This document shows, in pieces, positions 1-64,000 of a DNA stretch of 64,000 bases. Each line of letters starts with the position of its first letter. Position 1 is the stretch's first letter. The stretch lies in assembly GCA_947473805.1 (NCBI GenBank), contig CANJGB010000008.1, positions 1 through 64,000 of the forward strand. Reading direction: 5' to 3'. The notes under the pieces are model-generated. The model had not been told where the DNA came from, did no database searches, and was given only the letters and a program-made list of their open reading frames with translations. Made by a program: the position numbers and the translations under genes. The DNA is from Alphaproteobacteria bacterium. GTDB lineage: Bacteria; Pseudomonadota; Alphaproteobacteria; Ferrovibrionales; Ferrovibrionaceae.

Positions 1-19
1 AGAGCCGTTCCGGAAAGTT
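1..19 (+). repeat. IS terminal inverted repeat, transposase 3' end
   Basis: The sequence agagccgttccggaaagtt is the exact reverse complement of 932-950. The transposase stop codon (TAA on the minus strand, 19-21) touches this repeat. Confidence 0.92.
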
Positions 20-866
20 TAGATTCCCGTTGAGTGAGTTGGCTTTGCGAGGCGCCTGAGCATGATGCGGATCATGGCGAGGCGGACGAAGGCGGCCACC
101 TTGCGGGCATGGCGTTCGAAGTCGCGGGCAAGCCTGCGGTTGCGGCTGATCCACGCGAACGTTCGCTCCACGATCCAGCGTTTCGGCAGTACGACGAAGC
201 GATGCATGTCGCTCCGCTTCACGATCTCGACGCGCCAGGTTCCGGTGCGCGCGACTGTCCTGGCCATTCTCGGCCCCTGATAGCCACCATCGGCGAAGAT
301 GCGCTCGACGAAGGGGAAGCGGCGGCGGGTCTGGCGCAGCAGGTCGAAGGCGCCGTCGCGGTCCTGCACGTCGGCCGGGTGCACGACGACGTTCAGCAGT
401 AGGCCGAGCGTATCGACGAGGATATGGCGCTTGCGGCCCGTGACCTTCTTGCCCGCATCGAAGCCCTGGCGGTCGATCGAGGCCCCCCTTTTGAGGCGGC
501 TTTTGCAGTCTGGCTGTCGATGATCGCCACGCTCGGGCTGGCCTCCCGCCCGGCGCGTTCGCGAGTCTCGACGTACAGCACATCGTGGATGCGCTCCAGC
601 GTGCCATCCCAGTCCCAAAGGTCCAGGTAGTCGTAGACCGTGCTCTTCGGCGGCAGGTCGCGCGGCAGCGCGTTCCACTGGCAGCCGGTGGACAGCACGT
701 AGAAGATCGCGTTCAGCACCTCGCGTACATCCACCGACCGGCGGCGACCGCCGCGCCTGGCGGGCCGGATCATCGGTTCCACCAGCGCCCATTCGGCGTC
801 GATCAGGTCGCTCGGGTAACGCAGGCCGCGCCGGTCAGCTGCGCGGCGGTGTTCGGGCGTCCACAT
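19..866 (-). CDS. IS5-family transposase, two frames joined by a -1 shift
   Basis: Encodes a DDE transposase of about 282 residues if the frames are joined. Frame A starts at ATG 866 and carries the N-terminal part and the first catalytic Asp in IIDSQTAKAA. Frame B continues from about 487 to the stop at 19 with GKKVTGRKRHILVDTLG, the second Asp in IFADGGYQG and the Glu of RWIVERTFAW. Frame A alone ends at 393 in unrelated sequence, so the active product needs a -1 shift at the A/G run near 483-492. All three acidic residues are present, so the element may be mobile. A sequencing indel is the alternative, but two-frame transposases are normal in this group. Confidence 0.88.
483..492 (-). other. 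Probable -1 ribosomal frameshift site in the transposase
   Basis: On the minus strand the run AAAAGGGGGG follows the SQTAKAAS codons. The zero frame reads tca-aaa-ggg-ggg; slipping back one base enters the frame that encodes the rest of the transposase (ASIDRQGFDAGKK). This is the only homopolymer-like run at the point where homology changes frame. Confidence 0.65.
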
Positions 867-931
867 CGGGCATCTCCCACATCCGATTCGGATGCCCGTA
901 AGCGAATCACAACTGATTCCTCCGACTCAAC

Positions 932-950
932 AACTTTCCGGAACGGCTCT
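932..950 (-). repeat. IS terminal inverted repeat, transposase 5' end
   Basis: The sequence aactttccggaacggctct pairs perfectly with bases 1-19. The next bases (ta...) could be half of a short target duplication, but the other flank is not visible. Confidence 0.92.
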
Positions 951-1329
951 TACCACGGCGCGCTACGCCGCCGACCAGGGCCGCGAGGTCTTCGCCGTGC
1001 CGGGTTCGCCACTCGATCCCCGCGCCAACGGGCCGAACAACCTGATCCGCGAGGGGGCCACGCTGACGGAATCCGTGGCCGACATTCTGGCGGTTCTCCA
1101 GCCCATGATCGCCCGGCCAAAGCTTGAAGCCCTTCCAGAAGCCGCGCCGCCGGCCCCGCGGGACGTCGGTACGGGATTGGAGCAGCTGCTGGGCCCGGTG
1201 GCGACGCCACTGGATGAGCTGGTCCGCCAGTCTGGACTTGCGCCTGCTGACGTCGCCGTCGCCATTCTGGAGCTGGAACTGAGTGGCCGGATCACGCGTC
1301 ATCCGGGTAACAAGATTTCGCGGGTTTGA
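951..1329 (+). pseudogene. dprA: dprA 3' fragment, interrupted by the IS
   Basis: DprA loads RecA on incoming single-stranded DNA in natural transformation. The remaining codons give TTARYAADQGREVFAVPGS, the end of the Rossmann-like DprA core, then a linker and a C-terminal winged-helix segment (TPLDELVRQSGLAPADVAVA). Upstream codons are replaced by the IS. An ATG inside the IS end (892) is in frame and could give a 145-residue chimera, but that would lack most of the core. Lying just before topA is the usual dprA position, which supports the call. Confidence 0.88.
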
Positions 1330-1456
1330 TCGAGTTTTAGCCCCTAGCTATGGTAGTTTCCGGTCTGTCAGGCGGCCCGGCCTTGAAACCCGTCAGAATC
1401 CGGCAATTTGACAGCGGACGCCTTCTTGGACCATTTTCCAGTCCTTGAACTCGATT

Positions 1457-1474
1457 GCGGTATTTAGATACCGC
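1457..1474. promoter_or_regulatory. Hairpin in the topA leader
   Basis: GCGGTAT-TTAG-ATACCGC is a perfect 7-bp inverted repeat with a 4-nt loop, 23 bases before the topA start. No T-run follows on either strand, so it is not a standard terminator. It might be an operator or an RNA structure; its role is unknown. Confidence 0.4.
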
Positions 1475-1497
1475 AAAATGGAACCTGTACCCCACCC

Positions 1498-4257
1498 ATG
1501 AACGTCGTCGTCGTCGAATCCCCGGCCAAAGCCAAGACCATCAATAAGTACCTCGGAGACGATTTCCGGGTGCTTGCCTCCTATGGCCATGTTCGCGACC
1601 TGCCCTCGAAAGACGGCTCGGTCCTGCCCGAGCAGGACTTCGAGATGCTTTACGAGACAGATCCGCGGTCGGCCAAGCAGCTGGCCGAGATCGCCCGGGC
1701 CCTCAAGGGCGCGACCACCCTTTATCTCGCCACCGACCCCGACCGCGAGGGCGAGGCGATTTCCTGGCACGTCCTCCAGGCCCTGACCGAGAAGAAGGTC
1801 ATCAAGGGGATCGACGTCAAACGCGTGGTGTTCAACGAGATCACCAAGTCGGCTGTGACCGATGCGATGAAGCATCCGCGCGATCTCGACATGGCGCTGA
1901 TCAATGCGCAGCAGGCGCGCCGCGCGCTGGACTATCTCGTCGGTTTCACACTGTCGCCGGTGTTGTGGCGCAAGCTGCCCGGCGCGCGCTCGGCGGGTCG
2001 TGTGCAATCCGTCGCCCTTCGCCTGGTGTGCGAGCGTGAGCTCGAGATCGAGGCGTTCCGGCCGCGGGAGTACTGGTCGATCGAAGTCGATTTCAAAACC
2101 GCCGCCGGCGGCACGTTCGCTGGCCGCCTGACCCATGTGGATGGCCGCAGGCTCGACAAGTTCGACCTGCCCGACCAGGCCTCGGCCGCGGCCATCACCG
2201 CGCGCCTGAACAAGGGCGGCTTCAAGGTGTCCGAAGTCGGCATCAAGCCGGCCAAGCGCCACCCCGCTCCGCCATTCACCACCTCGACGCTGCAGCAGGA
2301 GGCGTCGCGCAAGCTCGGCTTCGGCGCGAAGCGCACGATGGAAATTGCCCAGCGCCTCTATGAGGGCATCGATCTCGGCGGCGAGACTGTAGGCCTCATC
2401 ACCTATATGCGTACCGATGGCGTTTCCATCGCCGACGAGGCCGTGGCCGGCGCCCGCAAGACCATCGGCGCCGAATTCGGCAAGGACTACGTGCCCGGCG
2501 TGCCGCGCATCTACAAGACCAAGCAGAAGAACGCCCAGGAGGCGCACGAGGCGATCCGCCCGACCGACTTCGACCGCAAGCCGGAAGACATGGCCCGTCA
2601 CCTGGACGAGCAGCAGCGCAAGCTCTACGAGCTGATCTGGAAGCGCGCGCTGGCCAGCCAGATGGAATCCGCCGACCTCGAGCGCACCACCATCGACATC
2701 GCCAACGATGGCGGCGATCTCGGTCTGCGCGCGACCGGTTCGGTCATCGTGTTCCCCGGCTTCCTCAAGCTCTACGAGGAAGGTGCCGACGACCGCAGCG
2801 CCGACGACGAGGACAGCACGCGCCTGCCCAAGGTTACGGCGAACGAGTCGCTGAACCGCGAGCAGGTCCGCCCCGAACAGCATTTCACCGAACCGCCGCC
2901 GCGCTATTCCGAAGCCAGCCTGGTGAAGAAGCTGGAGGAGCTCGGCATCGGCCGTCCGTCCACTTATGCCTCGATCCTGTCGGTGCTGCAGGACCGCAAC
3001 TATGTCCGCCTCGACAAGAGCCGCTTCATTCCGGAAGACAAGGGCCGCCTCGTCACCACGTTCCTGACCGAGTTCTTCGAGCGCTACTTCGCCTACGACT
3101 TCACCGCCAACCTCGAAGATCGCCTCGACGATGTCAGTGGCGCGCGCATCGACTGGAAATCAGTGTTGCGCGACTTCTGGCTGCCCTTCTCGACGCTGCA
3201 GGGCCTGAACCCCGTCCCGACCGAGGAAATCCTTTCCGTCAAGCAAGCCATTGCCAAGCTCGATGAGGTTATCGGCAAGCGCAGCGTGGTGATCGACCGC
3301 ATCGACGCGGCACTCGGCCCGCACTTTTTCCCGCCGCGCGAAGACGGCACCGACGCGCGCACCTGCCCCGCCTGCACCGAAGGCCGCCTCGGCATCAAGC
3401 TGGGCCGCAACGGTGCCTTCATCGGCTGCTCGCGCTACCCGGATTGCAAGTTCACCAAGGCGCTCGCGATCAACGATAACGATGCCAATGGCGTCCTGAC
3501 GGCCGATGGCCCGAAGCATCTCGGCGATGATCCAGTCTCGGGTCTGCCCGTCACGCTGCGCATGGGCCCGTACGGCCCCTACGTCCAGCTGGGCGAGGCC
3601 GAGGGCGAAGGGAAAAAGAAGACGCGGCCCAAGCGCGCCTCACTGCCCAAGGGCACGCCGCTCGACACCGTCGATCTCGCCATGGCGCTGGGCCTGCTGG
3701 CCCTGCCGCGCGTGGTGGGCCTGCATCCGGAAGGTGGCCAGGAAATTCTCGCCGGCCTCGGCCGCTTCGGCCCCTATGTGAAGCATGAGAACACCTATGC
3801 CAGCCTCGATGCGGACGAGAGCCCGCTGACGGTGGGCCTCAACCGTGCGGTCGACCTGATCGCGCAGAAGATTGCCCGCGGCGCGGCGCGGCGCCAGGGT
3901 GGCAAGGTGCTACGCGCTGTCGGCCCGCATCCGGCCGACCAGGCGCCGATCGAGATCGTCGAGGGCAAGTACGGCAATTATCTGCGCCACGGCAAGGTCA
4001 ACGCCACCCTCCCCAAGGACATGGCGCCCGAGGCGGTGACGATTGAGTTCGCCGTCGAGGCGCTGGCTGCCCGCGCCGGTGCGAAGGGCAAGGGTCGCGG
4101 CGCGGTGAAGAAGGCCGCCACCGCAAAGGCCAAGCCGGCACCTGCGGCGAAGAAGAAGACGGCCGCCAAAAAGAGGGCCGCCGCGCCCAAGGCCGCTCCG
4201 AAAAAACCAGCACCCAAGAAGGCGGCGCCGAAGCGTGTCGCTGCCGGCGGGGCGTGA
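1498..4257 (+). CDS. topA: DNA topoisomerase I
   Basis: Type IA topoisomerase, which relaxes negative supercoils by nicking and passing one strand. The TOPRIM domain opens with VESPAKAKT and has D80-x-D82-x-E84 (ATDPDREGE). The active tyrosine is Y303 in TYMRTD. One C4 zinc finger is clear (C623, C626, C644, C650), followed by three Topo-C repeats (GPYGPYVQLG, FGPYVKH, YGNYLRHG). The last ~50 residues are a Lys/Ala/Pro-rich tail, probably a DNA-binding extension. The start MNVVVVESPAKAK matches the family; no strong ribosome site is seen. At 919 residues it is full length. Its stop overlaps the rnr start (GTGA). Confidence 0.97.
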   Translation: MNVVVVESPAKAKTINKYLGDDFRVLASYGHVRDLPSKDGSVLPEQDFEMLYETDPRSAKQLAEIARALKGATTLYLATDPDREGEAISWHVLQALTEKKVIKGIDVKRVVFNEITKSAVTDAMKHPRDLDMALINAQQARRALDYLVGFTLSPVLWRKLPGARSAGRVQSVALRLVCERELEIEAFRPREYWSIEVDFKTAAGGTFAGRLTHVDGRRLDKFDLPDQASAAAITARLNKGGFKVSEVGIKPAKRHPAPPFTTSTLQQEASRKLGFGAKRTMEIAQRLYEGIDLGGETVGLITYMRTDGVSIADEAVAGARKTIGAEFGKDYVPGVPRIYKTKQKNAQEAHEAIRPTDFDRKPEDMARHLDEQQRKLYELIWKRALASQMESADLERTTIDIANDGGDLGLRATGSVIVFPGFLKLYEEGADDRSADDEDSTRLPKVTANESLNREQVRPEQHFTEPPPRYSEASLVKKLEELGIGRPSTYASILSVLQDRNYVRLDKSRFIPEDKGRLVTTFLTEFFERYFAYDFTANLEDRLDDVSGARIDWKSVLRDFWLPFSTLQGLNPVPTEEILSVKQAIAKLDEVIGKRSVVIDRIDAALGPHFFPPREDGTDARTCPACTEGRLGIKLGRNGAFIGCSRYPDCKFTKALAINDNDANGVLTADGPKHLGDDPVSGLPVTLRMGPYGPYVQLGEAEGEGKKKTRPKRASLPKGTPLDTVDLAMALGLLALPRVVGLHPEGGQEILAGLGRFGPYVKHENTYASLDADESPLTVGLNRAVDLIAQKIARGAARRQGGKVLRAVGPHPADQAPIEIVEGKYGNYLRHGKVNATLPKDMAPEAVTIEFAVEALAARAGAKGKGRGAVKKAATAKAKPAPAAKKKTAAKKRAAAPKAAPKKPAPKKAAPKRVAAGGA

Positions 4258-6488
4258 GCAAGAAGCCCGTCACCCCGGCGCCGCTCCCCACGCGGCAGCA
4301 GATCCTGGACTTCATCAAGAGCCAGCCGGGCAAGGTCGGCAAGCGCGAGATTGCCAAGGCCTTTGCCATCGGCGCGGCCGACAAGGTGTGGCTGCGCGAC
4401 CTGTTGCGGAGCATGGAACGCGAAGGCCATGTCGATCGTGGCCACGGCAAGCGGCTGGCCCCGGCGGGCACGCTGCCGGAAGTTTCGATCCTCGATATTG
4501 CCGACACCGATGTCGACGGCGAACTGATCGCCCGCCCTGTGAACTGGACCGGTGACGGCCCGCCACCGAAAATCATCATGGTGCCCGGCGGCCGCGACCT
4601 GGGCGATGTGGGCATCGGCGACCGCATCATGGCGCGCGTGCGTCGCGTCGGCGGCAAGACCTACGAGGGTCGGCTTGTCCGCATCCTCAAGGCGGCGCCG
4701 GAAGACATTGTCGGCATCTATTCCAGGACGGGCGCCGAGGGGCGCATCCAGCCAACCGACCGCAAGCAGCGCGACGAATTCATCGTCACCGACGAGCAAC
4801 GCAACGGCGCCGAAAACGGCGAGTTCGTCCTCGCCGAAATCCTGCCCGGCAAGTCGCTCGGCCTCCGCCACGCCCGCGTCAAGGAGCGGCTGGGCAAGAT
4901 GGGCGATCCGCGCAGCCTCAGCCTGATTGCCATCCACAGCCACGACATCCCCACCCGCTTCAGCCAGGCCGCGCTGGACGAAGCCGCCGTCGCGCCGCCG
5001 CCGAAGCTTGAGGGCCGCGAAGACCTGCGCAACGTCCCGCTGATCACCATTGACCCCGAGGATGCCCGCGACCGCGATGATGCCGTCTGGGCAGTGCCGG
5101 ACCCGGACCCGAAGAACAAGGGCGGCTGGCACGCCATCGTCGCCATTGCCGACGTCGCCGCCTATGTCCGCCCGAACTCTCCGCTCGATCACGAGGCGCG
5201 CAAGCGCGGCAATTCGGTCTACTTCCCCGACCGCGTCGTGCCGATGCTGCCCGTGGCGCTGTCGAACGGCCTATGCTCGCTGCACGCGGACCAGGACCGC
5301 GCCTGTCTCGCCGTCCGCCTCTGGCTGGACGCAGATGGCAACAAGCTGCGCCACCAGTTCGTGCGCGGCCTGATGCGCTCACGCGCCGCGCTTAGCTACT
5401 CGCAGGTTCAGCACGCCCATGACGGGGAGCCCGACGAGGCGACGCAGCCACTGCTCAAGAGCATCATCGAACCGCTGTACGGCGCCTATGCGGCACTGTC
5501 GGCGGCACGCGACCGGCGCCAGCCGCTGAGCCTCGATCTGCCCGAGCGCAAGGTCGAGATCGGCGAGGATGGTTTCATCGCCCGTATCCGCCCCTATGAA
5601 CGCTTCGACGCCCACAAGCTGATCGAGGAGTTCATGATCCTGGCCAACGTCGCGGCGGCGGAAACGCTGGAAGCGGTGAAACGGCCCTGCATGTACCGCG
5701 TGCACGACGTGCCCTCGACCGACAAACTCGAAAGCCTGCGACAGTTCCTCGAGAGCATGGGCCTGCGCCTCGCGCGCGGGCAGACAATAAGACCGTCATA
5801 TTTCAACCGTATCCTGGCCGAGGGACACGGCAAACCAAACGAGCACATCCTGAACAAGGTCGTCCTTCGTAGCCAGATGCAGGCGCTCTATTCCGGCGAG
5901 AACCGCGGGCATTTCGGTCTGGCGCTCAAGCGCTACGCCCACTTCACCTCGCCGATCCGCCGCTATTCCGACCTGCTGGTCCATCGCGCGCTGGTCGATG
6001 GCCTGCGTTTCGGCAACGATGGCCTCAGCGATTGGGATGTCGATCACTTCGACGACACCGCCGAACACATCTCTATGACCGAGCGCCGCGCCATGACGGC
6101 CGAGCGCGACGCGCTGAACCGCTTCACCGCCGCCTTTATGTCCGACCGCGTTGGCGCGGAATTCACCGGACGCATTTCCGGCGTCACCCGGTTCGGCCTG
6201 TTTATCGAACTGGAAGATACCGGCGCCGACGGCCTGATCCCCATCGCGTCGATTGGCGACGATTATTACGTCCACGACGAAAAGCACCACGCCCTTGTCG
6301 GTCGCAACCGGGGGCGCGCCTTCCGCCTCGGCGACCGCGTGCTGGTCAAGCTTGAGGAAGCCGACCTCGTCACCGGTGGCTTGAAGCTGTCGCTGGTGCG
6401 CGACCTCGACGAGACGAGGGGCAAGGCGCCGGGCGGGGCGCGGCGTTCCGGCCCGGCGAAGCGATACGGCGGAAAAAAGCGCAGATAG
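4254..6488 (+). CDS. rnr: Ribonuclease R
   Basis: A 3'-to-5' exoribonuclease that degrades structured RNA. The 744 residues hold an N-terminal winged helix (~10-75), OB/cold-shock folds (~80-240), the RNB catalytic domain (~255-585) with the acidic set D267, D273, D275, D276 in DPEDARDRDDAV, and an S1 domain (~635-720, GRISGVTRFGLFIEL). It ends in a basic tail. The GTG start sits in the topA stop (GTGA overlap), implying translational coupling. The topA-rnr order is common in Alphaproteobacteria. Confidence 0.96.
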   Translation: MSKKPVTPAPLPTRQQILDFIKSQPGKVGKREIAKAFAIGAADKVWLRDLLRSMEREGHVDRGHGKRLAPAGTLPEVSILDIADTDVDGELIARPVNWTGDGPPPKIIMVPGGRDLGDVGIGDRIMARVRRVGGKTYEGRLVRILKAAPEDIVGIYSRTGAEGRIQPTDRKQRDEFIVTDEQRNGAENGEFVLAEILPGKSLGLRHARVKERLGKMGDPRSLSLIAIHSHDIPTRFSQAALDEAAVAPPPKLEGREDLRNVPLITIDPEDARDRDDAVWAVPDPDPKNKGGWHAIVAIADVAAYVRPNSPLDHEARKRGNSVYFPDRVVPMLPVALSNGLCSLHADQDRACLAVRLWLDADGNKLRHQFVRGLMRSRAALSYSQVQHAHDGEPDEATQPLLKSIIEPLYGAYAALSAARDRRQPLSLDLPERKVEIGEDGFIARIRPYERFDAHKLIEEFMILANVAAAETLEAVKRPCMYRVHDVPSTDKLESLRQFLESMGLRLARGQTIRPSYFNRILAEGHGKPNEHILNKVVLRSQMQALYSGENRGHFGLALKRYAHFTSPIRRYSDLLVHRALVDGLRFGNDGLSDWDVDHFDDTAEHISMTERRAMTAERDALNRFTAAFMSDRVGAEFTGRISGVTRFGLFIELEDTGADGLIPIASIGDDYYVHDEKHHALVGRNRGRAFRLGDRVLVKLEEADLVTGGLKLSLVRDLDETRGKAPGGARRSGPAKRYGGKKRR

Positions 6489-7465
6489 TGCGTCTGCTTT
6501 TGACCATACTGCTCGCGATCATGACCAGTCCGGCCAATGCTTTCGACATTCAGGGCCATCGCGGCGCCCGGGGCCTGTGGCCTGAAAATACGCTCCCGGC
6601 TTTTGCCGCGGCACTTGGCATCGGCGTCACGACCCTGGAACTGGACACCGGCGTCACCCGGGACGGCGTCGTCGTCATCAGCCACGACCGCTTTCTCAAC
6701 CCCAAGCTCGCGCGCGATGGAACGGGAAAGTATCTCACCGGCCCCGGCCCCTTGATCCACGATCTGACCTGGCCAGAACTGCAACTTTACGACGTCGGAC
6801 GACTCAATCCGGCCGATGCCGCGGCGCAGCAGTTCAATCGTCAGAAACCGGTGGATGGCACCCGCCTGCCGTCCCTCGCGCAACTATTCGAACTTGTCCG
6901 TCGCGCCGGCAACGACCAGGTGCGCTTTAACATCGAGACCAAGCTCAGCCCGCTTGCCCCCCGCGACACGCCGGGGCCCGAGGACTTCGCTCATGCGCTG
7001 ATCGATGTCGTGCGCGCCAGCGGCATGGCACGGCGGACGATGATCCAGTCGTTCGACTGGCGCACGCTACAGGTTGTCCAGCGCGTCGCGCCCGAGATCG
7101 AGACCGTCTATCTCTCGGCGCAGCAGCCGTGGGAAGACACGATCAACGCCAGCAGCCCCGCGGCCAGCCCGTGGACAGCAGGATTTTCCCTTCACCAGTA
7201 CGGCGGTTCCGTGCCCAGGGCCATCGCTGCGGCAGGCGGGGCGGTCTGGTCGCCATTCCACGGCGATTTGAACCAGGCGAATATCGCCGAGGCCAGGGCG
7301 CTCGGCCTCCGCATCGTCCCCTGGACCGTGAATGACGCGACGGCAATGACGCGCCTGATCGAGCTCGGCGTCGATGGCCTGATCAGCGATTATCCCGATG
7401 TTTTGCGCAAGGTCGTGCAGGCCCGTGGCTGGCCCCTGCCGGCCCCCACCCCCGTGACACCCTGA
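6488..7465 (+). CDS. Secreted glycerophosphodiester phosphodiesterase
   Basis: Hydrolyses glycerophosphodiesters to glycerol-3-phosphate and an alcohol, probably in the periplasm. A signal peptide (~1-18, ending SPANA) precedes FDIQGHRGARG with H24, then PENT, an ELD metal pair and ISHD, the GDPD signature. The C-terminal part (TVNDATAMTRLIELGVDGLISDYPD) is typical of the family. At 325 residues it resembles GlpQ-type enzymes. The GTG start shares one base with the rnr stop (TAGTG), so it is the third gene of the topA-rnr unit. A glpQ assignment is plausible, but substrate range cannot be told. Confidence 0.92.
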   Translation: MRLLLTILLAIMTSPANAFDIQGHRGARGLWPENTLPAFAAALGIGVTTLELDTGVTRDGVVVISHDRFLNPKLARDGTGKYLTGPGPLIHDLTWPELQLYDVGRLNPADAAAQQFNRQKPVDGTRLPSLAQLFELVRRAGNDQVRFNIETKLSPLAPRDTPGPEDFAHALIDVVRASGMARRTMIQSFDWRTLQVVQRVAPEIETVYLSAQQPWEDTINASSPAASPWTAGFSLHQYGGSVPRAIAAAGGAVWSPFHGDLNQANIAEARALGLRIVPWTVNDATAMTRLIELGVDGLISDYPDVLRKVVQARGWPLPAPTPVTP

Positions 7466-7548
7466 CGCGCACATTCGGTGCTTCCCTCCCAAGCCCATCC
7501 GGACTAAAACCCGCCCGACCCGTTCCGCTGCCATTGGCGGAGGCATAA

Positions 7549-8535
7549 ATGATCACTGTCTACGCCAGTTTTGATGGCACCCTTTCCCGGAGCGACTTTC
7601 CGGCCTCCGGCCGCTTGCCCGAAGGCACGGCCTGGATCGACCTGTTCGAGCCGACGCCGGACGAGACCCTGGCCGTCGAGCGCGCCCTCGACATCGAATC
7701 GCCAACCCGCGAGGAGATGCAGGAGATCGAGCTGTCGAGCCGCATCTACCGCGAAGGCGATGCCAGCTACCTGACCGCGTCGGTCCTTTACAACGTCAAT
7801 ACGACGGAACCGGCCACGACGCCGGTTACCTTTATCCGCACGCCGCGCGCGCTCGTCACCGTGCGCTTTGCCGAGCCTGCCGCGATCAAGTCGTTCGCCA
7901 GCCGGGCGTTGCGCGTGCCACATGCCTATCCCAGCGGCGACGCCGTGCTGATCGGCCTGCTCGACGCCGTGATCGACCGCGCCGCCGACGTGCTGGAAAT
8001 GCTGGCCGGCAAACTGGACGAGCTCTCGCGCGAAATCTTCCGCGTGCGCCGCGCGCTGGGCAACGTCTCCGCCGAGGCAACCGACCTTGAAGATGTCGTG
8101 TTGCGCCTTGGCCGGGGCGAGGACCTGACATCGCGCATGCAGGATAGCCTGCTGTCACTGGGGCGCATCCTGACCTTCCTCGGCCAGGCCACGCAGGAGC
8201 AGCGCGCATCGAAGGATTTCCGCCAGCGGGTGAAAACCCTGAACCGCGACGTCCACGACCTGCAGGAACATGCGGCCGTTCTGGCGCACAAGGGCAACTT
8301 CCTGCTCGATGCCACTCTGGGCCTGATCAACATCAAGCAGACCAACATCATCAAGATTTTCTCGGTTGCCTCGGTTGCGATGATGCCACCGACGCTGCTG
8401 GCCAGCATTTGGGGCATGAACTTCAAGCACATGCCCGAGCTGGATGTCTGGTGGGCCTATCCGGTTGCCATCGGGGTGATGGTCGTTTCCGCCATCGTGC
8501 CGTACCTGTATTTCAAGCGCCGGGGATGGATGTAA
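7549..8535 (+). CDS. corA: CorA-type magnesium/divalent cation channel
   Basis: Inner-membrane Mg2+ (possibly Co2+/Ni2+ or Zn2+) channel, pentameric in the family. Of 328 residues, the N-terminal two thirds are the cytoplasmic funnel. Two helices at the C-terminus flank G289-M290-N291 (the GMN selectivity motif) followed by the MPEL loop, and the chain ends in a basic KRRGW tail. A ggagg ribosome site lies just before the ATG. The stop overlaps the next start (TAATG). ZntB-type relatives share the fold, so the ion is not certain. Confidence 0.93.
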   Translation: MITVYASFDGTLSRSDFPASGRLPEGTAWIDLFEPTPDETLAVERALDIESPTREEMQEIELSSRIYREGDASYLTASVLYNVNTTEPATTPVTFIRTPRALVTVRFAEPAAIKSFASRALRVPHAYPSGDAVLIGLLDAVIDRAADVLEMLAGKLDELSREIFRVRRALGNVSAEATDLEDVVLRLGRGEDLTSRMQDSLLSLGRILTFLGQATQEQRASKDFRQRVKTLNRDVHDLQEHAAVLAHKGNFLLDATLGLINIKQTNIIKIFSVASVAMMPPTLLASIWGMNFKHMPELDVWWAYPVAIGVMVVSAIVPYLYFKRRGWM

Positions 8536-8921
8536 TGCCCGAGGACGACAATGCCGAACGGTCGGTGGCGCCGGCCATGTGGCGCGGCTGGATGAAGCAT
8601 TGCCCGGCCTGTGGACATGGCAGGCTGCTGCACCATTTCCTGAAGATCAATGACCGCTGCAAGGTCTGCGCGACCGAGTTGCACCACCAGCGCGCCGACG
8701 ACGCGCCGCCCTACTTCACCATCGTCGTGGTCGGCCACATCATCGTCCCGCTGATGCTCATCGTTGAGCAGCGCTACCAACCGGCAGAGTGGGTCCATGT
8801 CGCACTATGGGTGCCACTCACCATCCTCCTGTCGCTGTGGCTGTTGCCGAAGATCAAGGGTTCGCTGGTTGGCCTGCAATGGGCCATGCGGATGCACGGC
8901 TTCGGCGGCCACGCCGACTGA
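8535..8921 (+). CDS. DUF983 family membrane protein
   Basis: A 128-residue protein with a CPAC...CKVC cysteine pair resembling a zinc ribbon (~20-50) and two hydrophobic segments (~60-105), the DUF983 pattern. Function is unknown; relatives are widespread in Alphaproteobacteria. The start at 8535 overlaps the corA stop, and reading further upstream in frame would run into corA, so the overlap start is preferred. Confidence 0.85.
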   Translation: MPEDDNAERSVAPAMWRGWMKHCPACGHGRLLHHFLKINDRCKVCATELHHQRADDAPPYFTIVVVGHIIVPLMLIVEQRYQPAEWVHVALWVPLTILLSLWLLPKIKGSLVGLQWAMRMHGFGGHAD

Positions 8922-8938
8922 CCCGGGGACGTCCACCA

Positions 8939-10075
8939 GTGCAGGGCCGGCTGCTCACCCTGTCGGCCATTATCGGCTGCGTCGCCGTGTTCGGCGCAAC
9001 GCTCGGCCTCACGCTGCCGCTGCTGTCGGTGCTGCTGGAACGCCAGGGTGTCAGCCCGACCCTGATCGGACTCAATGCCGCAACGCCGGCGGTCGCCATC
9101 TTCCTCGGCTCATTCTTCATCCCGGCTCTGGCGCGCAGGTTCGGCGCGCGGCGCTACGTGTTGATCTGCATCGCGCTGAACGTCGTGTCGCTGTTCCTCC
9201 TGCCGTTGTTCCCGAATGTCTGGGCGTGGTTTCCGATCCGCTTCCTGATGGGTGTCGCGATAAGCGGCCTGTTCGTCGTCAGCGAGAGCTGGATCAACCA
9301 GGTCGTTGATGATTCAAGCCGCGGCCGCATCATCGGCGTCTACACCACGGCCGTCGCACTCGGGTTCCTGTGTGGCCCGGCCATCCTGCGCATTACCGGC
9401 ATAGATCCGTTGTGGCCGTTCCTGCTGGCAGCTTGCGTCAACCTGCTGGCCGCCATCCCGCTGTTGCTCCGGGGCCTCGTCCTGCCGCCCGAGGATACGG
9501 GGCACACTCACCGGCCCGTATCCCGATTCATCATGCTGGCACCGCTTCTCATGGCCGCCACGATCCTGTCATCGTTGACTGACGGCGCCGCCATGGCGCT
9601 GCTGCCGCTGTTTGCGCTGGCGAATGGCCTGTCGGAAATGGACGCGACGACGCTGATCGCGGCGGTCATTGCCGGCGGCCTGTGCCTGCAACTGCCGCTC
9701 GGCTGGCTGTCCGACAAGGTGAACCGGCGGGCCCTGCTGATCGCCTGCGGGATTGTCGGCACCGCCGGCGCCGCGCTTATGCCGCTTGCGGTCGGGTCGT
9801 GGTTGCTGTGGCCGCTGCTGTTCTGGTGGGGTGGCGCCCTGATCGGCCTCTACACCCTGGCCCTGACCATGCTGGGCCAGTTGTTCACCGGCCAGGACCT
9901 GGTCGCCGGCAATGCCGCCTTCGGCGTCATGTGGGGAATCGGCAGCCTGGCGGGCCCGGCAGTGGGCGGGGCGGCCATCGACCTGCTGGGCGCCAACGGC
10001 CTGCCCTGGACCCTTGCCGCCGCCGCCGGCCTGTTCACGCTGTTCGGGATCTTGCGGCCTGCCGGCAAGGCTTGA
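8939..10075 (+). CDS. MFS transporter (YcaD-like)
   Basis: A 12-helix major facilitator protein of 378 residues, inner membrane, substrate unknown. Motifs include the loop between helices 2 and 3 ([11 protein letters not shown]) and a matching loop in the second half ([13 protein letters not shown]). The GTG at 8939 is chosen because a gggga ribosome site lies about ten bases upstream and the first helix begins soon after. The same frame extends to 8789 but there overlaps the DUF983 gene with no membrane-like sequence. The glycine-rich C-terminal helices resemble YcaD-type transporters. Confidence 0.85.
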
Positions 10076-10099
10076 CGTGGCCTCAGGAATCGCTATTTT
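10072..10099 (+). promoter_or_regulatory. Predicted sigma-70 promoter of rpmG
   Basis: TTGACG, 16 bases, TATTTT. The -35 box overlaps the MFS stop codon, and the -10 is about 33 bases before the rpmG ATG. Good consensus match and sensible position for a ribosomal protein gene. Confidence 0.65.
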
Positions 10100-10131
10100 C
10101 CGCCCTTCAATTTTCGACTGGAGCATTGGCC

Positions 10132-10299
10132 ATGGCCAAGCCGACCACCCTGAAGATCAAGCTGTTGAGCACTGCCGATACCGGCTTCTTCTACGTGACC
10201 AACAAGAACCCGCGCACCAAGACCGAGAAGCTCAGCTTCAAGAAGTACGACCCGGTCGCGCGCAAGCACGTCGAGTTCAAGGAAGCCAAGATCAAGTAA
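10132..10299 (+). CDS. rpmG: 50S ribosomal protein L33
   Basis: The 55-residue product [14 protein letters not shown]... with [16 protein letters not shown] and KYDP is a complete bacterial L33. It has no cysteines, so it is the zinc-free (C-minus) form. A ggag ribosome site precedes the ATG. It has its own promoter and terminator, i.e. it is monocistronic. Confidence 0.97.
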
Positions 10300-10310
10300 G
10301 CTTCAGCCTA

Positions 10311-10325
10311 GCCCCGGTTCGGGGC
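10311..10325 (+). other. Hairpin after rpmG
   Basis: GCCCCG-GTT-CGGGGC lies 11 bases after the rpmG stop and just before the stronger terminator. It may protect the 3' end or help termination. Confidence 0.4.
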
Positions 10326-10341
10326 GTTGTGAGCTAGAATT

Positions 10342-10370
10342 GGCCGCCTTATGGGCGGCCTTTTCTTTTT
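10342..10370 (+). terminator. Intrinsic terminator of rpmG
   Basis: GGCCGCC-ttatg-GGCGGCC followed by ttttcttttt is a textbook rho-independent terminator and separates rpmG from the creatininase gene. Confidence 0.9.
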
Positions 10371-10384
10371 CTTGGGCAATATCA

Positions 10385-11194
10385 ATGCGTTACTGGCAAG
10401 ACCTCACAACCCGTGACTTCGCCGGCCTCGACGCCGGACGGGCCATCGCCCTGCTACCCGTGGCCGCCATTGAACAGCACGGCCCGCATCTGCCGGTCAG
10501 TGTCGACGCCACCATCGCCGACGGCCTGCTGGCCGAGATCAGACCCCTGATGCCGCCCGACTCGTCGGTCCTCGTCCTGCCCCTCCAGGCGGTTGGCAAG
10601 TCGAACGAACATGCCGGCTTTCCCGGCACCCTCACCCTGTCTGCCGAAACGCTGATTCGCCTGTGGACCGAGATCGGCGAGAGCGTGGCCCGCGCTGGAA
10701 TCCGCAAGCTGGTCATCTTCAACAGCCATGGCGGTCAGCCCCAGATCGCCGACATTGTCGCCCGCGACCTCCGCGTCCGCCTTGGCATGTTTGTTGTGAT
10801 GGCCAATTGGTACAAGCTGGGCGAGCCTGAGGGCCTGTTCCCGCCCGACGAGCTCAAATGGGGCATTCATGGCGGTTCGGTCGAGACCTCGCTGATGCTG
10901 CACTTCCGTCCTGACCTTGTGCGCCGCGACCAGTTGCGTGACTTCCGTTCCGCCGCCCAGGACATGGCCGCCAGCAACCAGGCGCTGGGCGCCCATGGCA
11001 ATGTCGGCTTCGGCTGGATGATCCAGGACCTGAACCCCGCCGGCGCCTGTGGCAATGCGCTGGACGCCGATGCGGAGCGCGGCGCCAGGATCGCGGCCTT
11101 CGTGGCCCGGCGGATGGTGACCTTGCTCGACGAAGTCGGGCGGTTTCCGCTGGATCGCCTCAAGCCTGCTGGCGAATTCACCGCCCCTCGCTAG
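10385..11194 (+). CDS. Creatininase-family amidohydrolase
   Basis: A 269-residue protein of the creatininase/creatinine amidohydrolase family, zinc- or manganese-dependent. Family landmarks are IEQHGPHLP, VDATIADG, FNSHGGQ and GSVETS with the metal ligands Glu, Asp, His, Glu. The start MRYWQDL is chosen over the longer reading from 10340, which would begin inside the rpmG terminator. Family members include creatininase, mycofactocin MftE and other C-N or lactone hydrolases, so the substrate is open. It sits before an ABC importer and a deaminase-like gene, which suggests a small nitrogen compound. Confidence 0.85.
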   Translation: MRYWQDLTTRDFAGLDAGRAIALLPVAAIEQHGPHLPVSVDATIADGLLAEIRPLMPPDSSVLVLPLQAVGKSNEHAGFPGTLTLSAETLIRLWTEIGESVARAGIRKLVIFNSHGGQPQIADIVARDLRVRLGMFVVMANWYKLGEPEGLFPPDELKWGIHGGSVETSLMLHFRPDLVRRDQLRDFRSAAQDMAASNQALGAHGNVGFGWMIQDLNPAGACGNALDADAERGARIAAFVARRMVTLLDEVGRFPLDRLKPAGEFTAPR

Positions 11195-11328
11195 TATTGC
11201 CGGCTTTTTAGGCAACCAATCGGGCATTAGGGAATTTTCCTGCGCCGGACATGCACGCTTCTGTGGCATATGTCTTGCTGTTCTCTCGACCACGCCCCAT
11301 ACGAACTCGCGGACAGGAGGCACCTGAA

Positions 11329-12324
11329 ATGAGCTATCCGATCCTGCGCGGCACCGCCGCGGCCCTCGCCCTGATATTGCTCCAGCTCCCCGTCGCGCTC
11401 GCCGCGGACAAGGTGACATTCGGCACCAACTGGCGTGCCCAGGCCGAGCATGGCGGCTACTACCAGGCCGTCGCGACAGGCATCTACAAGAAGTACGACC
11501 TCGACGTCGACGTTCGTCAGGGCGGGCCGCAGATCAATCATCCGCAGCTGCTGGTCGCCGGGCGCATCGAGTTCAACATGGGCGCCAATGTTTTTGAATC
11601 GCTCAACTTCATTGACAGCAAGGTGCCGATGACCACGGTCGCGGCGATCTTCCAGAAGGACCCGCAGGTACTGATCGCCCATCCTGGCGTCGGTAACGAC
11701 AGCCTGACCGCGATGAAGGGCAAGCCGATCCTGATCTCGAAGACGGCGATCACCAGCTATTGGCAATTCCTCAAGGTTGCCTACGGCTTCACCGACGACC
11801 AGATCCGCCCCTACACCTTCAACCCCGCCCCCTTCCTCGCCGACAAGAACGCCATTCAGCAGGGCTACGTTACCAGCGAGCCGCTGGCCGTCGAGAAGCA
11901 GGGCAAGTTCAAGCCGGTCGTGCACCTGCTCGCCGACCAGGGCTATTCCAGCTACTCGACCACCATCCAGACGTCGATGAAGCTCGCGAAAGAAAATCCG
12001 GGCCTGGTCCAGCGTTTCGTCGATGCGTCGATCGAAGGCTGGTACAGCTATCTCTACGGTGATCCGTCGCGCGCCAATGCGATGATCAAAAAAGAAAATC
12101 CTGACATGGACGACGAACAGATCGCCTATTCCATCGCCAAGATGAAGGAATACGGCATTGTCGATTCCGGCGACGCCAAGACCATGGGCGTCGGCGCCAT
12201 GACCGACGCGCGATGGAAGGAGTTCTTCGACTTCACCGTCAAGGCCGGCGTGTACAAGGCCGACCTTCCGTACAAGGACGCCTATACGACGCAGTTCGTG
12301 AACAGGAAGGTCGGCATGAAATAA
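11329..12324 (+). CDS. ABC transporter substrate-binding protein, NMT1/THI5-like
   Basis: Periplasmic binding protein of 331 residues with a signal peptide (~1-26, ending PVALA) and the NMT1/SsuA-type pattern TNWRAQAEHGGYYQAVATG. Homologues bind thiamine-pyrimidine precursors, sulfonates, nitrate or other small anions or heterocycles. A strong aggagg ribosome site lies nine bases before ATG 11329; the longer reading from 11251 is rejected. It is first in an importer operon with an ATPase, a permease and an amidohydrolase, so a pyrimidine-like ligand is a reasonable inference. Confidence 0.88.
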   Translation: MSYPILRGTAAALALILLQLPVALAADKVTFGTNWRAQAEHGGYYQAVATGIYKKYDLDVDVRQGGPQINHPQLLVAGRIEFNMGANVFESLNFIDSKVPMTTVAAIFQKDPQVLIAHPGVGNDSLTAMKGKPILISKTAITSYWQFLKVAYGFTDDQIRPYTFNPAPFLADKNAIQQGYVTSEPLAVEKQGKFKPVVHLLADQGYSSYSTTIQTSMKLAKENPGLVQRFVDASIEGWYSYLYGDPSRANAMIKKENPDMDDEQIAYSIAKMKEYGIVDSGDAKTMGVGAMTDARWKEFFDFTVKAGVYKADLPYKDAYTTQFVNRKVGMK

Positions 12325-12335
12325 GGCCGCGAGCC

Positions 12336-13118
12336 ATGCGGCCCGTCGTCGAACTTTCCGGTGTCGATAAGGTCTTCTCCAACGGCACCACCGCGGTTCG
12401 CGGACTGAACCTCGCCGTCCAGGCAGGTGAGTTTGTTTCTCTGCTCGGCCCTTCCGGTTGTGGCAAGAGTACCGTCCTGCGCATGATCGCTGGCCTCGGC
12501 GGTATCACCCGCGGCACCATCGGCTGGCCGCAGGCCAGTCACGATGCCACGGGCCAGCCCCTGCCCCAGCTCGGCTTCGTGTTCCAGGAGCCGACGCTGA
12601 TGCCCTGGGCCACCGTGTTCGACAACGTGTACCTGCCGCTGCGCCTCAAGGGCGTCAGCCGGCGCGACGCCGGCCCCGTCATCACCGGCGTCCTGGCCCA
12701 GGTCGGCCTGAGCGGTTTCGAAAAGTCCTATCCGCGCGCCCTGTCGGGCGGCATGAAGATGCGGGTCTCCATCGCCCGCGCCCTGGCCACCAGCCCCAGC
12801 CTGCTCCTGATGGACGAACCGTTCGCCGCGCTCGACGAGATCACCCGCCTGAAACTCAACAATGATGTTCTCGACGTCTGGGCCGAACGTGCGCTGACGG
12901 TCATCTTCGTGACTCACAGCGTCTATGAATCCGTTTACCTGTCGAACCGCATTGTGGTCATGGCCGCCCCTCCCGGCCGCGTCGTCGCCGATATCCGCAT
13001 CGACGCACCCTATCCGCGCGACGAAGCCTTCCGCACCTCGGCGCTCTACAATGACTATTGCCGCACCGTGTCCGCCGCCCTGGCCGATGCGATGTCGGCG
13101 CCGCCATTGGCCGCCTGA
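12336..13118 (+). CDS. ABC transporter ATP-binding protein
   Basis: A 260-residue ATPase of the SsuB/TauB/nitrate type. Walker A is GPSGCGKST, the Q-loop is VFQEPTLMPW, the signature is LSGGMKMRVSIARAL, Walker B is LLLMDEPFAALDE and the switch His is in FVTHS. The start at 12336 follows the binding-protein gene by 11 bases. The stop shares a base with the permease start (TGATG). Confidence 0.93.
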   Translation: MRPVVELSGVDKVFSNGTTAVRGLNLAVQAGEFVSLLGPSGCGKSTVLRMIAGLGGITRGTIGWPQASHDATGQPLPQLGFVFQEPTLMPWATVFDNVYLPLRLKGVSRRDAGPVITGVLAQVGLSGFEKSYPRALSGGMKMRVSIARALATSPSLLLMDEPFAALDEITRLKLNNDVLDVWAERALTVIFVTHSVYESVYLSNRIVVMAAPPGRVVADIRIDAPYPRDEAFRTSALYNDYCRTVSAALADAMSAPPLAA

Positions 13119-13948
13119 TGAGTGCCGCCGAACGGCCGGAAGACCGCGAAGAGCGGCTGAACCGGATATTTCGCGTCCTGCGCTTTGTCTTGCCGCTGGC
13201 GATCGGCGCCGTGCTGCTGTTCGCATGGGAATATGTCGTGCGGGCGAAAGATATTCCGCCCTACATCCTGCCGGGCCCGGTACTGATCTGGAAAACCCTG
13301 ATCAACGACTGGACCTCCCTCTACCCCAGCCTGGTCAACACCCTGCGCCTCACCGTATCGGCACTGGCGGTCGCCATTGTGGGGGGCGTGGTGCTGGCCG
13401 TGCTGTTTGCGCAATCAAAGCTGATCGAGCTCAGCCTGTTTCCCTATGCGGTCATCCTCCAGGTGACACCCATCGTCGCCGTGGCGCCGCTGATCCTGAT
13501 CTATGTCGATGACACGTCTATCGCGCTGCTCGTCTGCGCCTGGATCGTCGCCTTCTTTCCCATCCTCTCGAACACCACGCTGGGGTTGAACTCGGCCGAC
13601 CACAATCTGGTGAACCTGTTCCAGCTCTACGGCGCGACGCGCTGGCAGACGCTCCGCTTCCTTCGCCTGCCCGCCGCCATGCCCTATTTTCTGGGCGGAC
13701 TGCGCATTGCGGGCGGCCTGGCGCTGATCGGCGCGGTGGTGGCGGAGTTCGCCGCCGGCGCCGGGGGCACGGCATCGGGCCTCGCCTACCGCATCCTCGA
13801 GGCGGGGTACCGCCTCAACATCCCGCGCATGTTCGCGGCTCTGATCCTGATTTCGCTGGCCGGCATCGTCATCTTCGCGTTCTTCACCCTGGTCACGCAC
13901 CTTGCGCTGCGCCGCTGGCACGAAAGCGCAATGAAGCGCGAGAATTAG
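13118..13948 (+). CDS. ABC transporter permease
   Basis: A 276-residue BPD-type inner-membrane permease with about six helices. The cytoplasmic EAA-like loop reads LFQLYGATRWQTLRFLRLPAA, which docks the ATPase. It is the partner of the two preceding genes and related to ThiX/SsuC permeases. ATG 13118 overlaps the ATPase stop by one base. Confidence 0.92.
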   Translation: MSAAERPEDREERLNRIFRVLRFVLPLAIGAVLLFAWEYVVRAKDIPPYILPGPVLIWKTLINDWTSLYPSLVNTLRLTVSALAVAIVGGVVLAVLFAQSKLIELSLFPYAVILQVTPIVAVAPLILIYVDDTSIALLVCAWIVAFFPILSNTTLGLNSADHNLVNLFQLYGATRWQTLRFLRLPAAMPYFLGGLRIAGGLALIGAVVAEFAAGAGGTASGLAYRILEAGYRLNIPRMFAALILISLAGIVIFAFFTLVTHLALRRWHESAMKREN

Positions 13949-13949
13949 A

Positions 13950-15251
13950 ATGGCTCGGACATTTCCCCCGGGCAGCCGCTACCGCGTCAGCCGGGCGATG
14001 CTGCCGACATGTCTGGTCGATGGCATCGACCTGCCCGCCGACAAGGATGGACTGGCACTCGCCGATTTCGACGTCGCCGATGGCCGTATTGTCGCCATCC
14101 GCCCGCATTCCGGACCTGAACTGGGCATGGACCTGGACTCCGCTATGGTCCTGCCCTGCTTCGCCGACCTGCACACCCACCTGGACAAGGGCCATATCTG
14201 GGAGCGCGCGGACAATCCCGACGGCACCCACGACGGCGCGCTCATGTCGGTGCGCGCCGACCGTGCGGCGAACTGGAACGCCGAGGACGTGCATCGCCGC
14301 TTCGAGTTCAGCCTGCGTTGCGCCTATGCCCATGGCACCGCAGCGATCCGCACCCATATCGATAGCCTGGCCCCGCAGGCCGCCATTTCCTGGCCGGCCT
14401 TCGCCGCGCTGCGCGATTCCTGGGCCGGCCGTGTCGAACTGCAGGCCGCCTGCATCGTCCCCGTCGACCTCTACCGCGACGCCGATGCCGGACGTGAGCT
14501 GGCCAATCTGGTTGCCGACCATGGCGGCCTTCTCGGCGGTGTCGTGCTGACCCGCGACAGCATCGACGATGTGCTGGACACGCTGTTCACCCTCGCCAGG
14601 GAGCGCAACCTCGACATCGATCTCCACATGGATGAGACCACCGACCCGCTGGTACGCGGCCTGGCCCAGCTCGCCGAGGCCACACGCCGCCACGGCTATG
14701 AAGGGCGTGTCACGGCGGGCCATTGCTGCTCGCTGTCGGCCCAGCCGGAACTGGAGGCGGAGCGCACCATGACCGCCCTCGCTGCCGCGGGCGTCAGCGT
14801 GGTCGGTCTGCCGATGTGCAATCTGTACCTGCAGGACCGCGGCCTTGCCCGCACCCCACGCCTGCGCGGCGTTACCGCCCTGCACGAACTGCGTGCCCAT
14901 GGCGTCCGCACCGCCATCGCCAGCGACAACACCCGCGATCCGTTTTACGCCTATGGCGACATGGACATGATCGAGGTGCTGCGCGAAGGCATACGGATCG
15001 GCCAGCTTGATCGGCCCATCGGCGACTGGCCACGCGCCTTCACCTCGACACCGGCCGACGTCATGGATCAACCCGCCATCGGCCGCCTGAAAGTTGATGG
15101 CCCGGCCGATTTTATTATTTGCGAAGGCCGTCGCTGGTCGGAAGTTCTGTCGCGACCGGAACCGAGCCGTATTGTCGTCCGCAACGGCAAGCCGACCGGG
15201 GCGCAAGTGCCGTCCTTCCGCGAACTCGACGACCTGGCCCTGCCGGCATGA
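13950..15251 (+). CDS. Cytosine-deaminase-like amidohydrolase
   Basis: A 433-residue COG0402-type amidohydrolase. Metal and catalytic residues are visible: H75-x-H77 in LHTHLDKG, HMDET, AGHCCSL and SDNTRDPF. This arrangement matches CodA-like cytosine, isoguanine or creatinine deaminases. It starts two bases after the permease stop and overlaps the next gene by ATGA, so it is cotranscribed with the importer. The likely role is deamination of the imported heterocycle; the substrate is not determined. An internal Met at 13998 is a possible alternative start. Confidence 0.85.
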   Translation: MARTFPPGSRYRVSRAMLPTCLVDGIDLPADKDGLALADFDVADGRIVAIRPHSGPELGMDLDSAMVLPCFADLHTHLDKGHIWERADNPDGTHDGALMSVRADRAANWNAEDVHRRFEFSLRCAYAHGTAAIRTHIDSLAPQAAISWPAFAALRDSWAGRVELQAACIVPVDLYRDADAGRELANLVADHGGLLGGVVLTRDSIDDVLDTLFTLARERNLDIDLHMDETTDPLVRGLAQLAEATRRHGYEGRVTAGHCCSLSAQPELEAERTMTALAAAGVSVVGLPMCNLYLQDRGLARTPRLRGVTALHELRAHGVRTAIASDNTRDPFYAYGDMDMIEVLREGIRIGQLDRPIGDWPRAFTSTPADVMDQPAIGRLKVDGPADFIICEGRRWSEVLSRPEPSRIVVRNGKPTGAQVPSFRELDDLALPA

Positions 15252-16651
15252 CGACCGATCCCGATACCTCCCAGATCGACTGGGCCGCCTTCGCGACATC
15301 TCTGTCGCCCGTGCCGGTCATCACCGAGCCGGCGCTGGTGAAGCAGAAGAGCCGCGACTTCTACTGGTACAGCCCGATCCTGAAGGAAAAGCTGCACGGC
15401 AAGTTTGGCGATCTCGTCGCCGTGCCGCGCAACGAGGCCGATGTCATCCTTACCGCCCAGGCCTGTGTCAGTGCGAAGGTGCCGCTCACGGTCCGCGGCG
15501 CCGGCACCGGCAATTACGGCCAGGCCATGCCGCTGTTTGGCGGCGTCATCCTGGAGACGACTTCGCTCGACAAGATCCTGTGGGTGCGCAAGGGCGTCAT
15601 GCGCGTCCAGGCCGGCGCCCGTCTGAAAGACATCGATGCCCAATTGCGGCCGCAGGGCTGGGAATTGCGCATGCATCCTTCGACCAAGCGCACCGCGACC
15701 ATTGGCGGCTTCGTCGCCGGTGGCTCCGGCGGCGTCGGTTCCATCACTTTCGGCCAGTTGCGGGACCGTGGCAGCATTCATGGACTGCGCATCGTCACCA
15801 TGAACGACCCGCCCGAAATCATCGAACTGCGCGGCGACGATATCCAGAAGGCCAACCACGCCTATGGCACCAACGGCATCATCACCGAGCTGGAACTTCC
15901 CCTCGGTCCCGCCCACGACTGGTCCGACCTGATCGTCGCCTTCGACGATTTCATGGCGGCCATGCGCTTTGCCTAGGCGCTGGGCGAGGCCGACGGTATC
16001 CTGAAAAAGCTTGTCTCGCCCATCGCCTGGCCGATCCCGCATTGGTTCCGCCCGTTGCAGGACCACCTGCCACACGGCAAGCATATCGTGCTGTGCATGA
16101 TTGCCGAACCGTTCGTCGAGAAGTTCGAGGGCCTGGTTCGCCAGCATGGCGGCACCATCACCTACAACAAGACGCAGGCCGAAATTGATGCAGGCCTCAC
16201 GCCGCTGTACGAATATTCCTGGAACCACACGACCTTGCAGGCGCTGAAAGTCGACAAGGGCATCACCTATCTCCAGGCCTTGTTCCCGCCCGGCCGGAAC
16301 CTGGAACTCGTCGAGAAGATGGTCGCCCATTTTGGCGAAGAGGTGCTGATGCATGCCGAGTTTGTGCGCTGGGGCGGCAAGGTAGCCAATTCGGCGCTGC
16401 AGATCGTGCGCTACACGACGCCCGAACGCCTGTACGAGATCATCCGCTTCCATGAGGAGAACGGCGTCTTCATCGCCGATCCGCACACATATGTACTCGA
16501 GGATGGCGGTATGAAAGTGATCAATGCCGACCAGCTCGGCTTCAAGCTGCGCACCGATCCGCAAGGGTTGATGAATCCCGGCAAGATGCGCGGCTGGTAC
16601 CAGCGCGACACGCTGGCGACCGGACACAAGTCGCTCTATTCCGGCGCCTAG
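15248..16651 (+). pseudogene. FAD-binding oxidase interrupted by an amber codon
   Basis: A PCMH-type FAD-linked oxidase (FAD_binding_4) of 467 codons apart from one in-frame TAG at 15974-15976 (codon 243). The first part has the FAD domain (VRGAGTGNYGQAMPLFGG, GGFVAGGSGGVGSITFG). The second continues in the same frame as ALGEADGILKKLVSPIAW and ends RTDPQGLMNPGKMRGWY, typical of the oxidase C-terminus. CAG to TAG is the simplest cause. ATG 15248 overlaps the amidohydrolase stop. It may be a real null allele, a sequencing error or a suppressed amber. Confidence 0.85.
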
Positions 16652-17238
16652 AACGCGCGCAGGCCTGTTCGCACCTTGGCCAGGAACGCCGCCCGGCTGG
16701 CCGGCGTCGAGCGGTCGATGTCGTAGTGCTGGTACCACTCGAACGCGCAGCCCGGCGCGCACAGCTTGCGAAACCCGCGCTTGATCAGGCGTTTGCCTGG
16801 ATTGCCCATGTACAATTCCGTCACCCACCATGGCGCACCAGAGGTGGTGACGCCGGCGATCTTGCGGATATTGCTCAACTGCCCCGTCGTGATGTGTCCC
16901 TGCGCATCAAACCCGAACGCGACGCCCGGCACCCAAACACGGTCGAAATAGCCCTTGAGCATGGCCGGCAGGCCGTACCACCAGGTGGGATAGACGACGA
17001 CCAGCCCCTCGGCCCAGCGCGACTGCTCGACATACCGCTCGATGCTTCGCCGGTTGCGGCTCTCGTCGTGATAGTCGATGCGGCCCTGCCGGTTCAGCAC
17101 CGGATCAAACCCCTCAGCATACAGGTCCAGGTCCTGGACGTCGTGTCCCGCCGCGCGCAGCGCCGCGACGGCTTCGTCGTGCAGGGCGGCCGCGAAACTG
17201 GTCTCGACTGGGTGGCAATAGACGACGAGGACGCGCAC
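16648..17238 (-). CDS. Flavodoxin-fold NAD(P)H dehydrogenase (quinone), KefF/MdaB-like
   Basis: The 196-residue protein begins VLVVYCHPVETSFAAAL (FMN phosphate loop) and has VVYPTWWYGLPAMLKGYFDRV, the signature of NQO/KefF-type FMN reductases that move electrons from NAD(P)H to quinones. It starts at GTG 17238, two bases after the broken ridA stop. It converges on the FAD oxidase, and the two genes share the tetranucleotide CTAG as both stop codons. Confidence 0.88.
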   Translation of the reverse strand: MRVLVVYCHPVETSFAAALHDEAVAALRAAGHDVQDLDLYAEGFDPVLNRQGRIDYHDESRNRRSIERYVEQSRWAEGLVVVYPTWWYGLPAMLKGYFDRVWVPGVAFGFDAQGHITTGQLSNIRKIAGVTTSGAPWWVTELYMGNPGKRLIKRGFRKLCAPGCAFEWYQHYDIDRSTPASRAAFLAKVRTGLRAF

Positions 17239-17240
17239 GC

Positions 17241-17629
17241 TCAGGCCTGCTTGGCCGCGGTCACTTCGACTTCAACCATGAACAGCGGGCTGGCCAGCGC
17301 TGACACGACCACCAGGGTGGACGCGACGCGCAGGCCCTTGAAGATCTCGTCGCGGGTGTCGCGCGCCGGATTGATGAATCCGGGCTGGTGACGAACGTCG
17401 TCATGCGGATAATGTCCTCCAGCGCCATGGCGCCTTCGGCCAGGATATTGCGGATATTCCCCCACACCTGCCGGTACTGGCCGGCAAAGTCATCGGGAAC
17501 GGTACCATCGGGCCGCACCGGCACCTGGCCGGACAGATACAGCGTCCGGCACCCGGCCGGCACTTCCACGCCATGCGCATAGGCGCTGGCGGGCTTCGCG
17601 ACACTTGCGGGATCGAGGCGCCGGAACAT
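17241..17629 (-). pseudogene. RidA/YjgF-family gene with a frameshift
   Basis: RidA proteins hydrolyse reactive enamines and imines to ketones. From ATG 17629 the frame gives SAYAHGVEVPAG, LYLSGQVPVRPDG and MTTFVTSPD, then loses homology. A second frame from about 17378 downward gives FINPARDTRDEIFKGLR and TLVVVSALASPLFMVEVEV, the normal RidA C-terminus. A one-base deletion near 17378 would explain this. The start shares a base with the pleD stop (TGATG). Sequencing error is possible, but the nearby oxidase is broken too. Confidence 0.8.
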
Positions 17630-19002
17630 CAGGCCGCAGCGGCGGCAATGACCCGGTCGCGGCCTTCGCCCTTTGCCCGGTACAGGGCGGCGTCGGCTTC
17701 CGCCAGGATGGCGGCGCAGTCGGTCACGCCGCGATGCACCGCGACGCCGATGGAACAGCTGACCTTCAGTGAACCCACCGCCGCATCGATGACAAACGGG
17801 GTCTCGCCGATGGCCTTGCGAATACGCTCCGCCACGACCAGTGCCGGCGCCATGTCGGTGTCCGGCATGACGATGACGAATTCCTCGCCGCCGAAGCGCG
17901 AGGCCAGGTCGACGCCGCGCACGTTGCGCTGGATGCGTTGCGACAGCTCACGCAGCACCTGGTCGCCGATCGGATGGCCATAGGTGTCGTTGATCGACTT
18001 GAAATAGTCGATGTCGAGAACCATTGCCGCCGTCGGCCGTACGCCGCCGTCGCGCGCCAGCAGGTTCGACAAATGGGTTCCCATGTACCGCCGGTTGTAC
18101 AGGCCGGTCAGCGGGTCGGTGACCGCAAGCGCCATGCTGGCGTGGTAGTTCTGCCGCAGCCGGTCCTGGTAGCGCTTGCGGCGGATCTGCGTGCGCGTAC
18201 GCGCCAGGAACTCGTTGCGGTCAACGGGGCGCATCACATAATCGGTGGCTCCGATTTCGAGGCCTTTGGCCAGGCGCTTCTCGTCGCCCTCGTCCACCAG
18301 CAGCAGCAGCAGCGGTACCTGTCGTGTCGCATCGGTCGAGCGGAACTGCGCGCACAGCCGCAGGCCATCGGCGTTCTGCATGCCGAGACTGACAATGATC
18401 AGGTCGAAATCCCCACCCCGTGCGGTAATCAGCGCCTCGGCCGGATCGGTCAGGACGGAAACGGCATAAGCGGGGCCCAGCGTCGCGGCCAGGCGTTCGG
18501 CGGTGCGCCGGTCGTCCTCGATGAGCAGCACACGAGCGCCCGGGAAATCGCCGGCGATCTGCAGGCTCGCCGGTTCGACCATGCCCAGCGTGTTGCTGGT
18601 CGCCTCTCGCAGGCGCAACTCGTCCATCATCAGCTTAAGCCTGACGAGCGAGCGCAGGCGCGCAAACAGCGCGATGTCGTTGACCGGCTTGGTCAGGAAA
18701 TCATCGGCGCCGGCGGCCAGGCCCTGCACGCGGTCAGAGGGGTCGCTGAGGGCCGTGACCATGATGACGGGAATGTGGGCCAGCGCGGCATGGGCCTTAA
18801 GGCGGCGGCAAACCTCGAAGCCGTCCATGCCGGGCATCATCACGTCGAGCAGGATGGCGTCCGGCGGGTCCTTCTCCGCCAGGGCAAGGCAGTCGGGACC
18901 GTTTGACGCCGTCGTAACCTCGAAATACTCGCTGCTGAGTTTGGCTTCGAGAACTTTGACGTTGGGAAGGATGTCGTCGACGACCAGGACCCTGGCTGTC
19001 AT
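17629..19002 (-). CDS. pleD: PleD-type diguanylate cyclase response regulator
   Basis: Makes c-di-GMP at the cell pole in Caulobacter-type development. Of 457 residues, REC1 (~1-120) has phospho-acceptor D53 (ILLDVMMPGMDG), matching Caulobacter PleD. REC2 (~155-280) reads IIVSLGMQNADG, lacking the acceptor Asp, so it is an adaptor. The GGDEF domain (~300-450) has active GGEEF at 371-375 and an RGVD I-site five residues upstream for product inhibition. It lies six bases downstream of divK, in a probable operon. Confidence 0.96.
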   Translation of the reverse strand: MTARVLVVDDILPNVKVLEAKLSSEYFEVTTASNGPDCLALAEKDPPDAILLDVMMPGMDGFEVCRRLKAHAALAHIPVIMVTALSDPSDRVQGLAAGADDFLTKPVNDIALFARLRSLVRLKLMMDELRLREATSNTLGMVEPASLQIAGDFPGARVLLIEDDRRTAERLAATLGPAYAVSVLTDPAEALITARGGDFDLIIVSLGMQNADGLRLCAQFRSTDATRQVPLLLLLVDEGDEKRLAKGLEIGATDYVMRPVDRNEFLARTRTQIRRKRYQDRLRQNYHASMALAVTDPLTGLYNRRYMGTHLSNLLARDGGVRPTAAMVLDIDYFKSINDTYGHPIGDQVLRELSQRIQRNVRGVDLASRFGGEEFVIVMPDTDMAPALVVAERIRKAIGETPFVIDAAVGSLKVSCSIGVAVHRGVTDCAAILAEADAALYRAKGEGRDRVIAAAAA

Positions 19003-19008
19003 GTCGGC

Positions 19009-19374
19009 CTAGCCCAGAAAACGCTGGATGGTTTCGATGAACTTGCTGACCGAGATGGGCTTGGCGATATAGGCCTCGCAACCGCCATCGCGCATCTTCT
19101 CCTCATCGCCCTTCATGGCGAAGGCGGTGACGGCGATGACAGGGATGGTCCGCAAATTGTCGTCTTCCTTGATCCACTTGGTCACCTCAAGGCCTGAAAC
19201 CTCGGGCAATTGGATATCCATCAGTATCAGGTCCGGCTTGTGCTTGCGGGCAATCGCCAGCGCGTCCATGCCGTCGCGGGTCTGCAGGGTCTGATAGCCG
19301 TGGGCAACCAGCAGATCATGAAACAGCTTCATGTTCAGTTCGTTGTCTTCGACGATCAGAACGGTTTTGCTCAT
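19009..19374 (-). CDS. divK: Single-domain response regulator DivK
   Basis: The 121-residue receiver has the acidic pair E9/D10, acceptor D53 (ILMDIQLPE), the TAFAM switch region and KPIS lysine. In Caulobacter, DivK is phosphorylated by DivJ and dephosphorylated by PleC, and steers CtrA activity. Sequence, length and the downstream pleD gene all fit. A DivJ/PleC-like kinase is encoded at 31351 in this window. Confidence 0.96.
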
Positions 19375-19521
19375 CGGCCGCTTTCCAGGGGAAATTCATT
19401 GCAACACTAACGGGAAACTATCAATAAACTCAAAACGGCCCGACCTGTCGCCCGGAGTGGCCCTTGGCCCCCTGCCAAGACCGGGATTTATACATCTTAA
19501 TAGACCCGATATGCTTTCCAA

Positions 19522-19845
19522 GTGATTAACCGGCCGCAAAAACCCAAGTCCCCTCAAGGGATTGTACACACGCAACCGCGACAGGACGCGGCCGAGGCTC
19601 TCGCCCTTCAGGGCCTGGCATGGCTGGCCGGTGATCCGGATGAATTGGGCGCATTCCTGTCATATTCCGGCATGGACGGCACCCAGTTGCGTTCCTCGGC
19701 CGGGTCGCCCGAGGTTCTGGCCGGCGTGCTCGATTACCTACTGGCTGACGAAACCCGCCTGCTGGCCTTTTGCGCGGCTGCGGAGTGCGATCCCAGCCTC
19801 CCGGCCCGCCTCCGCCCCGCTTTGCCTGGCAGCGGCGAATGGTGA
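19522..19845 (+). CDS. DUF3572 family protein
   Basis: A 107-residue protein of unknown function, transcribed away from divK-pleD as in many alphaproteobacteria. The middle part (DAAEALALQGLAWLAGDPDELGAFL) identifies DUF3572. It starts at GTG 19522, and its end overlaps the HAD gene start, suggesting coupling. Confidence 0.82.
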   Translation: MINRPQKPKSPQGIVHTQPRQDAAEALALQGLAWLAGDPDELGAFLSYSGMDGTQLRSSAGSPEVLAGVLDYLLADETRLLAFCAAAECDPSLPARLRPALPGSGEW

Positions 19846-20507
19846 CCCCCGCCGTCGATCCCGATGTCGCCCGCCAGATCGGCGAACTGGTCCTGGTCCG
19901 CGATCGGCCGCTGGTCGTCACCGATGCCGACGAGGTCCTGTTCATGTTCATGGAAGGACTTGAGCATTACCTGAACGAGTGCGGCCTGTACTTCGACTGG
20001 TCCTCTTTTGCGCTATCCGGCAACATCCGTCGCCGCGCTGACGACGAACCGGTCACCAAGGAGCAGCAACACCAGATCCTGCTCGATTTCTTCGCCGCCC
20101 GGACCGAACTGCTGACCCCCGTCACGCAGGCGGCCGAGACCCTGGCCCGGCTCGCCCAGCGGGCGCAGATCGTGGTCCTGAGCAACCTGCCCATCCCCAA
20201 CCGCGCCGCCCGCAGCCGCGCCCTGCATGCCCATGGCATGGCCTATCCCCTGGTCGCCAATGTGGGGGCCAAGGGTCCGGCCGTGCAGATGCTGGCCGAA
20301 ATGGCCGGACGGCCTGTTCTGTTCATCGACGACATTCCGCGCAACCACGGCTCGGTGCGCAACGAGGCGCCTCACGTGCACTGCATCCACTATGTCGCCG
20401 ATTCCCGCCTTGCCACCTTGCTGGGCCCGGCCGAAACCGCCCACCACCACGCGGGTGATTGGGCGCACATCGAACGCATTGTCAGTACGATCCTCGACGC
20501 CGCTTGA
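19839..20507 (+). CDS. HAD-like hydrolase of unknown substrate
   Basis: A 222-residue protein with HAD-like landmarks: VVTDADEVLF (motif I, DxD), VVLSNLP (motif II) and VLFIDDIPRN (motif IV). Start ATG 19839 overlaps the DUF3572 stop. The longer frame from 19770 reads back through DUF3572 and is rejected. The 3' end overlaps the opposing glycosyltransferase by 26 bases. The exact reaction cannot be inferred. Confidence 0.78.
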   Translation: MVTPAVDPDVARQIGELVLVRDRPLVVTDADEVLFMFMEGLEHYLNECGLYFDWSSFALSGNIRRRADDEPVTKEQQHQILLDFFAARTELLTPVTQAAETLARLAQRAQIVVLSNLPIPNRAARSRALHAHGMAYPLVANVGAKGPAVQMLAEMAGRPVLFIDDIPRNHGSVRNEAPHVHCIHYVADSRLATLLGPAETAHHHAGDWAHIERIVSTILDAA

Positions 20508-21066
20508 GATAGGCGCGCAGATCGTTCGCATGGTCCACATCCGACAACGTCGCGCTGAATCCCACCTTGCCGCGCGGTAACGTCTTCAACGTATCGGCCA
20601 GCGCATATGCGCTGGACCAACGCACGCCCGTGAAAACCTGTCGCGGTAACGGACAGGGTCGGCGCGTCCCGACCAGCCAGTATCCACCATCGGCCGCCGG
20701 CCCGAACACGAACGCGGTACGGCGCACCTCCGCGAAAGCCGCCGCGATATGACCTGATGCCACATCGGGAATATCTGCGCCGATAAGGACGGCTGGCCGC
20801 GTGACACCGTCGAGCACCCGCCGCATCCGCTGTCCCAGGTCCCCCCGGCCCTGCACCACCACTTTCATCGGCACCGGCAAACGCCACGGCCCCGACAGTG
20901 CCAGGACCACATCCCACTTCGGATTGCGCAGATCCAGCAGCCGGTGCCGGATCTGCTGCAGATAGAATTGTAAAGCCGCGGCATCGCCGATCTCCGCCGC
21001 CAGCCGCCGCTTCACCTGCCCGCGCCGCGGCGCCTTGGCGAAAATAATCAGAACCGGCTTATTCAT
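20482..21066 (-). CDS. TIGR04282-type glycosyltransferase (DUF2064)
   Basis: A 194-residue nucleotide-sugar-transferase-like protein with IIFAKAPRRGQVKRRLA and LIGADIPDV, the DUF2064/TIGR04282 pattern. In databases the pair TIGR04282/TIGR04283 is named for arsenosugar biosynthesis, but most hosts lack other arsenic genes, as here. ATG 21066 overlaps the end of the upstream glycosyltransferase by 8 bases. Confidence 0.83.
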   Translation of the reverse strand: MNKPVLIIFAKAPRRGQVKRRLAAEIGDAAALQFYLQQIRHRLLDLRNPKWDVVLALSGPWRLPVPMKVVVQGRGDLGQRMRRVLDGVTRPAVLIGADIPDVASGHIAAAFAEVRRTAFVFGPAADGGYWLVGTRRPCPLPRQVFTGVRWSSAYALADTLKTLPRGKVGFSATLSDVDHANDLRAYLKRRRGSY

Positions 21067-21748
21067 AGAGGCGCGCAATCACATGCGGCGGCACGCCGAC
21101 GAAATACAGCGAAAGACAGGTGAGGTTGCGCAAGGGCCGCTTCAAATATCCGCCGCGCTGATATCGCGCCGCCGACGTTGTCATCGCTACCGGAAGCGCG
21201 TTGAGCCGCTTGCGCCCTATCCGTCGAACGATATCCACGTCCTCCATCAGCACCAGTGGCCGGAAGCCACCGACCTCGTCGTACAGCGCGCGCGAAATAA
21301 GCAGGCCCTGGTCACCATAGGGCAGCCCCAGGCGCGCCCGCCAGTTCGCCAGCCGCTCGACCCGGCGTGCCGGGGGTGCAGCGTCGTCGAGCATCAGCCG
21401 CCCATGCGCCGCCCGGTGCACATTGCCGGCCGATGCCATGAACCCTGCCGCCACGTTCGCCCATCCCGCCTCCATCACCGTGTCCGCATGCAGGAACAGC
21501 AGCCAGTCGCCGACCGCCGCGTCCGCCCCCCGTCGCAATTGCGGGCCGCGTCCCGGTGCCCCCACCACGATGCGCGCGCCCGCCGCGCTGGCCAGGGCCA
21601 CGGTGCCGTCAACCGATCCCCCGTCGGACAGGACGAGATCCAGATCGAACACCGGACGGCCGCGCGCCACCGACGCCAGGACCGGCGCCAGACGGTCGCC
21701 GGCATTGAGCGCGGGGATGACCACGCTGAGTCTCGTTGGGACTGACAT
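21059..21748 (-). CDS. TIGR04283-type family 2 glycosyltransferase
   Basis: A 229-residue GT-A glycosyltransferase: SVVIPALNAG, SDGGSVDGT and LFLHADT (DxD-like), then GLPYGDQGLLISR and FRPLVLMEDVD. It is the usual partner of the TIGR04282 gene that follows. No membrane anchor is evident. The sugar and acceptor are unknown. Confidence 0.87.
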   Translation of the reverse strand: MSVPTRLSVVIPALNAGDRLAPVLASVARGRPVFDLDLVLSDGGSVDGTVALASAAGARIVVGAPGRGPQLRRGADAAVGDWLLFLHADTVMEAGWANVAAGFMASAGNVHRAAHGRLMLDDAAPPARRVERLANWRARLGLPYGDQGLLISRALYDEVGGFRPLVLMEDVDIVRRIGRKRLNALPVAMTTSAARYQRGGYLKRPLRNLTCLSLYFVGVPPHVIARLYE

Positions 21749-21788
21749 CGCGCTATACTAGCCGGCCCTGTCCGTGATGGGTTGCGGC

Positions 21789-22700
21789 ATGTCTGACTTG
21801 GTGCGTATCGGCGTCGATCTGGGTGGCACGAAAATCGAGGCCCTGGCCCTCGATTCGTCCGGGCATATCCTTGGCCGTCTGCGGACGCCGACGCCGGGCC
21901 ACGATTACCGCGCCATCGTCGCCGCCATCGGCACCCTGGTGCGCAACCTGGAAACGTCCATCGGCCGGACCGGAACTGTCGGCGTCGGCATTCCCGGCAC
22001 TATTTCGCCCGCGTCAGGTCTGGTGAAGGGGGCAAATACCGTCTGCCTCATCGGTCATGCCCTCGACCGCGACCTGTCGGATGAACTGTCGCGCGAGGTC
22101 CGCCTCGCCAACGATGCGAATTGCTTTGCCCTGTCCGAGGCGGTCGATGGCGCGGGTGCCGGCGCCGGCGTCGTGTTCGGCGCCATTCTGGGGACCGGCA
22201 CCGGAGGGGGTACGGTCGTCGATGGTCGCATTCTCACCGGTCCCAATGCCATTGCCGGCGAATGGGGCCACAACCCCCTGCCCTGGCCCGAAGACGACGA
22301 ACGCCCCGGCATTGCCTGCTATTGCGGCCGGCATGGCTGCATCGAAACCTTCCTCTCCGGCCCCGGCCTCAGCCGCGATCACTGGCAGCGCACCGGCGAA
22401 AAGACCAATCCGCAGGTCCTGGGTCAACGTGCGCAAGCGGGCGATCCTTCAGCACGCGCCAGCATCGAACGCTACGAACAGCGGCTGGCCCGCGCGCTGG
22501 CCACCGTCATCAACATGATCGATCCCGATGTCATCGTGCTGGGCGGCGGCGTGTCGAACCTTGAGCGGCTGTACCGCACGGTGCCCGAACTGTGGGGCGA
22601 GTGGGTCTTCTCCGACACCGTGGTAACCCCGCTGCGCAAGGCGACCAATGGCGATAGTTCGGGCGTGCGCGGCGCCGCCTGGCTGTGGCCGCCCGGCTAG
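21789..22700 (+). CDS. ROK-family sugar kinase
   Basis: Cytoplasmic sugar kinase of 303 residues. It has the ATP loop VDLGGTKIEAL, the catalytic region LANDANCFALSEA, GAILGTGTGGG and the ROK zinc motif CYCGRHGCIE. Fructokinase or N-acetylhexosamine kinase are the likeliest activities. ATG 21789 is preferred to 21774 because the family starts close to the ATP loop. Confidence 0.9.
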   Translation: MSDLVRIGVDLGGTKIEALALDSSGHILGRLRTPTPGHDYRAIVAAIGTLVRNLETSIGRTGTVGVGIPGTISPASGLVKGANTVCLIGHALDRDLSDELSREVRLANDANCFALSEAVDGAGAGAGVVFGAILGTGTGGGTVVDGRILTGPNAIAGEWGHNPLPWPEDDERPGIACYCGRHGCIETFLSGPGLSRDHWQRTGEKTNPQVLGQRAQAGDPSARASIERYEQRLARALATVINMIDPDVIVLGGGVSNLERLYRTVPELWGEWVFSDTVVTPLRKATNGDSSGVRGAAWLWPPG

Positions 22701-22702
22701 CC

Positions 22703-24025
22703 ATGCTGGCCTTCTGCCGCGACTGCCATGAGGTGAGCGTTGACGGCGCCATGCGCTGCAGCGCCTGCCGCTCACCGCGCCTGTTGCGGCACGAAGAGCT
22801 CGACACGCTTTCCATCGCCCATATCGACTGCGATGCCTTCTACGCCGCGGTCGAGAAGCGGGATGCGCCGGAACTCCGCGACAAGCCGGTGATCGTCGGC
22901 GGCGGCAAGCGGGGCGTCGTGTCGACCTGCTGCTACGTGGCACGGCTGTCGGGCGTGCGTTCCGCCATGCCCATGTTCACCGCCCTCAAGCTCTGCCCCG
23001 AGGCGGTCGTTATCCGCCCCCGCATGTCACGCTATGTCGAGGTCAGCCGCGCGGTGCGCACCGCCATGCTGGAGGTGACGCCGCAGATCGAACCCCTCTC
23101 GCTCGACGAGGCATTCCTCGACCTCTCGGGAACCGAGCGCGTCCACAGGCAGCCGCCGGCGGTGACACTGGCCAAACTGCAGCGACGCATCGAGACCGAT
23201 ATCGGCATCACCGTCTCGGTCGGCCTCAGCTACTGCAAGTTCCTGGCGAAGCTGGCATCCGACATCGACAAGCCGCGCGGCTTTGCCGTCATCGGCCGCG
23301 CCGAGGCTGTCAACTTCCTCGCCGGGCTCAAGGTCGAGCGCATCTGGGGTGTCGGCAAGGCGCTGCAGGCAAAGCTCGTGTCCGACGGCATCACCACCAT
23401 CGCCCATTTGCAGAACCGCGATCTGCCTGGTTTGGTGGCGCGCTACGGCTCGATGGGCATGCGCCTCTACCACTTCGCGCGTGGCGAGGACGACCGCAAG
23501 GTCGATACCTCGCAGGAGACCAAGAGCGTCTCGTCCGAAACCACCTTCGATATCGATGTGACGGACAAGGCCCGCCTGGAGGCCACGCTGTGGCGCCAGG
23601 CCGAGCGCGTCTCGGCACAGCTGAAGCGGAAGAACCTGGCCGGCCGCACCGTGGTGCTGAAGCTGAAAACCCACGACTTCAAGCTGCGCACCCGCAGCAT
23701 CAGCATCGACGGCGTGACCCAAATGGCCGAGCGCCTGTATCAGGCCGCGCTGCCGCTGTTGCACAAGGAATGCGACGGTACCGCCTACCGCCTGCTGGGC
23801 ATCGGGGCGACCAATCTCGGCCCGCCCTCGGGCGACGACGATCAGTCGCTCGACGGATCGACCCAAGCGCGCGCGAAGGTCGAGCGCATTATCGACAAGG
23901 TGCGCGAACGGTTCGGCGACGCGGCCATCGGCAAGGGCCGCGGCCTGGCGGCTAGCAGGAAGGACGCGGGAAAAGCTCCAGAACCGTCAGCGTCCCCTTC
24001 AGGGCGTACTCGCCGTAATCCATGA
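22703..24025 (+). CDS. dinB: DNA polymerase IV (Y family) with N-terminal zinc ribbon
   Basis: Error-prone translesion polymerase of 440 residues. An N-terminal CRDC...CSAC ribbon (~4-25) precedes the palm with HIDCDAFYAAVEK and SLDEAFLDLSG, carrying the metal Asp/Asp-Glu. The little-finger domain follows at ~280-400. The ribbon is seen in many alphaproteobacterial DinB proteins and is absent from E. coli Pol IV. ATG 22703 lies two bases after the ROK stop; 22685 is an in-frame alternative. The 3' end overlaps opposing eipB by 74 bases. Confidence 0.93.
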   Translation: MLAFCRDCHEVSVDGAMRCSACRSPRLLRHEELDTLSIAHIDCDAFYAAVEKRDAPELRDKPVIVGGGKRGVVSTCCYVARLSGVRSAMPMFTALKLCPEAVVIRPRMSRYVEVSRAVRTAMLEVTPQIEPLSLDEAFLDLSGTERVHRQPPAVTLAKLQRRIETDIGITVSVGLSYCKFLAKLASDIDKPRGFAVIGRAEAVNFLAGLKVERIWGVGKALQAKLVSDGITTIAHLQNRDLPGLVARYGSMGMRLYHFARGEDDRKVDTSQETKSVSSETTFDIDVTDKARLEATLWRQAERVSAQLKRKNLAGRTVVLKLKTHDFKLRTRSISIDGVTQMAERLYQAALPLLHKECDGTAYRLLGIGATNLGPPSGDDDQSLDGSTQARAKVERIIDKVRERFGDAAIGKGRGLAASRKDAGKAPEPSASPSGRTRRNP

Positions 24026-24797
24026 TCAGCTCGTCGCTGATGCCATTCTCGAACATGCGGAAGGCGATCTCGTACTGCGGCTGTTCGGTTTTCACGCCGG
24101 CCGGAAAATAGGCCAGGCGCATGGGCCAAGCCGCCTGGCCCTTCAGCGGCTTCAGCAACGGATTGCCATCGCCCAGGGCTGGCAATTTCTTGCCCACGCT
24201 GGCACCGACAAAGAACAGGCTGTCCTCGCCCGAGCCGTCGAACACCTTAGCCGGGACGAAATGGGTGCCGGCGCGCGCTTCGCGGATCAGCACCGCCACA
24301 TGTTCCGACGGATAGATCGTACCGGCCGGCAGGTCCATGACGAGGCCAGCGGGCTTGTTGAACTTCGCCTTGCCAATGCGGGTGCGGTTCTGCGTTTCCG
24401 CGTTGCCGGAAAATTCCTCGACCTGCTGGCCCTGGGTGTCGTTCTTGATGTTGTAGCGATAGCGGCGGCCATCGCGCGATTCCCACGACGTGATCGAATA
24501 TTCGGTATTGCGCGCCTCGCCGTCGGCGTTGACCATTTCGGTACGCAGCCGCTGCGTCAGCGTGTAGCCGTCGCACACGTCCTTGAACTCAAGCGCCAGC
24601 CGGCCGCGGATCGACAGGCCCAGCCCGGAATCGCTCCGCTGCATTTTCAGGTCATAAACGGCGCGGTGCGAGGCCAGCGTCACCGCCTCGGCCTTCTGTG
24701 TCTGGCCGAGGGCGGCGCAGGCGCTCATGCCCAGCGAAAGGCCAACCAGAAGGGAAAGTCGTATCGGGAAGTTCAATGCGTAACTCCAATCGTACAT
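23952..24797 (-). CDS. eipB: EipB-like cell-envelope integrity protein (DUF1849)
   Basis: Periplasmic protein of 281 residues. The N-terminal signal ends at LGMSAC27, a possible lipobox, although EipB itself is described as a soluble periplasmic beta-spiral. C75 in KDVCDGY and the terminal C281 match the conserved disulfide pair of EipB in Brucella. EipB contributes to envelope integrity. The C-terminal 25 codons overlap the dinB 3' end on the other strand. Confidence 0.85.
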   Translation of the reverse strand: MYDWSYALNFPIRLSLLVGLSLGMSACAALGQTQKAEAVTLASHRAVYDLKMQRSDSGLGLSIRGRLALEFKDVCDGYTLTQRLRTEMVNADGEARNTEYSITSWESRDGRRYRYNIKNDTQGQQVEEFSGNAETQNRTRIGKAKFNKPAGLVMDLPAGTIYPSEHVAVLIREARAGTHFVPAKVFDGSGEDSLFFVGASVGKKLPALGDGNPLLKPLKGQAAWPMRLAYFPAGVKTEQPQYEIAFRMFENGISDELIMDYGEYALKGTLTVLELFPRPSC

Positions 24798-24936
24798 CTT
24801 AGGCTGTTACAGGATTGCGTAACGCTCAGCCAGACGTTTCGGCCCCCGAACACGGCAATTGATGCCGCACCCCGCCGCAGCGGCACATTTTGCCTACGCA
24901 CAGGACCAAAACTCCCAACAAAATCAGGCATTTCGA

Positions 24937-24952
24937 TGGCACGCCTATTGCT
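24937..24952 (+). promoter_or_regulatory. Sigma-54 (RpoN) promoter of the GGDEF gene
   Basis: TGGCACG-ccta-TTGCT matches the -24/-12 consensus with correct GG to GC spacing. It ends 33 bases before the GGDEF ATG, leaving room for a start site near 24963 and the caggag ribosome site. An enhancer-binding activator would be required; none is encoded nearby. Confidence 0.8.
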
Positions 24953-24985
24953 TTGAGTCTCCGCAGCTGATGCAGGAGTTCAAAA

Positions 24986-25666
24986 ATGGCGGACATCGCG
25001 TTCTCGATGCCTGGTGAAGGGTTGCTGCCGGGGACCAACGGAGTCGGTCGCATCTCGTCGGCCATCTTTGGCCGTAACACGCGTGAGATTGCCCGCCTGC
25101 AGGTGGCCAACCTGATGCTGCACGAGGAAATTGCGCGCCACCAGCAGAGGATCGCCGAACTGGAGCACGCCTCGCTGACCGATACCCTGACCGGTACTCT
25201 GAATCGTGGCGGCTTCGAGGACGCCGTTCGCCGCACCCTGAGCGCCGCGCAGCGCCATGACGATGGCGGCGCCCTTGCCTATCTGGACTGCGACAGTTTC
25301 AAATCCGTCAATGACACGCTCGGTCACGACGCCGGCGATGCCGTACTGGCCGCGATCGGCCGCATTCTGAAACGCGACACGCGCACCACTGACTATGTCG
25401 CCCGCCTCCATGGCGATGAATTCGCTGTGCTTCTGGTGCGCTCCGGCATGCGGTTCGGCACGGCACGCCTACGCTTGATGGAGCATACGATCAACAATTC
25501 GACAGTCACCTTCCGAAACCGCGAGATTGCCCTGAAGATCAGCATGGGCATTGTCGGCTATGACAGCAGCGCCAGTTTCGACGACCTCATGCGCCGCGCC
25601 GACCGCGCCATGTACGAGCGCAAACACGCCCGCCGCGGCCAGGTCATCCCCTTTGCGGCGGAGTGA
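24986..25666 (+). CDS. GGDEF-domain protein, probable diguanylate cyclase
   Basis: A 226-residue soluble protein: a short N-terminal region, a coiled-coil-like stretch (~35-62), then one GGDEF domain (~65-220). The signature is RLHGDEF, with His for the first Gly; Asp-Glu-Phe and the metal Asp in YLDCDSFKSVND are kept, so activity is possible. An RTTD I-site lies five residues before it. A sigma-54 promoter precedes it, as often seen for motility or biofilm genes. It converges on the cyclase gene with a 23-base overlap. Confidence 0.88.
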   Translation: MADIAFSMPGEGLLPGTNGVGRISSAIFGRNTREIARLQVANLMLHEEIARHQQRIAELEHASLTDTLTGTLNRGGFEDAVRRTLSAAQRHDDGGALAYLDCDSFKSVNDTLGHDAGDAVLAAIGRILKRDTRTTDYVARLHGDEFAVLLVRSGMRFGTARLRLMEHTINNSTVTFRNREIALKISMGIVGYDSSASFDDLMRRADRAMYERKHARRGQVIPFAAE

Positions 25667-26963
25667 CCTGGTTCTCTGGAACCCGCACCACGGTGAATAT
25701 CTCCCGCGCCTCCCGAACGTCGCGCAACGCATGCTCGCCGAGTGACATCAGCCTCTCTGCCGCCTCGCCGGTTGCGTCACGGAAGCTCCGCGATACAACC
25801 AGGTGACGGGCGAGCGGTTTGCACAACACCTCCATCCGGGCCGCCTCGTTCACGGCCGGACCGACAACTGTAAAATCCAGACGGTCGGCAGTGCCGACAT
25901 TGCCGTACATCACCTCGCCGCGATGAAGCGCGATATCGAGCTCAAGCACCGGCATACCCGCAGCGGCGCGTTCGCGATTGAGGGTCGCCACGCGGTCTAG
26001 CGCATCGAGTGCCGCTTCAAGCGCCTTGTCACAGGTCTGGCCGCCCGCGCCCTCAATCGCGAATGTCGCCAGCACGCCATCGCCCATGAACTTCAGGATC
26101 TGGCCGCCCTGTTCCCGTACCGGTTCGCCAATACAGGCCAGATACTGGTTCAGCATCCCGACCACCGCCTCCGACCCGAGCTGGTCTGACAGCGCCGTAA
26201 AGCCGCGCAGGTCGGCGAAGAACAGGGCTGCGTCCATGCGCTGGACGGTTCCCAGTTGCACCTCCCCTGACAGCACATGCCGCGCCGCATCGGCGCCAAG
26301 ATAGGTATCCAGCAGGCCCTGCATGATGGGGTAGGCCGTTGCCGCCTTCAGCGCCAAGGCCAACGTCCCCATCAACTCTTCAAGAACGCGCAGTTCCGGT
26401 TCGGTAAAGCCCTCCGGTCGATCTGTCGCCCAGGAGGTGACGAGGCCGATCTGTCCGCCGCGCATCCTTTCGGCGGCCCAGCCGAAGCCGTAGACTAGGC
26501 CCAGCCAGTCGGTCAGGCCCTGGGCGCTGAATTCCTGCAGCGCGGGAAAATCCAGCACGGCCTGGGGCCCCGCAAGGCGGCGGTTGAGCTTCAGAATCCG
26601 GTTATTGAGCATGTAGAGGAACGGGCTGTTGTTCCAGTTCGCGCCCGCCCGGGCGTGGGAAAACTGGTCCTGCGCCACCCCGCGCCCGGCTCGCGCCCAG
26701 GTGTATCCATGCGCCAGAATCAGCGGGTGCAGTGTCGCCAGGGCGGCATATCCGCGGGCCAGCGGCAGGCCGGCGTCGAGCAGCCGATCGCAGAACCCGC
26801 CCACGATCGTCTCGACCTTGGCCGTCTCCAGGCCCTGGTTGATCAGCCAGGCGTGGATCGTCACCGGATCGAACGGGTATGAAGACCGGAGCGGCGACGG
26901 CGGCGGTGTTTCCTGGGAACTCAACACGACCCCATTCGAATGTTGGCGACGGTGCCCCGTCAT
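25644..26963 (-). CDS. Class III adenylate/guanylate cyclase
   Basis: A 439-residue protein. The N-terminal ~220 residues form an uncharacterised, possibly GAF-like sensor (GLVTSWATDRPEGFTEPELRV). The C-terminal catalytic domain shows FFADLRGFTALSD and FMGDGVLATF (both metal Asp residues), GEVMYGNVGTADRLDFT and GPAVNEAARME. It makes cAMP or cGMP from the NTP. No membrane helix is seen. The start is 35 bases from the divergent RidA-family gene. Confidence 0.88.
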   Translation of the reverse strand: MTGHRRQHSNGVVLSSQETPPPSPLRSSYPFDPVTIHAWLINQGLETAKVETIVGGFCDRLLDAGLPLARGYAALATLHPLILAHGYTWARAGRGVAQDQFSHARAGANWNNSPFLYMLNNRILKLNRRLAGPQAVLDFPALQEFSAQGLTDWLGLVYGFGWAAERMRGGQIGLVTSWATDRPEGFTEPELRVLEELMGTLALALKAATAYPIMQGLLDTYLGADAARHVLSGEVQLGTVQRMDAALFFADLRGFTALSDQLGSEAVVGMLNQYLACIGEPVREQGGQILKFMGDGVLATFAIEGAGGQTCDKALEAALDALDRVATLNRERAAAGMPVLELDIALHRGEVMYGNVGTADRLDFTVVGPAVNEAARMEVLCKPLARHLVVSRSFRDATGEAAERLMSLGEHALRDVREAREIFTVVRVPENQVTPPQRG

Positions 26964-26998
26964 CCTATCGTACCTCGCCTCGCAATGGAGTGGTGTGC

Positions 26999-27466
26999 AT
27001 GACCGGCAAGATCGACGCCCGCCTGAAACAGCTCGGCCTTACCCTGCCCGTCGCACCTGGCGCGGCCGGCAGCTATGTGCCCTGGGTCCGGACCGGCAAT
27101 CTGGTGTTCATCGCCGGCCAGGGGCCGGTTGTTGACGGGCAGATGCGCCATCCGGGCGTGGTGGGCCGCGACCTCGACGTCGCCACGGGGCAAGCCGCCG
27201 CGCGCATCGTGATCCTGAACGTGATCGCCCAGGTCAGGGCCGCACTGGGCGGCGACCTCGACCGCGTGCGCCGCTGCGTCCGGCTCGGCGGCTACGTCGC
27301 CTGCGTCGCAGGCTTCACGCAGCAGCCCGAGGTGCTGAATGGCGCCTCCGATCTGATGATGGAAATTTTCGGCGAGGCCGGGAAGCACGCCCGCGTGGCC
27401 ATTGGCTGCAACGCGCTGCCACGCAACATGTCGGTCGAGATCGAGGCCGTGTTCGAGGTCGAGTAG
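26999..27466 (+). CDS. RidA/YjgF-family protein
   Basis: A 155-residue protein of the longer COG0251 branch: YVPWVRTGNLVFIAGQGPV, then GDLDRVRRCVRLGGYVAC, a RidA-like fold likely acting as a trimer. Deaminase activity cannot be assumed because many paralogues lack it. ATG 26999 is chosen; the longer frame from 26879 overlaps the divergent cyclase. It is distinct from the frameshifted RidA at 17241-17629. Confidence 0.82.
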   Translation: MTGKIDARLKQLGLTLPVAPGAAGSYVPWVRTGNLVFIAGQGPVVDGQMRHPGVVGRDLDVATGQAAARIVILNVIAQVRAALGGDLDRVRRCVRLGGYVACVAGFTQQPEVLNGASDLMMEIFGEAGKHARVAIGCNALPRNMSVEIEAVFEVE

Positions 27467-27470
27467 CGAC

Positions 27471-28601
27471 TCAGTTCGCCAGCGACACCTGGCCGGCGGG
27501 CCCGCGCGACAGCTTGCCGATAAGGTAGTCGATATTCTCGGTCTCGAAGCCGCCTTCGAACCAGGTCACGACGCGCTCGATCATCCGCTCGGCGAACCGC
27601 TCGCGGTCGCCCGGTCTGCCGTCGTATTGCATTTCGCGCGAGATATCCAAGGCTGTCCGCGCAATCTCGAGGAACTCCGCCGACAGGCCGCAATGATCGA
27701 CCAGGCGCGAAAGGCCCTGCCCGCCATTATCGTGAATCAGGCGAAACACGTTGATGACCGGAATACCCGCGAGCGCCGCCATCGCACATTCGAAGAAATC
27801 GAGATCGCCAGTGCACAGCGCGCGAAGAATGATGGTCGGCGTCAGGCGGCCGTTCTGGTGCAGGCGCTGAACCAGGGCCGGTACGCTCTGCCGGTTGGCG
27901 GCCAGTGAAAGATCGACGGTCGCACGCTCGCGCGCCTGGAAGATCAGGTCGGTTGCGATATCCGGCGACAGTTCATGGTGCGTGACGAGATGATCCCGCA
28001 AGGTCACGCTGACAAGTTCGACCAGCCGCTCGGCCACGTCGACCGGCAGTTTCGAGCGCCGGACCATGGCGCCATGGATGCTTTCATCATCGCCGAAGCG
28101 CTCCAGCGCCGCCACGAAGGCGTCCTGCGGTACCCGGGCGCGGTCGTTGGCCATCAGCGTTGCGACGGCCGCTGCATTCGCCTCCGCCGCGATCACCCGC
28201 GCCAGGCCCTCGGAAACGCCGTCGCGCCGCGCAATGGAAACCTGCTTTTCCGCCGCGCCCGATCGCACGATCTCGACCAGGTCGCCCTCGGTCAGCACAG
28301 ACGAGAATTCCAGCAGCGGCGCCGCCACGTCGTCGACATCGGCGGCCAGGACCAGCGCCACGTCATGCGGCAGGTCCGGATTGTCCTTCAGGTTGTCGGC
28401 CAGCGCCTTGCGCACCATGACTTCGGCGTCGCGCATCATCAGGCGGAAAATCTGCTCGGCAAGGATCCGCTCGGCGCCCTTCAGCGCATCGCCAGAGAAC
28501 GACCGCGCGATCTTGCCGGCCATATCGGCGCGCGTCGTGCCGGACGGATCCTGCAGCAGCCGCCGTACATCCGCGCTCGAGAGGGTGTTCAGTTCCGCCA
28601 T
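27471..28601 (-). CDS. DUF2336 domain protein
   Basis: A 376-residue, mainly helical protein with HEAT-like repeats. Segments such as EVMVRKALADNLKDNPDLPHD and the repeated 'parameters for neighbouring residues' pattern identify DUF2336, a family of unknown function common in Alphaproteobacteria. ATG 28601 has a ggggg ribosome site; 28625 is an upstream alternative. Only four bases separate its stop from that of the opposing RidA-family gene. Confidence 0.8.
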   Translation of the reverse strand: MAELNTLSSADVRRLLQDPSGTTRADMAGKIARSFSGDALKGAERILAEQIFRLMMRDAEVMVRKALADNLKDNPDLPHDVALVLAADVDDVAAPLLEFSSVLTEGDLVEIVRSGAAEKQVSIARRDGVSEGLARVIAAEANAAAVATLMANDRARVPQDAFVAALERFGDDESIHGAMVRRSKLPVDVAERLVELVSVTLRDHLVTHHELSPDIATDLIFQARERATVDLSLAANRQSVPALVQRLHQNGRLTPTIILRALCTGDLDFFECAMAALAGIPVINVFRLIHDNGGQGLSRLVDHCGLSAEFLEIARTALDISREMQYDGRPGDRERFAERMIERVVTWFEGGFETENIDYLIGKLSRGPAGQVSLAN

Positions 28602-28656
28602 TTCGCCCCCTGCATGGAAACCCATGTCAGGCTAGGCGGTGGAGCTTAACAAATGC

Positions 28657-29433
28657 CTAACCGGTGGCTCGCCGCGCCAGCCGGAAATACAGCGAGTAAG
28701 GCAGCATGCGCGCCAGCTTGAGGATGTAGGCGAACCGGCGCGGGAAAGTTATCTCGAACGACGTGCCCTTCTCCAGCCCCTGCCAGATGCGCTCCGCCGC
28801 CACCTCGGCGGTCACCATGAACGGCATCGGGAAGGTGTTGAGGTCAGTCAGTGGCGTCTTGACGAAGCCCGGGCAGACCAGCCGCACGTCGATACCGTAC
28901 CCTTCCAGGTCGGCATGCAGGGCTTCGGCCATGTTGATCAGGGCTGCCTTGCTGGCGCCATAGGCCGAGGCTGTTTTGAGTCCGCGATAGCCGGCGACCG
29001 ACGACACGATGGCGATCTGTCCGCCATTGCGGCGCATCATGCGCGGCAGCAGCGCCTCGATGCCATAGACCACGCCCATCACGTTGATCCGCCACAGCTG
29101 TTCGAACGTGTCGGAATTGAAGGTTTCCGCCGTCACCTCCTTGTGGGTGCCGGCATTGAGCACCGCGGTGCGGATCGGACCGTGCCGGGGTTCAATGCCC
29201 GCCACCGCGGCGGCCAGCGCCTGGCGGTCGGTCACATCGACGGCCAGCGGCACGATGCTGCCCGGCAGGTGCAGGCGCGCGGCTTCCGCGGCCAGCAGCG
29301 AAAGGTGATCGGTGTTACGCGCACTCGCCACGACAATAGATCCAGCCGCCGCATAGCGTAGTGCCAGGGCCCGGCCAATGCCCGAACTGGCGCCGGTGAT
29401 CCAGACGCAGCCCTGCTCCTGTGCGTTAGCCAT
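28657..29433 (-). CDS. Short-chain dehydrogenase/reductase
   Basis: A 258-residue NAD(P)-dependent oxidoreductase with TGASSGIG cofactor loop, NAG, catalytic SSV and YGASK. It has a hydrophobic or basic C-terminal tail (FAYILKLARMLPYSLYFRLARR) that might associate with membrane. It follows the DUF6134 gene by eight bases and belongs to the chrR transcription unit. SDR genes are often part of RpoE/ChrR-linked clusters, but the substrate is unknown. Confidence 0.88.
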   Translation of the reverse strand: MANAQEQGCVWITGASSGIGRALALRYAAAGSIVVASARNTDHLSLLAAEAARLHLPGSIVPLAVDVTDRQALAAAVAGIEPRHGPIRTAVLNAGTHKEVTAETFNSDTFEQLWRINVMGVVYGIEALLPRMMRRNGGQIAIVSSVAGYRGLKTASAYGASKAALINMAEALHADLEGYGIDVRLVCPGFVKTPLTDLNTFPMPFMVTAEVAAERIWQGLEKGTSFEITFPRRFAYILKLARMLPYSLYFRLARRATG

Positions 29434-29441
29434 GCGCCGGC

Positions 29442-30152
29442 CTATTTGAGGCGATAGACGATTGCGGAACCGTCCTTGCCCTTGGTCGTGCCATGAATCC
29501 AGGTGCCTTTGTCGTCGTACCAGAGGTCCAGGTTCAGGTCGCCGCGCACCTCGTAGTGCCGCGCCTGCACCTGCTGGCCGCGCGCCTCGACCGTCTCCAG
29601 GCCCTTGTCCGCAATATTGATCTTCAGCAGTTCGCCGGTTTCGCTGTGCATGGCCTGGCTCTGCTTCAGGAATGTCGGCCGCCAGTAGGTCGTCGACATG
29701 ATGCCGGCCGGCAGCACCGACTTGCCATTCTCGGTTTCGATCTCGAATCCGGCGGGCGTGTCCCGCCCCCTCAGGAAGCCCTTCTTGCCGTCGCTCAGCG
29801 TATTTGACTCAATGGAAAGCAGATGGTCGCCCTGCCAGACTTCCCGGTTATGGTGCTCGTAGCGGAACACCGTGACGAACAGCAGATCCACCTTGATGCC
29901 AATGTCGATGTTCAACACGACGTTGTTGCCATCGGCGGTAAAGGTCATGTCGTGGCGGCCGATGGGCGAGCCGTTACGGATGATCTCGAAATTCAGCGGC
30001 GCCGGAACGCTGGGCGCATCGGCCATTGCCGGCGCACTGAAACAGAGGCCGGCGAGCAGAAAGGCTGCGCTCAGCCGGCGAAGAAATTGAAAACCGGTCC
30101 CAGCAGGCCGGTGAACCGCAACGGACGCTCGGCAACAATCAGGCAAATGCAC
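29442..30152 (-). CDS. DUF6134 family exported protein
   Basis: A 236-residue protein with a signal peptide whose hydrophobic core is LSAAFLLAGLCFSAPAMA. The mature part (NFEIIRNGSPIGRHDMTF, WYDDKGTWIHG) matches DUF6134, a periplasmic family of unknown function. From ATG 30152 the gene overlaps the chrR 3' end by 82 bases. I found no better start closer to the signal core, so the N-terminus is uncertain. Downstream of chrR, it may be part of the same regulon. Confidence 0.75.
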   Translation of the reverse strand: MHLPDCCRASVAVHRPAGTGFQFLRRLSAAFLLAGLCFSAPAMADAPSVPAPLNFEIIRNGSPIGRHDMTFTADGNNVVLNIDIGIKVDLLFVTVFRYEHHNREVWQGDHLLSIESNTLSDGKKGFLRGRDTPAGFEIETENGKSVLPAGIMSTTYWRPTFLKQSQAMHSETGELLKINIADKGLETVEARGQQVQARHYEVRGDLNLDLWYDDKGTWIHGTTKGKDGSAIVYRLK

Positions 30153-30718
30153 GGGCCGTCCTTCCGGGCGCGGGGACGATGGTCGACAGCGTCGTCGGCA
30201 ACCGCCAGGTCGCCGCGTTCGAATATCCCCGTCCCATCCTCGAAACCTCCACGCAATACTACCGTCATTTCGTCGCCGCGATGGCCGTGGCGCGCTACAG
30301 AATGCCCCGGCATCAGCCGTAACAGGCTCATTCTAACGTCGCCGTCGCGGACAAGGCGATATTCGTGCACCCCCGGCAGCAGCGTGCGCCACGGGATATC
30401 AGACGATCCAAAACCAAGTTCGTTCCGCAACGGTGCTGGCAGCACCGGGTCGAACGGCACAGGGCTGGCCTCGGTAACCGACTCGTCGAGCCGCGCCAGC
30501 ACCTGGGTCAGCGCCCCTTCCGCCAGCGGTGCAGCCGGCAAATCCTCAACCAGCGATCCCGCCACGGCCTCGATACCCCTGGCCTGCCGGCGACATTCCG
30601 GGCAGAGCGCGAGGTGCGTGGCGACGCCAACCGCCCAGTGCGCGGGCATGCTGCCTGTCCCATAGTCAAACAGACTCTCGGCGGAAGGATGATGGCTGGG
30701 CGAATTTGCGTGGGACAA
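30071..30718 (-). CDS. chrR: ChrR-type zinc anti-sigma factor
   Basis: A 215-residue protein. The N-terminal anti-sigma domain keeps the zinc ligands of Rhodobacter ChrR with the same spacing: H10, H35, C39, C42 (HLALCPEC). The C-terminal cupin (~110-195) has HGHRGDEMTVVL and DLAVADDAVDHRP. In Rhodobacter, ChrR holds the ECF sigma RpoE until singlet oxygen appears. No rpoE gene is next to it here, unlike the usual rpoE-chrR pair, so it may be an orphan. DUF6134 and SDR genes follow on the same strand. Confidence 0.88.
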   Translation of the reverse strand: MSHANSPSHHPSAESLFDYGTGSMPAHWAVGVATHLALCPECRRQARGIEAVAGSLVEDLPAAPLAEGALTQVLARLDESVTEASPVPFDPVLPAPLRNELGFGSSDIPWRTLLPGVHEYRLVRDGDVRMSLLRLMPGHSVARHGHRGDEMTVVLRGGFEDGTGIFERGDLAVADDAVDHRPRARKDGPCICLIVAERPLRFTGLLGPVFNFFAG

Positions 30719-30778
30719 GGTCGACCTAATTCAATTACTTACGTTCTGATCTTCACGTCCAGCACAGGACGTACAGGG

Positions 30779-30807
30779 TAATACGACGGATTTTCAGCTC
30801 TGGATCA
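30779..30807 (-). promoter_or_regulatory. Predicted RpoE-type (ECF) promoter of chrR
   Basis: On the minus strand, TGATCC is followed after 18 bases by TATTA, resembling the TGATCC-TA pattern I recall for RpoE/ChrR-controlled promoters. It lies about 60 bases upstream of the chrR start and downstream of the DUF4864 stop. The match is by eye. Confidence 0.5.
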
Positions 30808-30816
30808 CTTTGGGCC

Positions 30817-31242
30817 TCAGGCCGTCTTGTCGTCGTCTTCAACCAGGACACAACCGGCGATGCGCCAGCCGCCCTCGGGCATGGGCTCCATGCTGTAGAG
30901 CGCCAGTACCCGTCGCCCTTCGGTCCCGTCCATGCGAACCCGCTGGACAGGCACGCCCTCGACCATGGTCAGGAGACCAAATTCCACGTTCTTGGCCCTG
31001 TAGACCGGCGAATAGGCCCCTTTCACCATCGCCATGAAGCTGTCCGGGGTACCAAACATCGTCTGGATGGCCGGGGCCGCCTGCCGGAACGCGCCGGCCG
31101 CATCGTTTCGCCGGAACGCATCGAGCTGGGCGCGGATCGCGGCGGTGATGGCGGCGCGATCCGCGGCATTGACGTCTTCGGCCGCTACAGGGCCAACCAG
31201 CAGAACGCTGGCAAATAGTGCCAATAACAGGCGCCGAAACAT
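30817..31242 (-). CDS. DUF4864 exported protein
   Basis: A 141-residue protein with a signal peptide (~1-21, LLLALFASVLLVGPVAA) and a SnoaL/NTF2-like mature part (AITAAIRAQLDAFRRNDA, FGTPDSFMAMV) that matches DUF4864. Function unknown. ATG 31242 has a clear ggagg site; the frame to 31329 has no ribosome site and no signal core. It diverges from the histidine kinase gene. Confidence 0.8.
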   Translation of the reverse strand: MFRRLLLALFASVLLVGPVAAEDVNAADRAAITAAIRAQLDAFRRNDAAGAFRQAAPAIQTMFGTPDSFMAMVKGAYSPVYRAKNVEFGLLTMVEGVPVQRVRMDGTEGRRVLALYSMEPMPEGGWRIAGCVLVEDDDKTA

Positions 31243-31350
31243 CACCCGCCTCCAACTTACCCCGCGGAAGCGTGGCCCGCGGCACACTTTTTGTAAAGAA
31301 TTTACCCCTACAACGGGATCCGACCTCATCCCGTTGGCGCCGGTTCAATC

Positions 31351-32904
<1,554 letters not shown>

Positions 32905-32922
32905 TCCGGCCAAACAGGGGAC

Positions 32923-33969
32923 ATGCGTTTCTTCTTCTACGGCACGCTCCGCGACGCCAACGTTCTTGAAGTCGTTCTCGGCCGGCCCGTCCGCGCCGGC
33001 GACATCCGTCCCGCTTCGGTGCGGGGCTTTCGCGCCGCCAAGGTCGTGGACAACACCTATCCCATTGCCGTGCAAGTGCCCGATGCCGTCATGCCGGGCG
33101 TTGTCGTCAGCGGCTTTGACGCCACCGACGAGGAGCGCCTCAATCACTACGAAGGCAGCGATTATGGCGTTACCCATGTAACGGCGGAACTGGCCAATGG
33201 CCGGCGGGTCGATGTCAGCATGTTCGTCCCCGTCGCCGACATCGCCCATGAAGAAAACGAGTGGAGCCTTGACGACTGGACCCGCGACTCAAAGGCCTCG
33301 TGGATGGCGCTTATGCCCGCCCGCCTTCAGGACTCCCAAGGGCTCGAGCCGCCCATGGCGCGGACCGATGTGACGGTCGAGCAGGTCGACAACGCCTACA
33401 AGGGCCACTTCCGCATCGATCGCTATCGCGTGCGCCACAAGCTGTTCGCAGGCGGCATCAGTGAACCGGTCCAGCGCGAGGTGCTGGAGCGCGGCCAGGC
33501 CGTTGCCGTCCTGCCTTACGATCCTGTGCGTGACGAGGTGGTCTTGATCCGCCAGTTCCGCATCGGCGCCTTTGCCGGCCGTGGCGAGCCGTGGATGCTT
33601 GAGGTCGTCGCCGGCATCATCGACGAAGGCGAGACGTCCGAGGCCGTCGGCATCCGCGAATTGCAGGAAGAAGCGAACCTCGCTCCGCTCGGGCCCCTGC
33701 GCCACATCGTCACCTGCCATGTCAGCCCCGGCGGCACGACCGAAACGTTCGAACTGTACTTTGCGCCGGTGGATGCCACGGACGCCGCCGGCATCCACGG
33801 CCTGCCCGAAGAAGGCGAGGACATCCAGGTTCTGGTCTGGTCGTTCGACCGCGCCTGGCGCGCTCTGGGCGAGGGTCTGATCACCGCATCGCCCGCCATT
33901 ATCGCACTGCAGTGGCTGGCCCTGAACCGGCCGGCCTTGCGCGCCGAAGCGGCAGCCCCCCAGCCTTGA
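32923..33969 (+). CDS. GGCT-like/Nudix fusion, ADP-ribose pyrophosphatase type (TrgB-like)
   Basis: Two domains in 348 residues. An N-terminal AIG2/gamma-glutamylcyclotransferase-like fold (FFYGTLRDANVL, HYEGSDYGV) occupies ~1-130. A C-terminal NudF-like Nudix domain (~165-335) has the complete box GIIDEGETSEAVGIRELQEEA for hydrolysis of ADP-ribose or similar. The Nudix half resembles TrgB of the Rhodobacter tellurite-resistance locus, which also lies near cysK, as here. The gene starts 18 bases after the kinase stop. Confidence 0.86.
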   Translation: MRFFFYGTLRDANVLEVVLGRPVRAGDIRPASVRGFRAAKVVDNTYPIAVQVPDAVMPGVVVSGFDATDEERLNHYEGSDYGVTHVTAELANGRRVDVSMFVPVADIAHEENEWSLDDWTRDSKASWMALMPARLQDSQGLEPPMARTDVTVEQVDNAYKGHFRIDRYRVRHKLFAGGISEPVQREVLERGQAVAVLPYDPVRDEVVLIRQFRIGAFAGRGEPWMLEVVAGIIDEGETSEAVGIRELQEEANLAPLGPLRHIVTCHVSPGGTTETFELYFAPVDATDAAGIHGLPEEGEDIQVLVWSFDRAWRALGEGLITASPAIIALQWLALNRPALRAEAAAPQP

Positions 33970-33994
33970 ATCCCCTCCCGGGCCGCTCTATAGA
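33966..33994 (+). promoter_or_regulatory. Predicted sigma-70 promoter of cysK
   Basis: TTGAAT, 17 bases, TATAGA. The -35 overlaps the stop of the Nudix gene, and a GGGG-ttt-CCCC mini-hairpin follows at 33998. The start site would be about 27 bases before ATG 34028. Confidence 0.65.
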
Positions 33995-34027
33995 ATAGGG
34001 GTTTCCCCCGTTTTTCCTGTGCCCGAC

Positions 34028-35029
34028 ATGAAATTCCACGACGGATTTGTAAAAAGCATTGGCAACACCCCGCTGATCAGGCTGCGGCGGGCGTCCGAGC
34101 AGACCGGCTGCACCATCCTGGGCAAGGCGGAGTTCCTGAATCCCGGTGGCTCGGTCAAGGATCGCGCGGCTTTGGCCATCGTTCGCGACGCCGAGGCCAA
34201 GGGCAAGCTGCGGCCCGGTGGCGTGATCGTTGAGGGCACGGCCGGCAATACGGGCATTGGCCTGGCGCTGGTCGGCAATGCGCTGGGCTACCGCACCGTC
34301 ATCGTGATGCCCGACACGCAGAGCCAGGAGAAGAAGGACATGCTGCGCCTGTGCGGCGCCGACCTTCGCCTGGTGCCCGCCGCGCCGTACAGCAACCCCG
34401 ACAATTACGTGCGCTATTCCGGCCGCCTGGCAGAGGAGATCGCAGCCAAGGAACCGAACGGCGCGATCTGGGCCAACCAGTTCGACAACACCGCGAACCG
34501 CCAGGGCCATTACGAGACCACCGGCCCGGAAATCTGGCACCAGACGGAGGGCAAGGTTGACGGCTTCGTCGCCGCCGTCGGCTCCGGCGGCACGCTGGGC
34601 GGTGTGTACATGGCGCTGAAGGAGCGCAGCAAAGACGTCCAGGTCGTTCTCGCCGACCCGATGGGCGCCGCGCTCTATCACTACTACAAGCACGGCACTC
34701 TGAAGGCCGAGGGCAGTTCGATCACCGAGGGCATCGGCCAGGGCCGCATCACCGCCAATCTCGAAGGCATCACGCCCGACGACGCATTCCTGATCTCCGA
34801 TGAGGAGGCGCTGCACGTCGTGTTCGACCTTATAAAGTACGAAGGGCTCGTGCTCGGCGGCTCCAGTGGGATCAATGTCGCCGGCGCGATCCGCCTGGCG
34901 AAGAAGCTGGGTCCCGGGCACACTATCGTCACCCTGCTGTGCGACGGTGGCAGCCGCTACCAAAGCAAGATGTTCAACCCCGCCTTCCTGCGCGAGAAGA
35001 ACCTGCCCGTTCCCGACTGGATGGCCTGA
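34028..35029 (+). CDS. cysK: Cysteine synthase A (O-acetylserine sulfhydrylase)
   Basis: PLP enzyme making cysteine from O-acetylserine and sulfide. PLP lysine K44 lies in NPGGSVKDR; the phosphate loop is EGTAGNTGIG; GSGGTLGG and the C-terminal CDGGSRY are typical. Of the two starts, ATG 34028 (MKFHDGFVKSIGNTPL) matches the family; GTG 34019 is also in frame. It heads a unit with alaX, sseA and a GNAT gene, with sulfur metabolism as a common theme. Confidence 0.94.
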   Translation: MKFHDGFVKSIGNTPLIRLRRASEQTGCTILGKAEFLNPGGSVKDRAALAIVRDAEAKGKLRPGGVIVEGTAGNTGIGLALVGNALGYRTVIVMPDTQSQEKKDMLRLCGADLRLVPAAPYSNPDNYVRYSGRLAEEIAAKEPNGAIWANQFDNTANRQGHYETTGPEIWHQTEGKVDGFVAAVGSGGTLGGVYMALKERSKDVQVVLADPMGAALYHYYKHGTLKAEGSSITEGIGQGRITANLEGITPDDAFLISDEEALHVVFDLIKYEGLVLGGSSGINVAGAIRLAKKLGPGHTIVTLLCDGGSRYQSKMFNPAFLREKNLPVPDWMA

Positions 35030-35034
35030 GCCGG

Positions 35035-35754
35035 ATGACCGAGGCGCTTTTCCGCAGCGAACCCTATGCCCGCACCTGCGCGGCAGCGGTTATCTCTGTG
35101 GATACTGCCGGCATCGTTCTCGATCGCTCGATTTTCTATCCGACCGGCGGCGGCCAGCCGGGCGACACCGGCATGCTGCAAACCGCCGATGGCCGCACGG
35201 TCATGATCGCCAACACGATCAAGGGGCCTGATGGTGGCGTGGTTCACGTACCGGTGCCAGACGCACCGGCGCTGTCGCCGGGCGATGCGGTCACCGTCAC
35301 CCTCGACTGGGACCGCCGTCATCGGCTAATGCGCATGCACACCTGCCTGCATCTGCTTTCGGCGCTGCTGCCCTATCCGGTCACCGGCGGGCAGGTCAGC
35401 GACGGCAAGGGCCGGCTCGATTTCGATTGCGGCGACGCGCTGCCCGACAAGGAATTCCTGACCGCTGAGCTTAATCGCCTGGTCGCGGCGGATCACGCCG
35501 TAGGCGATGTCTGGATCACCGACGACGAACTGCTCAACAGCCCCGATCTCGTGAAGACCATGGCGGTCAAGCCACCCGTGGGCCAGGGCCATGTGCGCCT
35601 CATCCGCATCGGCACAGCCGACACCCGCATCGACTTGCAGGCTTGCGGGGGCACCCATGTCGCGCGCACCGGCGAGATCGGCCCGGTTGCAGTGCTCAAG
35701 ATCGAAAGCAAGGGCCGCCAGAACCGTCGCGTTAATATCGGGTTTGCCGCATGA
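35035..35754 (+). CDS. AlaX-like alanyl-tRNA editing protein
   Basis: A 239-residue stand-alone editing domain that clears Ser or Gly from mischarged tRNA-Ala in the family. The zinc site HTCLH and the second half CGGTHVART are visible, as is FYPTGGGQPGD at the N-terminus. It starts five bases after cysK and overlaps sseA by ATGA. Free serine and cysteine levels link editing and neighbours only loosely. Confidence 0.9.
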   Translation: MTEALFRSEPYARTCAAAVISVDTAGIVLDRSIFYPTGGGQPGDTGMLQTADGRTVMIANTIKGPDGGVVHVPVPDAPALSPGDAVTVTLDWDRRHRLMRMHTCLHLLSALLPYPVTGGQVSDGKGRLDFDCGDALPDKEFLTAELNRLVAADHAVGDVWITDDELLNSPDLVKTMAVKPPVGQGHVRLIRIGTADTRIDLQACGGTHVARTGEIGPVAVLKIESKGRQNRRVNIGFAA

Positions 35755-36608
35755 CCGATGCTCATATCGATTCTCTCGTTTCGACCGAATGGCTGTCTGC
35801 GCGTCTCGGCGCGCCGGACATCCGCATCGTCGACGCTTCGTGGTATCTGCCAGCGGCGAACCGTGATCCGAAGGCGGAATATGCCGCCGCGCACATTCCC
35901 GGGGCCGTGTTCTTCGACATCGACGACATTTCCGACACCGCCTCTCCCCTGCCCCACATGCTGCCGCCGGATGCGAAATTCGCCAGCCGCATGAAACGCC
36001 TTGGCATCGGCGACGGCAGCCGCGTCGTGGTCTATGACGGCGGCGTGCCGACGCTCGGCGCCGCGCGCGTGTGGTGGATGCTCCGCGTCTTTGGCCATGC
36101 CGATGTGGCCATTCTCGACGGCGGCTTCCGCAAGTGGCAGGCCGAGGGCCGCCCGGTAGACGACATGCCGCCCGTGCCGCGCGAGCGCCACTTCACCGCC
36201 CATACCAACACGCTGCAGGTGCGTGACCGCGAGAGGGTCGAGGCCGCGCGCACGTCGGGCAATGCGCAGATCGTCGACGCCCGCCCACCCGGCCGCTTCA
36301 AGGGTGTCGAGGCCGAGCCGCGCGCCGGCCTGCGCGCCGGCCGCATTCCCGGCAGTCTGAACGTGCCGGCCGGCGCCGTGGTCGATCCCGCGTCAGGCAC
36401 CTTCCTGTCGCCCGACAAGCTGCGCACTATCGTGACGTCGGCCGGCATCGACATGGCAAAGCCGGTCATCACCACCTGCGGCTCCGGCATTTCGGCCTGC
36501 ACCGTGGCGTTCGCGCTGCACCTGTTGGGCCATCGCCACGTCTCGGTCTACGACGGCTCGTGGGCCGAATGGGGCGCCCTGCCCGACGCCGCGGTCGCGA
36601 CCGGCTGA
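35751..36608 (+). CDS. sseA: 3-mercaptopyruvate/thiosulfate sulfurtransferase
   Basis: Two rhodanese domains in 285 residues. The N-terminal one is inactive; the C-terminal one has active Cys in TTCGSGISAC. CGSGxxA is the loop of mercaptopyruvate sulfurtransferases, transferring sulfane sulfur. It follows cysK and alaX with an ATGA overlap, fitting cysteine metabolism. Confidence 0.92.
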   Translation: MTDAHIDSLVSTEWLSARLGAPDIRIVDASWYLPAANRDPKAEYAAAHIPGAVFFDIDDISDTASPLPHMLPPDAKFASRMKRLGIGDGSRVVVYDGGVPTLGAARVWWMLRVFGHADVAILDGGFRKWQAEGRPVDDMPPVPRERHFTAHTNTLQVRDRERVEAARTSGNAQIVDARPPGRFKGVEAEPRAGLRAGRIPGSLNVPAGAVVDPASGTFLSPDKLRTIVTSAGIDMAKPVITTCGSGISACTVAFALHLLGHRHVSVYDGSWAEWGALPDAAVATG

Positions 36609-36609
36609 C

Positions 36610-37165
36610 GTGCCACCCGCGCCGCGCCCCGATGGCTTGATCGACGTCACCATTGTCGATCTCGAACTGACCCGCGCACCCGCCTGGCCGCACAATCCCG
36701 CGCCCGTCGGCCCGCGCCTGGCACTGTTCCGCGCGCGCAAGCCGCCCTTGCACTACTACCGTTATCTCTATGACGCCGTCGGCCGCCCATGGCTCTGGCT
36801 GGACCGCAAGCGGATGGACGATGAACAGCTCACCGCCATCGTCCACGACGACGCGGTGGAAATCTCGGTGCTGCATTGCGACGGCGCGCCGGCCGGCTTT
36901 GTCGAACTCGACTACCGCGGCCTGCCCGACGCGGTGAACATCTCCTATTTCGGCCTGGTGCCCGAACGTTTTGGCCTGGGCCTGGGGCGCTACTTCCTGC
37001 GCTCGGCGATTGACGAGGCGTGGCGGCGCGGCCCGGCAAAGATCACCGTCAACACCTGCACCCTCGACCATCCGGGCGCCCTGCCGCTGTACCAGAAATC
37101 CGGCTTCGTGCCGGTCGGCACGCGCACGATCGCCTTCGATCCGCGGCTGCCCGCCGCCCCGCCGG

Positions 37166-37188
<23 letters not shown>
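36610..37188 (+). CDS. GNAT-family N-acetyltransferase
   Basis: A 192-residue acetyltransferase. [21 protein letters not shown], then the CoA loop [11 protein letters not shown], and the C-terminal [19 protein letters not shown] form a GNAT core. The acceptor is unknown. It starts at GTG 36610 right after sseA and overlaps the end of opposing aapP by 23 bases. Confidence 0.85.
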
Positions 37189-37912
<724 letters not shown>

Positions 37913-37931
37913 GCTGGAAACTCTCCCGCGC

Positions 37932-39023
37932 CTAGCGCTTTTCGGCCCGGGCAAATCCTGCCTCGAGCGACTGGCTGTATTTCGACATGAAGAAACAGAA
38001 GACGAAGTAGATCGAGGCCACGAACACATAGGCCTCCATCGAGGCGCCGCGCCAGGCCGGGTCCACGAACGAGGCCTTGGCCGCGTTCATGAGATCGTAC
38101 AGGCCGATGATGACCACCAGCGAGGTGTCCTTGAACATGGCGATCAGGCTGTTGACCATCGGCGGGATCACGATGCGCAGCGCCTGCGGCAGGATGATGA
38201 ACCCGGTCTTCTGCCAGTAGCCGAGGCCCAGCGCGTCGGCCGCCTCGTACTGGCCCTTGGGCAGCGATTGCAGGCCGCCGCGGATGACCTCCGCCTGGTA
38301 GGCGGCGGCGAACATGATGATCGCGATCTGCGCGCGCAGCAGCTTGTCGATGTTCATGCCGTCCGGCAGGAACAGCGGGAACATGACCGAGGCCATGAAC
38401 AGCAGCGAGATCAACGGCACGCCGCGGATCAGTTCGATATACGTAACGCAGATCGCCTTCACGACCGGCAGCTTCGAGCGCCGGCCGAGCGCCAGCAGGA
38501 TCGCCAGCGGGAACGCGAACGCCATGCCGAACACCGACAGGATCAACGTCAGCGGCAGGCCGCCCCAGCGCTCGTTCGGCACGAAGGTCATGCCCAGCAC
38601 GCCGCCCCACATCATGGTCGCGATGGCAACGATGCCGACGATCCAGATCGGGATCAGGCTCAGGTTCCAGAAGCGCCGGCTGCAGCTGATGCCGATCAGC
38701 GCCAGGAACAGGCCAACCACGATCAGTGGCCGCCACTGCTCGTCATAGGGATAGAGGCCGAACAGGATCAGCCGGTGCTTCTCCACGATCAGCGCCCAGC
38801 AGGCGCCGTTGTCGATGGCGCGGCACTCGCGCGTCCCGTCGGCATGCACGACCGACGAGGTCACCAGCCAGTCGAACGCTGCCGGCACGGTCATCACGGC
38901 CAGCCACACGATCAGCATCGAGATGATCGCGTTCGGCACGCTGCTGAAGACGCGGTTGCGGAGCCAGCCCAGTACTCCGCTGTCAAACATGGATTTCGGC
39001 GAACCGGCCGTGACGGCGCTCAT
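37932..39023 (-). CDS. aapM: General L-amino-acid ABC transporter permease M
   Basis: A 363-residue inner-membrane permease of the HisM/GlnP family with multiple helices. The cytoplasmic EAA loop [20 protein letters not shown] is present, as is a periplasmic insert ([11 protein letters not shown]) with two cysteines. It begins one base after the aapQ stop. Confidence 0.94.
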
Positions 39024-39024
39024 C

Positions 39025-40212
39025 TCAACGCTCCACCAGCGCGATGCGCTTGTTGTACCAGTTCATGAACATGGCGATGCTGATCGAGATGGCGAAGAAC
39101 ACCAGCATGATGATGGCGACACCCTCGATGGCCTGCCCGGTCTGGTTCAGCGTCGTGTTGGCGATCGAGACAATGTCCGGATAGCCGATCGCCACCGCCA
39201 GCGAGCTGTTCTTGGTCAGGTTCAGGTACTGGTTGGTCATCGGCAGAATGATCACGCGCAGCGCCTGCGGCAGCACGACGAGGCGCAGGTTCTGCCCCTT
39301 GGTCAGGCCCAGCGACAAGGCCGCCTCGGTCTGCCCGCGGCTGACCGCCAGAATGCCCGAGCGCACGATCTCGGCGATGAAGCCCGCCGTGTAGACCACA
39401 AGGCCCAGCAGCAGCGCCGCAAACTCGGGCGACAGCGAGCCGCCACCGACGAAGTTGAAGCCGCGCATCTCCGGCATGTCCAGGTGGGTCGGCGCGCCGC
39501 CGATCAGCCAGCCCAGGATCGGCAGGCCGATGATCAGGCCCGTGCCAGCCCAGCCCGACGGAAAGGTCTGCCCCGTCGCGTACAGGCGCTTGCGCGCCCA
39601 GTTCGCCACGACGACGGCCAGGATGATGCCGAGGATGAAGCCAATGCCGGCATAGTCGAACGCGGCGGCGTCGGGCGGCGTCGGGAACTTGATGCCGCGG
39701 TTCGAAAGGAAAATGCCGGGCAGCGGGTTCAGCGCCTGGCGCGGGCCAGGAAACAGCTCGCTGATCACCGCGTACCAGACGAACAATTGCAGCAGCAGCG
39801 GAATGTTGCGGAACACCTCGACGTACAGCGAGGCGAGCTTGGCCAGCAGCCAGTTCTGCGACAGGCGCGAAATGCCGATGATGGTGCCCAGCAATGTCGC
39901 CAGGATGATGCCGATCACCGCAACGCGCAGCGTGTTCAGCACGCCGACCACCAGCGCGCGCAGGTAGCTGTCGGCCGGACCGTACGAGATCAGGCCCTCG
40001 CCGATGGCGAAACCGGCCTCGCGATTGAGGAAGCCCCAGCCCGTGGCGATACGCCGGGCTTCGAGGTTCGCGATGGTGTTGGAAGCGAGGTACCAGATGC
40101 AGAAGGCAACGGCGGCGAGCGCCACCACCTGGTAGATCAGTCCGCGAACGCGCGGATCGTTTAGCGAGAGCGGCTGTTTCGGCGCTTTTGCGCCCTTTAC
40201 CGTGCTGGCCAA
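39025..40212 (-). CDS. aapQ: General L-amino-acid ABC transporter permease Q
   Basis: A 395-residue permease with the EAA loop EAALSLGLTKGQNLRLVVLP. It forms the membrane channel with AapM. The first codon is TTG at 40212, supported by an aggggga site a few bases upstream. It is separated from aapJ by a gap that holds a strong hairpin, consistent with lower expression than the binding protein. Confidence 0.94.
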   Translation of the reverse strand: MASTVKGAKAPKQPLSLNDPRVRGLIYQVVALAAVAFCIWYLASNTIANLEARRIATGWGFLNREAGFAIGEGLISYGPADSYLRALVVGVLNTLRVAVIGIILATLLGTIIGISRLSQNWLLAKLASLYVEVFRNIPLLLQLFVWYAVISELFPGPRQALNPLPGIFLSNRGIKFPTPPDAAAFDYAGIGFILGIILAVVVANWARKRLYATGQTFPSGWAGTGLIIGLPILGWLIGGAPTHLDMPEMRGFNFVGGGSLSPEFAALLLGLVVYTAGFIAEIVRSGILAVSRGQTEAALSLGLTKGQNLRLVVLPQALRVIILPMTNQYLNLTKNSSLAVAIGYPDIVSIANTTLNQTGQAIEGVAIIMLVFFAISISIAMFMNWYNKRIALVER

Positions 40213-40261
40213 ATCGGTCCCCCTGACCCTCTAGCGACGTGACCTGTTGGCGGAACGGCGT

Positions 40262-40286
40262 CCGCCCGCGCATTATGCGCGGGCGG
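40262..40286 (-). other. Strong hairpin between aapJ and aapQ
   Basis: CCGCCCGCGCA-tta-TGCGCGGGCGG, 11-bp perfect arms and a 3-nt loop. No U-run follows, so it is more likely a 3' mRNA stabiliser or partial attenuator that lets the binding protein be made in excess over the permeases. Confidence 0.6.
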
Positions 40287-40298
40287 GTTGGGCGTTTG

Positions 40299-41321
40299 CT
40301 AGCGGACCGGCCAGGCGTATTGCAGGCCGCCCTTGGTCCAGAGGTTGTTCAGGTTGCGCGGGATCTTCAGCTTGCTGCCCGAGCCGACATTGCGCTCGTA
40401 GCTTTCGCCGTAATTGCCCACCGTCTTGATGATGTTGTAGGCCCACTTGTTGTCGACGCCGAGCGCCTTGCCCATGTCGCCGTTCACGCCAAGGATGCGC
40501 TGCACGACCGGGTTGGTGCTCTTCAGCATTTCGTCGAGGTTCTTGGAATCGATGCCGTTTTCCTCGGCCTCGATCATCGCGTACAGCGACCACTTCACCA
40601 GGTCGAACCACTGGTCGTCACCGTGGCGAACCATCGGGCCCAGCGGCTCCTTCGAGATCAGCTCCGGCAGGATGACATAGTCGTCCGGGTTCGGCGCGCT
40701 GGTGGCACGGGTCGAGGCCAGGCCCGACGCATCCGTCGTGTAGACGTCGCAACGGCCCGAGAAGAAGGCCGCGATGACTTCCTCAAGCTTCTCGATGACG
40801 ACCGGCTTGAAGTCCATCTTGTTGGCGCGGAAATAATCGGCGAGGTTCAGCTCGGTCGTGGTGCCCGGCTGCACGCAGACAGTGGCGCCGCCCAGTTCCT
40901 TGGCGCTCTTCACGTTCAGCTTCTTCGGCACCATGAAGCCCTGGCCGTCATAGAAGTTGACGCCCACGAAGTTCAGGCCCAGCGAGGTATCGCGCGTCAG
41001 CGTGCCGGTCGTGTTGCGCGACAGCACGTCGATCTCGCCCGACTGCAGGGCGGTAAAGCGCTGCTGCGCCGTCAGGCCGACATACTTGACCTTGCTGGCG
41101 TCGCCAAACAGTGCCGCAGCGACGGCCTTGCAGAGATCGACGTCGATGCCGGTCCACTCACCCTTGCTGTCGGGAGCGGAGAAGCCTGCCACGCCGCTGT
41201 TGACGCCGCAGGTGATCGATCCGCGCGCCTTGACGGCGTCGAAAGTAGCGCCGGCAAAGGCCGGCGCGGCGAAGGAAACCGCAACCGAGGCGGCCGCGGC
41301 GAGCAAAATCCGAGCTTTCAT
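40299..41321 (-). CDS. aapJ: General L-amino-acid ABC transporter binding protein
   Basis: Periplasmic binding protein of 340 residues. Signal peptide ~1-23 (AAAASVAVSFAAPAFA). The SBP_bac_3 signature ITCGVNSGVAGFSAPDSKGEW and IDVDLCKAVAAALFGD identify AapJ. It is the first gene of the operon. ATG 41321 is chosen because the signal starts there; the frame to 41432 has no such feature. Confidence 0.95.
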   Translation of the reverse strand: MKARILLAAAASVAVSFAAPAFAGATFDAVKARGSITCGVNSGVAGFSAPDSKGEWTGIDVDLCKAVAAALFGDASKVKYVGLTAQQRFTALQSGEIDVLSRNTTGTLTRDTSLGLNFVGVNFYDGQGFMVPKKLNVKSAKELGGATVCVQPGTTTELNLADYFRANKMDFKPVVIEKLEEVIAAFFSGRCDVYTTDASGLASTRATSAPNPDDYVILPELISKEPLGPMVRHGDDQWFDLVKWSLYAMIEAEENGIDSKNLDEMLKSTNPVVQRILGVNGDMGKALGVDNKWAYNIIKTVGNYGESYERNVGSGSKLKIPRNLNNLWTKGGLQYAWPVR

Positions 41322-41365
41322 TGCTTTAACCCCTGTCCTGTTCAGTCCGTCTTCATGCCGCTTAT

Positions 41366-41381
41366 CGCTACGGCATTGCCA
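41366..41381 (-). promoter_or_regulatory. Possible weak sigma-54 promoter of aapJ
   Basis: The minus strand has TGGCAATGCCGTAGC with GG and GC at the right -24/-12 spacing, 45 bases before the aapJ ATG, but it departs from consensus in both boxes. Nitrogen control of aap is known in Rhizobium, which is the only reason to list it. Confidence 0.3.
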
Positions 41382-41501
41382 AAACGGTAACATATGTATT
41401 CGGCCAATCACAACCGGCCATGCCAGAAGCATCCCACTGGCAAGAACCGGGCCAGACTGCCACTATCCCTAGCGAAAGCGCTTTCCGCCTCTGGAGTACC
41501 G

Positions 41502-42671
41502 ATGAAAGACGATACCAGGCTGGTTACGGCCGGCCGCGATCCGTTTGCCCATTACGGCGCCGTCAACGTCCCGGTCTACCGCGCCTCGACCATCCTGCAC
41601 GAGACCGTCGCCGAGATGGACGCCGCCAATGCCGCGCGCAGCCGTGGCGAGCAGGTTACCGTCTATGGCCGCAGCGGCACGCCGACCATTTTCAGCTTCG
41701 CCAACGCCATCGCCGAGATCGAGGGCGGCTACCGGACCTATTGTTTCCCCTCGGGCATGGCGGCCATCGCGGCGGCCATCACCGCCTGCGTGAAGACCGG
41801 CGACCACATCCTGGTGGCCGACTGCGCCTATGGCCCGACACGCCTGTTCTGCGACGGCGCGCTGAAGCGCTTCGGTATCGAAACCACCTACTTCGATCCT
41901 GCCGGAAGGATCGACGCCCTGCTCCGTCCCAACACCCGGGCGGTGTTCCTCGAAGCGCCGGGCTCGCACACCTTCGAGATACAGGACGTGCCCGCCATCG
42001 CCGAGGCCGCCCATCGCGCCGGGGCCAAGGTGCTGATGGACAACACCTGGGCCACACCGCTCTTTTTCAAGGCACTTGCCCATGGCGTGGACATTTCCAT
42101 CCAGTCCGCCACCAAGTACATCGTCGGCCACGCGGACGCGATGCTGGGCACCGCCACCGCCACGAAGGAGGTCTGGTCGCAACTGCACGACAGCGCCTAC
42201 CAGTTCGGCCAGTGCGCCTCGCCCGATGATATCTACCTGGCGCAGCGCGGCCTGCGCACGCTGGGCGCGCGCCTGAAGCAGCACCAGGCCAGCGCACTGA
42301 TCGTCGCCGACTGGCTGCGCGGCCGGCCGGAAATCGCCCAGGTGCTTTATCCCGCCTTGCCCGGTGCGCCCGGCCACGACATCTGGAAGCGCGACTTCCT
42401 CGGCGCGTCCGGCCTGTTCGCGGTCGAATTTGCGCCCAGCACCGACACGGCCGTGAACGCCTTCCTCGACCAGCTGGAACTGTTCGGCCTCGGCGCGTCC
42501 TGGGGCGGTTTCGAAAGCCTGGCCTTGCCCGGCAAGGTGAAGCACGCCCGCACCGCCAGCCCGTGGACGTTCAAGGGCCCGCTGGTCCGCTTCCACATCG
42601 GGCTCGAGGCAGTTGATGACCTGATCTCCGACCTGAAGGAAGGCTTTACGGCGTTTAACGCGGCGAAATAA
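41502..42671 (+). CDS. metC: Cystathionine beta-lyase
   Basis: PLP enzyme of 389 residues splitting cystathionine to homocysteine, pyruvate and ammonia. It has YGRSGTPT, FPSGMAAIAAA, the PLP Lys in SATKYIVGHAD and the alphaproteobacterial-type C-terminus FESLALPGKVKHART. ATG 41502 follows a ggag site; the longer frame from 41394 extends into the aapJ promoter. A cystathionine gamma-synthase relative is less likely given this motif set. Confidence 0.9.
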   Translation: MKDDTRLVTAGRDPFAHYGAVNVPVYRASTILHETVAEMDAANAARSRGEQVTVYGRSGTPTIFSFANAIAEIEGGYRTYCFPSGMAAIAAAITACVKTGDHILVADCAYGPTRLFCDGALKRFGIETTYFDPAGRIDALLRPNTRAVFLEAPGSHTFEIQDVPAIAEAAHRAGAKVLMDNTWATPLFFKALAHGVDISIQSATKYIVGHADAMLGTATATKEVWSQLHDSAYQFGQCASPDDIYLAQRGLRTLGARLKQHQASALIVADWLRGRPEIAQVLYPALPGAPGHDIWKRDFLGASGLFAVEFAPSTDTAVNAFLDQLELFGLGASWGGFESLALPGKVKHARTASPWTFKGPLVRFHIGLEAVDDLISDLKEGFTAFNAAK

Positions 42672-42678
42672 ATCTATC

Positions 42679-42696
42679 CGTCATTCCCGCGAAAGC
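42679..42696. repeat. Partial CCCGCGAAAG-type dispersed repeat
   Basis: The sequence cgtcattcccgcgaaagc begins eight bases after metC and resembles the 45038-45090 element. It is a half unit, lacking the second arm. Confidence 0.45.
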
Positions 42697-42725
42697 TGCC
42701 TCATACCGCACATCATCCCCTCATT

Positions 42726-42799
42726 CCTCATGCTGTGCTTGTCGAGGCGTGAGGGCTGCACCAACATTGCCGCGGCCCCACCCCTCGACCGGCTCAGGT
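42726..42799. repeat. Inverted pair of a ~29-bp palindromic dispersed repeat (decayed)
   Basis: 42726-42754 (cctcatgctgtgcttgtcga...) closely matches the unit at 43851-43881. 42777-42799 (ccacccctcgaccggctcag...) is a degraded reverse-complement copy. The pattern CCTCATCCTGAGCCTGTCGA is a common intergenic repeat of Alphaproteobacteria. It lies between the convergent metC and zur genes. Confidence 0.7.
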
Positions 42800-42818
42800 T
42801 AAGGCCTGCTTTAAAGCT

Positions 42819-42844
42819 TGTGTGTGTGTGGGGGGGGGGGGGGG
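42819..42844. repeat. Simple repeat: (TG)6 then a 15-G run
   Basis: A TG dinucleotide tract runs into 15 consecutive G (42830-42844) that directly abut the zur stop codon. On the zur mRNA this would be a C15 tract. Such tracts mutate easily and are also hard to sequence, so the length may be inexact. Confidence 0.85.
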
Positions 42845-43333
42845 TTAAGCCGCTGCCCGGCACGCCGCACAGCGGCCGAGGATTTCAATGGTCTGCGGCA
42901 ACACCTCGAAGTCGTGCCGCGTCGCCGCGCCGGCGACGGCCGCGGATACGCGCTGCTCCTGAACTTCCACCGCACTGCCGCATTCGGTGCAGATCAGCAG
43001 TTCCACCGCCGTGGCATGGCCCGGCGAAGGACAGCCAAAGAACGCGTTGCGCGACGCGACACGGTGCACCAGGCCGTGTTCCAGCAGGAAGTCGAGCGCC
43101 CGGTAAACCGTCGGCGGCGCCAGGCGCCGGCCGTCGCGGCCAAGGTCGGCCAGGATGTCGTAAGCGCCGATGGGCCGGTGGCTGGACCACACCACTTCCA
43201 GCACTTCCCGGCGGATGTCGGTCAGTCGCGCGCCGCGCGCGGCGCAGCGTTCCGCCGCCGCCGCCAGGGCATCGGCGACGCAGACGCCGTGATTATGCTC
43301 CGGTTCCGGAAAACCCGGTTTCGGATGGGCCAT
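42845..43333 (-). CDS. zur: Zinc uptake regulator, Fur family
   Basis: A 162-residue Fur-family repressor. The winged helix (~40-100) has TDIRREVLEVVWSSHRPIGAYDIL and PPTVYRALDFLLEHGLVHR. The dimerisation part has CTECGSAVEV and CAAC, the structural zinc site. The type is assigned to Zur mainly because a perfect Zur-like palindrome sits upstream (43360-43374). ATG 43333 has a ggag site. The stop is followed by the G15 tract on the plus strand. Confidence 0.87.
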   Translation of the reverse strand: MAHPKPGFPEPEHNHGVCVADALAAAAERCAARGARLTDIRREVLEVVWSSHRPIGAYDILADLGRDGRRLAPPTVYRALDFLLEHGLVHRVASRNAFFGCPSPGHATAVELLICTECGSAVEVQEQRVSAAVAGAATRHDFEVLPQTIEILGRCAACRAAA

Positions 43334-43359
43334 AGACTGGTCTCCAAATTCCGCTCGAC

Positions 43360-43374
43360 TGTTATAATATAACA
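43360..43374. promoter_or_regulatory. Zur operator between zur and hisI
   Basis: TGTTATAATATAACA is a perfect 15-bp palindrome with a central A, the known core of bacterial Zur boxes. It contains TATAAT, so repressor binding would block the promoter. It is 26 bases from the zur ATG and 30 from the hisI ATG. Confidence 0.85.
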
Positions 43375-43404
43375 TCAATGCCGCCAAACAAAACGGACCC
43401 CGCC

Positions 43405-43833
43405 ATGACCGCCAAATCTTCCGGCCTGTCCCCTGCCGCCGCCACGGCCGCCCTCGCCACCCTCGCCTTCGACGCCGACGGCCTGGTGCCCGCGATTGCG
43501 CAGCAGCACGACACCGGCGAGGTGCTGATGATGGCGTGGATGAACCGCGACGCGGTGCGCGAGACCATTACCTCGGGCCGTGTCTGCTACTGGTCGCGCT
43601 CGCGCGGCAGCCTGTGGCGCAAGGGCGAAAGCTCCGGCCAGGTGCAGACGCTGGTGGATTTCCGCATCGACTGCGACGGCGATACCATCCTGCTGAAGGT
43701 CGACCAGCAGGGCGTCGCCTGCCACACCGGCCGCCGCAACTGCTTTTTCACCTCGGTTCGCGACGCAGGGCCAGAAGTCGTCGATCCGGTCCTGGTTTCG
43801 CCGGAACAGCTGTACGGGAAGCCTTCACAATAG
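43405..43833 (+). CDS. hisI: Phosphoribosyl-AMP cyclohydrolase
   Basis: Third step of histidine synthesis, opening the purine ring of PR-AMP; a zinc enzyme. The 142 residues include VLMMAWMNRDAVRETI, YWSRSRGSLWRKGESSGQ and the metal/catalytic Cys region DCDGD...ACHTGRRNCFF, with all three Cys retained. No other his gene is near, and it has no HisE domain. ATG 43405 is preferred because the alternative (43378) begins four bases after the Zur box. Divergence from zur suggests zinc control. Confidence 0.92.
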   Translation: MTAKSSGLSPAAATAALATLAFDADGLVPAIAQQHDTGEVLMMAWMNRDAVRETITSGRVCYWSRSRGSLWRKGESSGQVQTLVDFRIDCDGDTILLKVDQQGVACHTGRRNCFFTSVRDAGPEVVDPVLVSPEQLYGKPSQ

Positions 43834-43850
43834 AACCGTCGTTAAAGTCA

Positions 43851-43929
43851 GCCTCATCCTGAGCCTGTCGAAGGGTGAGGCTGCCGCCGCGACGGAGCTG
43901 CCTCACGCTTCGACTTTGCTCAGCATGAG
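43851..43929. repeat. Inverted pair of ~29-bp palindromic dispersed repeats
   Basis: 43851-43881 (cctcatcctgagcctgtcga... unit) and 43900-43929 (cctcacgcttcgacttt...) are reverse complements with few differences, separated by about 18 bases, so the RNA could fold into one long hairpin. The same element occurs at 42726-42799. It lies between hisI and the hydrolase gene and may act as a transcript end. Confidence 0.8.
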
Positions 43930-43949
43930 GACCGATAAAGCGAGAGTTT

Positions 43950-44966
43950 ATGTCTGACGTTACACAAACCACGATCACCCTCCCCGAACTGCGCCTCGAG
44001 AACGGCACGGTCATGCGCGATGTTGCCATTGCCTGTCAGGTCGCGGGCACGCTCGACGCAACCGGCCGCAACGCCGTGCTGCTCGCACACGGCTATTCCG
44101 CACATCACCGCATGATGGGCACAGGCGGTTCGTGGGCGGCGATGGCTGGCCCCGGCCGCGCCATCGACACCGACCGCTTCTTCGTCGTCAGCACAAACAT
44201 GCTGGGCTCCAGCTACGGCTCCACCGGGCCGGCCAGCATCAACCCCGGCACCGGCAAACCCTGGGGTCCAGACTTCCCCGACATCTCGCTGATCGACCAG
44301 GTGAATGCGCAGCGCCTCGCACTCGACCAACTCGGCGTCAAACATCTCACCGCCATTGCCGGCGTTTCATTCGGCGGCCAGCTGGCGTTCCAGTGGGCCG
44401 TGACCCACCCGGACTTCGTCAGCGGCATTATCCCGACAGCCTCCGCGCCCAAAGGCCGGGGCGACCACACGCTGGTGGATACGCTGGTTGCGCGCCTTGC
44501 GCGCGATCCGAACTGGAACGGCGGCTGGTTCTACGAGAATGGCGGCCTCACCGAGACGCTCACCACCATGCGGATCGACAACCTGCGCAGCTACGGCATG
44601 GATGCGGTGCTGGCCGCGAAAGTCGCCGACCCTGCAAAGCGCGAGAGCATGCTCCAGCGCATGGCCGAGCAGTGGGCACGCGAGTTCGACGCCAATTCCC
44701 TCGTCGTCCTGCGCCGCGCCGCCGTGCGTTTCAACGCGCGCAAGGACCTGCAGCGCATGAAGGCCAGGGTGCTGTATTCGCTCTCCACCACCGACACCTT
44801 GTTCCCGCCCTCGATTGCGCCCGACGTGATGGCTGCGCTGAAGACCGCGGGCGTCGAGGCCGAATATTTCGAACTGGTCAGCGAGCAGGGCCACATGGCA
44901 CCCCTCACCGATTGCGGCACGCTGGCGCCCCAGGTCCGTGCGTTTCTGGATCGGCTGGCGCCATAG
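43950..44966 (+). CDS. MetX-like alpha/beta hydrolase
   Basis: A 338-residue alpha/beta-fold protein of the homoserine O-acetyltransferase-like group. The nucleophile is in GVSFGGQLAFQW, the acid in STTDTLFPPS and the base in EQGHMAPL; TNMLGSSYGSTGP is also MetX-like. True MetX enzymes have additional conserved parts that I cannot confirm, so acyltransferase versus hydrolase is open. It follows the palindromic repeat. Confidence 0.8.
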   Translation: MSDVTQTTITLPELRLENGTVMRDVAIACQVAGTLDATGRNAVLLAHGYSAHHRMMGTGGSWAAMAGPGRAIDTDRFFVVSTNMLGSSYGSTGPASINPGTGKPWGPDFPDISLIDQVNAQRLALDQLGVKHLTAIAGVSFGGQLAFQWAVTHPDFVSGIIPTASAPKGRGDHTLVDTLVARLARDPNWNGGWFYENGGLTETLTTMRIDNLRSYGMDAVLAAKVADPAKRESMLQRMAEQWAREFDANSLVVLRRAAVRFNARKDLQRMKARVLYSLSTTDTLFPPSIAPDVMAALKTAGVEAEYFELVSEQGHMAPLTDCGTLAPQVRAFLDRLAP

Positions 44967-45037
44967 GAATTATATCTTTATCTGCCGCGCGCCGAACCCA
45001 TATGCAGGGTTCGCTCTTTGACATCGTCAGCGTCTTG

Positions 45038-45090
45038 TCGCTCCCGCGAAAGCGGGCGCCCGCTGTTTCCCCTGGATTCCCGCGTCCGCC
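45038..45090. repeat. CCCGCGAAAGCGGG-type dispersed palindromic repeat
   Basis: The hairpin CCCGC-gaaa-GCGGG (45043-45056) followed by ctggattcccgcgtccgc resembles the widespread intergenic element with two half sites (ttcccgcgaaagcgggaatcc). A partial copy is at 42679-42696. Confidence 0.65.
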
Positions 45091-45150
45091 GAAATAACAG
45101 GAAACAAAATCAAGGGCTTGCGTAAAAGCTCTGTCGTCGCGGCCGGGCCG

Positions 45151-45230
45151 GATAAGCCTAAATAAGCTCAAACAAGCCGAAATAAGCCCAGATAAGCAAA
45201 AACAGGCGCGAATAAGCCTAAATAAGCCGG
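45151..45230. repeat. Eight-unit 10-bp tandem repeat
   Basis: Eight consecutive 10-base blocks fit RATAAGCCNA with substitutions: gataagccta, aataagctca, aacaagccga, aataagccca, gataagcaaa, aacaggcgcg, aataagccta, aataagccgg. There are no indels between units. The end of the CoA-transferase gene (stop at 45218-45220) lies inside the last units. The 10-bp period is close to one DNA turn. No known element type fits. Confidence 0.8.
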
Positions 45231-46393
45231 TCGCGCAGTTCGCGCGCGATGTGCTCGCGGTCGCTGTCGAGGTCGGGCACCGGGCCGCGCGCCGTCGGAT
45301 CGGCAAAGGCCGACATCTTGATCGGGTTGCCGGCCATTTTCAGTTCGCCGACATCAGGGTCGTTCACCCGCACCACCATGTTGCGGGCCAGGACCTGCGG
45401 GTCGTTCAACACCTGCTGCACGTCGTTGATCGGCCCGCAGGGAATCCCCGCTTCCGTCAGCACGTCCAGCCAATGCGCCGTCGTCGCCGTGCACAAGGCT
45501 GATTCCAACGCTCCGGTCAGCTCCTCGACATTGCGTGCCCGCAAGGCATTGCTGGCGAATGACGCATTGTCGGCAATGTCCGGGCGTACCAGGGCCGCCG
45601 CCAGCTTCCGGAACAGCGCATCGTTGCCGGCGGCGATGATGATATGGCTGTCGGCAGTGGCAAAGGCCGCGAACGGCGCGATGGTCGCGTGCCGCGCGCC
45701 CAGCGGTCCCGGCACGTCACCCGTCGCGGCGTAGCGCGCAATGGCGTTCTCGAGGATCGCCACCTGGCAGTCGAGCATCGACACGTCGATCTTCATGCCG
45801 GCGCCGGTGCGCTCGCGATGGTACAGCGCGGTCTGGATGCCGATATTGGTGAACAGGCCCGCGGTCAGGTCGCCGACCGAGGTGCCGACCCGCGTCGGCG
45901 GCCCGCCGGGATGGCCGGTCAGGCTCATCACCCCGCCCATGCCCTGCACCACCATGTCGTAGGCTGGCCGCGTCATGTACGGCCCGCTATGACCGAAGCC
46001 CGAGGCCGCGGCATAAATCAGGCGCGGATACTTGGCGTGCAGGCTTTCCCAGCCATAGCCGAGCTTCTCCATCGTGCCGCCGCGATAGTTCTCGACCAGC
46101 ACGTCGGCGCGCGCCAACAACTGTTCGAACAATTCACGGTCGGCCGGCAGTTTCAGGTCCAGCGCCACGCTTTCCTTGCCGCGGTTCAGCGACATGAAAT
46201 AGGCCGACTTGCCCTGGATGAATGGCCCGATGGCGCGGCTGTCATCGCCCACTTTCGGCGGCTCGACCTTGATGACGCGGGCGCCCAGGTCGGCCAGCAG
46301 CATGGTGCAGTATGGTCCGGCCAGGACACGGGTCAGGTCGATGACGGTGATGCCGTTCAGCGGACCGGCGGGCGGTACGGGAATTTCGCTCAT
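45218..46393 (-). CDS. Family III CoA-transferase (CaiB/BaiF)
   Basis: A 391-residue CoA-transferase with GITVIDLTRVLAGPYCTMLLADLGA, KVEPP and RPAYDMVVQGMGG, whose Asp is the covalent carboxylate residue of the family. Length and layout fit formyl-CoA-transferase-like enzymes; the acid is unknown. The start overlaps the SDR stop by four bases (ATGA), so they are coexpressed. The stop lies in the 10-bp repeat array. Confidence 0.88.
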   Translation of the reverse strand: MSEIPVPPAGPLNGITVIDLTRVLAGPYCTMLLADLGARVIKVEPPKVGDDSRAIGPFIQGKSAYFMSLNRGKESVALDLKLPADRELFEQLLARADVLVENYRGGTMEKLGYGWESLHAKYPRLIYAAASGFGHSGPYMTRPAYDMVVQGMGGVMSLTGHPGGPPTRVGTSVGDLTAGLFTNIGIQTALYHRERTGAGMKIDVSMLDCQVAILENAIARYAATGDVPGPLGARHATIAPFAAFATADSHIIIAAGNDALFRKLAAALVRPDIADNASFASNALRARNVEELTGALESALCTATTAHWLDVLTEAGIPCGPINDVQQVLNDPQVLARNMVVRVNDPDVGELKMAGNPIKMSAFADPTARGPVPDLDSDREHIARELRDRLI

Positions 46394-47151
46394 ACGACAG
46401 CGGTGCCGTCGTCCACCGGAATGGTGGCGCCGTTGATGTACTCGCTCTTCTCGGACGCCAGCAGCAGCAACACGCCGTCGAGACTGTCGATGGTGCCGAC
46501 GCGTTTCTTGGGCAGGCGGTTTTTAAGCTTCTCGCCAGCCGGCGAATTGAAATAGGCCTCGTTGATGCCGGTGACGACATAGCCGGGGCAGATGGCGTTG
46601 ACGTTGATGTTGTGCGGCAGCCATTCCAGCGCCATGGACTGCGTCATGCGCACGACCGCCGCCTTTGACATGCCGTACGGCGCCAGCATGCCGATGCTGC
46701 GGAGCGCGGCGGTGGAGGCGATGTTGATGATCTTGCCTGGCCGCTGGGAGGCGATCATCTTCCGCGCCACCGCCTGCGCGACGAAAAACGCGCCCTTGGT
46801 ATTGGTGTCGAGGGTGAAGTCGTAGTCCTTCTCCTCGACGTCGACGATCTTGCCCGTCGTGCTGACGCCGGAATTGTTGACCAGGATGTCGATGGGGCCC
46901 AGCGCCGCCTCGACCTCGTCCACCGCGCGGCGGATGCCGGCCACCTCGGTGACGTCCATGGCGACGCTGAAGGCCTTGCCGCCGGACGACCGGATTTTCG
47001 CCGCCAGCGCCTCCAGTTTGTCGGTGCGACGGGCCGCGAGGCCCACGGCGACGCCCTGCCCCGCCAGGACGGTCGCGAAGCGCTCGCCCAGGCCGGACGA
47101 GGCGCCGGTGACCAGGGCCACCTTGCCCTGCAATGAAAAGTCGAAAGCCAT
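46390..47151 (-). CDS. Short-chain dehydrogenase/reductase
   Basis: A 253-residue SDR: VTGASSGLG, VNNSGVS, catalytic IASTAAL and YGMSK, and a C-terminal INGATIPVDDG. NAD(P) enzyme of unknown substrate, probably acting with the CoA-transferase downstream (acyl-CoA or hydroxyacid metabolism). An alternative ATG 18 bases upstream (47169) cannot be excluded. It diverges from the FrnE gene with a short gap. Confidence 0.88.
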   Translation of the reverse strand: MAFDFSLQGKVALVTGASSGLGERFATVLAGQGVAVGLAARRTDKLEALAAKIRSSGGKAFSVAMDVTEVAGIRRAVDEVEAALGPIDILVNNSGVSTTGKIVDVEEKDYDFTLDTNTKGAFFVAQAVARKMIASQRPGKIINIASTAALRSIGMLAPYGMSKAAVVRMTQSMALEWLPHNINVNAICPGYVVTGINEAYFNSPAGEKLKNRLPKKRVGTIDSLDGVLLLLASEKSEYINGATIPVDDGTAVV

Positions 47152-47177
47152 GGAAAGGGGGTTTATCATGACGGGCC

Positions 47178-47810
47178 ATGAGGATCGATATCGTTTCCGA
47201 CACCGTCTGCCCGTGGTGCTACATCGGCAAGAAGCGCCTGGAGCGCGCGCTGGCCCAGCGGCCCGACCTTGAGGTGGAAATCGGCTGGCGGCCGTTCCAG
47301 CTCAACCCCGACATGCCGGCGGAGGGCGCCGACCGCGCTCAATACCTTGCCGCCAAGTTCGGCAACAGCGACCGGCTCAAGGAAATGAGCCAGCACCTGG
47401 CCAACATGGCAGCCGGCGAAGGCATTGCGGTCGACATGGACCGGCAGAAACGAATTCCCAACACCCTCGCCTCGCACAGCGTGATGCGCTGGGCGGCCGA
47501 GGCCGGCGTGCAGCACCGGCTGGCCGAGATCCTGTTCCGCCGCTACTTCACCGACGGCCAGGACATCGGCGACCACGCGATCCTCGCCGATGCCGCCGCC
47601 GAGGCCGGCATGGACCGCGCCCAGGTCCTGGCCGACCTCGCCTCCGGCAAGGACCGCGACACGGTCGCCGCCGAGGACCAGCTCGCCCGCGACATGGGAA
47701 TCAGTGGCGTCCCCTGCTTCATCATCGACCGCAAGTACGCGGTCTCCGGCGCGCAGGACCCGGCGATGTTCCTGCAGGTGTTCGACAAGGTCCTCGCCGA
47801 GGAAACCTAG
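47178..47810 (+). CDS. FrnE-type DsbA oxidoreductase
   Basis: A 210-residue thioredoxin-fold protein with active site C11-P-W-C14 and a cis-Pro loop (SGVPCFIIDRKYAVSG). No signal peptide, so cytoplasmic. Known relatives are FrnE and 2-hydroxychromene-2-carboxylate isomerase-like proteins; the CPWC motif favours a disulfide role. The stop TAG and that of the opposing CoA-transferase share CTAG. Confidence 0.9.
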   Translation: MRIDIVSDTVCPWCYIGKKRLERALAQRPDLEVEIGWRPFQLNPDMPAEGADRAQYLAAKFGNSDRLKEMSQHLANMAAGEGIAVDMDRQKRIPNTLASHSVMRWAAEAGVQHRLAEILFRRYFTDGQDIGDHAILADAAAEAGMDRAQVLADLASGKDRDTVAAEDQLARDMGISGVPCFIIDRKYAVSGAQDPAMFLQVFDKVLAEET

Positions 47811-49204
47811 CGCCAGCGCAGCTCCTGCTGGTTCGGCTTTCGCACCGGCAGTTCCCAATATGCCTTGGTTTCCGAATAGTCGGTGACCGGCGCCAGCACC
47901 GTGACCTCGCCATAGTCCGACTGCACCGTGTGCGTTACGGGTGGCACCGGATCAACGAACGTCCGGTCGCCACTGTCCACATAGCCCGCCTGCGTACCAA
48001 AGCCGAGCGCCCACATCGAGCAACGCGTCAGCGATACCTTCACGTGGTAGCTGCCGCCCTCCTTCGCCCGCCGCACCAGCGCCGACAGCGCACCCGCCGC
48101 GCCGAGATACGCGGCCATGTAGTCGTTCACCGTCTGCGTCCGCGGGATCAGCGGCCGGTCGACCGAGCCCTCAACCATCGACAGACCTGACGCCGCCTGG
48201 CCCAGCGGATCGTATCCGCCGCGCGTCATCCACGGCCCGCCGGAGCCATAGCAGCTGACCGACACATAGATGATGCCGGGGCGGATCGCGGCAAGATCCC
48301 TGGGCGACAGGCCGCGCCGGTCGAACCCGCCCGGGCGCCATGACTGCACCAGCATGTCGGCGTCGCGCGCCAATTCCTTGACCCGTGCCACCTGCGCGGC
48401 GTCGTTCAGGTCGATATGGGCCGCGCGCTTGCCCATGCCGGTCTCCATCATGACGACCGGCGGGTCTTGCTGCTTCGGATCGGACAGGCTCAGCACGTCG
48501 GCCCCCTGCTCCGCCAGGGTGCGCGACACGGTCGGTCCGCCGAGTACATGCGCCATGTCGAGAACGCGCAGGCCCGAAAGTGGCCGCGCCGCCGGCCCCA
48601 GCGGCTCGACGGGGCTGTCGCCGATCTTCTCGATCTCGATCACCGGCCGCTGCGCCAGCCACTGCCCCTGCGGATGCGCCAGCCATTCCTCGCGCGACCG
48701 GGCGACCACGCCCGGCAACTTGCGTGCCGCCAGCGCCTCCTCCAGTTCGAACGAATTCCACGTCGCGATCTTGCGCTCGATGGCATCCTGCTCGTTCGGG
48801 CAGCCGACCACCGCGAGCGCGGGCGGCAATTGATGATGATAGCTGGAGATGAATATCCAGCGATTGTCCTTGGTGCGGTTGAAGGTGTGCAGCGCCGAAT
48901 GGTTGCCGACGTTCAGAATATCGGCACTGCCATTGAGCCGTGTATAGGCCATGGAATGCAGCGCCTGGATCGCACGCGGAATATCGACCCGCACATCCTG
49001 CCCGCGGCCGGTGCGCAGCTTCCAAACTGCGGCAATGCCGGCGCCCTGCGCCGCCATCGCGACCGCGCCGATGGTGCCCAGCCGGTGCGGACTGACGTTC
49101 GGCGGTTCCTCGCCGCGCAGGCGGATCTCGCCACCGGTCTCAGCCGCCGTCAGGCGCAGCTCCGTAAGCAGGTTGCCGAGTTGCGAGACGCCGATCGCGC
49201 CCAT
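47807..49204 (-). CDS. Long-form family III CoA-transferase
   Basis: A 465-residue protein in which a C-terminal-like CaiB segment comes first (residues ~30-200: AAVWKLRTGRGQDVRVDI) and the canonical N-terminal fold follows (~210-400: GLRVLDMAHVLGGPTVSRTLAEQGADV, YGSGGPWMTRGGYD). The last Asp is in the position of the catalytic Asp. This permuted long form is a known subgroup of CoA-transferases whose substrates are unknown. ATG 49204 has a ggagga site. The stop CTAG is shared with FrnE. Confidence 0.82.
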   Translation of the reverse strand: MGAIGVSQLGNLLTELRLTAAETGGEIRLRGEEPPNVSPHRLGTIGAVAMAAQGAGIAAVWKLRTGRGQDVRVDIPRAIQALHSMAYTRLNGSADILNVGNHSALHTFNRTKDNRWIFISSYHHQLPPALAVVGCPNEQDAIERKIATWNSFELEEALAARKLPGVVARSREEWLAHPQGQWLAQRPVIEIEKIGDSPVEPLGPAARPLSGLRVLDMAHVLGGPTVSRTLAEQGADVLSLSDPKQQDPPVVMMETGMGKRAAHIDLNDAAQVARVKELARDADMLVQSWRPGGFDRRGLSPRDLAAIRPGIIYVSVSCYGSGGPWMTRGGYDPLGQAASGLSMVEGSVDRPLIPRTQTVNDYMAAYLGAAGALSALVRRAKEGGSYHVKVSLTRCSMWALGFGTQAGYVDSGDRTFVDPVPPVTHTVQSDYGEVTVLAPVTDYSETKAYWELPVRKPNQQELRWR

Positions 49205-49288
49205 GATGTTTCCTCCGCCGCCACGTTGCGTGGTCTGTTCGTCGCTGCGGATGCTATTGCTTTGCCATCCGCTTGCCAATCGGCGGGA

Positions 49289-52200
49289 TCAGCGGGCGGC
49301 CTTGGCCTTGCCGCGCGGGGCCGGTGCTGCGCGGGCGAGTTCGGCCAGCCGGCTCATCAGTTCTGCCACGCCCTTCAGGCGTTCTTCCGGCGTCGCCCAG
49401 TCGCGGATAAAGACGATCTTCTGGTCGGGACGCAGCTTCGCATTGCCCCGCTCGCGACCGATGAGTTCGACCAGGCCCGCCGGATTGGCGAACTTGTTCT
49501 CGCGCAGCGCCAGCACCACGCCGCGCGGCCCGGCATCGACCTTCTCGACGTTCGCAATAAGGCACGACTGCTTGATCGACATGGTGTCGAGCAGGTGCTT
49601 GACCTCTTCCGGCAGCGGTCCGAACCGGTCGATCAGTTCGGCGGCGAAGCCGTCGATGTCCTCGCGCGTCTCCAGCCCCGCCAGGCGGCGGTACAGCTGC
49701 AGGCGCACCGTCAGGTCGTTCACATATCCTTCGGGGATCAGCACCGCGGTGCCGATGGCGATCTGCGGCGACCACTTGCCACTGACCGCCTCGCCGCTGC
49801 CGCTGGCCTCGACCTTCGCGGTGGCCACGGCCTCCTCCAGCAGTTCCTGGTAAAGCTCGAAGCCGACTTCCTTGATGTGCCCCGACTGTTCCTCGCCCAG
49901 CAAATTGCCGGCGCCGCGGATGTCCAGATCGTGGCTGGCCAGGCTGAAGCCGGCGCCCAGCGTGTCGAGCGACTGCAGCACCTTGAGCCGGCGGTCGGCA
50001 TTCGGCGTCAACTGCCGGTTCGGCGGCACGGTGAAATAGGAATAGGCGCGCAGCTTCGAACGACCGATGCGACCGCGCAACTGATACAGCTGCGCCAGGC
50101 CGAACATATCGGCGCGGTGGATGACCAGCGTGTTGGCGGTCGGGATGTCGAGGCCGCTTTCGACGATGTTGGTGGAGACCAGCACGTTGAACTTGCCCTC
50201 GTAGAACGCGGTCATAACGTTCTCGAGTTCCGTCGGCGCCATCTGGCCATGGGCCATGACCGGCTTCACTTCCGGCACCTGCTTGCGCAGGAAGTCCATC
50301 GCCTCGGGCAGGTCCTCCAGGCGCGGGCAGACATAGAAGCTCTGTCCGCCGCGATACAGTTCGCGCAGCAGCGCCTCACGCACGACCAGCGGGTCGAACG
50401 GCATGATGAACGTGCGTACCGCCAGGCGGTCAACCGGTGGTGTCGCGATCAGGCTCAATTCGCGCACGCCGGTCAGCGCCAGTTGCAGCGTGCGCGGGAT
50501 CGGCGTCGCCGACAGCGTCAGTACGTGCACATCGGCGCGCATCTGCTTCAGGCGCTCCTTGTGTTTGACGCCGAAATGCTGTTCCTCATCGACGATCAGC
50601 AGGCCCAGCCGGTTGAACTCGATGGACTTGGCCAGCAGGGCGTGGGTGCCGATGACGATATCGACATCGCCCGAAACCATGCCCTTCTTGGTCTCCGCCG
50701 CCTGCTTCGCCGGCACCAGCCGCGACAATTGCTCGATCCGGATCGGCAGGCCCTGAAAGCGATTCCGGAAGGTCGCGTAGTGCTGCCGCACCAGCAACGT
50801 CGTCGGCCCGACGACCGCTACCTGGCGGCCCGCCATGGCCGCGACGAAAGCCGAGCGCAGCGCCACCTCGGTCTTGCCGAAGCCGACGTCGCCGCAGATC
50901 AACCGGTCCATCGGCCGGCCTGCGGCAAGATCGTCCAGCGTTTCGTCAATGGCGCGCGCCTGGTCCTCGGTCTCCTCGTAGGGGAAACGCGCGCAGAATT
51001 CTTCGTATAGCCCTGGCGGCGCGACCAGCCGCTCGGCCTCGCGCAACTGGCGCTGGGCCGCGACCTTGATCAGCTCCTCCGCCATGTCCTTGAGGCGCTG
51101 CTTCAGCTTGGCGCGACGCGACTGCCAGCCGATGCCGCCGAGACGGTCGAGCTGCGCACCGGCCTGGTCGGAGCCGTAGCGCGACAGCATCTCGATGTTC
51201 TCGACCGGCAGGTACAGCTTGTCGCCGCCGTCATAGACCAACAGCAGGCAATCGTGTGGCGCGCCGGCAATGTCGAGGGTCTGCAGGCCTTCGTAGCGTG
51301 CGATCCCGTGGTCCACATGGACGACGAGGTCACCCGGTGCCAGCGCGCTGGCCTCGGCGATGAAGTTCGCTGCACGACGGCCGCGCTTGCGCGCACGGAC
51401 CAGCCGGTCGCCGAACAGGTCCTGTTCGCCAACGACCGTGCAGTCCGATGCCTGGAAGCCGTGATCGACACCCAGCAGGGCCAGCGCCACCGTGTTGGGC
51501 GGCACCGCCATGGCTTGCGCGAAGTCGTCCACCGGCCGCACCGCCGCCATGCCGTGGTCGGACAGCAGGATTTGCAGGCGGTCGCGTGAACCGGCCGAGA
51601 AACAGGCCAAAATCACCCGTCGGCCTGCGCCTTGCTCTGCTGTTACGTGGCCGCGCAGCGCCTCCAGCACGTTGGCGCCCTGCGTCCGTTCCGGCGCGAA
51701 GTCGCGGCCTTGCCGGCCGCCGAGATCTATCACCTTGCCGCGCTCGACTGGCAGCTGGAACGGATCGAACTGCAAGCGACGGCGGGCCTTCAGGTTCTCG
51801 GCCCATTCCTCGCCGCTGAGATACAGCCGCGCTGGTGGCAGCGGTTTGTAGGGCGCCCCGCTGTCAGCGAGGCCCGACTTCATCGCATCCTGCCGCGCGG
51901 CGTAATAGTCGGCGATGGTAGCCAGGCGCTCGTCCAGTGCCGGCGGCACCAGGTGGTCGAACGACACCGGCGCATCCGGCAGGTAATCGAACAGCGTTTC
52001 CAGCTTGGCATGGAACAGCGGCAGCCAGTGTTCCATGCCCACATGCCTGCGGCCTTCGGACACGGCGGCGTAGAGCGGGTCGCCGTCATTCACTGCGCCG
52101 AACAATTCGCGATAGCCGGCGCGGAACCGGGCGATGCTGTCGGGGTCGAGGGAGAACTCGCTGGCCGGCACGAGGTCGAGCTTGTCTTCCTTCGCGCCGG

Positions 52201-52807
52201 ACATCTGGCTCAGCACGTCGAAACGGCGGATGTTCTCCAGCTGGTCGCCGAACAGGTCCAGCCGGTACGGCTCTTCCGCACCGGCGGGATACAGGTCGAT
52301 GATCCCGCCGCGCACGGCATACTCGCCCGGCTCCATGACCGTGCCGACGCGGTTGTAGCCGCCGCGCGCGAGGTAGTCGGTCAGCGCCGCGGTATCGACC
52401 TTCTGCCCCTTGATAAGACGGAACACGTTGCCTGCCGCAAACGGGCGGGCCGGCACCCGCTGCAGCAGCGCGTTAATCGTCGTCAGGGCCAGGAACGGCC
52501 CCGGCGGCATGCCGGCCGCCAGCCGGCTGAGCGTGTTCATCCGCCGCGACACGATCTCGGCGTTTGGCGAGATGCGGTCGTACGGCAGACAATCCCATGC
52601 CTCAAAGGTCAGGACCGGCAGGCCGGGAGCGAAGAAGGCGATCGCCAGCTGCATCGACGCCATGCGGGCATCGTCACGCGCCACATGCACGAAGCCATGC
52701 TTCGACTGAAGGGCAAGTTGCGCCAGCGCCCGGGCGTCATGCCCCTCCGGCGCGCCGCACAGGCGGACCTCGCCGGCGCCGGCGGGAATCTCGCGACTAT
52801 CGATCAA
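49289..52807 (-). CDS. mfd: Transcription-repair coupling factor
   Basis: A 1172-residue SF2 ATPase that removes stalled RNA polymerase and recruits UvrA. N-terminal UvrB-like part (~10-330), RNA polymerase interaction/CarD domain (~465-560), then RecG-like motor with Walker A CGDVGFGKTEV and DEEQ in LLIVDEEQHFG, and the TRCF domain at the end. The start is TTG 52807, one base after sdhE; the conserved APEGHD region near residue 20 would be lost from a later ATG. The C-terminus ends in a short Lys/Ala-rich tail. Confidence 0.96.
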   Translation of the reverse strand: MIDSREIPAGAGEVRLCGAPEGHDARALAQLALQSKHGFVHVARDDARMASMQLAIAFFAPGLPVLTFEAWDCLPYDRISPNAEIVSRRMNTLSRLAAGMPPGPFLALTTINALLQRVPARPFAAGNVFRLIKGQKVDTAALTDYLARGGYNRVGTVMEPGEYAVRGGIIDLYPAGAEEPYRLDLFGDQLENIRRFDVLSQMSGAKEDKLDLVPASEFSLDPDSIARFRAGYRELFGAVNDGDPLYAAVSEGRRHVGMEHWLPLFHAKLETLFDYLPDAPVSFDHLVPPALDERLATIADYYAARQDAMKSGLADSGAPYKPLPPARLYLSGEEWAENLKARRRLQFDPFQLPVERGKVIDLGGRQGRDFAPERTQGANVLEALRGHVTAEQGAGRRVILACFSAGSRDRLQILLSDHGMAAVRPVDDFAQAMAVPPNTVALALLGVDHGFQASDCTVVGEQDLFGDRLVRARKRGRRAANFIAEASALAPGDLVVHVDHGIARYEGLQTLDIAGAPHDCLLLVYDGGDKLYLPVENIEMLSRYGSDQAGAQLDRLGGIGWQSRRAKLKQRLKDMAEELIKVAAQRQLREAERLVAPPGLYEEFCARFPYEETEDQARAIDETLDDLAAGRPMDRLICGDVGFGKTEVALRSAFVAAMAGRQVAVVGPTTLLVRQHYATFRNRFQGLPIRIEQLSRLVPAKQAAETKKGMVSGDVDIVIGTHALLAKSIEFNRLGLLIVDEEQHFGVKHKERLKQMRADVHVLTLSATPIPRTLQLALTGVRELSLIATPPVDRLAVRTFIMPFDPLVVREALLRELYRGGQSFYVCPRLEDLPEAMDFLRKQVPEVKPVMAHGQMAPTELENVMTAFYEGKFNVLVSTNIVESGLDIPTANTLVIHRADMFGLAQLYQLRGRIGRSKLRAYSYFTVPPNRQLTPNADRRLKVLQSLDTLGAGFSLASHDLDIRGAGNLLGEEQSGHIKEVGFELYQELLEEAVATAKVEASGSGEAVSGKWSPQIAIGTAVLIPEGYVNDLTVRLQLYRRLAGLETREDIDGFAAELIDRFGPLPEEVKHLLDTMSIKQSCLIANVEKVDAGPRGVVLALRENKFANPAGLVELIGRERGNAKLRPDQKIVFIRDWATPEERLKGVAELMSRLAELARAAPAPRGKAKAAR

Positions 52808-52808
52808 C

Positions 52809-53075
52809 CTAAATATCCAACTTAAACTTCTTCAACAAAGCCATGACATCGTTGTCATATTCTTTCGGCACCGGCGTGCGGTCAATTGCCCAGGCATAGA
52901 TTGCCGGATCCTCGTTGGTTTCCAGCAACCGCTCGTACTGGTCCAGTTGGCCGACATCGAATGTCGGCAGATGCGCGCGGGCGAAGGCGCCGAGCAGGAT
53001 GTCGGTTTCCTTCATCCCGGTATAGCAACTGCGATAAATCAGGCGCTTGCGCCGGTCGATCAGGCTTTCGGTCAT
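52809..53075 (-). CDS. sdhE: SdhE FAD assembly factor
   Basis: An 88-residue factor that helps attach FAD to succinate dehydrogenase. The helical bundle RRKRLIYRSCYTGMKETDILLG and the acidic middle (YERLLETNEDPAIYAW) are typical. The usual RGxxE motif reads TGMKE (T19-G20-E23): the Arg is replaced, while Gly and Glu remain. The gene is two bases upstream of mfd and divergent from recG. Confidence 0.92.
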   Translation of the reverse strand: MTESLIDRRKRLIYRSCYTGMKETDILLGAFARAHLPTFDVGQLDQYERLLETNEDPAIYAWAIDRTPVPKEYDNDVMALLKKFKLDI

Positions 53076-53152
53076 GGCGCAGTCATATAGGGCTATTGCC
53101 CCCCGCTGTCAGCCACCCGGCACGGACGCATTCCGGGCTATTCTCCCGCCCG

Positions 53153-55246
53153 ATGCGCCCCGAAATCCTGTTCCCCGCTTTTGCCCCGACCAGCAGCCTG
53201 AAAGGCTGTGGTCCGGCCATTGCCAAATTGCTGGAAAAACTGGGTATTGCCCGGGTTCTGGACCTGTGGTGGCACCTGCCCCAGGGCGTGGTGGACCGGC
53301 GCTTCATGCCGACCGTCGCCGCCGCGCCGCACGAGTCGATCTGCACCATCGTGGTCCGGGTCGATCAGCACCTGCCCCCCCGCACGCCCCGCCTGCCCTA
53401 TCGGGTCGCCTGCAGCGATGCCACTGGCACCTTGCTCCTGGTCTGGTTCAACGGCCGGGAAAGCCATTTGCGGCAAATACTGCCCGAGGGATCGACACGG
53501 GTGGTCAGCGGCAAGGTTGAGCTGTTCAACGACCAGCCGCAGATGGTCCATCCCGACCTCGTCGTCAACGAGGAAGACCTGAAAACCATTCCGCTGGTCG
53601 AGCCGGTCTATGCCCTGACCGGCGGACTGCACCAGCGGGCGCTGGGCAAGCTCGTTACCGGCGCCCTGGATCGCGCCCCTGAATTGACAGAGTGGCTGGA
53701 CCCGTCGTGGCAGCAAAAGGAAGGCTGGCCGGCCTGGCGGGCGGCGCTGCAGGCGGCACACCGGCCGTCTGATCCCGACCAGGCCAATCCGCTGACGCCC
53801 GCCAGGCGACGGCTGGCCTACGACGAACTGCTGGCCAACCAGCTGGCACTGACCATCGTGCGTGCTCGGCTGAAACGCGCCAATGGACGGCCGCTGAAGG
53901 GCGATGGTCGGCTGCGGCGCAAGGTCATCGATGCGCTGCCCTATCACCTGACCGGCGACCAGGCGATGGCGCTGGGCGAGATCGAGGCCGACATGGGCTC
54001 GGACAAGCGCATGCAGCACCTGCTGCAGGGCGACGTCGGCAGCGGCAAGACAGTGGTGGCCCTGCTGGCCATGCTGGTCGCCGTCGAGGCCGGGGCGCAG
54101 GCCACGTTGATGGCGCCGACGGAGATCCTCGCACGCCAACACTACGCCACCCTTGCCCTGCTCGGCGAGGCGGCGGGTGTGCGCATCGCCCTGCTGACCG
54201 GCCGGGAAAAGGGAAAGACGCGCGCGGGCCTGCTGCAAAGCCTCGCTGCCGGCGAGATCGACATTGCCGTCGGCACGCACGCGCTTTTCCAGGACGATGT
54301 CGAGTTTCGTGACCTGGCCCTGGCGGTGATTGACGAACAGCACCGCTTCGGCGTCCACCAGCGCCTCACCCTCGCCGCCAAGGGCCAGCGTGACCAGGGT
54401 GGCATCGACCTGCTGGCCATGACGGCGACGCCCATACCGCGCACCCTGGCGCTGACCGCGTTTGGTGACCTGGATATCTCGTCCCTGCACGAGAAGCCGC
54501 CGGGCCGCACGCCCATCGACACGCGCACGATATCGCTGGAGCGTTTCGACGAAGTCGTCGCGGCTGTAAGGCGCAAGCTCGATGCCGGCGCCCAGGCCTA
54601 TTGGGTCTGCCCGCTGGTGGAGGAGAGCGAAGTCGCCGACCTTGCCGCCGTCGAGGAACGCACCGCCGCCCTGCGCGAAATTCTCGGCGATCGCGTCGGC
54701 CTGGTCCATGGCCGTATGAAGGGCGCCGCCAAGGATGCCGCCATGGCCGATTTTGCTGCCGGCCGCACGTCGCTGCTGGTCGCCACCACGGTGATTGAAG
54801 TCGGCGTCGATGTGCCCAATGCAACGCTGATGGTCATCGAACATGCGGAGCGGTTCGGCCTGGCGCAGTTGCACCAGTTGCGCGGCCGCGTCGGGCGCGG
54901 CTCAGGCGCCTCAACCTGCCTGTTGCTCTACAGCAACCCGCTGGGCGAAACGGCGAAAGCGCGTCTGAAGGTGTTGCGGGACACCGACGATGGCTTCCGC
55001 ATCGCGGAGGAGGACCTGCGCCTGCGCGGTGCCGGCGACCTGCTGGGCACGCGGCAGAGCGGCCTGCCGGAGTTCCGCCTGGCGGATATCGCTCTCCACG
55101 CCGACCTGCTGCAGGTCGCGCGTGACGATGCCAAGCTGATTTACGAGCGCGATCCCGACCTGCAAAGTCCGCGCGGTCGCGCTTTGCGCGTCCTGCTCTA
55201 TCTGTACGAGCGCGACGCCGCGATCCGCTACCTCGCCTCGGTCTAG
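53153..55246 (+). CDS. recG: ATP-dependent DNA helicase RecG
   Basis: Branch-migration helicase that remodels stalled forks, 697 residues. A wedge/OB domain (~50-150) precedes the motor: Walker A GDVGSGKTVVAL, DEQH in VIDEQHRFG, TATPIPRTLA, and C-terminal QLRGRVGRG. ATG 53153 (MRPEILFPAF) is chosen; the open frame extends upstream to 52886 over sdhE. The stop shares CTAG with the opposing DUF502 gene. Confidence 0.95.
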   Translation: MRPEILFPAFAPTSSLKGCGPAIAKLLEKLGIARVLDLWWHLPQGVVDRRFMPTVAAAPHESICTIVVRVDQHLPPRTPRLPYRVACSDATGTLLLVWFNGRESHLRQILPEGSTRVVSGKVELFNDQPQMVHPDLVVNEEDLKTIPLVEPVYALTGGLHQRALGKLVTGALDRAPELTEWLDPSWQQKEGWPAWRAALQAAHRPSDPDQANPLTPARRRLAYDELLANQLALTIVRARLKRANGRPLKGDGRLRRKVIDALPYHLTGDQAMALGEIEADMGSDKRMQHLLQGDVGSGKTVVALLAMLVAVEAGAQATLMAPTEILARQHYATLALLGEAAGVRIALLTGREKGKTRAGLLQSLAAGEIDIAVGTHALFQDDVEFRDLALAVIDEQHRFGVHQRLTLAAKGQRDQGGIDLLAMTATPIPRTLALTAFGDLDISSLHEKPPGRTPIDTRTISLERFDEVVAAVRRKLDAGAQAYWVCPLVEESEVADLAAVEERTAALREILGDRVGLVHGRMKGAAKDAAMADFAAGRTSLLVATTVIEVGVDVPNATLMVIEHAERFGLAQLHQLRGRVGRGSGASTCLLLYSNPLGETAKARLKVLRDTDDGFRIAEEDLRLRGAGDLLGTRQSGLPEFRLADIALHADLLQVARDDAKLIYERDPDLQSPRGRALRVLLYLYERDAAIRYLASV

Positions 55247-55914
55247 GGCGCCAGGCGATCCGGCGGCACCGCGGTGCCGACCGAGATGACGTACTTCATT
55301 GCCTCCTCGACACTCATGTCGAGGAAGATCGCCTCGTCGCGCGGCACGAACAGCAGAAAGCCCGACGTCGGGTTCGGCGTCGTCGGCACGTACACGCCGA
55401 TCGACGGCGACGGCAGGCGGCGTTCAAGTTCGCCACGCGCCTCGTTCGCCATGAAGCCGATGGTCCACGAGCCGTGGCGTGGATACTGGATCAGCACGAC
55501 CTGCCGGAACGAGTTCGACGACGACGCGAACACGGTTTCGAAGATCTGCTTCAGCGCGCTGTAGATACTGCGCACGACCGGCATCCGGTTGACGACCCGC
55601 TCGCCGAACTTGAGCAGTGCCCGGCCCAGAAAGTTGGCGGTCAGGAACCCGATCAGCGTCAGGCCGAATATCGCGACGACAAGGCCGAACCCTGGCACGC
55701 CGAATGGCACGTATTGCAGCCGTTCGACCAGAGCCTCGGGAATCAACAGCGCCACGTTTCGGTCCACCCAGGACACGAAAACGTAGGTCAGATACATCGT
55801 CAGGCCGATAGGCGCCGAAACGATGACACCGGTCAGGAACCAGGCGCGTATCCGCGCCCCGGCCCCCAGGCGCAAGGGAGAACTGTCGGGATCGGGGGAA
55901 GAACTTTTAGTCAT
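55243..55914 (-). CDS. DUF502 family membrane protein
   Basis: A 223-residue inner-membrane protein with two hydrophobic segments (~28-48 and ~75-95) and the DUF502 pattern LIGFLTANFLGRALLKFGE, VVRSIYSALKQI and VYVPTTPNPTSGFLLFVP. Function is unknown; it often neighbours recG in Alphaproteobacteria. Convergent with recG through a shared CTAG. Confidence 0.87.
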   Translation of the reverse strand: MTKSSSPDPDSSPLRLGAGARIRAWFLTGVIVSAPIGLTMYLTYVFVSWVDRNVALLIPEALVERLQYVPFGVPGFGLVVAIFGLTLIGFLTANFLGRALLKFGERVVNRMPVVRSIYSALKQIFETVFASSSNSFRQVVLIQYPRHGSWTIGFMANEARGELERRLPSPSIGVYVPTTPNPTSGFLLFVPRDEAIFLDMSVEEAMKYVISVGTAVPPDRLAP

Positions 55915-56004
55915 TGGGGAAAGCTGGTGCTAGGCTGAAGAATGAACGGCATATGCCACTCTACCGTTTAACCCACCCGCATTGAAGAACGCTTTATTTC
56001 CCTG

Positions 56005-57051
56005 ATGACTGCTGTCCCCCGCCTGGTCTCACTCGGCATCGCCGTTCCGCCCCACATTCTCGACCAGAAGGAGGTGGCGCGCGACGCCGGGAAGCTGTTT
56101 GCCGGCGCTTTCGGCGACTGGTCGCGCCTCACCCCCGTCTACGCCAATGCGCAGATCGACACCCGGCACTCTTGTGTTCCCATCGAGTGGTACATGGAGC
56201 CGCACGGCTTCGCCGAGCGCAACCGGCTGTTCCTGGAGAACGCCATCGACCTGCTGCAATCGGCGGCTGAGCAGGCCTTGCGCGATGCCGGACTGCGTCC
56301 AGATCAGATCGATGGCATCGTCACCGTGTCCAGTTCCGGCATCGCAACGCCCAGCCTGGACGCCCTGCTGATGGAGCGGATGCCGTTCCGGCGCAACCTC
56401 CAACGGCTGCCGATTTTCGGGCTGGGCTGCGCCGGTGGCGTGCTCGGCCTCGCCCGTGCGGCACAGATGGCGATGGCCGCGCCGACGCATCGCTACCTGT
56501 ATTGCGTTGTAGAACTGTGTGGCCTGACGTTCCGCCACGCCGACCGCTCCAAGAGCAATGTCATTGCCACGGCGCTGTTTGGCGATGGCGCCGCCGCAGC
56601 CGTAGTCAGCGCCAATATGGCCGGCCCCGCCATCACCGGCTGGGCCGAACACACCTGGCCGGCCTCCCTCGATGTTATGGGCTGGAACGTGCGTGACGAC
56701 GGCCTGGCCGTGGTCTTCTCGCGCGACATTCCAACCTGGGTCAGGCAGAGGATGGCGGAGCCGGCGAACGATTTCCTTGCCAGCAAGGGAATGACCATGG
56801 CCGACATCAAGACCTTTGTGGCGCATCCCGGCGGCGCCAAGGTGCTGGATGCCCTGGAGAAAATTTTCAAGTTGCCGCCGGGTGGACTGGAAGATTCGCG
56901 CGCGACGCTGCGCGAGTTCGGCAACATGTCGGCAGCAACCGTCATGTTCGTCCTGAAGCGGGTGCTGGACCGCGGGTTCGAGGGGCCAAGCCTGCTCTCC
57001 ACCCTGGGGCCAGGTTTTACCGCCGGCTTTCTGATGCTGGAGCAGGCATGA
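56005..57051 (+). CDS. Type III polyketide synthase
   Basis: A 348-residue chalcone/stilbene-synthase-like enzyme. The catalytic triad is C142 (GLGCAGG), H274 (VAHPGG) and N307 (FGNMSAA). It would extend an acyl-CoA starter with malonyl-CoA to alkylpyrones or alkylresorcinols. It overlaps an ICMT-like methyltransferase gene by four bases, the arrangement of bpsA-bpsB and srsA-srsB pairs that make O-methylated products. The starter and ring type cannot be told. Confidence 0.92.
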   Translation: MTAVPRLVSLGIAVPPHILDQKEVARDAGKLFAGAFGDWSRLTPVYANAQIDTRHSCVPIEWYMEPHGFAERNRLFLENAIDLLQSAAEQALRDAGLRPDQIDGIVTVSSSGIATPSLDALLMERMPFRRNLQRLPIFGLGCAGGVLGLARAAQMAMAAPTHRYLYCVVELCGLTFRHADRSKSNVIATALFGDGAAAAVVSANMAGPAITGWAEHTWPASLDVMGWNVRDDGLAVVFSRDIPTWVRQRMAEPANDFLASKGMTMADIKTFVAHPGGAKVLDALEKIFKLPPGGLEDSRATLREFGNMSAATVMFVLKRVLDRGFEGPSLLSTLGPGFTAGFLMLEQA

Positions 57052-57542
57052 CAATGCTCTATGGCGTCGTGCTGCTGGTCGTCGTCCAGCGCCTGGTCGA
57101 ACTGGCCATTGCCGCGCGCAATACGGCGCGGCTGCGGCAGGCCGGTGCGGTCGAATATGGTGCGCGGCACTACCCGTTGTTTATCCTGCTCCATGGCACC
57201 TGGCTTGCCAGCGTGGCGCTGCTTATACCGGCGGACCAGGCGGCAAACCTGTGGCTGCTGAGCGCGCTGATCGTGCTTTTGCTCGCGCGCTTCTGGGTGA
57301 TGACGTCGCTTGGGCCTTACTGGACGACGCGGATCATCCGCCTGCCCCACGGGCCTATCGTCAGCTCGGGGCCGTATCGCTGGGTGCGCCACCCGAATTA
57401 TCTGATCGTCACCGGCGAGATTGCCGTCCTGCCGCTCGTGTTTGGCGCCTGGAAGATCGCAATTGTCTTCTCGCTTCTGAACGCGCTGCTGCTGCGGCAT
57501 AGAATAAGAATAGAAAACGCCGCCCTGGGAGAAACGACATGA
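57048..57542 (+). CDS. ICMT-family methyltransferase (BpsB/SrsB-like)
   Basis: A 164-residue integral membrane protein with about four helices and the ICMT core GPYRWVRHPNYLIVTGE. Next to a type III polyketide synthase it most likely O-methylates the polyketide, as BpsB or SrsB do. It overlaps both neighbours by four bases, so the three genes are one operon. Confidence 0.88.
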   Translation: MTMLYGVVLLVVVQRLVELAIAARNTARLRQAGAVEYGARHYPLFILLHGTWLASVALLIPADQAANLWLLSALIVLLLARFWVMTSLGPYWTTRIIRLPHGPIVSSGPYRWVRHPNYLIVTGEIAVLPLVFGAWKIAIVFSLLNALLLRHRIRIENAALGETT

Positions 57543-58276
57543 GACTTGCAGGTAAGATCGCGATCATTACCGGCGCCGGTTCCGGTTTCGGCGAGGGCAT
57601 CGCCACGCGCTTCGCCGAAGAAGGCGCAAAGGTGATCGTCGCCGATATCGACGAGGTCGCCGCCAAACGTGTCGCGCGCGCGATTGGCGGCACCGCCGTG
57701 CGCGCAGACGTCACAAGCGGCATCGAGGTTGCAGCGATGGTAGCCGCCGCGACTGAGAGTTACGGCGGGCTCGACATCCTCGTGAACAATGCGGGCATGC
57801 CCCAACGCGCCGGTCCGGCCGACGAAGTGGACGAAGCAATGTTCGACCGCATCTTCGACGTGAACGTGAAGGGTCTGTACTTCGGCATTGTTCACGCGGT
57901 GCCGGTACTGAAGAAGCGCGGCGGCGGCGTAATCATCAGCACGGCATCAACGGCGGCCGTCCGGCCGCGGCCTGGCCTCGCCTGGTACGCTGCGAGCAAA
58001 GGCGCGGTTGTGACAGCGACGAAATCGCTGGCGCTGGAACTGGCGCCGCACCGGATCAGGGTCAACGCCATCAACCCCGTTGCCGGCGACACGCCGATGC
58101 TCAAGGAGTTCATGGGCGATGGCGAGGCGATCCGGCGGCAGTTCATCGCCTCGATCCCGCTGGGCCGCCTTTCGACACCGCGTGACATCGCCAACGCGGC
58201 ACTGTATTTGGCTTCCGACGAAGCCTCGCTCGTCACCGGCATCTGCATGGAAGTCGATGGCGGCCGTTGCGTCTGA
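57539..58276 (+). CDS. SDR oxidoreductase (FabG-like)
   Basis: A 245-residue SDR with [24 protein letters not shown], catalytic YAASK and C-terminal GICMEVDGG. It starts within the methyltransferase gene end (ATGA). It may reduce a polyketide product or be an unrelated dehydrogenase; position in the operon is the only link. Confidence 0.87.
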
Positions 58277-58295
58277 ACAGCGAAGGAGTTCGATC

Positions 58296-58742
58296 TTGCA
58301 TCGCCGACATTTCCTCGCCATCTTGCCGCTCACTTTTGCGTTGCCGACCGCTTCGGTTTGGGCGCAGCAGACCGGTTCAAGGAGCCCTGCCATGACGACC
58401 ACTTCCAGCGGACTGCAATACACCGATACCGTCGAAGGCAAGGGTGCCAGCCCCGCCAACGGCCAGACCTGCGTGATGCATTACACCGGCTGGCTCTACG
58501 ACAATGGCGTCAAAGGCAAGAAGTTCGACAGCTCGGTCGACCGCGGCGAGCCATTCGCCTTCAAGATCGGCATCGGACAGGTGATCCGCGGCTGGGATGA
58601 GGGCGTCGCGACCATGAAGGTGGGCGGTAAGCGCACCCTCATCATCCCGCCGCAGCTGGGCTACGGCGCGCGTGGCGCCGGCGGCGTCATTCCCCCGAAC
58701 GCCACTTTGATGTTTGACGTGGAGCTTCTCGGTATCAAGTAG
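58296..58742 (+). CDS. FKBP-type peptidyl-prolyl isomerase, exported
   Basis: A 148-residue protein: a signal peptide with a twin-Arg start ([22 protein letters not shown]) then the FKBP domain ([55 protein letters not shown]). The first codon is TTG 58296, supported by aaggag seven bases upstream; the ORF up to 58080 overlaps the SDR. It catalyses proline isomerisation in the periplasm. Confidence 0.9.
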
Positions 58743-58780
58743 CCAAGGTTCTCCGGAACTCCGGTTCCGGCGTCTCGTTT

Positions 58781-58811
58781 GACCTCCGCCGCAACTATGA
58801 CGGCGGAGGTC
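58781..58811 (+). promoter_or_regulatory. Hairpin that covers the next gene's ribosome site
   Basis: GACCTCCGCCG and CGGCGGAGGTC form an 11-bp perfect stem with a 9-nt loop. The second arm contains GGAGG (58805-58809), the ribosome site of the small ORF at 58815. There is no T-run, so it could be an RNA switch or thermometer, or just a transcript end. Confidence 0.5.
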
Positions 58812-58814
58812 GCG

Positions 58815-59003
58815 ATGGCGACAATTCAGCAATACGACCACATCGCGGACCAGGAACTTTTCGGTCCGCATCTTGTTGCGTTGGCCATTTTCTTTGTTCT
58901 TTGCGCGGTATTCGCAACGAATCGGGGGCTGTTGCTCTGGGCCGCCATCGATCCCGGGGGGCTCCCAGCGGTCGGAAACGCCATTTATGCGAGTTTAGCC
59001 TGA
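58815..59003 (+). CDS. Small membrane protein, unknown
   Basis: A 62-residue ORF with MATIQQYDHIADQELFGPHL, one transmembrane segment (LVALAIFFVLCAVFA) and a short tail. A GGAGG site five bases before ATG 58815 supports translation, although it lies in a hairpin. I know no family for it, so it is a tentative gene. Confidence 0.5.
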   Translation: MATIQQYDHIADQELFGPHLVALAIFFVLCAVFATNRGLLLWAAIDPGGLPAVGNAIYASLA

Positions 59004-59113
59004 TATCATTTACGTAAAATACGGCAAAATCGACGCAAAATTCGGCCTTTAGTTCCCTTGAGTCTGGCGGAGTGCTATGAGCCGGAATGTCTCAAACCGT
59101 CGGGGAATTTTAG

Positions 59114-59242
59114 GTGGCGACGTTCATCCTGTTGGTGATCATCGCTTTGTCCTTTGCCGCTGGCTATGGGACGCGCGCCTTCTTGTCCTGGCGCGCCCGA
59201 CGTATTTTTCGCCGGTCAGTCAGCTACTATCACGACGATTGA
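59114..59242 (+). CDS. Small membrane protein, 42 residues
   Basis: GTG 59114 opens a frame encoding VATFILLVIIALSFAAGYG, one membrane helix, then a strongly basic tail (TRAFLSWRARRIFRRSV) and YYHDD. Short proteins of this layout recur in Alphaproteobacteria. It is too short to have been called by length alone; ribosome site gggg lies eight bases upstream. Function unknown. Confidence 0.55.
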   Translation: MATFILLVIIALSFAAGYGTRAFLSWRARRIFRRSVSYYHDD

Positions 59243-59271
59243 TTTTGGGCCTGTGGTAACGACCCTGGTGG

Positions 59272-59347
59272 TGGTGAGCCCGTCGGGATTCGAACCCGAG
59301 ACCCCCTGATTAAAAGTCAGATGCTCTACCAGCTGAGCTACGGGCTC
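59272..59347 (-). tRNA. tRNA-Lys (TTT anticodon), CCA encoded
   Basis: The minus strand reads GAGCCCGTAGCTCAGCTGGT at its 5' end, the anticodon loop CTTTTAA with TTT, the T arm GGTTCGAATCC and the acceptor end GGGCTCACCA. All four stems pair. Lysine UUU reads AAA/AAG. The CCA is at 59272-59274. Confidence 0.97.
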
Positions 59348-59403
59348 TGAGGGTCGTCAATAAGCGGCGGAACATAGGCTCCCCCCCTTTGCGCGTCAAC
59401 GAT

Positions 59404-59517
59404 CTAGGACGGAATTCGGCCTGTCAGCCAGAACAGGGCGTGGGCAACGCCATAAGCCAACAGGCCGAACAAGAAGGCGGCGCCAAAGGCCTTCAGGTGT
59501 CGATCCAGACTTTTCAT
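59404..59517 (-). CDS. Small membrane protein coupled to tgt
   Basis: A 37-residue ORF ([20 protein letters not shown]...) with one membrane helix (~10-32) starting at ATG 59517, which overlaps the tgt stop as ATGA. This overlap and the regular hydrophobic segment argue that it is translated. No family recognised. The longer same-frame ORF to 59733 is inside tgt and is rejected. Confidence 0.6.
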
Positions 59518-60638
59518 ATCGGTTCTATATCGCCCTGCGCTTGCTGAACGTGAAACGCCGATGCATAGGCCTCGAACCGGCCAGCGGCAATCGCCTCGCG
59601 CAGATCTGCCATCAGGTCCTGGTAGTAGGTCAGGTTGTGCCACGTCAGCAGCATAGGCCCCAGCATCTCTTCCGCCTTCACCAGGTGATGCAGGTAGGCC
59701 CGGCTGTAGTTGCGGCACGCCGGACAGCGGCAAGCATCATCCAGCGGGCGCGGGTCATCGGTGTGCCGGGCATTACGCAGGTTCACCTTGCCACGCCGGG
59801 TAAAAGCCTGGGCATTGCGGCCAGAGCGCGTCGGGATGACACAGTCGAACATGTCGATACCGCGTCCAACCGCACCAACGATGTCAGCCGGCTTGCCCAC
59901 GCCCATGAGGTAGCGCGGACGGTCGGCGGGAAGATGCGGCACGGTGACCTCAAGCGTCGCGAACATCGCTTCCTGCCCCTCGCCCACCGCCAGGCCCCCG
60001 ACCGCATAGCCGTCAAAGCCGAGGCGGGTGAGTGCGTCGGATGATTCCAGGCGCAAATCGGCGAACACGCTGCCTTGCACGATGCCGAACAGGCCATGGC
60101 CGGGCCTATCGACGAACGCCACCCGGCTCCGCTCTGCCCAGCGCATCGACAATCGCATTGACGAAGCGGCCACCTCCGCCGTCGCGGGAAATGGCGTGCA
60201 TTCGTCGAATGCCATGGTGATGTCAGCGCCGAGTAGATGCTGAATCTGGATCGAGCGCTCCGGCGTAAGGTCATAACGCGAACCGTCGATGTGCGACTGG
60301 AACTCAACGCCGCGCTCCGACATTTTGCGCAGGCCCGCCAGCGACATAACCTGATAGCCACCGGAATCCGTCAGGATCGGCCGCGGCCAGTTCATGAACC
60401 GGTGCAGGCCACCCAGCTTGGCCACCCGCTCCGCCCCCGGCCGCAACATCAGGTGATAGGTGTTGCCGAGGATAATGTCCGCGCCGGTCTCGCGAACGGC
60501 CTCGGGCGTCATCGCCTTCACTGTCGCCGCCGTGCCCACCGGCATGAACGCGGGCGTGCGAACCTCGCCATGGGCGAGCGTCACCACGCCGGTGCGCGCG
60601 GCGCCATCGGTAGCCGAAATGTCGAAGCCGACGGTCAC
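59514..60638 (-). CDS. tgt: Queuine tRNA-ribosyltransferase
   Basis: Exchanges G34 for preQ1 in tRNAs with GUN anticodons, 374 residues. Features: [30 protein letters not shown], the Asp region [12 protein letters not shown], and the zinc site CRCPAC with later His. It follows queA with a four-base overlap. Confidence 0.96.
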
Positions 60639-61678
60639 GCCGCCCGCTCCAGCAGCGACGCATCGCCATAGGAGTAGAAACGATAGCCGGCCCCTATGGC
60701 GCGGGCATAGATTTCGTGGGCTCGCTCAAGCCCAACGAAAGCCGCGACCAGCATGAACAAGGTTGAGCGCGGCAGGTGGAAATTGGTCCACAGCAGATCG
60801 ACGGCCCGGAAGCGATACCCCGGCGTGATGAATATGTCGGTCGCCGCCGCGTAGGGGCGCACCGCGCCAGTTTCATCCGCCGCACTTTCCAGCAGGCGCA
60901 GCGCGGTGGTGCCGATAGCCACCACCCTTCCGCCGCGCGCCCGGGCGGCGTTGATGGCATCGGCCACTTCAAAAGATATCTCACCGCGCTCCGCGTGCAT
61001 CTTGTGCGCGTCCGTATCGTCGGCCTTGACCGGCAGGAAGGTGCCGGCACCCACGTGCAGCGTGATGAACCGGCTGTCGATGCCGGCATCTTTCAGCGCC
61101 GCGAGCAGTGCGGGCGTAAAGTGCAGTCCTGCCGTGGGCGCGGCAACCGCCCCGGGGCGGTGCCCGAACACGGTCTGGTAGTCCTGAAGGTCGCGTTCGT
61201 CAGTGGCCCTCTGCGCGACAATATAGGGCGGCAACGGCATTTCGCCGTGCTCGCGCAGGACATCTTCGAACGCCTTGGGATCGTCGAAGGCCACAAGCAC
61301 CTCCCCCGCGTCGCGACGCTCAAGGATCGTGGCCCCCAGGTTGTCACCAAACCTGATGCGATCACCCGCGCGCAGGCGCTTCGCTGGCCGGGCAAAGGCA
61401 GCCCAGGTGATCTCGTCGATCCGCAGGTGCAGCAGCAACTCGACCCGCACCGCCTGGCCATCGCGGACGCGCTCGCCGCGCAGTCGTGCCGGAATGACCC
61501 GCGTGTCGTTGAACACCATCATGTCGCCCCGCCGCAGCAGTCGCGGCAGTTCCCGCACCATGCGGTCATCGATGCCAGTTCCACGCGCCACCAAAAGCTT
61601 GGCGGAATCGCGCGGCTGCGCCGGGCGCAGCGCAATGCGTTCGGTCGGAAGATCGAAGTCGAAGGCGTCGACCCGCAC
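60635..61678 (-). CDS. queA: SAM:tRNA ribosyltransferase-isomerase
   Basis: Adds the epoxycyclopentane ring in queuosine synthesis using the ribosyl part of SAM, 347 residues. Begins [20 protein letters not shown], with [26 protein letters not shown] and [18 protein letters not shown]. It forms a pair with tgt. Confidence 0.96.
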
Positions 61679-61705
61679 GGGCGCGCGCGAGTCCGGGGAA
61701 CCGCC

Positions 61706-62251
61706 CTACTTGACGTCGGCTGCCACGCGCATGGTGATGATCTTGTCCGGGCGGTCGACCAGGCCGCTGCCCGGCGCACCCTTCTTGATGTTGTCGACCA
61801 GTTCCATGCCCTCGATCACACGGCCCCATACGGTGTACTGGCCATCAAGATGACGGGCGGCCTTGAACACGATGAAGAACTGGCTGTTGGCGCTGTTAGG
61901 GTCGCTCGTCCGCGCCATGGACACGGTGCCGCGCGCGTGTGGCACGCTGCCGAACTCGGCCTTCAGGTTCGGCTTGTCCGAACCGCCGGAACCGGTGCCG
62001 GTCGGGTCGCCGGTCTGCGCCATGAAGCCGTCGATCACGCGGTGAAACACGATGCCGTCATAGAACTTCGCGCGCGCAAGTTCCTTGATGCGCGCGACAT
62101 GGTTCGGCGCCACATCGGGCAGCATCTCGATGACGACACGGCCGTCCTTGAGCTGAAGATAAAGGGTGTTTTCAAGATCGGCCGACATGGCGGGTTCCGT
62201 CATTGCAAGAGTGAAAATGGAAAGGACGACGAGAGCGAGTTTTCTGAACAT
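61706..62251 (-). CDS. Exported cyclophilin-type peptidyl-prolyl isomerase
   Basis: A 181-residue protein: a signal peptide (~1-23, VVLSIFTLAMTEPAMSA) then the cyclophilin fold with FHRVIDGFMAQTGDPTGTG, ANSQFFIVF and VWGRVIEG. Periplasmic folding helper. It lies between coaD and queA in a conserved order. It is 12 bases from coaD. Confidence 0.93.
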   Translation of the reverse strand: MFRKLALVVLSIFTLAMTEPAMSADLENTLYLQLKDGRVVIEMLPDVAPNHVARIKELARAKFYDGIVFHRVIDGFMAQTGDPTGTGSGGSDKPNLKAEFGSVPHARGTVSMARTSDPNSANSQFFIVFKAARHLDGQYTVWGRVIEGMELVDNIKKGAPGSGLVDRPDKIITMRVAADVK

Positions 62252-62263
62252 GACTGGCAGGCC

Positions 62264-62773
62264 TCAGTTCTTGACCTCGGCAACCCTCGCCAGCAGAAGC
62301 TTGGCAACGGGGGCCGACACGAAAGCGCTGATATCGCCGCCCAGCAGGGCGATTTCCTTGACCAGGCGCGAGGCAATGAACTGATGTGAATCAGATGCCA
62401 TCAGGAAGACGGTCTCTATCTCGCTGTTAAGGCGCGAGTTCATGCCGACCATCTGGAATTCGTACTCGAAGTCCGACACCGCGCGCAGGCCGCGCACGAT
62501 CATCGAGGCGCCGCATTCCATCGCGAAATGCATCAGCAGGCTCGAGAACGGCCGGACCTGGATGTCCGAGCCGTTGAGATTGAGGCTACGGATTTCCTCG
62601 CGCACCATATCCACGCGCTCATCGAGAGTGAACAGCGGGCCCTTGCCGGCATTGACGGCCACACCGATGACCAGTGTGTCGCACAGCTTCGCCGCGCGGT
62701 GGATGATGTTGTAATGGCCGCGGGTCAGGGGATCGAACGTCCCCGGATACAGGCCGACGCGCTTCTTCGACAC
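62264..62773 (-). CDS. coaD: Phosphopantetheine adenylyltransferase
   Basis: Fourth step of CoA synthesis, 169 residues. It has GLYPGTFDPLTRGHYNII with the nucleotidyl-transferase T/HxGH motif ending at H20, VRGLRAVSDFEYEFQM, and HQFIASRLVKE in place of the usual ISSxxR/K segment. The start abuts the gyrA stop. Confidence 0.95.
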   Translation of the reverse strand: MSKKRVGLYPGTFDPLTRGHYNIIHRAAKLCDTLVIGVAVNAGKGPLFTLDERVDMVREEIRSLNLNGSDIQVRPFSSLLMHFAMECGASMIVRGLRAVSDFEYEFQMVGMNSRLNSEIETVFLMASDSHQFIASRLVKEIALLGGDISAFVSAPVAKLLLARVAEVKN

Positions 62774-64000
62774 CTACTCCTCCCCGGCAGTACCGTTGGC
62801 GTCGCCGCCAGCGTCGGAAAGTCTTGCAACGGAAACCACGCGCTCGTCATCGGCCGTGCGGAACAAGGTTACACCCTGCGTATTCCGGCCGGCAACGCGG
62901 ATATCGTCCACGGGGCAGCGAATGACCTGGCCGCCATTGGTGACCAGCATGATCTGGTCCTCGTGCTCGACCGGGAAGGCCGCCACGACACTGCCGTTGC
63001 GGTCGCTGGTCTCGATATTGATGATGCCGGAGCCGCCGCGGCTGGTGACCCGGTATTCATAGGCAGACGTGCGTTTGCCATAACCGTTGGCGGTGACGCT
63101 CAGGATGAACTGTTCGCCGCCGCCCAGTTCGGCCGCCCGCTCGCCGGCAACTTCGGTCGGCAGTTCGACATCCTTCTCGCCGGCTCGGATGCGCCGCTGC
63201 GCCAACGAATAGCGCAGATAGGCCTCGCGCTCCTCGGTCGAAATGTCGCTGTGCCGCAGGATCGAGAGCGAAATCACCTCGTCGCCCTCGGCCAGCTTCA
63301 TGCCGCGCACACCAGTCGAACTGCGGCTCTGGAACACGCGCACATCGGCAACCGGGAAGCGCACGCACTTGCCGAGTAGCGAGGCCAGCAGGATATCTTC
63401 CGCGTCGGTGCACGAGACGACGCCGATCAGCCGGTCGTCGGCATCCTCGGCCTCGAACTTCATCGCGATCTTGCCGCTCTGGTTGATCTGCGTGAAATCG
63501 CTCAGAGAATTGCGGCGCACATTGCCCTTGGCGGTAGCGAACATAACGTTCAGCGCCGCCCACTGCCCCTCGTCCTCCGGCAACGGCATGACAGTCGCGA
63601 TCTTCTCGCCATCCGCCAGCGGCAGCAGATTGTTCAACGGCCGCCCGATGGCGGTTCGGTCACCCTCGGGGATGCGCCATACCTTCAGCTTGTAGACACG
63701 GCCGAGGCTGGAGAAGGCCAAAAGCGGTGTGTGCGTCGACGCCGAAAACACCTGGGTAACGAAATCGTCCTGCCGGGTGCCCGCACCGGTCAGGCCCTTG
63801 CCGCCACGACGCTGGGTGCGATAGGTCGACAGCGCCGTGCGCTTCACATAGCCGCGATGGCTGATCGTGACGATCATGTCCTCGCGCTGGATCAGGTCCT
63901 CGTCGTCCTGCTCGAACTCGATCTCGCGGATTTCGGTTCGCCTGGGGGTGGCGAACCTGTCCTTCATCTCGATCAGTTCGTCCTTCAGGATCGCCATCAG
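62774..64000 (-). CDS. gyrA: DNA gyrase subunit A, C-terminal part (runs off window)
   Basis: The last ~408 codons of gyrA. The start is beyond 64000, so the catalytic Tyr domain is missing. The DNA-wrapping beta-pinwheel shows the GyrA box QRRGGKG and repeats such as MIVTISHRGYVKRT, VYKLKVWRIPEG and GSGIINIETSD. The C-terminus is acidic (DAGGDANGTAGEE). Gyrase A with gyrase B supercoils DNA. Confidence 0.96.
   Translation of the reverse strand: MMAILKDELIEMKDRFATPRRTEIREIEFEQDDEDLIQREDMIVTISHRGYVKRTALSTYRTQRRGGKGLTGAGTRQDDFVTQVFSASTHTPLLAFSSLGRVYKLKVWRIPEGDRTAIGRPLNNLLPLADGEKIATVMPLPEDEGQWAALNVMFATAKGNVRRNSLSDFTQINQSGKIAMKFEAEDADDRLIGVVSCTDAEDILLASLLGKCVRFPVADVRVFQSRSSTGVRGMKLAEGDEVISLSILRHSDISTEEREAYLRYSLAQRRIRAGEKDVELPTEVAGERAAELGGGEQFILSVTANGYGKRTSAYEYRVTSRGGSGIINIETSDRNGSVVAAFPVEHEDQIMLVTNGGQVIRCPVDDIRVAGRNTQGVTLFRTADDERVVSVARLSDAGGDANGTAGEE

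Follow-up and report, generated by a model that had tools for sequence, protein, structure and literature searches.

We analyze a stretch of 64,000 nucleotides (hereafter, the window) in which a gene for a single-domain GGDEF protein is preceded by a -24/-12 element of the sigma-54 type and, further upstream, by two copies of the palindrome GGCA-N5-TGCC (Table 1). The palindromes begin 83 and 55 nt ahead of the -24 element and lie 28 nt apart, center to center. From the -24/-12 element to the ATG of the GGDEF gene there are 33 nt, and the computed transcription start falls 22-24 nt ahead of that ATG. At its other end the gene converges with a class III nucleotide cyclase gene, with an overlap of 23 nt, and a similar nucleotide-cyclase neighbor is found again at other orthologs. 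A gene for a PleD-type response regulator, some 5.6 kb away, adjoins a DivK-like receiver gene, and pairs of this kind recur near several orthologs.

Table 1. Features of the window, with positions counted from its first letter
Feature	Position	Strand	Basis or remark
PleD-type response regulator	17629-19374	-	614 bits vs cut-off 474
Upstream palindrome 1, GGCAATTGATGCC	24854-24866	.	Putative enhancer site for flagellar activator
Upstream palindrome 2, GGCACATTTTGCC	24882-24894	.	Recurring GGCA-N5-TGCC
Predicted sigma-54 -24/-12 promoter, TGGCACG-CCTA-TTGCT (TGGCACGCCTATTGCT)	24937-24952	+	Exact consensus match, conserved before orthologs
Predicted transcription start	24962-24964	+	11-13 nt past GC, computed from position
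Ribosome-binding site AGGAG	24974-24978	+	Read from sequence
Single-domain GGDEF protein, 226 aa	24986-25666	+	ORF and Pfam
I-site RTTD, residues 133-136	25382-25393	+	Coordinates computed from ORF start
Active-site motif HGDEF, residues 142-146	25409-25423	+	Coordinates computed from ORF start
Class III nucleotide cyclase gene	25644-26963	-	Pfam Guanylate_cyc

The sigma-54 consensus is TGGCACG-N4-TTGCW, in the arrangement GG-N10-GC. The element before the GGDEF gene matches it exactly, with 10 nt between GG and GC, and is the sole exact match within the window. From the base composition of the window, 0.015 exact matches would be expected by chance in 64 kb on both strands and 1.6e-5 in the 139-nt upstream gap; the same composition predicts 0.78 for the whole genome, where five are found. 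At relaxed stringency the motif reaches only chance level: with up to one mismatch the genome holds 33 matches versus 42 for the reversed control, with no enrichment, and at two mismatches the window holds 8 versus a shuffle mean of 7.34. Genome-wide counting at up to one mismatch, not being above the reversed control, was dropped as evidence, and since the motif is weak by itself, the case for a promoter rests on its position, its conservation and the element upstream of it. The genome has one copy of rpoN (a single Sigma54_DBD match, 230.8 bits), on which transcription of the GGDEF gene would depend. The element also agrees broadly with the Caulobacter RpoN motif GGCNC-N4-CTTGC, as given in the part of the source available (PMC4287350).

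To examine conservation, relatives were gathered from 61 genomes by protein search and then from 387 genomes of the class by means of a profile (A1, built from 18 proteins). The profile includes loci whose promoter had already been seen, and the loci of the profile list were picked by protein score alone. Left out of the final count are L086 and L099, as near-identical loci, and the duplicates L025, L028 and L029; two loci initially passed over are included. With up to two mismatches, the -24/-12 element lies upstream of 80 of the 83 orthologs across Alphaproteobacteria (23/23 in the first set, then, in rank order of the profile list, 18/18 and 39/42), versus a mean of 1.6 (maximum 4) in dinucleotide shuffles and 2/83 for the reversed consensus. 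The three orthologs that miss out are L266 and L280, with three mismatches each, and L282, which has no match. When the scan is anchored on the profile, the element precedes 78 of 81 orthologs and is missing from all 33 paralogous GGDEF loci. An early scan from the most upstream start codon gave 27 of 28 ortholog loci, duplicates included, at the same threshold and 0 of 31 paralogs, with two further paralogs also lacking a match; in a start-anchored scan of 58 profile-list loci, 51 had the element (control, 2/58). A tree computed from 81 orthologs together with 31 paralogs places the paralogs on one side of a branch with support 99/84, and genes of DinB- (by eye), EipB-, RidA-, GDPD- and FemAB-like type recur as neighbors at many orthologs. 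Homologs on an Azospirillum brasilense plasmid record (NZ_CP059450.1; 223.9 bits to the profile) and in Azospirillum sp. TSH58 (224.1 bits) both carry the exact element TGGCACGGCGATTGCT. The preliminary description of this locus had proposed a near-perfect -24/-12 promoter at a fitting distance from the gene, and the exact match, its distance to the ATG and its presence across the orthologs bear this out; class-wide conservation, with its controls, supports a predicted sigma-54 promoter before the GGDEF gene.

Reading the upstream regions of the orthologs revealed GGCA-N5-TGCC as a recurrent sequence. Of 78 orthologs, 45 carry an exact copy in the 130 nt ahead of the -24 element, versus a mean of 0.37 and a maximum of 3 in shuffles; allowing one mismatch, the figure is 70 of 78 versus 6.4. 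The final set gives 47 of 80 with the palindrome, and 36 of 83 orthologs are missing at least one of the two, exact palindrome or promoter. Two flagellar genes of the window's genome, both named by Pfam, share the palindrome: flgE, with GGCAGGTTTTGCC 90 nt ahead of its -24 element, and the flagellin gene (L141), with GGCAAGAATTGCC at 4240 and the -24 element at 4327. Across 18 genomes of the same family, the combination of palindrome and -24/-12 element yields 29 listed places, in 13 of the genomes, versus 0 in reversed controls. The genes that follow comprise 11 GGDEF orthologs, 10 of FlgE/FlgF type and 8 unnamed (representatives identified by Pfam, the others by similarity of sequence). A looser pattern, applied to the window's own genome alone, gives 5 and 3 matches versus 1 and 1 in reversed controls, the GGDEF gene (twice) and flgE among them. 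The preliminary description had called for a search for an enhancer-binding protein site upstream, and this palindrome, common to the flgE and flagellin promoters, is a putative enhancer site.

Two observations stand beside this pattern. The unnamed genes behind the combined pattern in same-family genomes (L187, L190, L203, L211; L200, L209; L201; L202) are possibly unrecognized flagellar genes; four representatives were scanned, with neither a Pfam match nor a convincing one to NCBIfam. Separately, an exact -24/-12 match (L009, G000:C18:74017-74032) lies just ahead of a transglycosylase (SLT) gene, without the palindrome.

Flagellar control of the GGDEF gene is, on these sequence patterns, well supported, and the most likely activator would be FlbD. 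In the Caulobacter crescentus FlbD/FliX cascade, FlbD activates the sigma-54 promoters of late flagellar genes, according to the part of the source available (PMC3096577), and the likeness here is that the flgE and flagellin promoters share their palindrome with the GGDEF gene. Of the 21 genomes in the relatives set, 12 have an FlbD above the cut-off, and 175 of 387 class genomes have one at E <= 1e-180. FlbD is present in 69 of 92 genomes with an ortholog (E <= 1e-66) versus 106 of 295 others, an odds ratio of 5.3 that is not corrected for relatedness.

The palindrome could instead serve another flagellar activator, such as an enhancer-binding response regulator encoded on contig 18 (G000:C18:61275-62612; L003, L285). 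This protein, for which none of the best 25 NCBIfam models listed is over cut-off, is the third full enhancer-binding protein of the genome besides NtrX and NtrC, which are both over their cut-offs. FlbD itself was not found in the 95% complete assembly, where the best match reaches 355.6 bits (cut-off 750) and no credible fragment was seen. Among ortholog genomes, moreover, the palindrome is equally common without a FlbD call (12/19) and with one (29/54), so FlbD by name is less supported than flagellar control as such. Yet a search of 13 same-family genomes found FlbD above its cut-off in 10, and the recognition helix, nearly identical among the FlbD proteins of the family, differs in the contig-18 regulator. 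We therefore regard a different flagellar activator as rather unlikely, and FlbD as the preferred candidate.

The protein itself scores 126.8 bits against Pfam GGDEF (PF00990; cut-off 23.8) and 129.5 bits against TIGR00254 (cut-off 37.4). An RxxD I-site is common, though not obligatory, in diguanylate cyclases; here RTTD lies five residues ahead of the active-site motif. That motif departs from GG[DE]EF in that its first Gly is His, and we hence label the product a GGDEF-domain protein and probable cyclase; its Gly, Asp and Glu are otherwise invariant in an alignment of 18 sequences. The preliminary description was thus accurate in reporting His for the first Gly together with an intact I-site. 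The variant is not an oddity of the window gene, because all 17 same-family orthologs have HGDEF. In the tree of orthologs and paralogs it occurs in 15 rows and needs 3 changes. None of 58 further loci of the class has it (54 GGDEF, 2 GGDEY, 1 SGDEF, 1 AGDEF). HGDEF is also present in a GGDEF paralog from the same family (L161, G009), so the variant extends beyond the ortholog group of the window gene. AlphaFold2, run on the window protein with five relatives (mean pLDDT 82), gives a helix at residues 20-64 and the GGDEF fold, with low confidence for residues 1-28; the modeled N-terminal helix is probably a coiled-coil dimer stalk.

As the first Gly is replaced throughout the family and the window protein retains its I-site, one may ask whether it is a c-di-GMP-binding receptor acting through that site and not an enzyme. 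We think this unlikely. Besides the invariance of the remaining motif residues, two same-family HGDEF orthologs (L091, L095) have lost the I-site Arg (APED) that a receptor would need, and VCA0965 of Vibrio cholerae kept its activity with His at the first position of the motif, as reported in the available part of the source (PMC3974145). By analogy with VCA0965, HGDEF is probably compatible with cyclase activity, and the window protein would synthesize c-di-GMP. Both are first-position GGDEF variants, and VCA0965 still makes c-di-GMP; it differs in being a membrane protein with a native AGDEF motif, its His being an engineered variant (PMC3974145, same part).

The preliminary description had left the promoter's link to c-di-GMP as one of nitrogen or flagellar control; the flagellar half is supported by the palindrome common to flagellar promoters, and the nitrogen half is not supported. 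In the latter reading the sigma-54 promoter is real and is activated by NtrC or NtrX, which would tie nitrogen status to c-di-GMP. NtrC and NtrX are indeed the only enhancer-binding proteins of the genome over a named cut-off, and elsewhere in the genome -24/-12 elements stand before genes that, judged by eye, seem nitrogen-related. However, no palindrome lies within 180 nt of those nitrogen-like elements, and flgE and flagellin have it. NtrC sites follow the consensus TGCACC-N4/5-GGTGCA; the best candidate at the GGDEF gene has 4 mismatches, in a scan that barely detects the nitrogen-like promoters themselves (3-5 mismatches). Nitrogen control is less likely than flagellar control, and we consider it quite improbable. 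The nitrogen-like elements (L008 and L016), whose downstream genes by eye encode a regulator of ANTAR-like type and transport proteins of nitrate and urea type, are a separate set within the genome. Finally, that the -24/-12 sequence is fortuitous and the GGDEF gene uses another promoter is extremely improbable: the motif is at background at one or two mismatches in both genome and window, but 80 of 83 orthologs carry it against 1.6 expected, and 0 of 33 paralogs do.

Weighing these readings, we put at roughly three in four the probability that a diguanylate cyclase is hard-wired here into a sigma-54, FlbD-type flagellar regulon. The gene product would be a diguanylate cyclase, small and soluble, that combines a long N-terminal helix with a product-inhibition site. 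RNA polymerase with RpoN would transcribe the gene from the -24/-12 element when an enhancer-binding protein of the flagellar system, most probably FlbD, occupies the GGCA-N5-TGCC palindromes lying 40-70 nt upstream. If the Caulobacter cascade is a guide, the gene would be switched on only after the early flagellar base has been built. Hook, flagellin and the GGDEF cyclase would be activated together, so that a cell completing its flagellum would also be equipped for c-di-GMP synthesis. The c-di-GMP made by this cyclase may perhaps act in motor control or in exit from the motile state.

Several known systems resemble parts of this arrangement. No diguanylate cyclase gene is described as a member of the Caulobacter FlbD/FliX regulon in the part of the account available (PMC3096577). 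Caulobacter DgcB (PDB 6ttr/6tts) shares the combination of coiled coil and GGDEF domain (Foldseek TM-score to target 0.86, 26% identity) and, according to the portion of the source at hand, is tied to the flagellum by a physical link through the stator (PMC7885107), whereas the link predicted for the window gene is transcriptional. Orthology with DgcB was rejected: at 124.5 bits to the profile, it lies below many unrelated cyclases, the top one of which reaches 151.6. The best structural match to the window protein is SiaD-SiaC of Pseudomonas aeruginosa (PDB 7e6g), at 27% identity. Sigma-54 control of diguanylate-cyclase genes has likewise been proposed in Escherichia coli, where sigma-54 promoters were predicted before yeaJ and yhjK; these differ in being other genes in another class, with no shared flagellar enhancer described in the part of the source available (PMC3162934). 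A literature search covering titles and the starts of abstracts, with many subscription papers beyond reach, found no account of this gene, nor of any flagellar diguanylate cyclase under conserved sigma-54 control in Alphaproteobacteria.

Beyond the window, it seems likely that a single-domain cyclase is a standard late member of the sigma-54 flagellar regulon in much of Alphaproteobacteria, with HGDEF fixed in one family. This bears on the coupling between assembly of the flagellum and c-di-GMP in bacteria. In Caulobacter, the cyclases PleD and DgcB receive input from the state of the flagellum, according to the available part of the source (PMC7885107). A class-wide sigma-54 promoter with a flagellar enhancer at a cyclase gene would be a direct and testable transcriptional link, and Azospirillum brasilense, whose homolog has the exact promoter, offers a named, culturable organism in which to test it. 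If the proposal is true, completion of the flagellar base would switch on both the hook and a source of c-di-GMP, which suggests that flagellum building may trigger a signal associated with settling.
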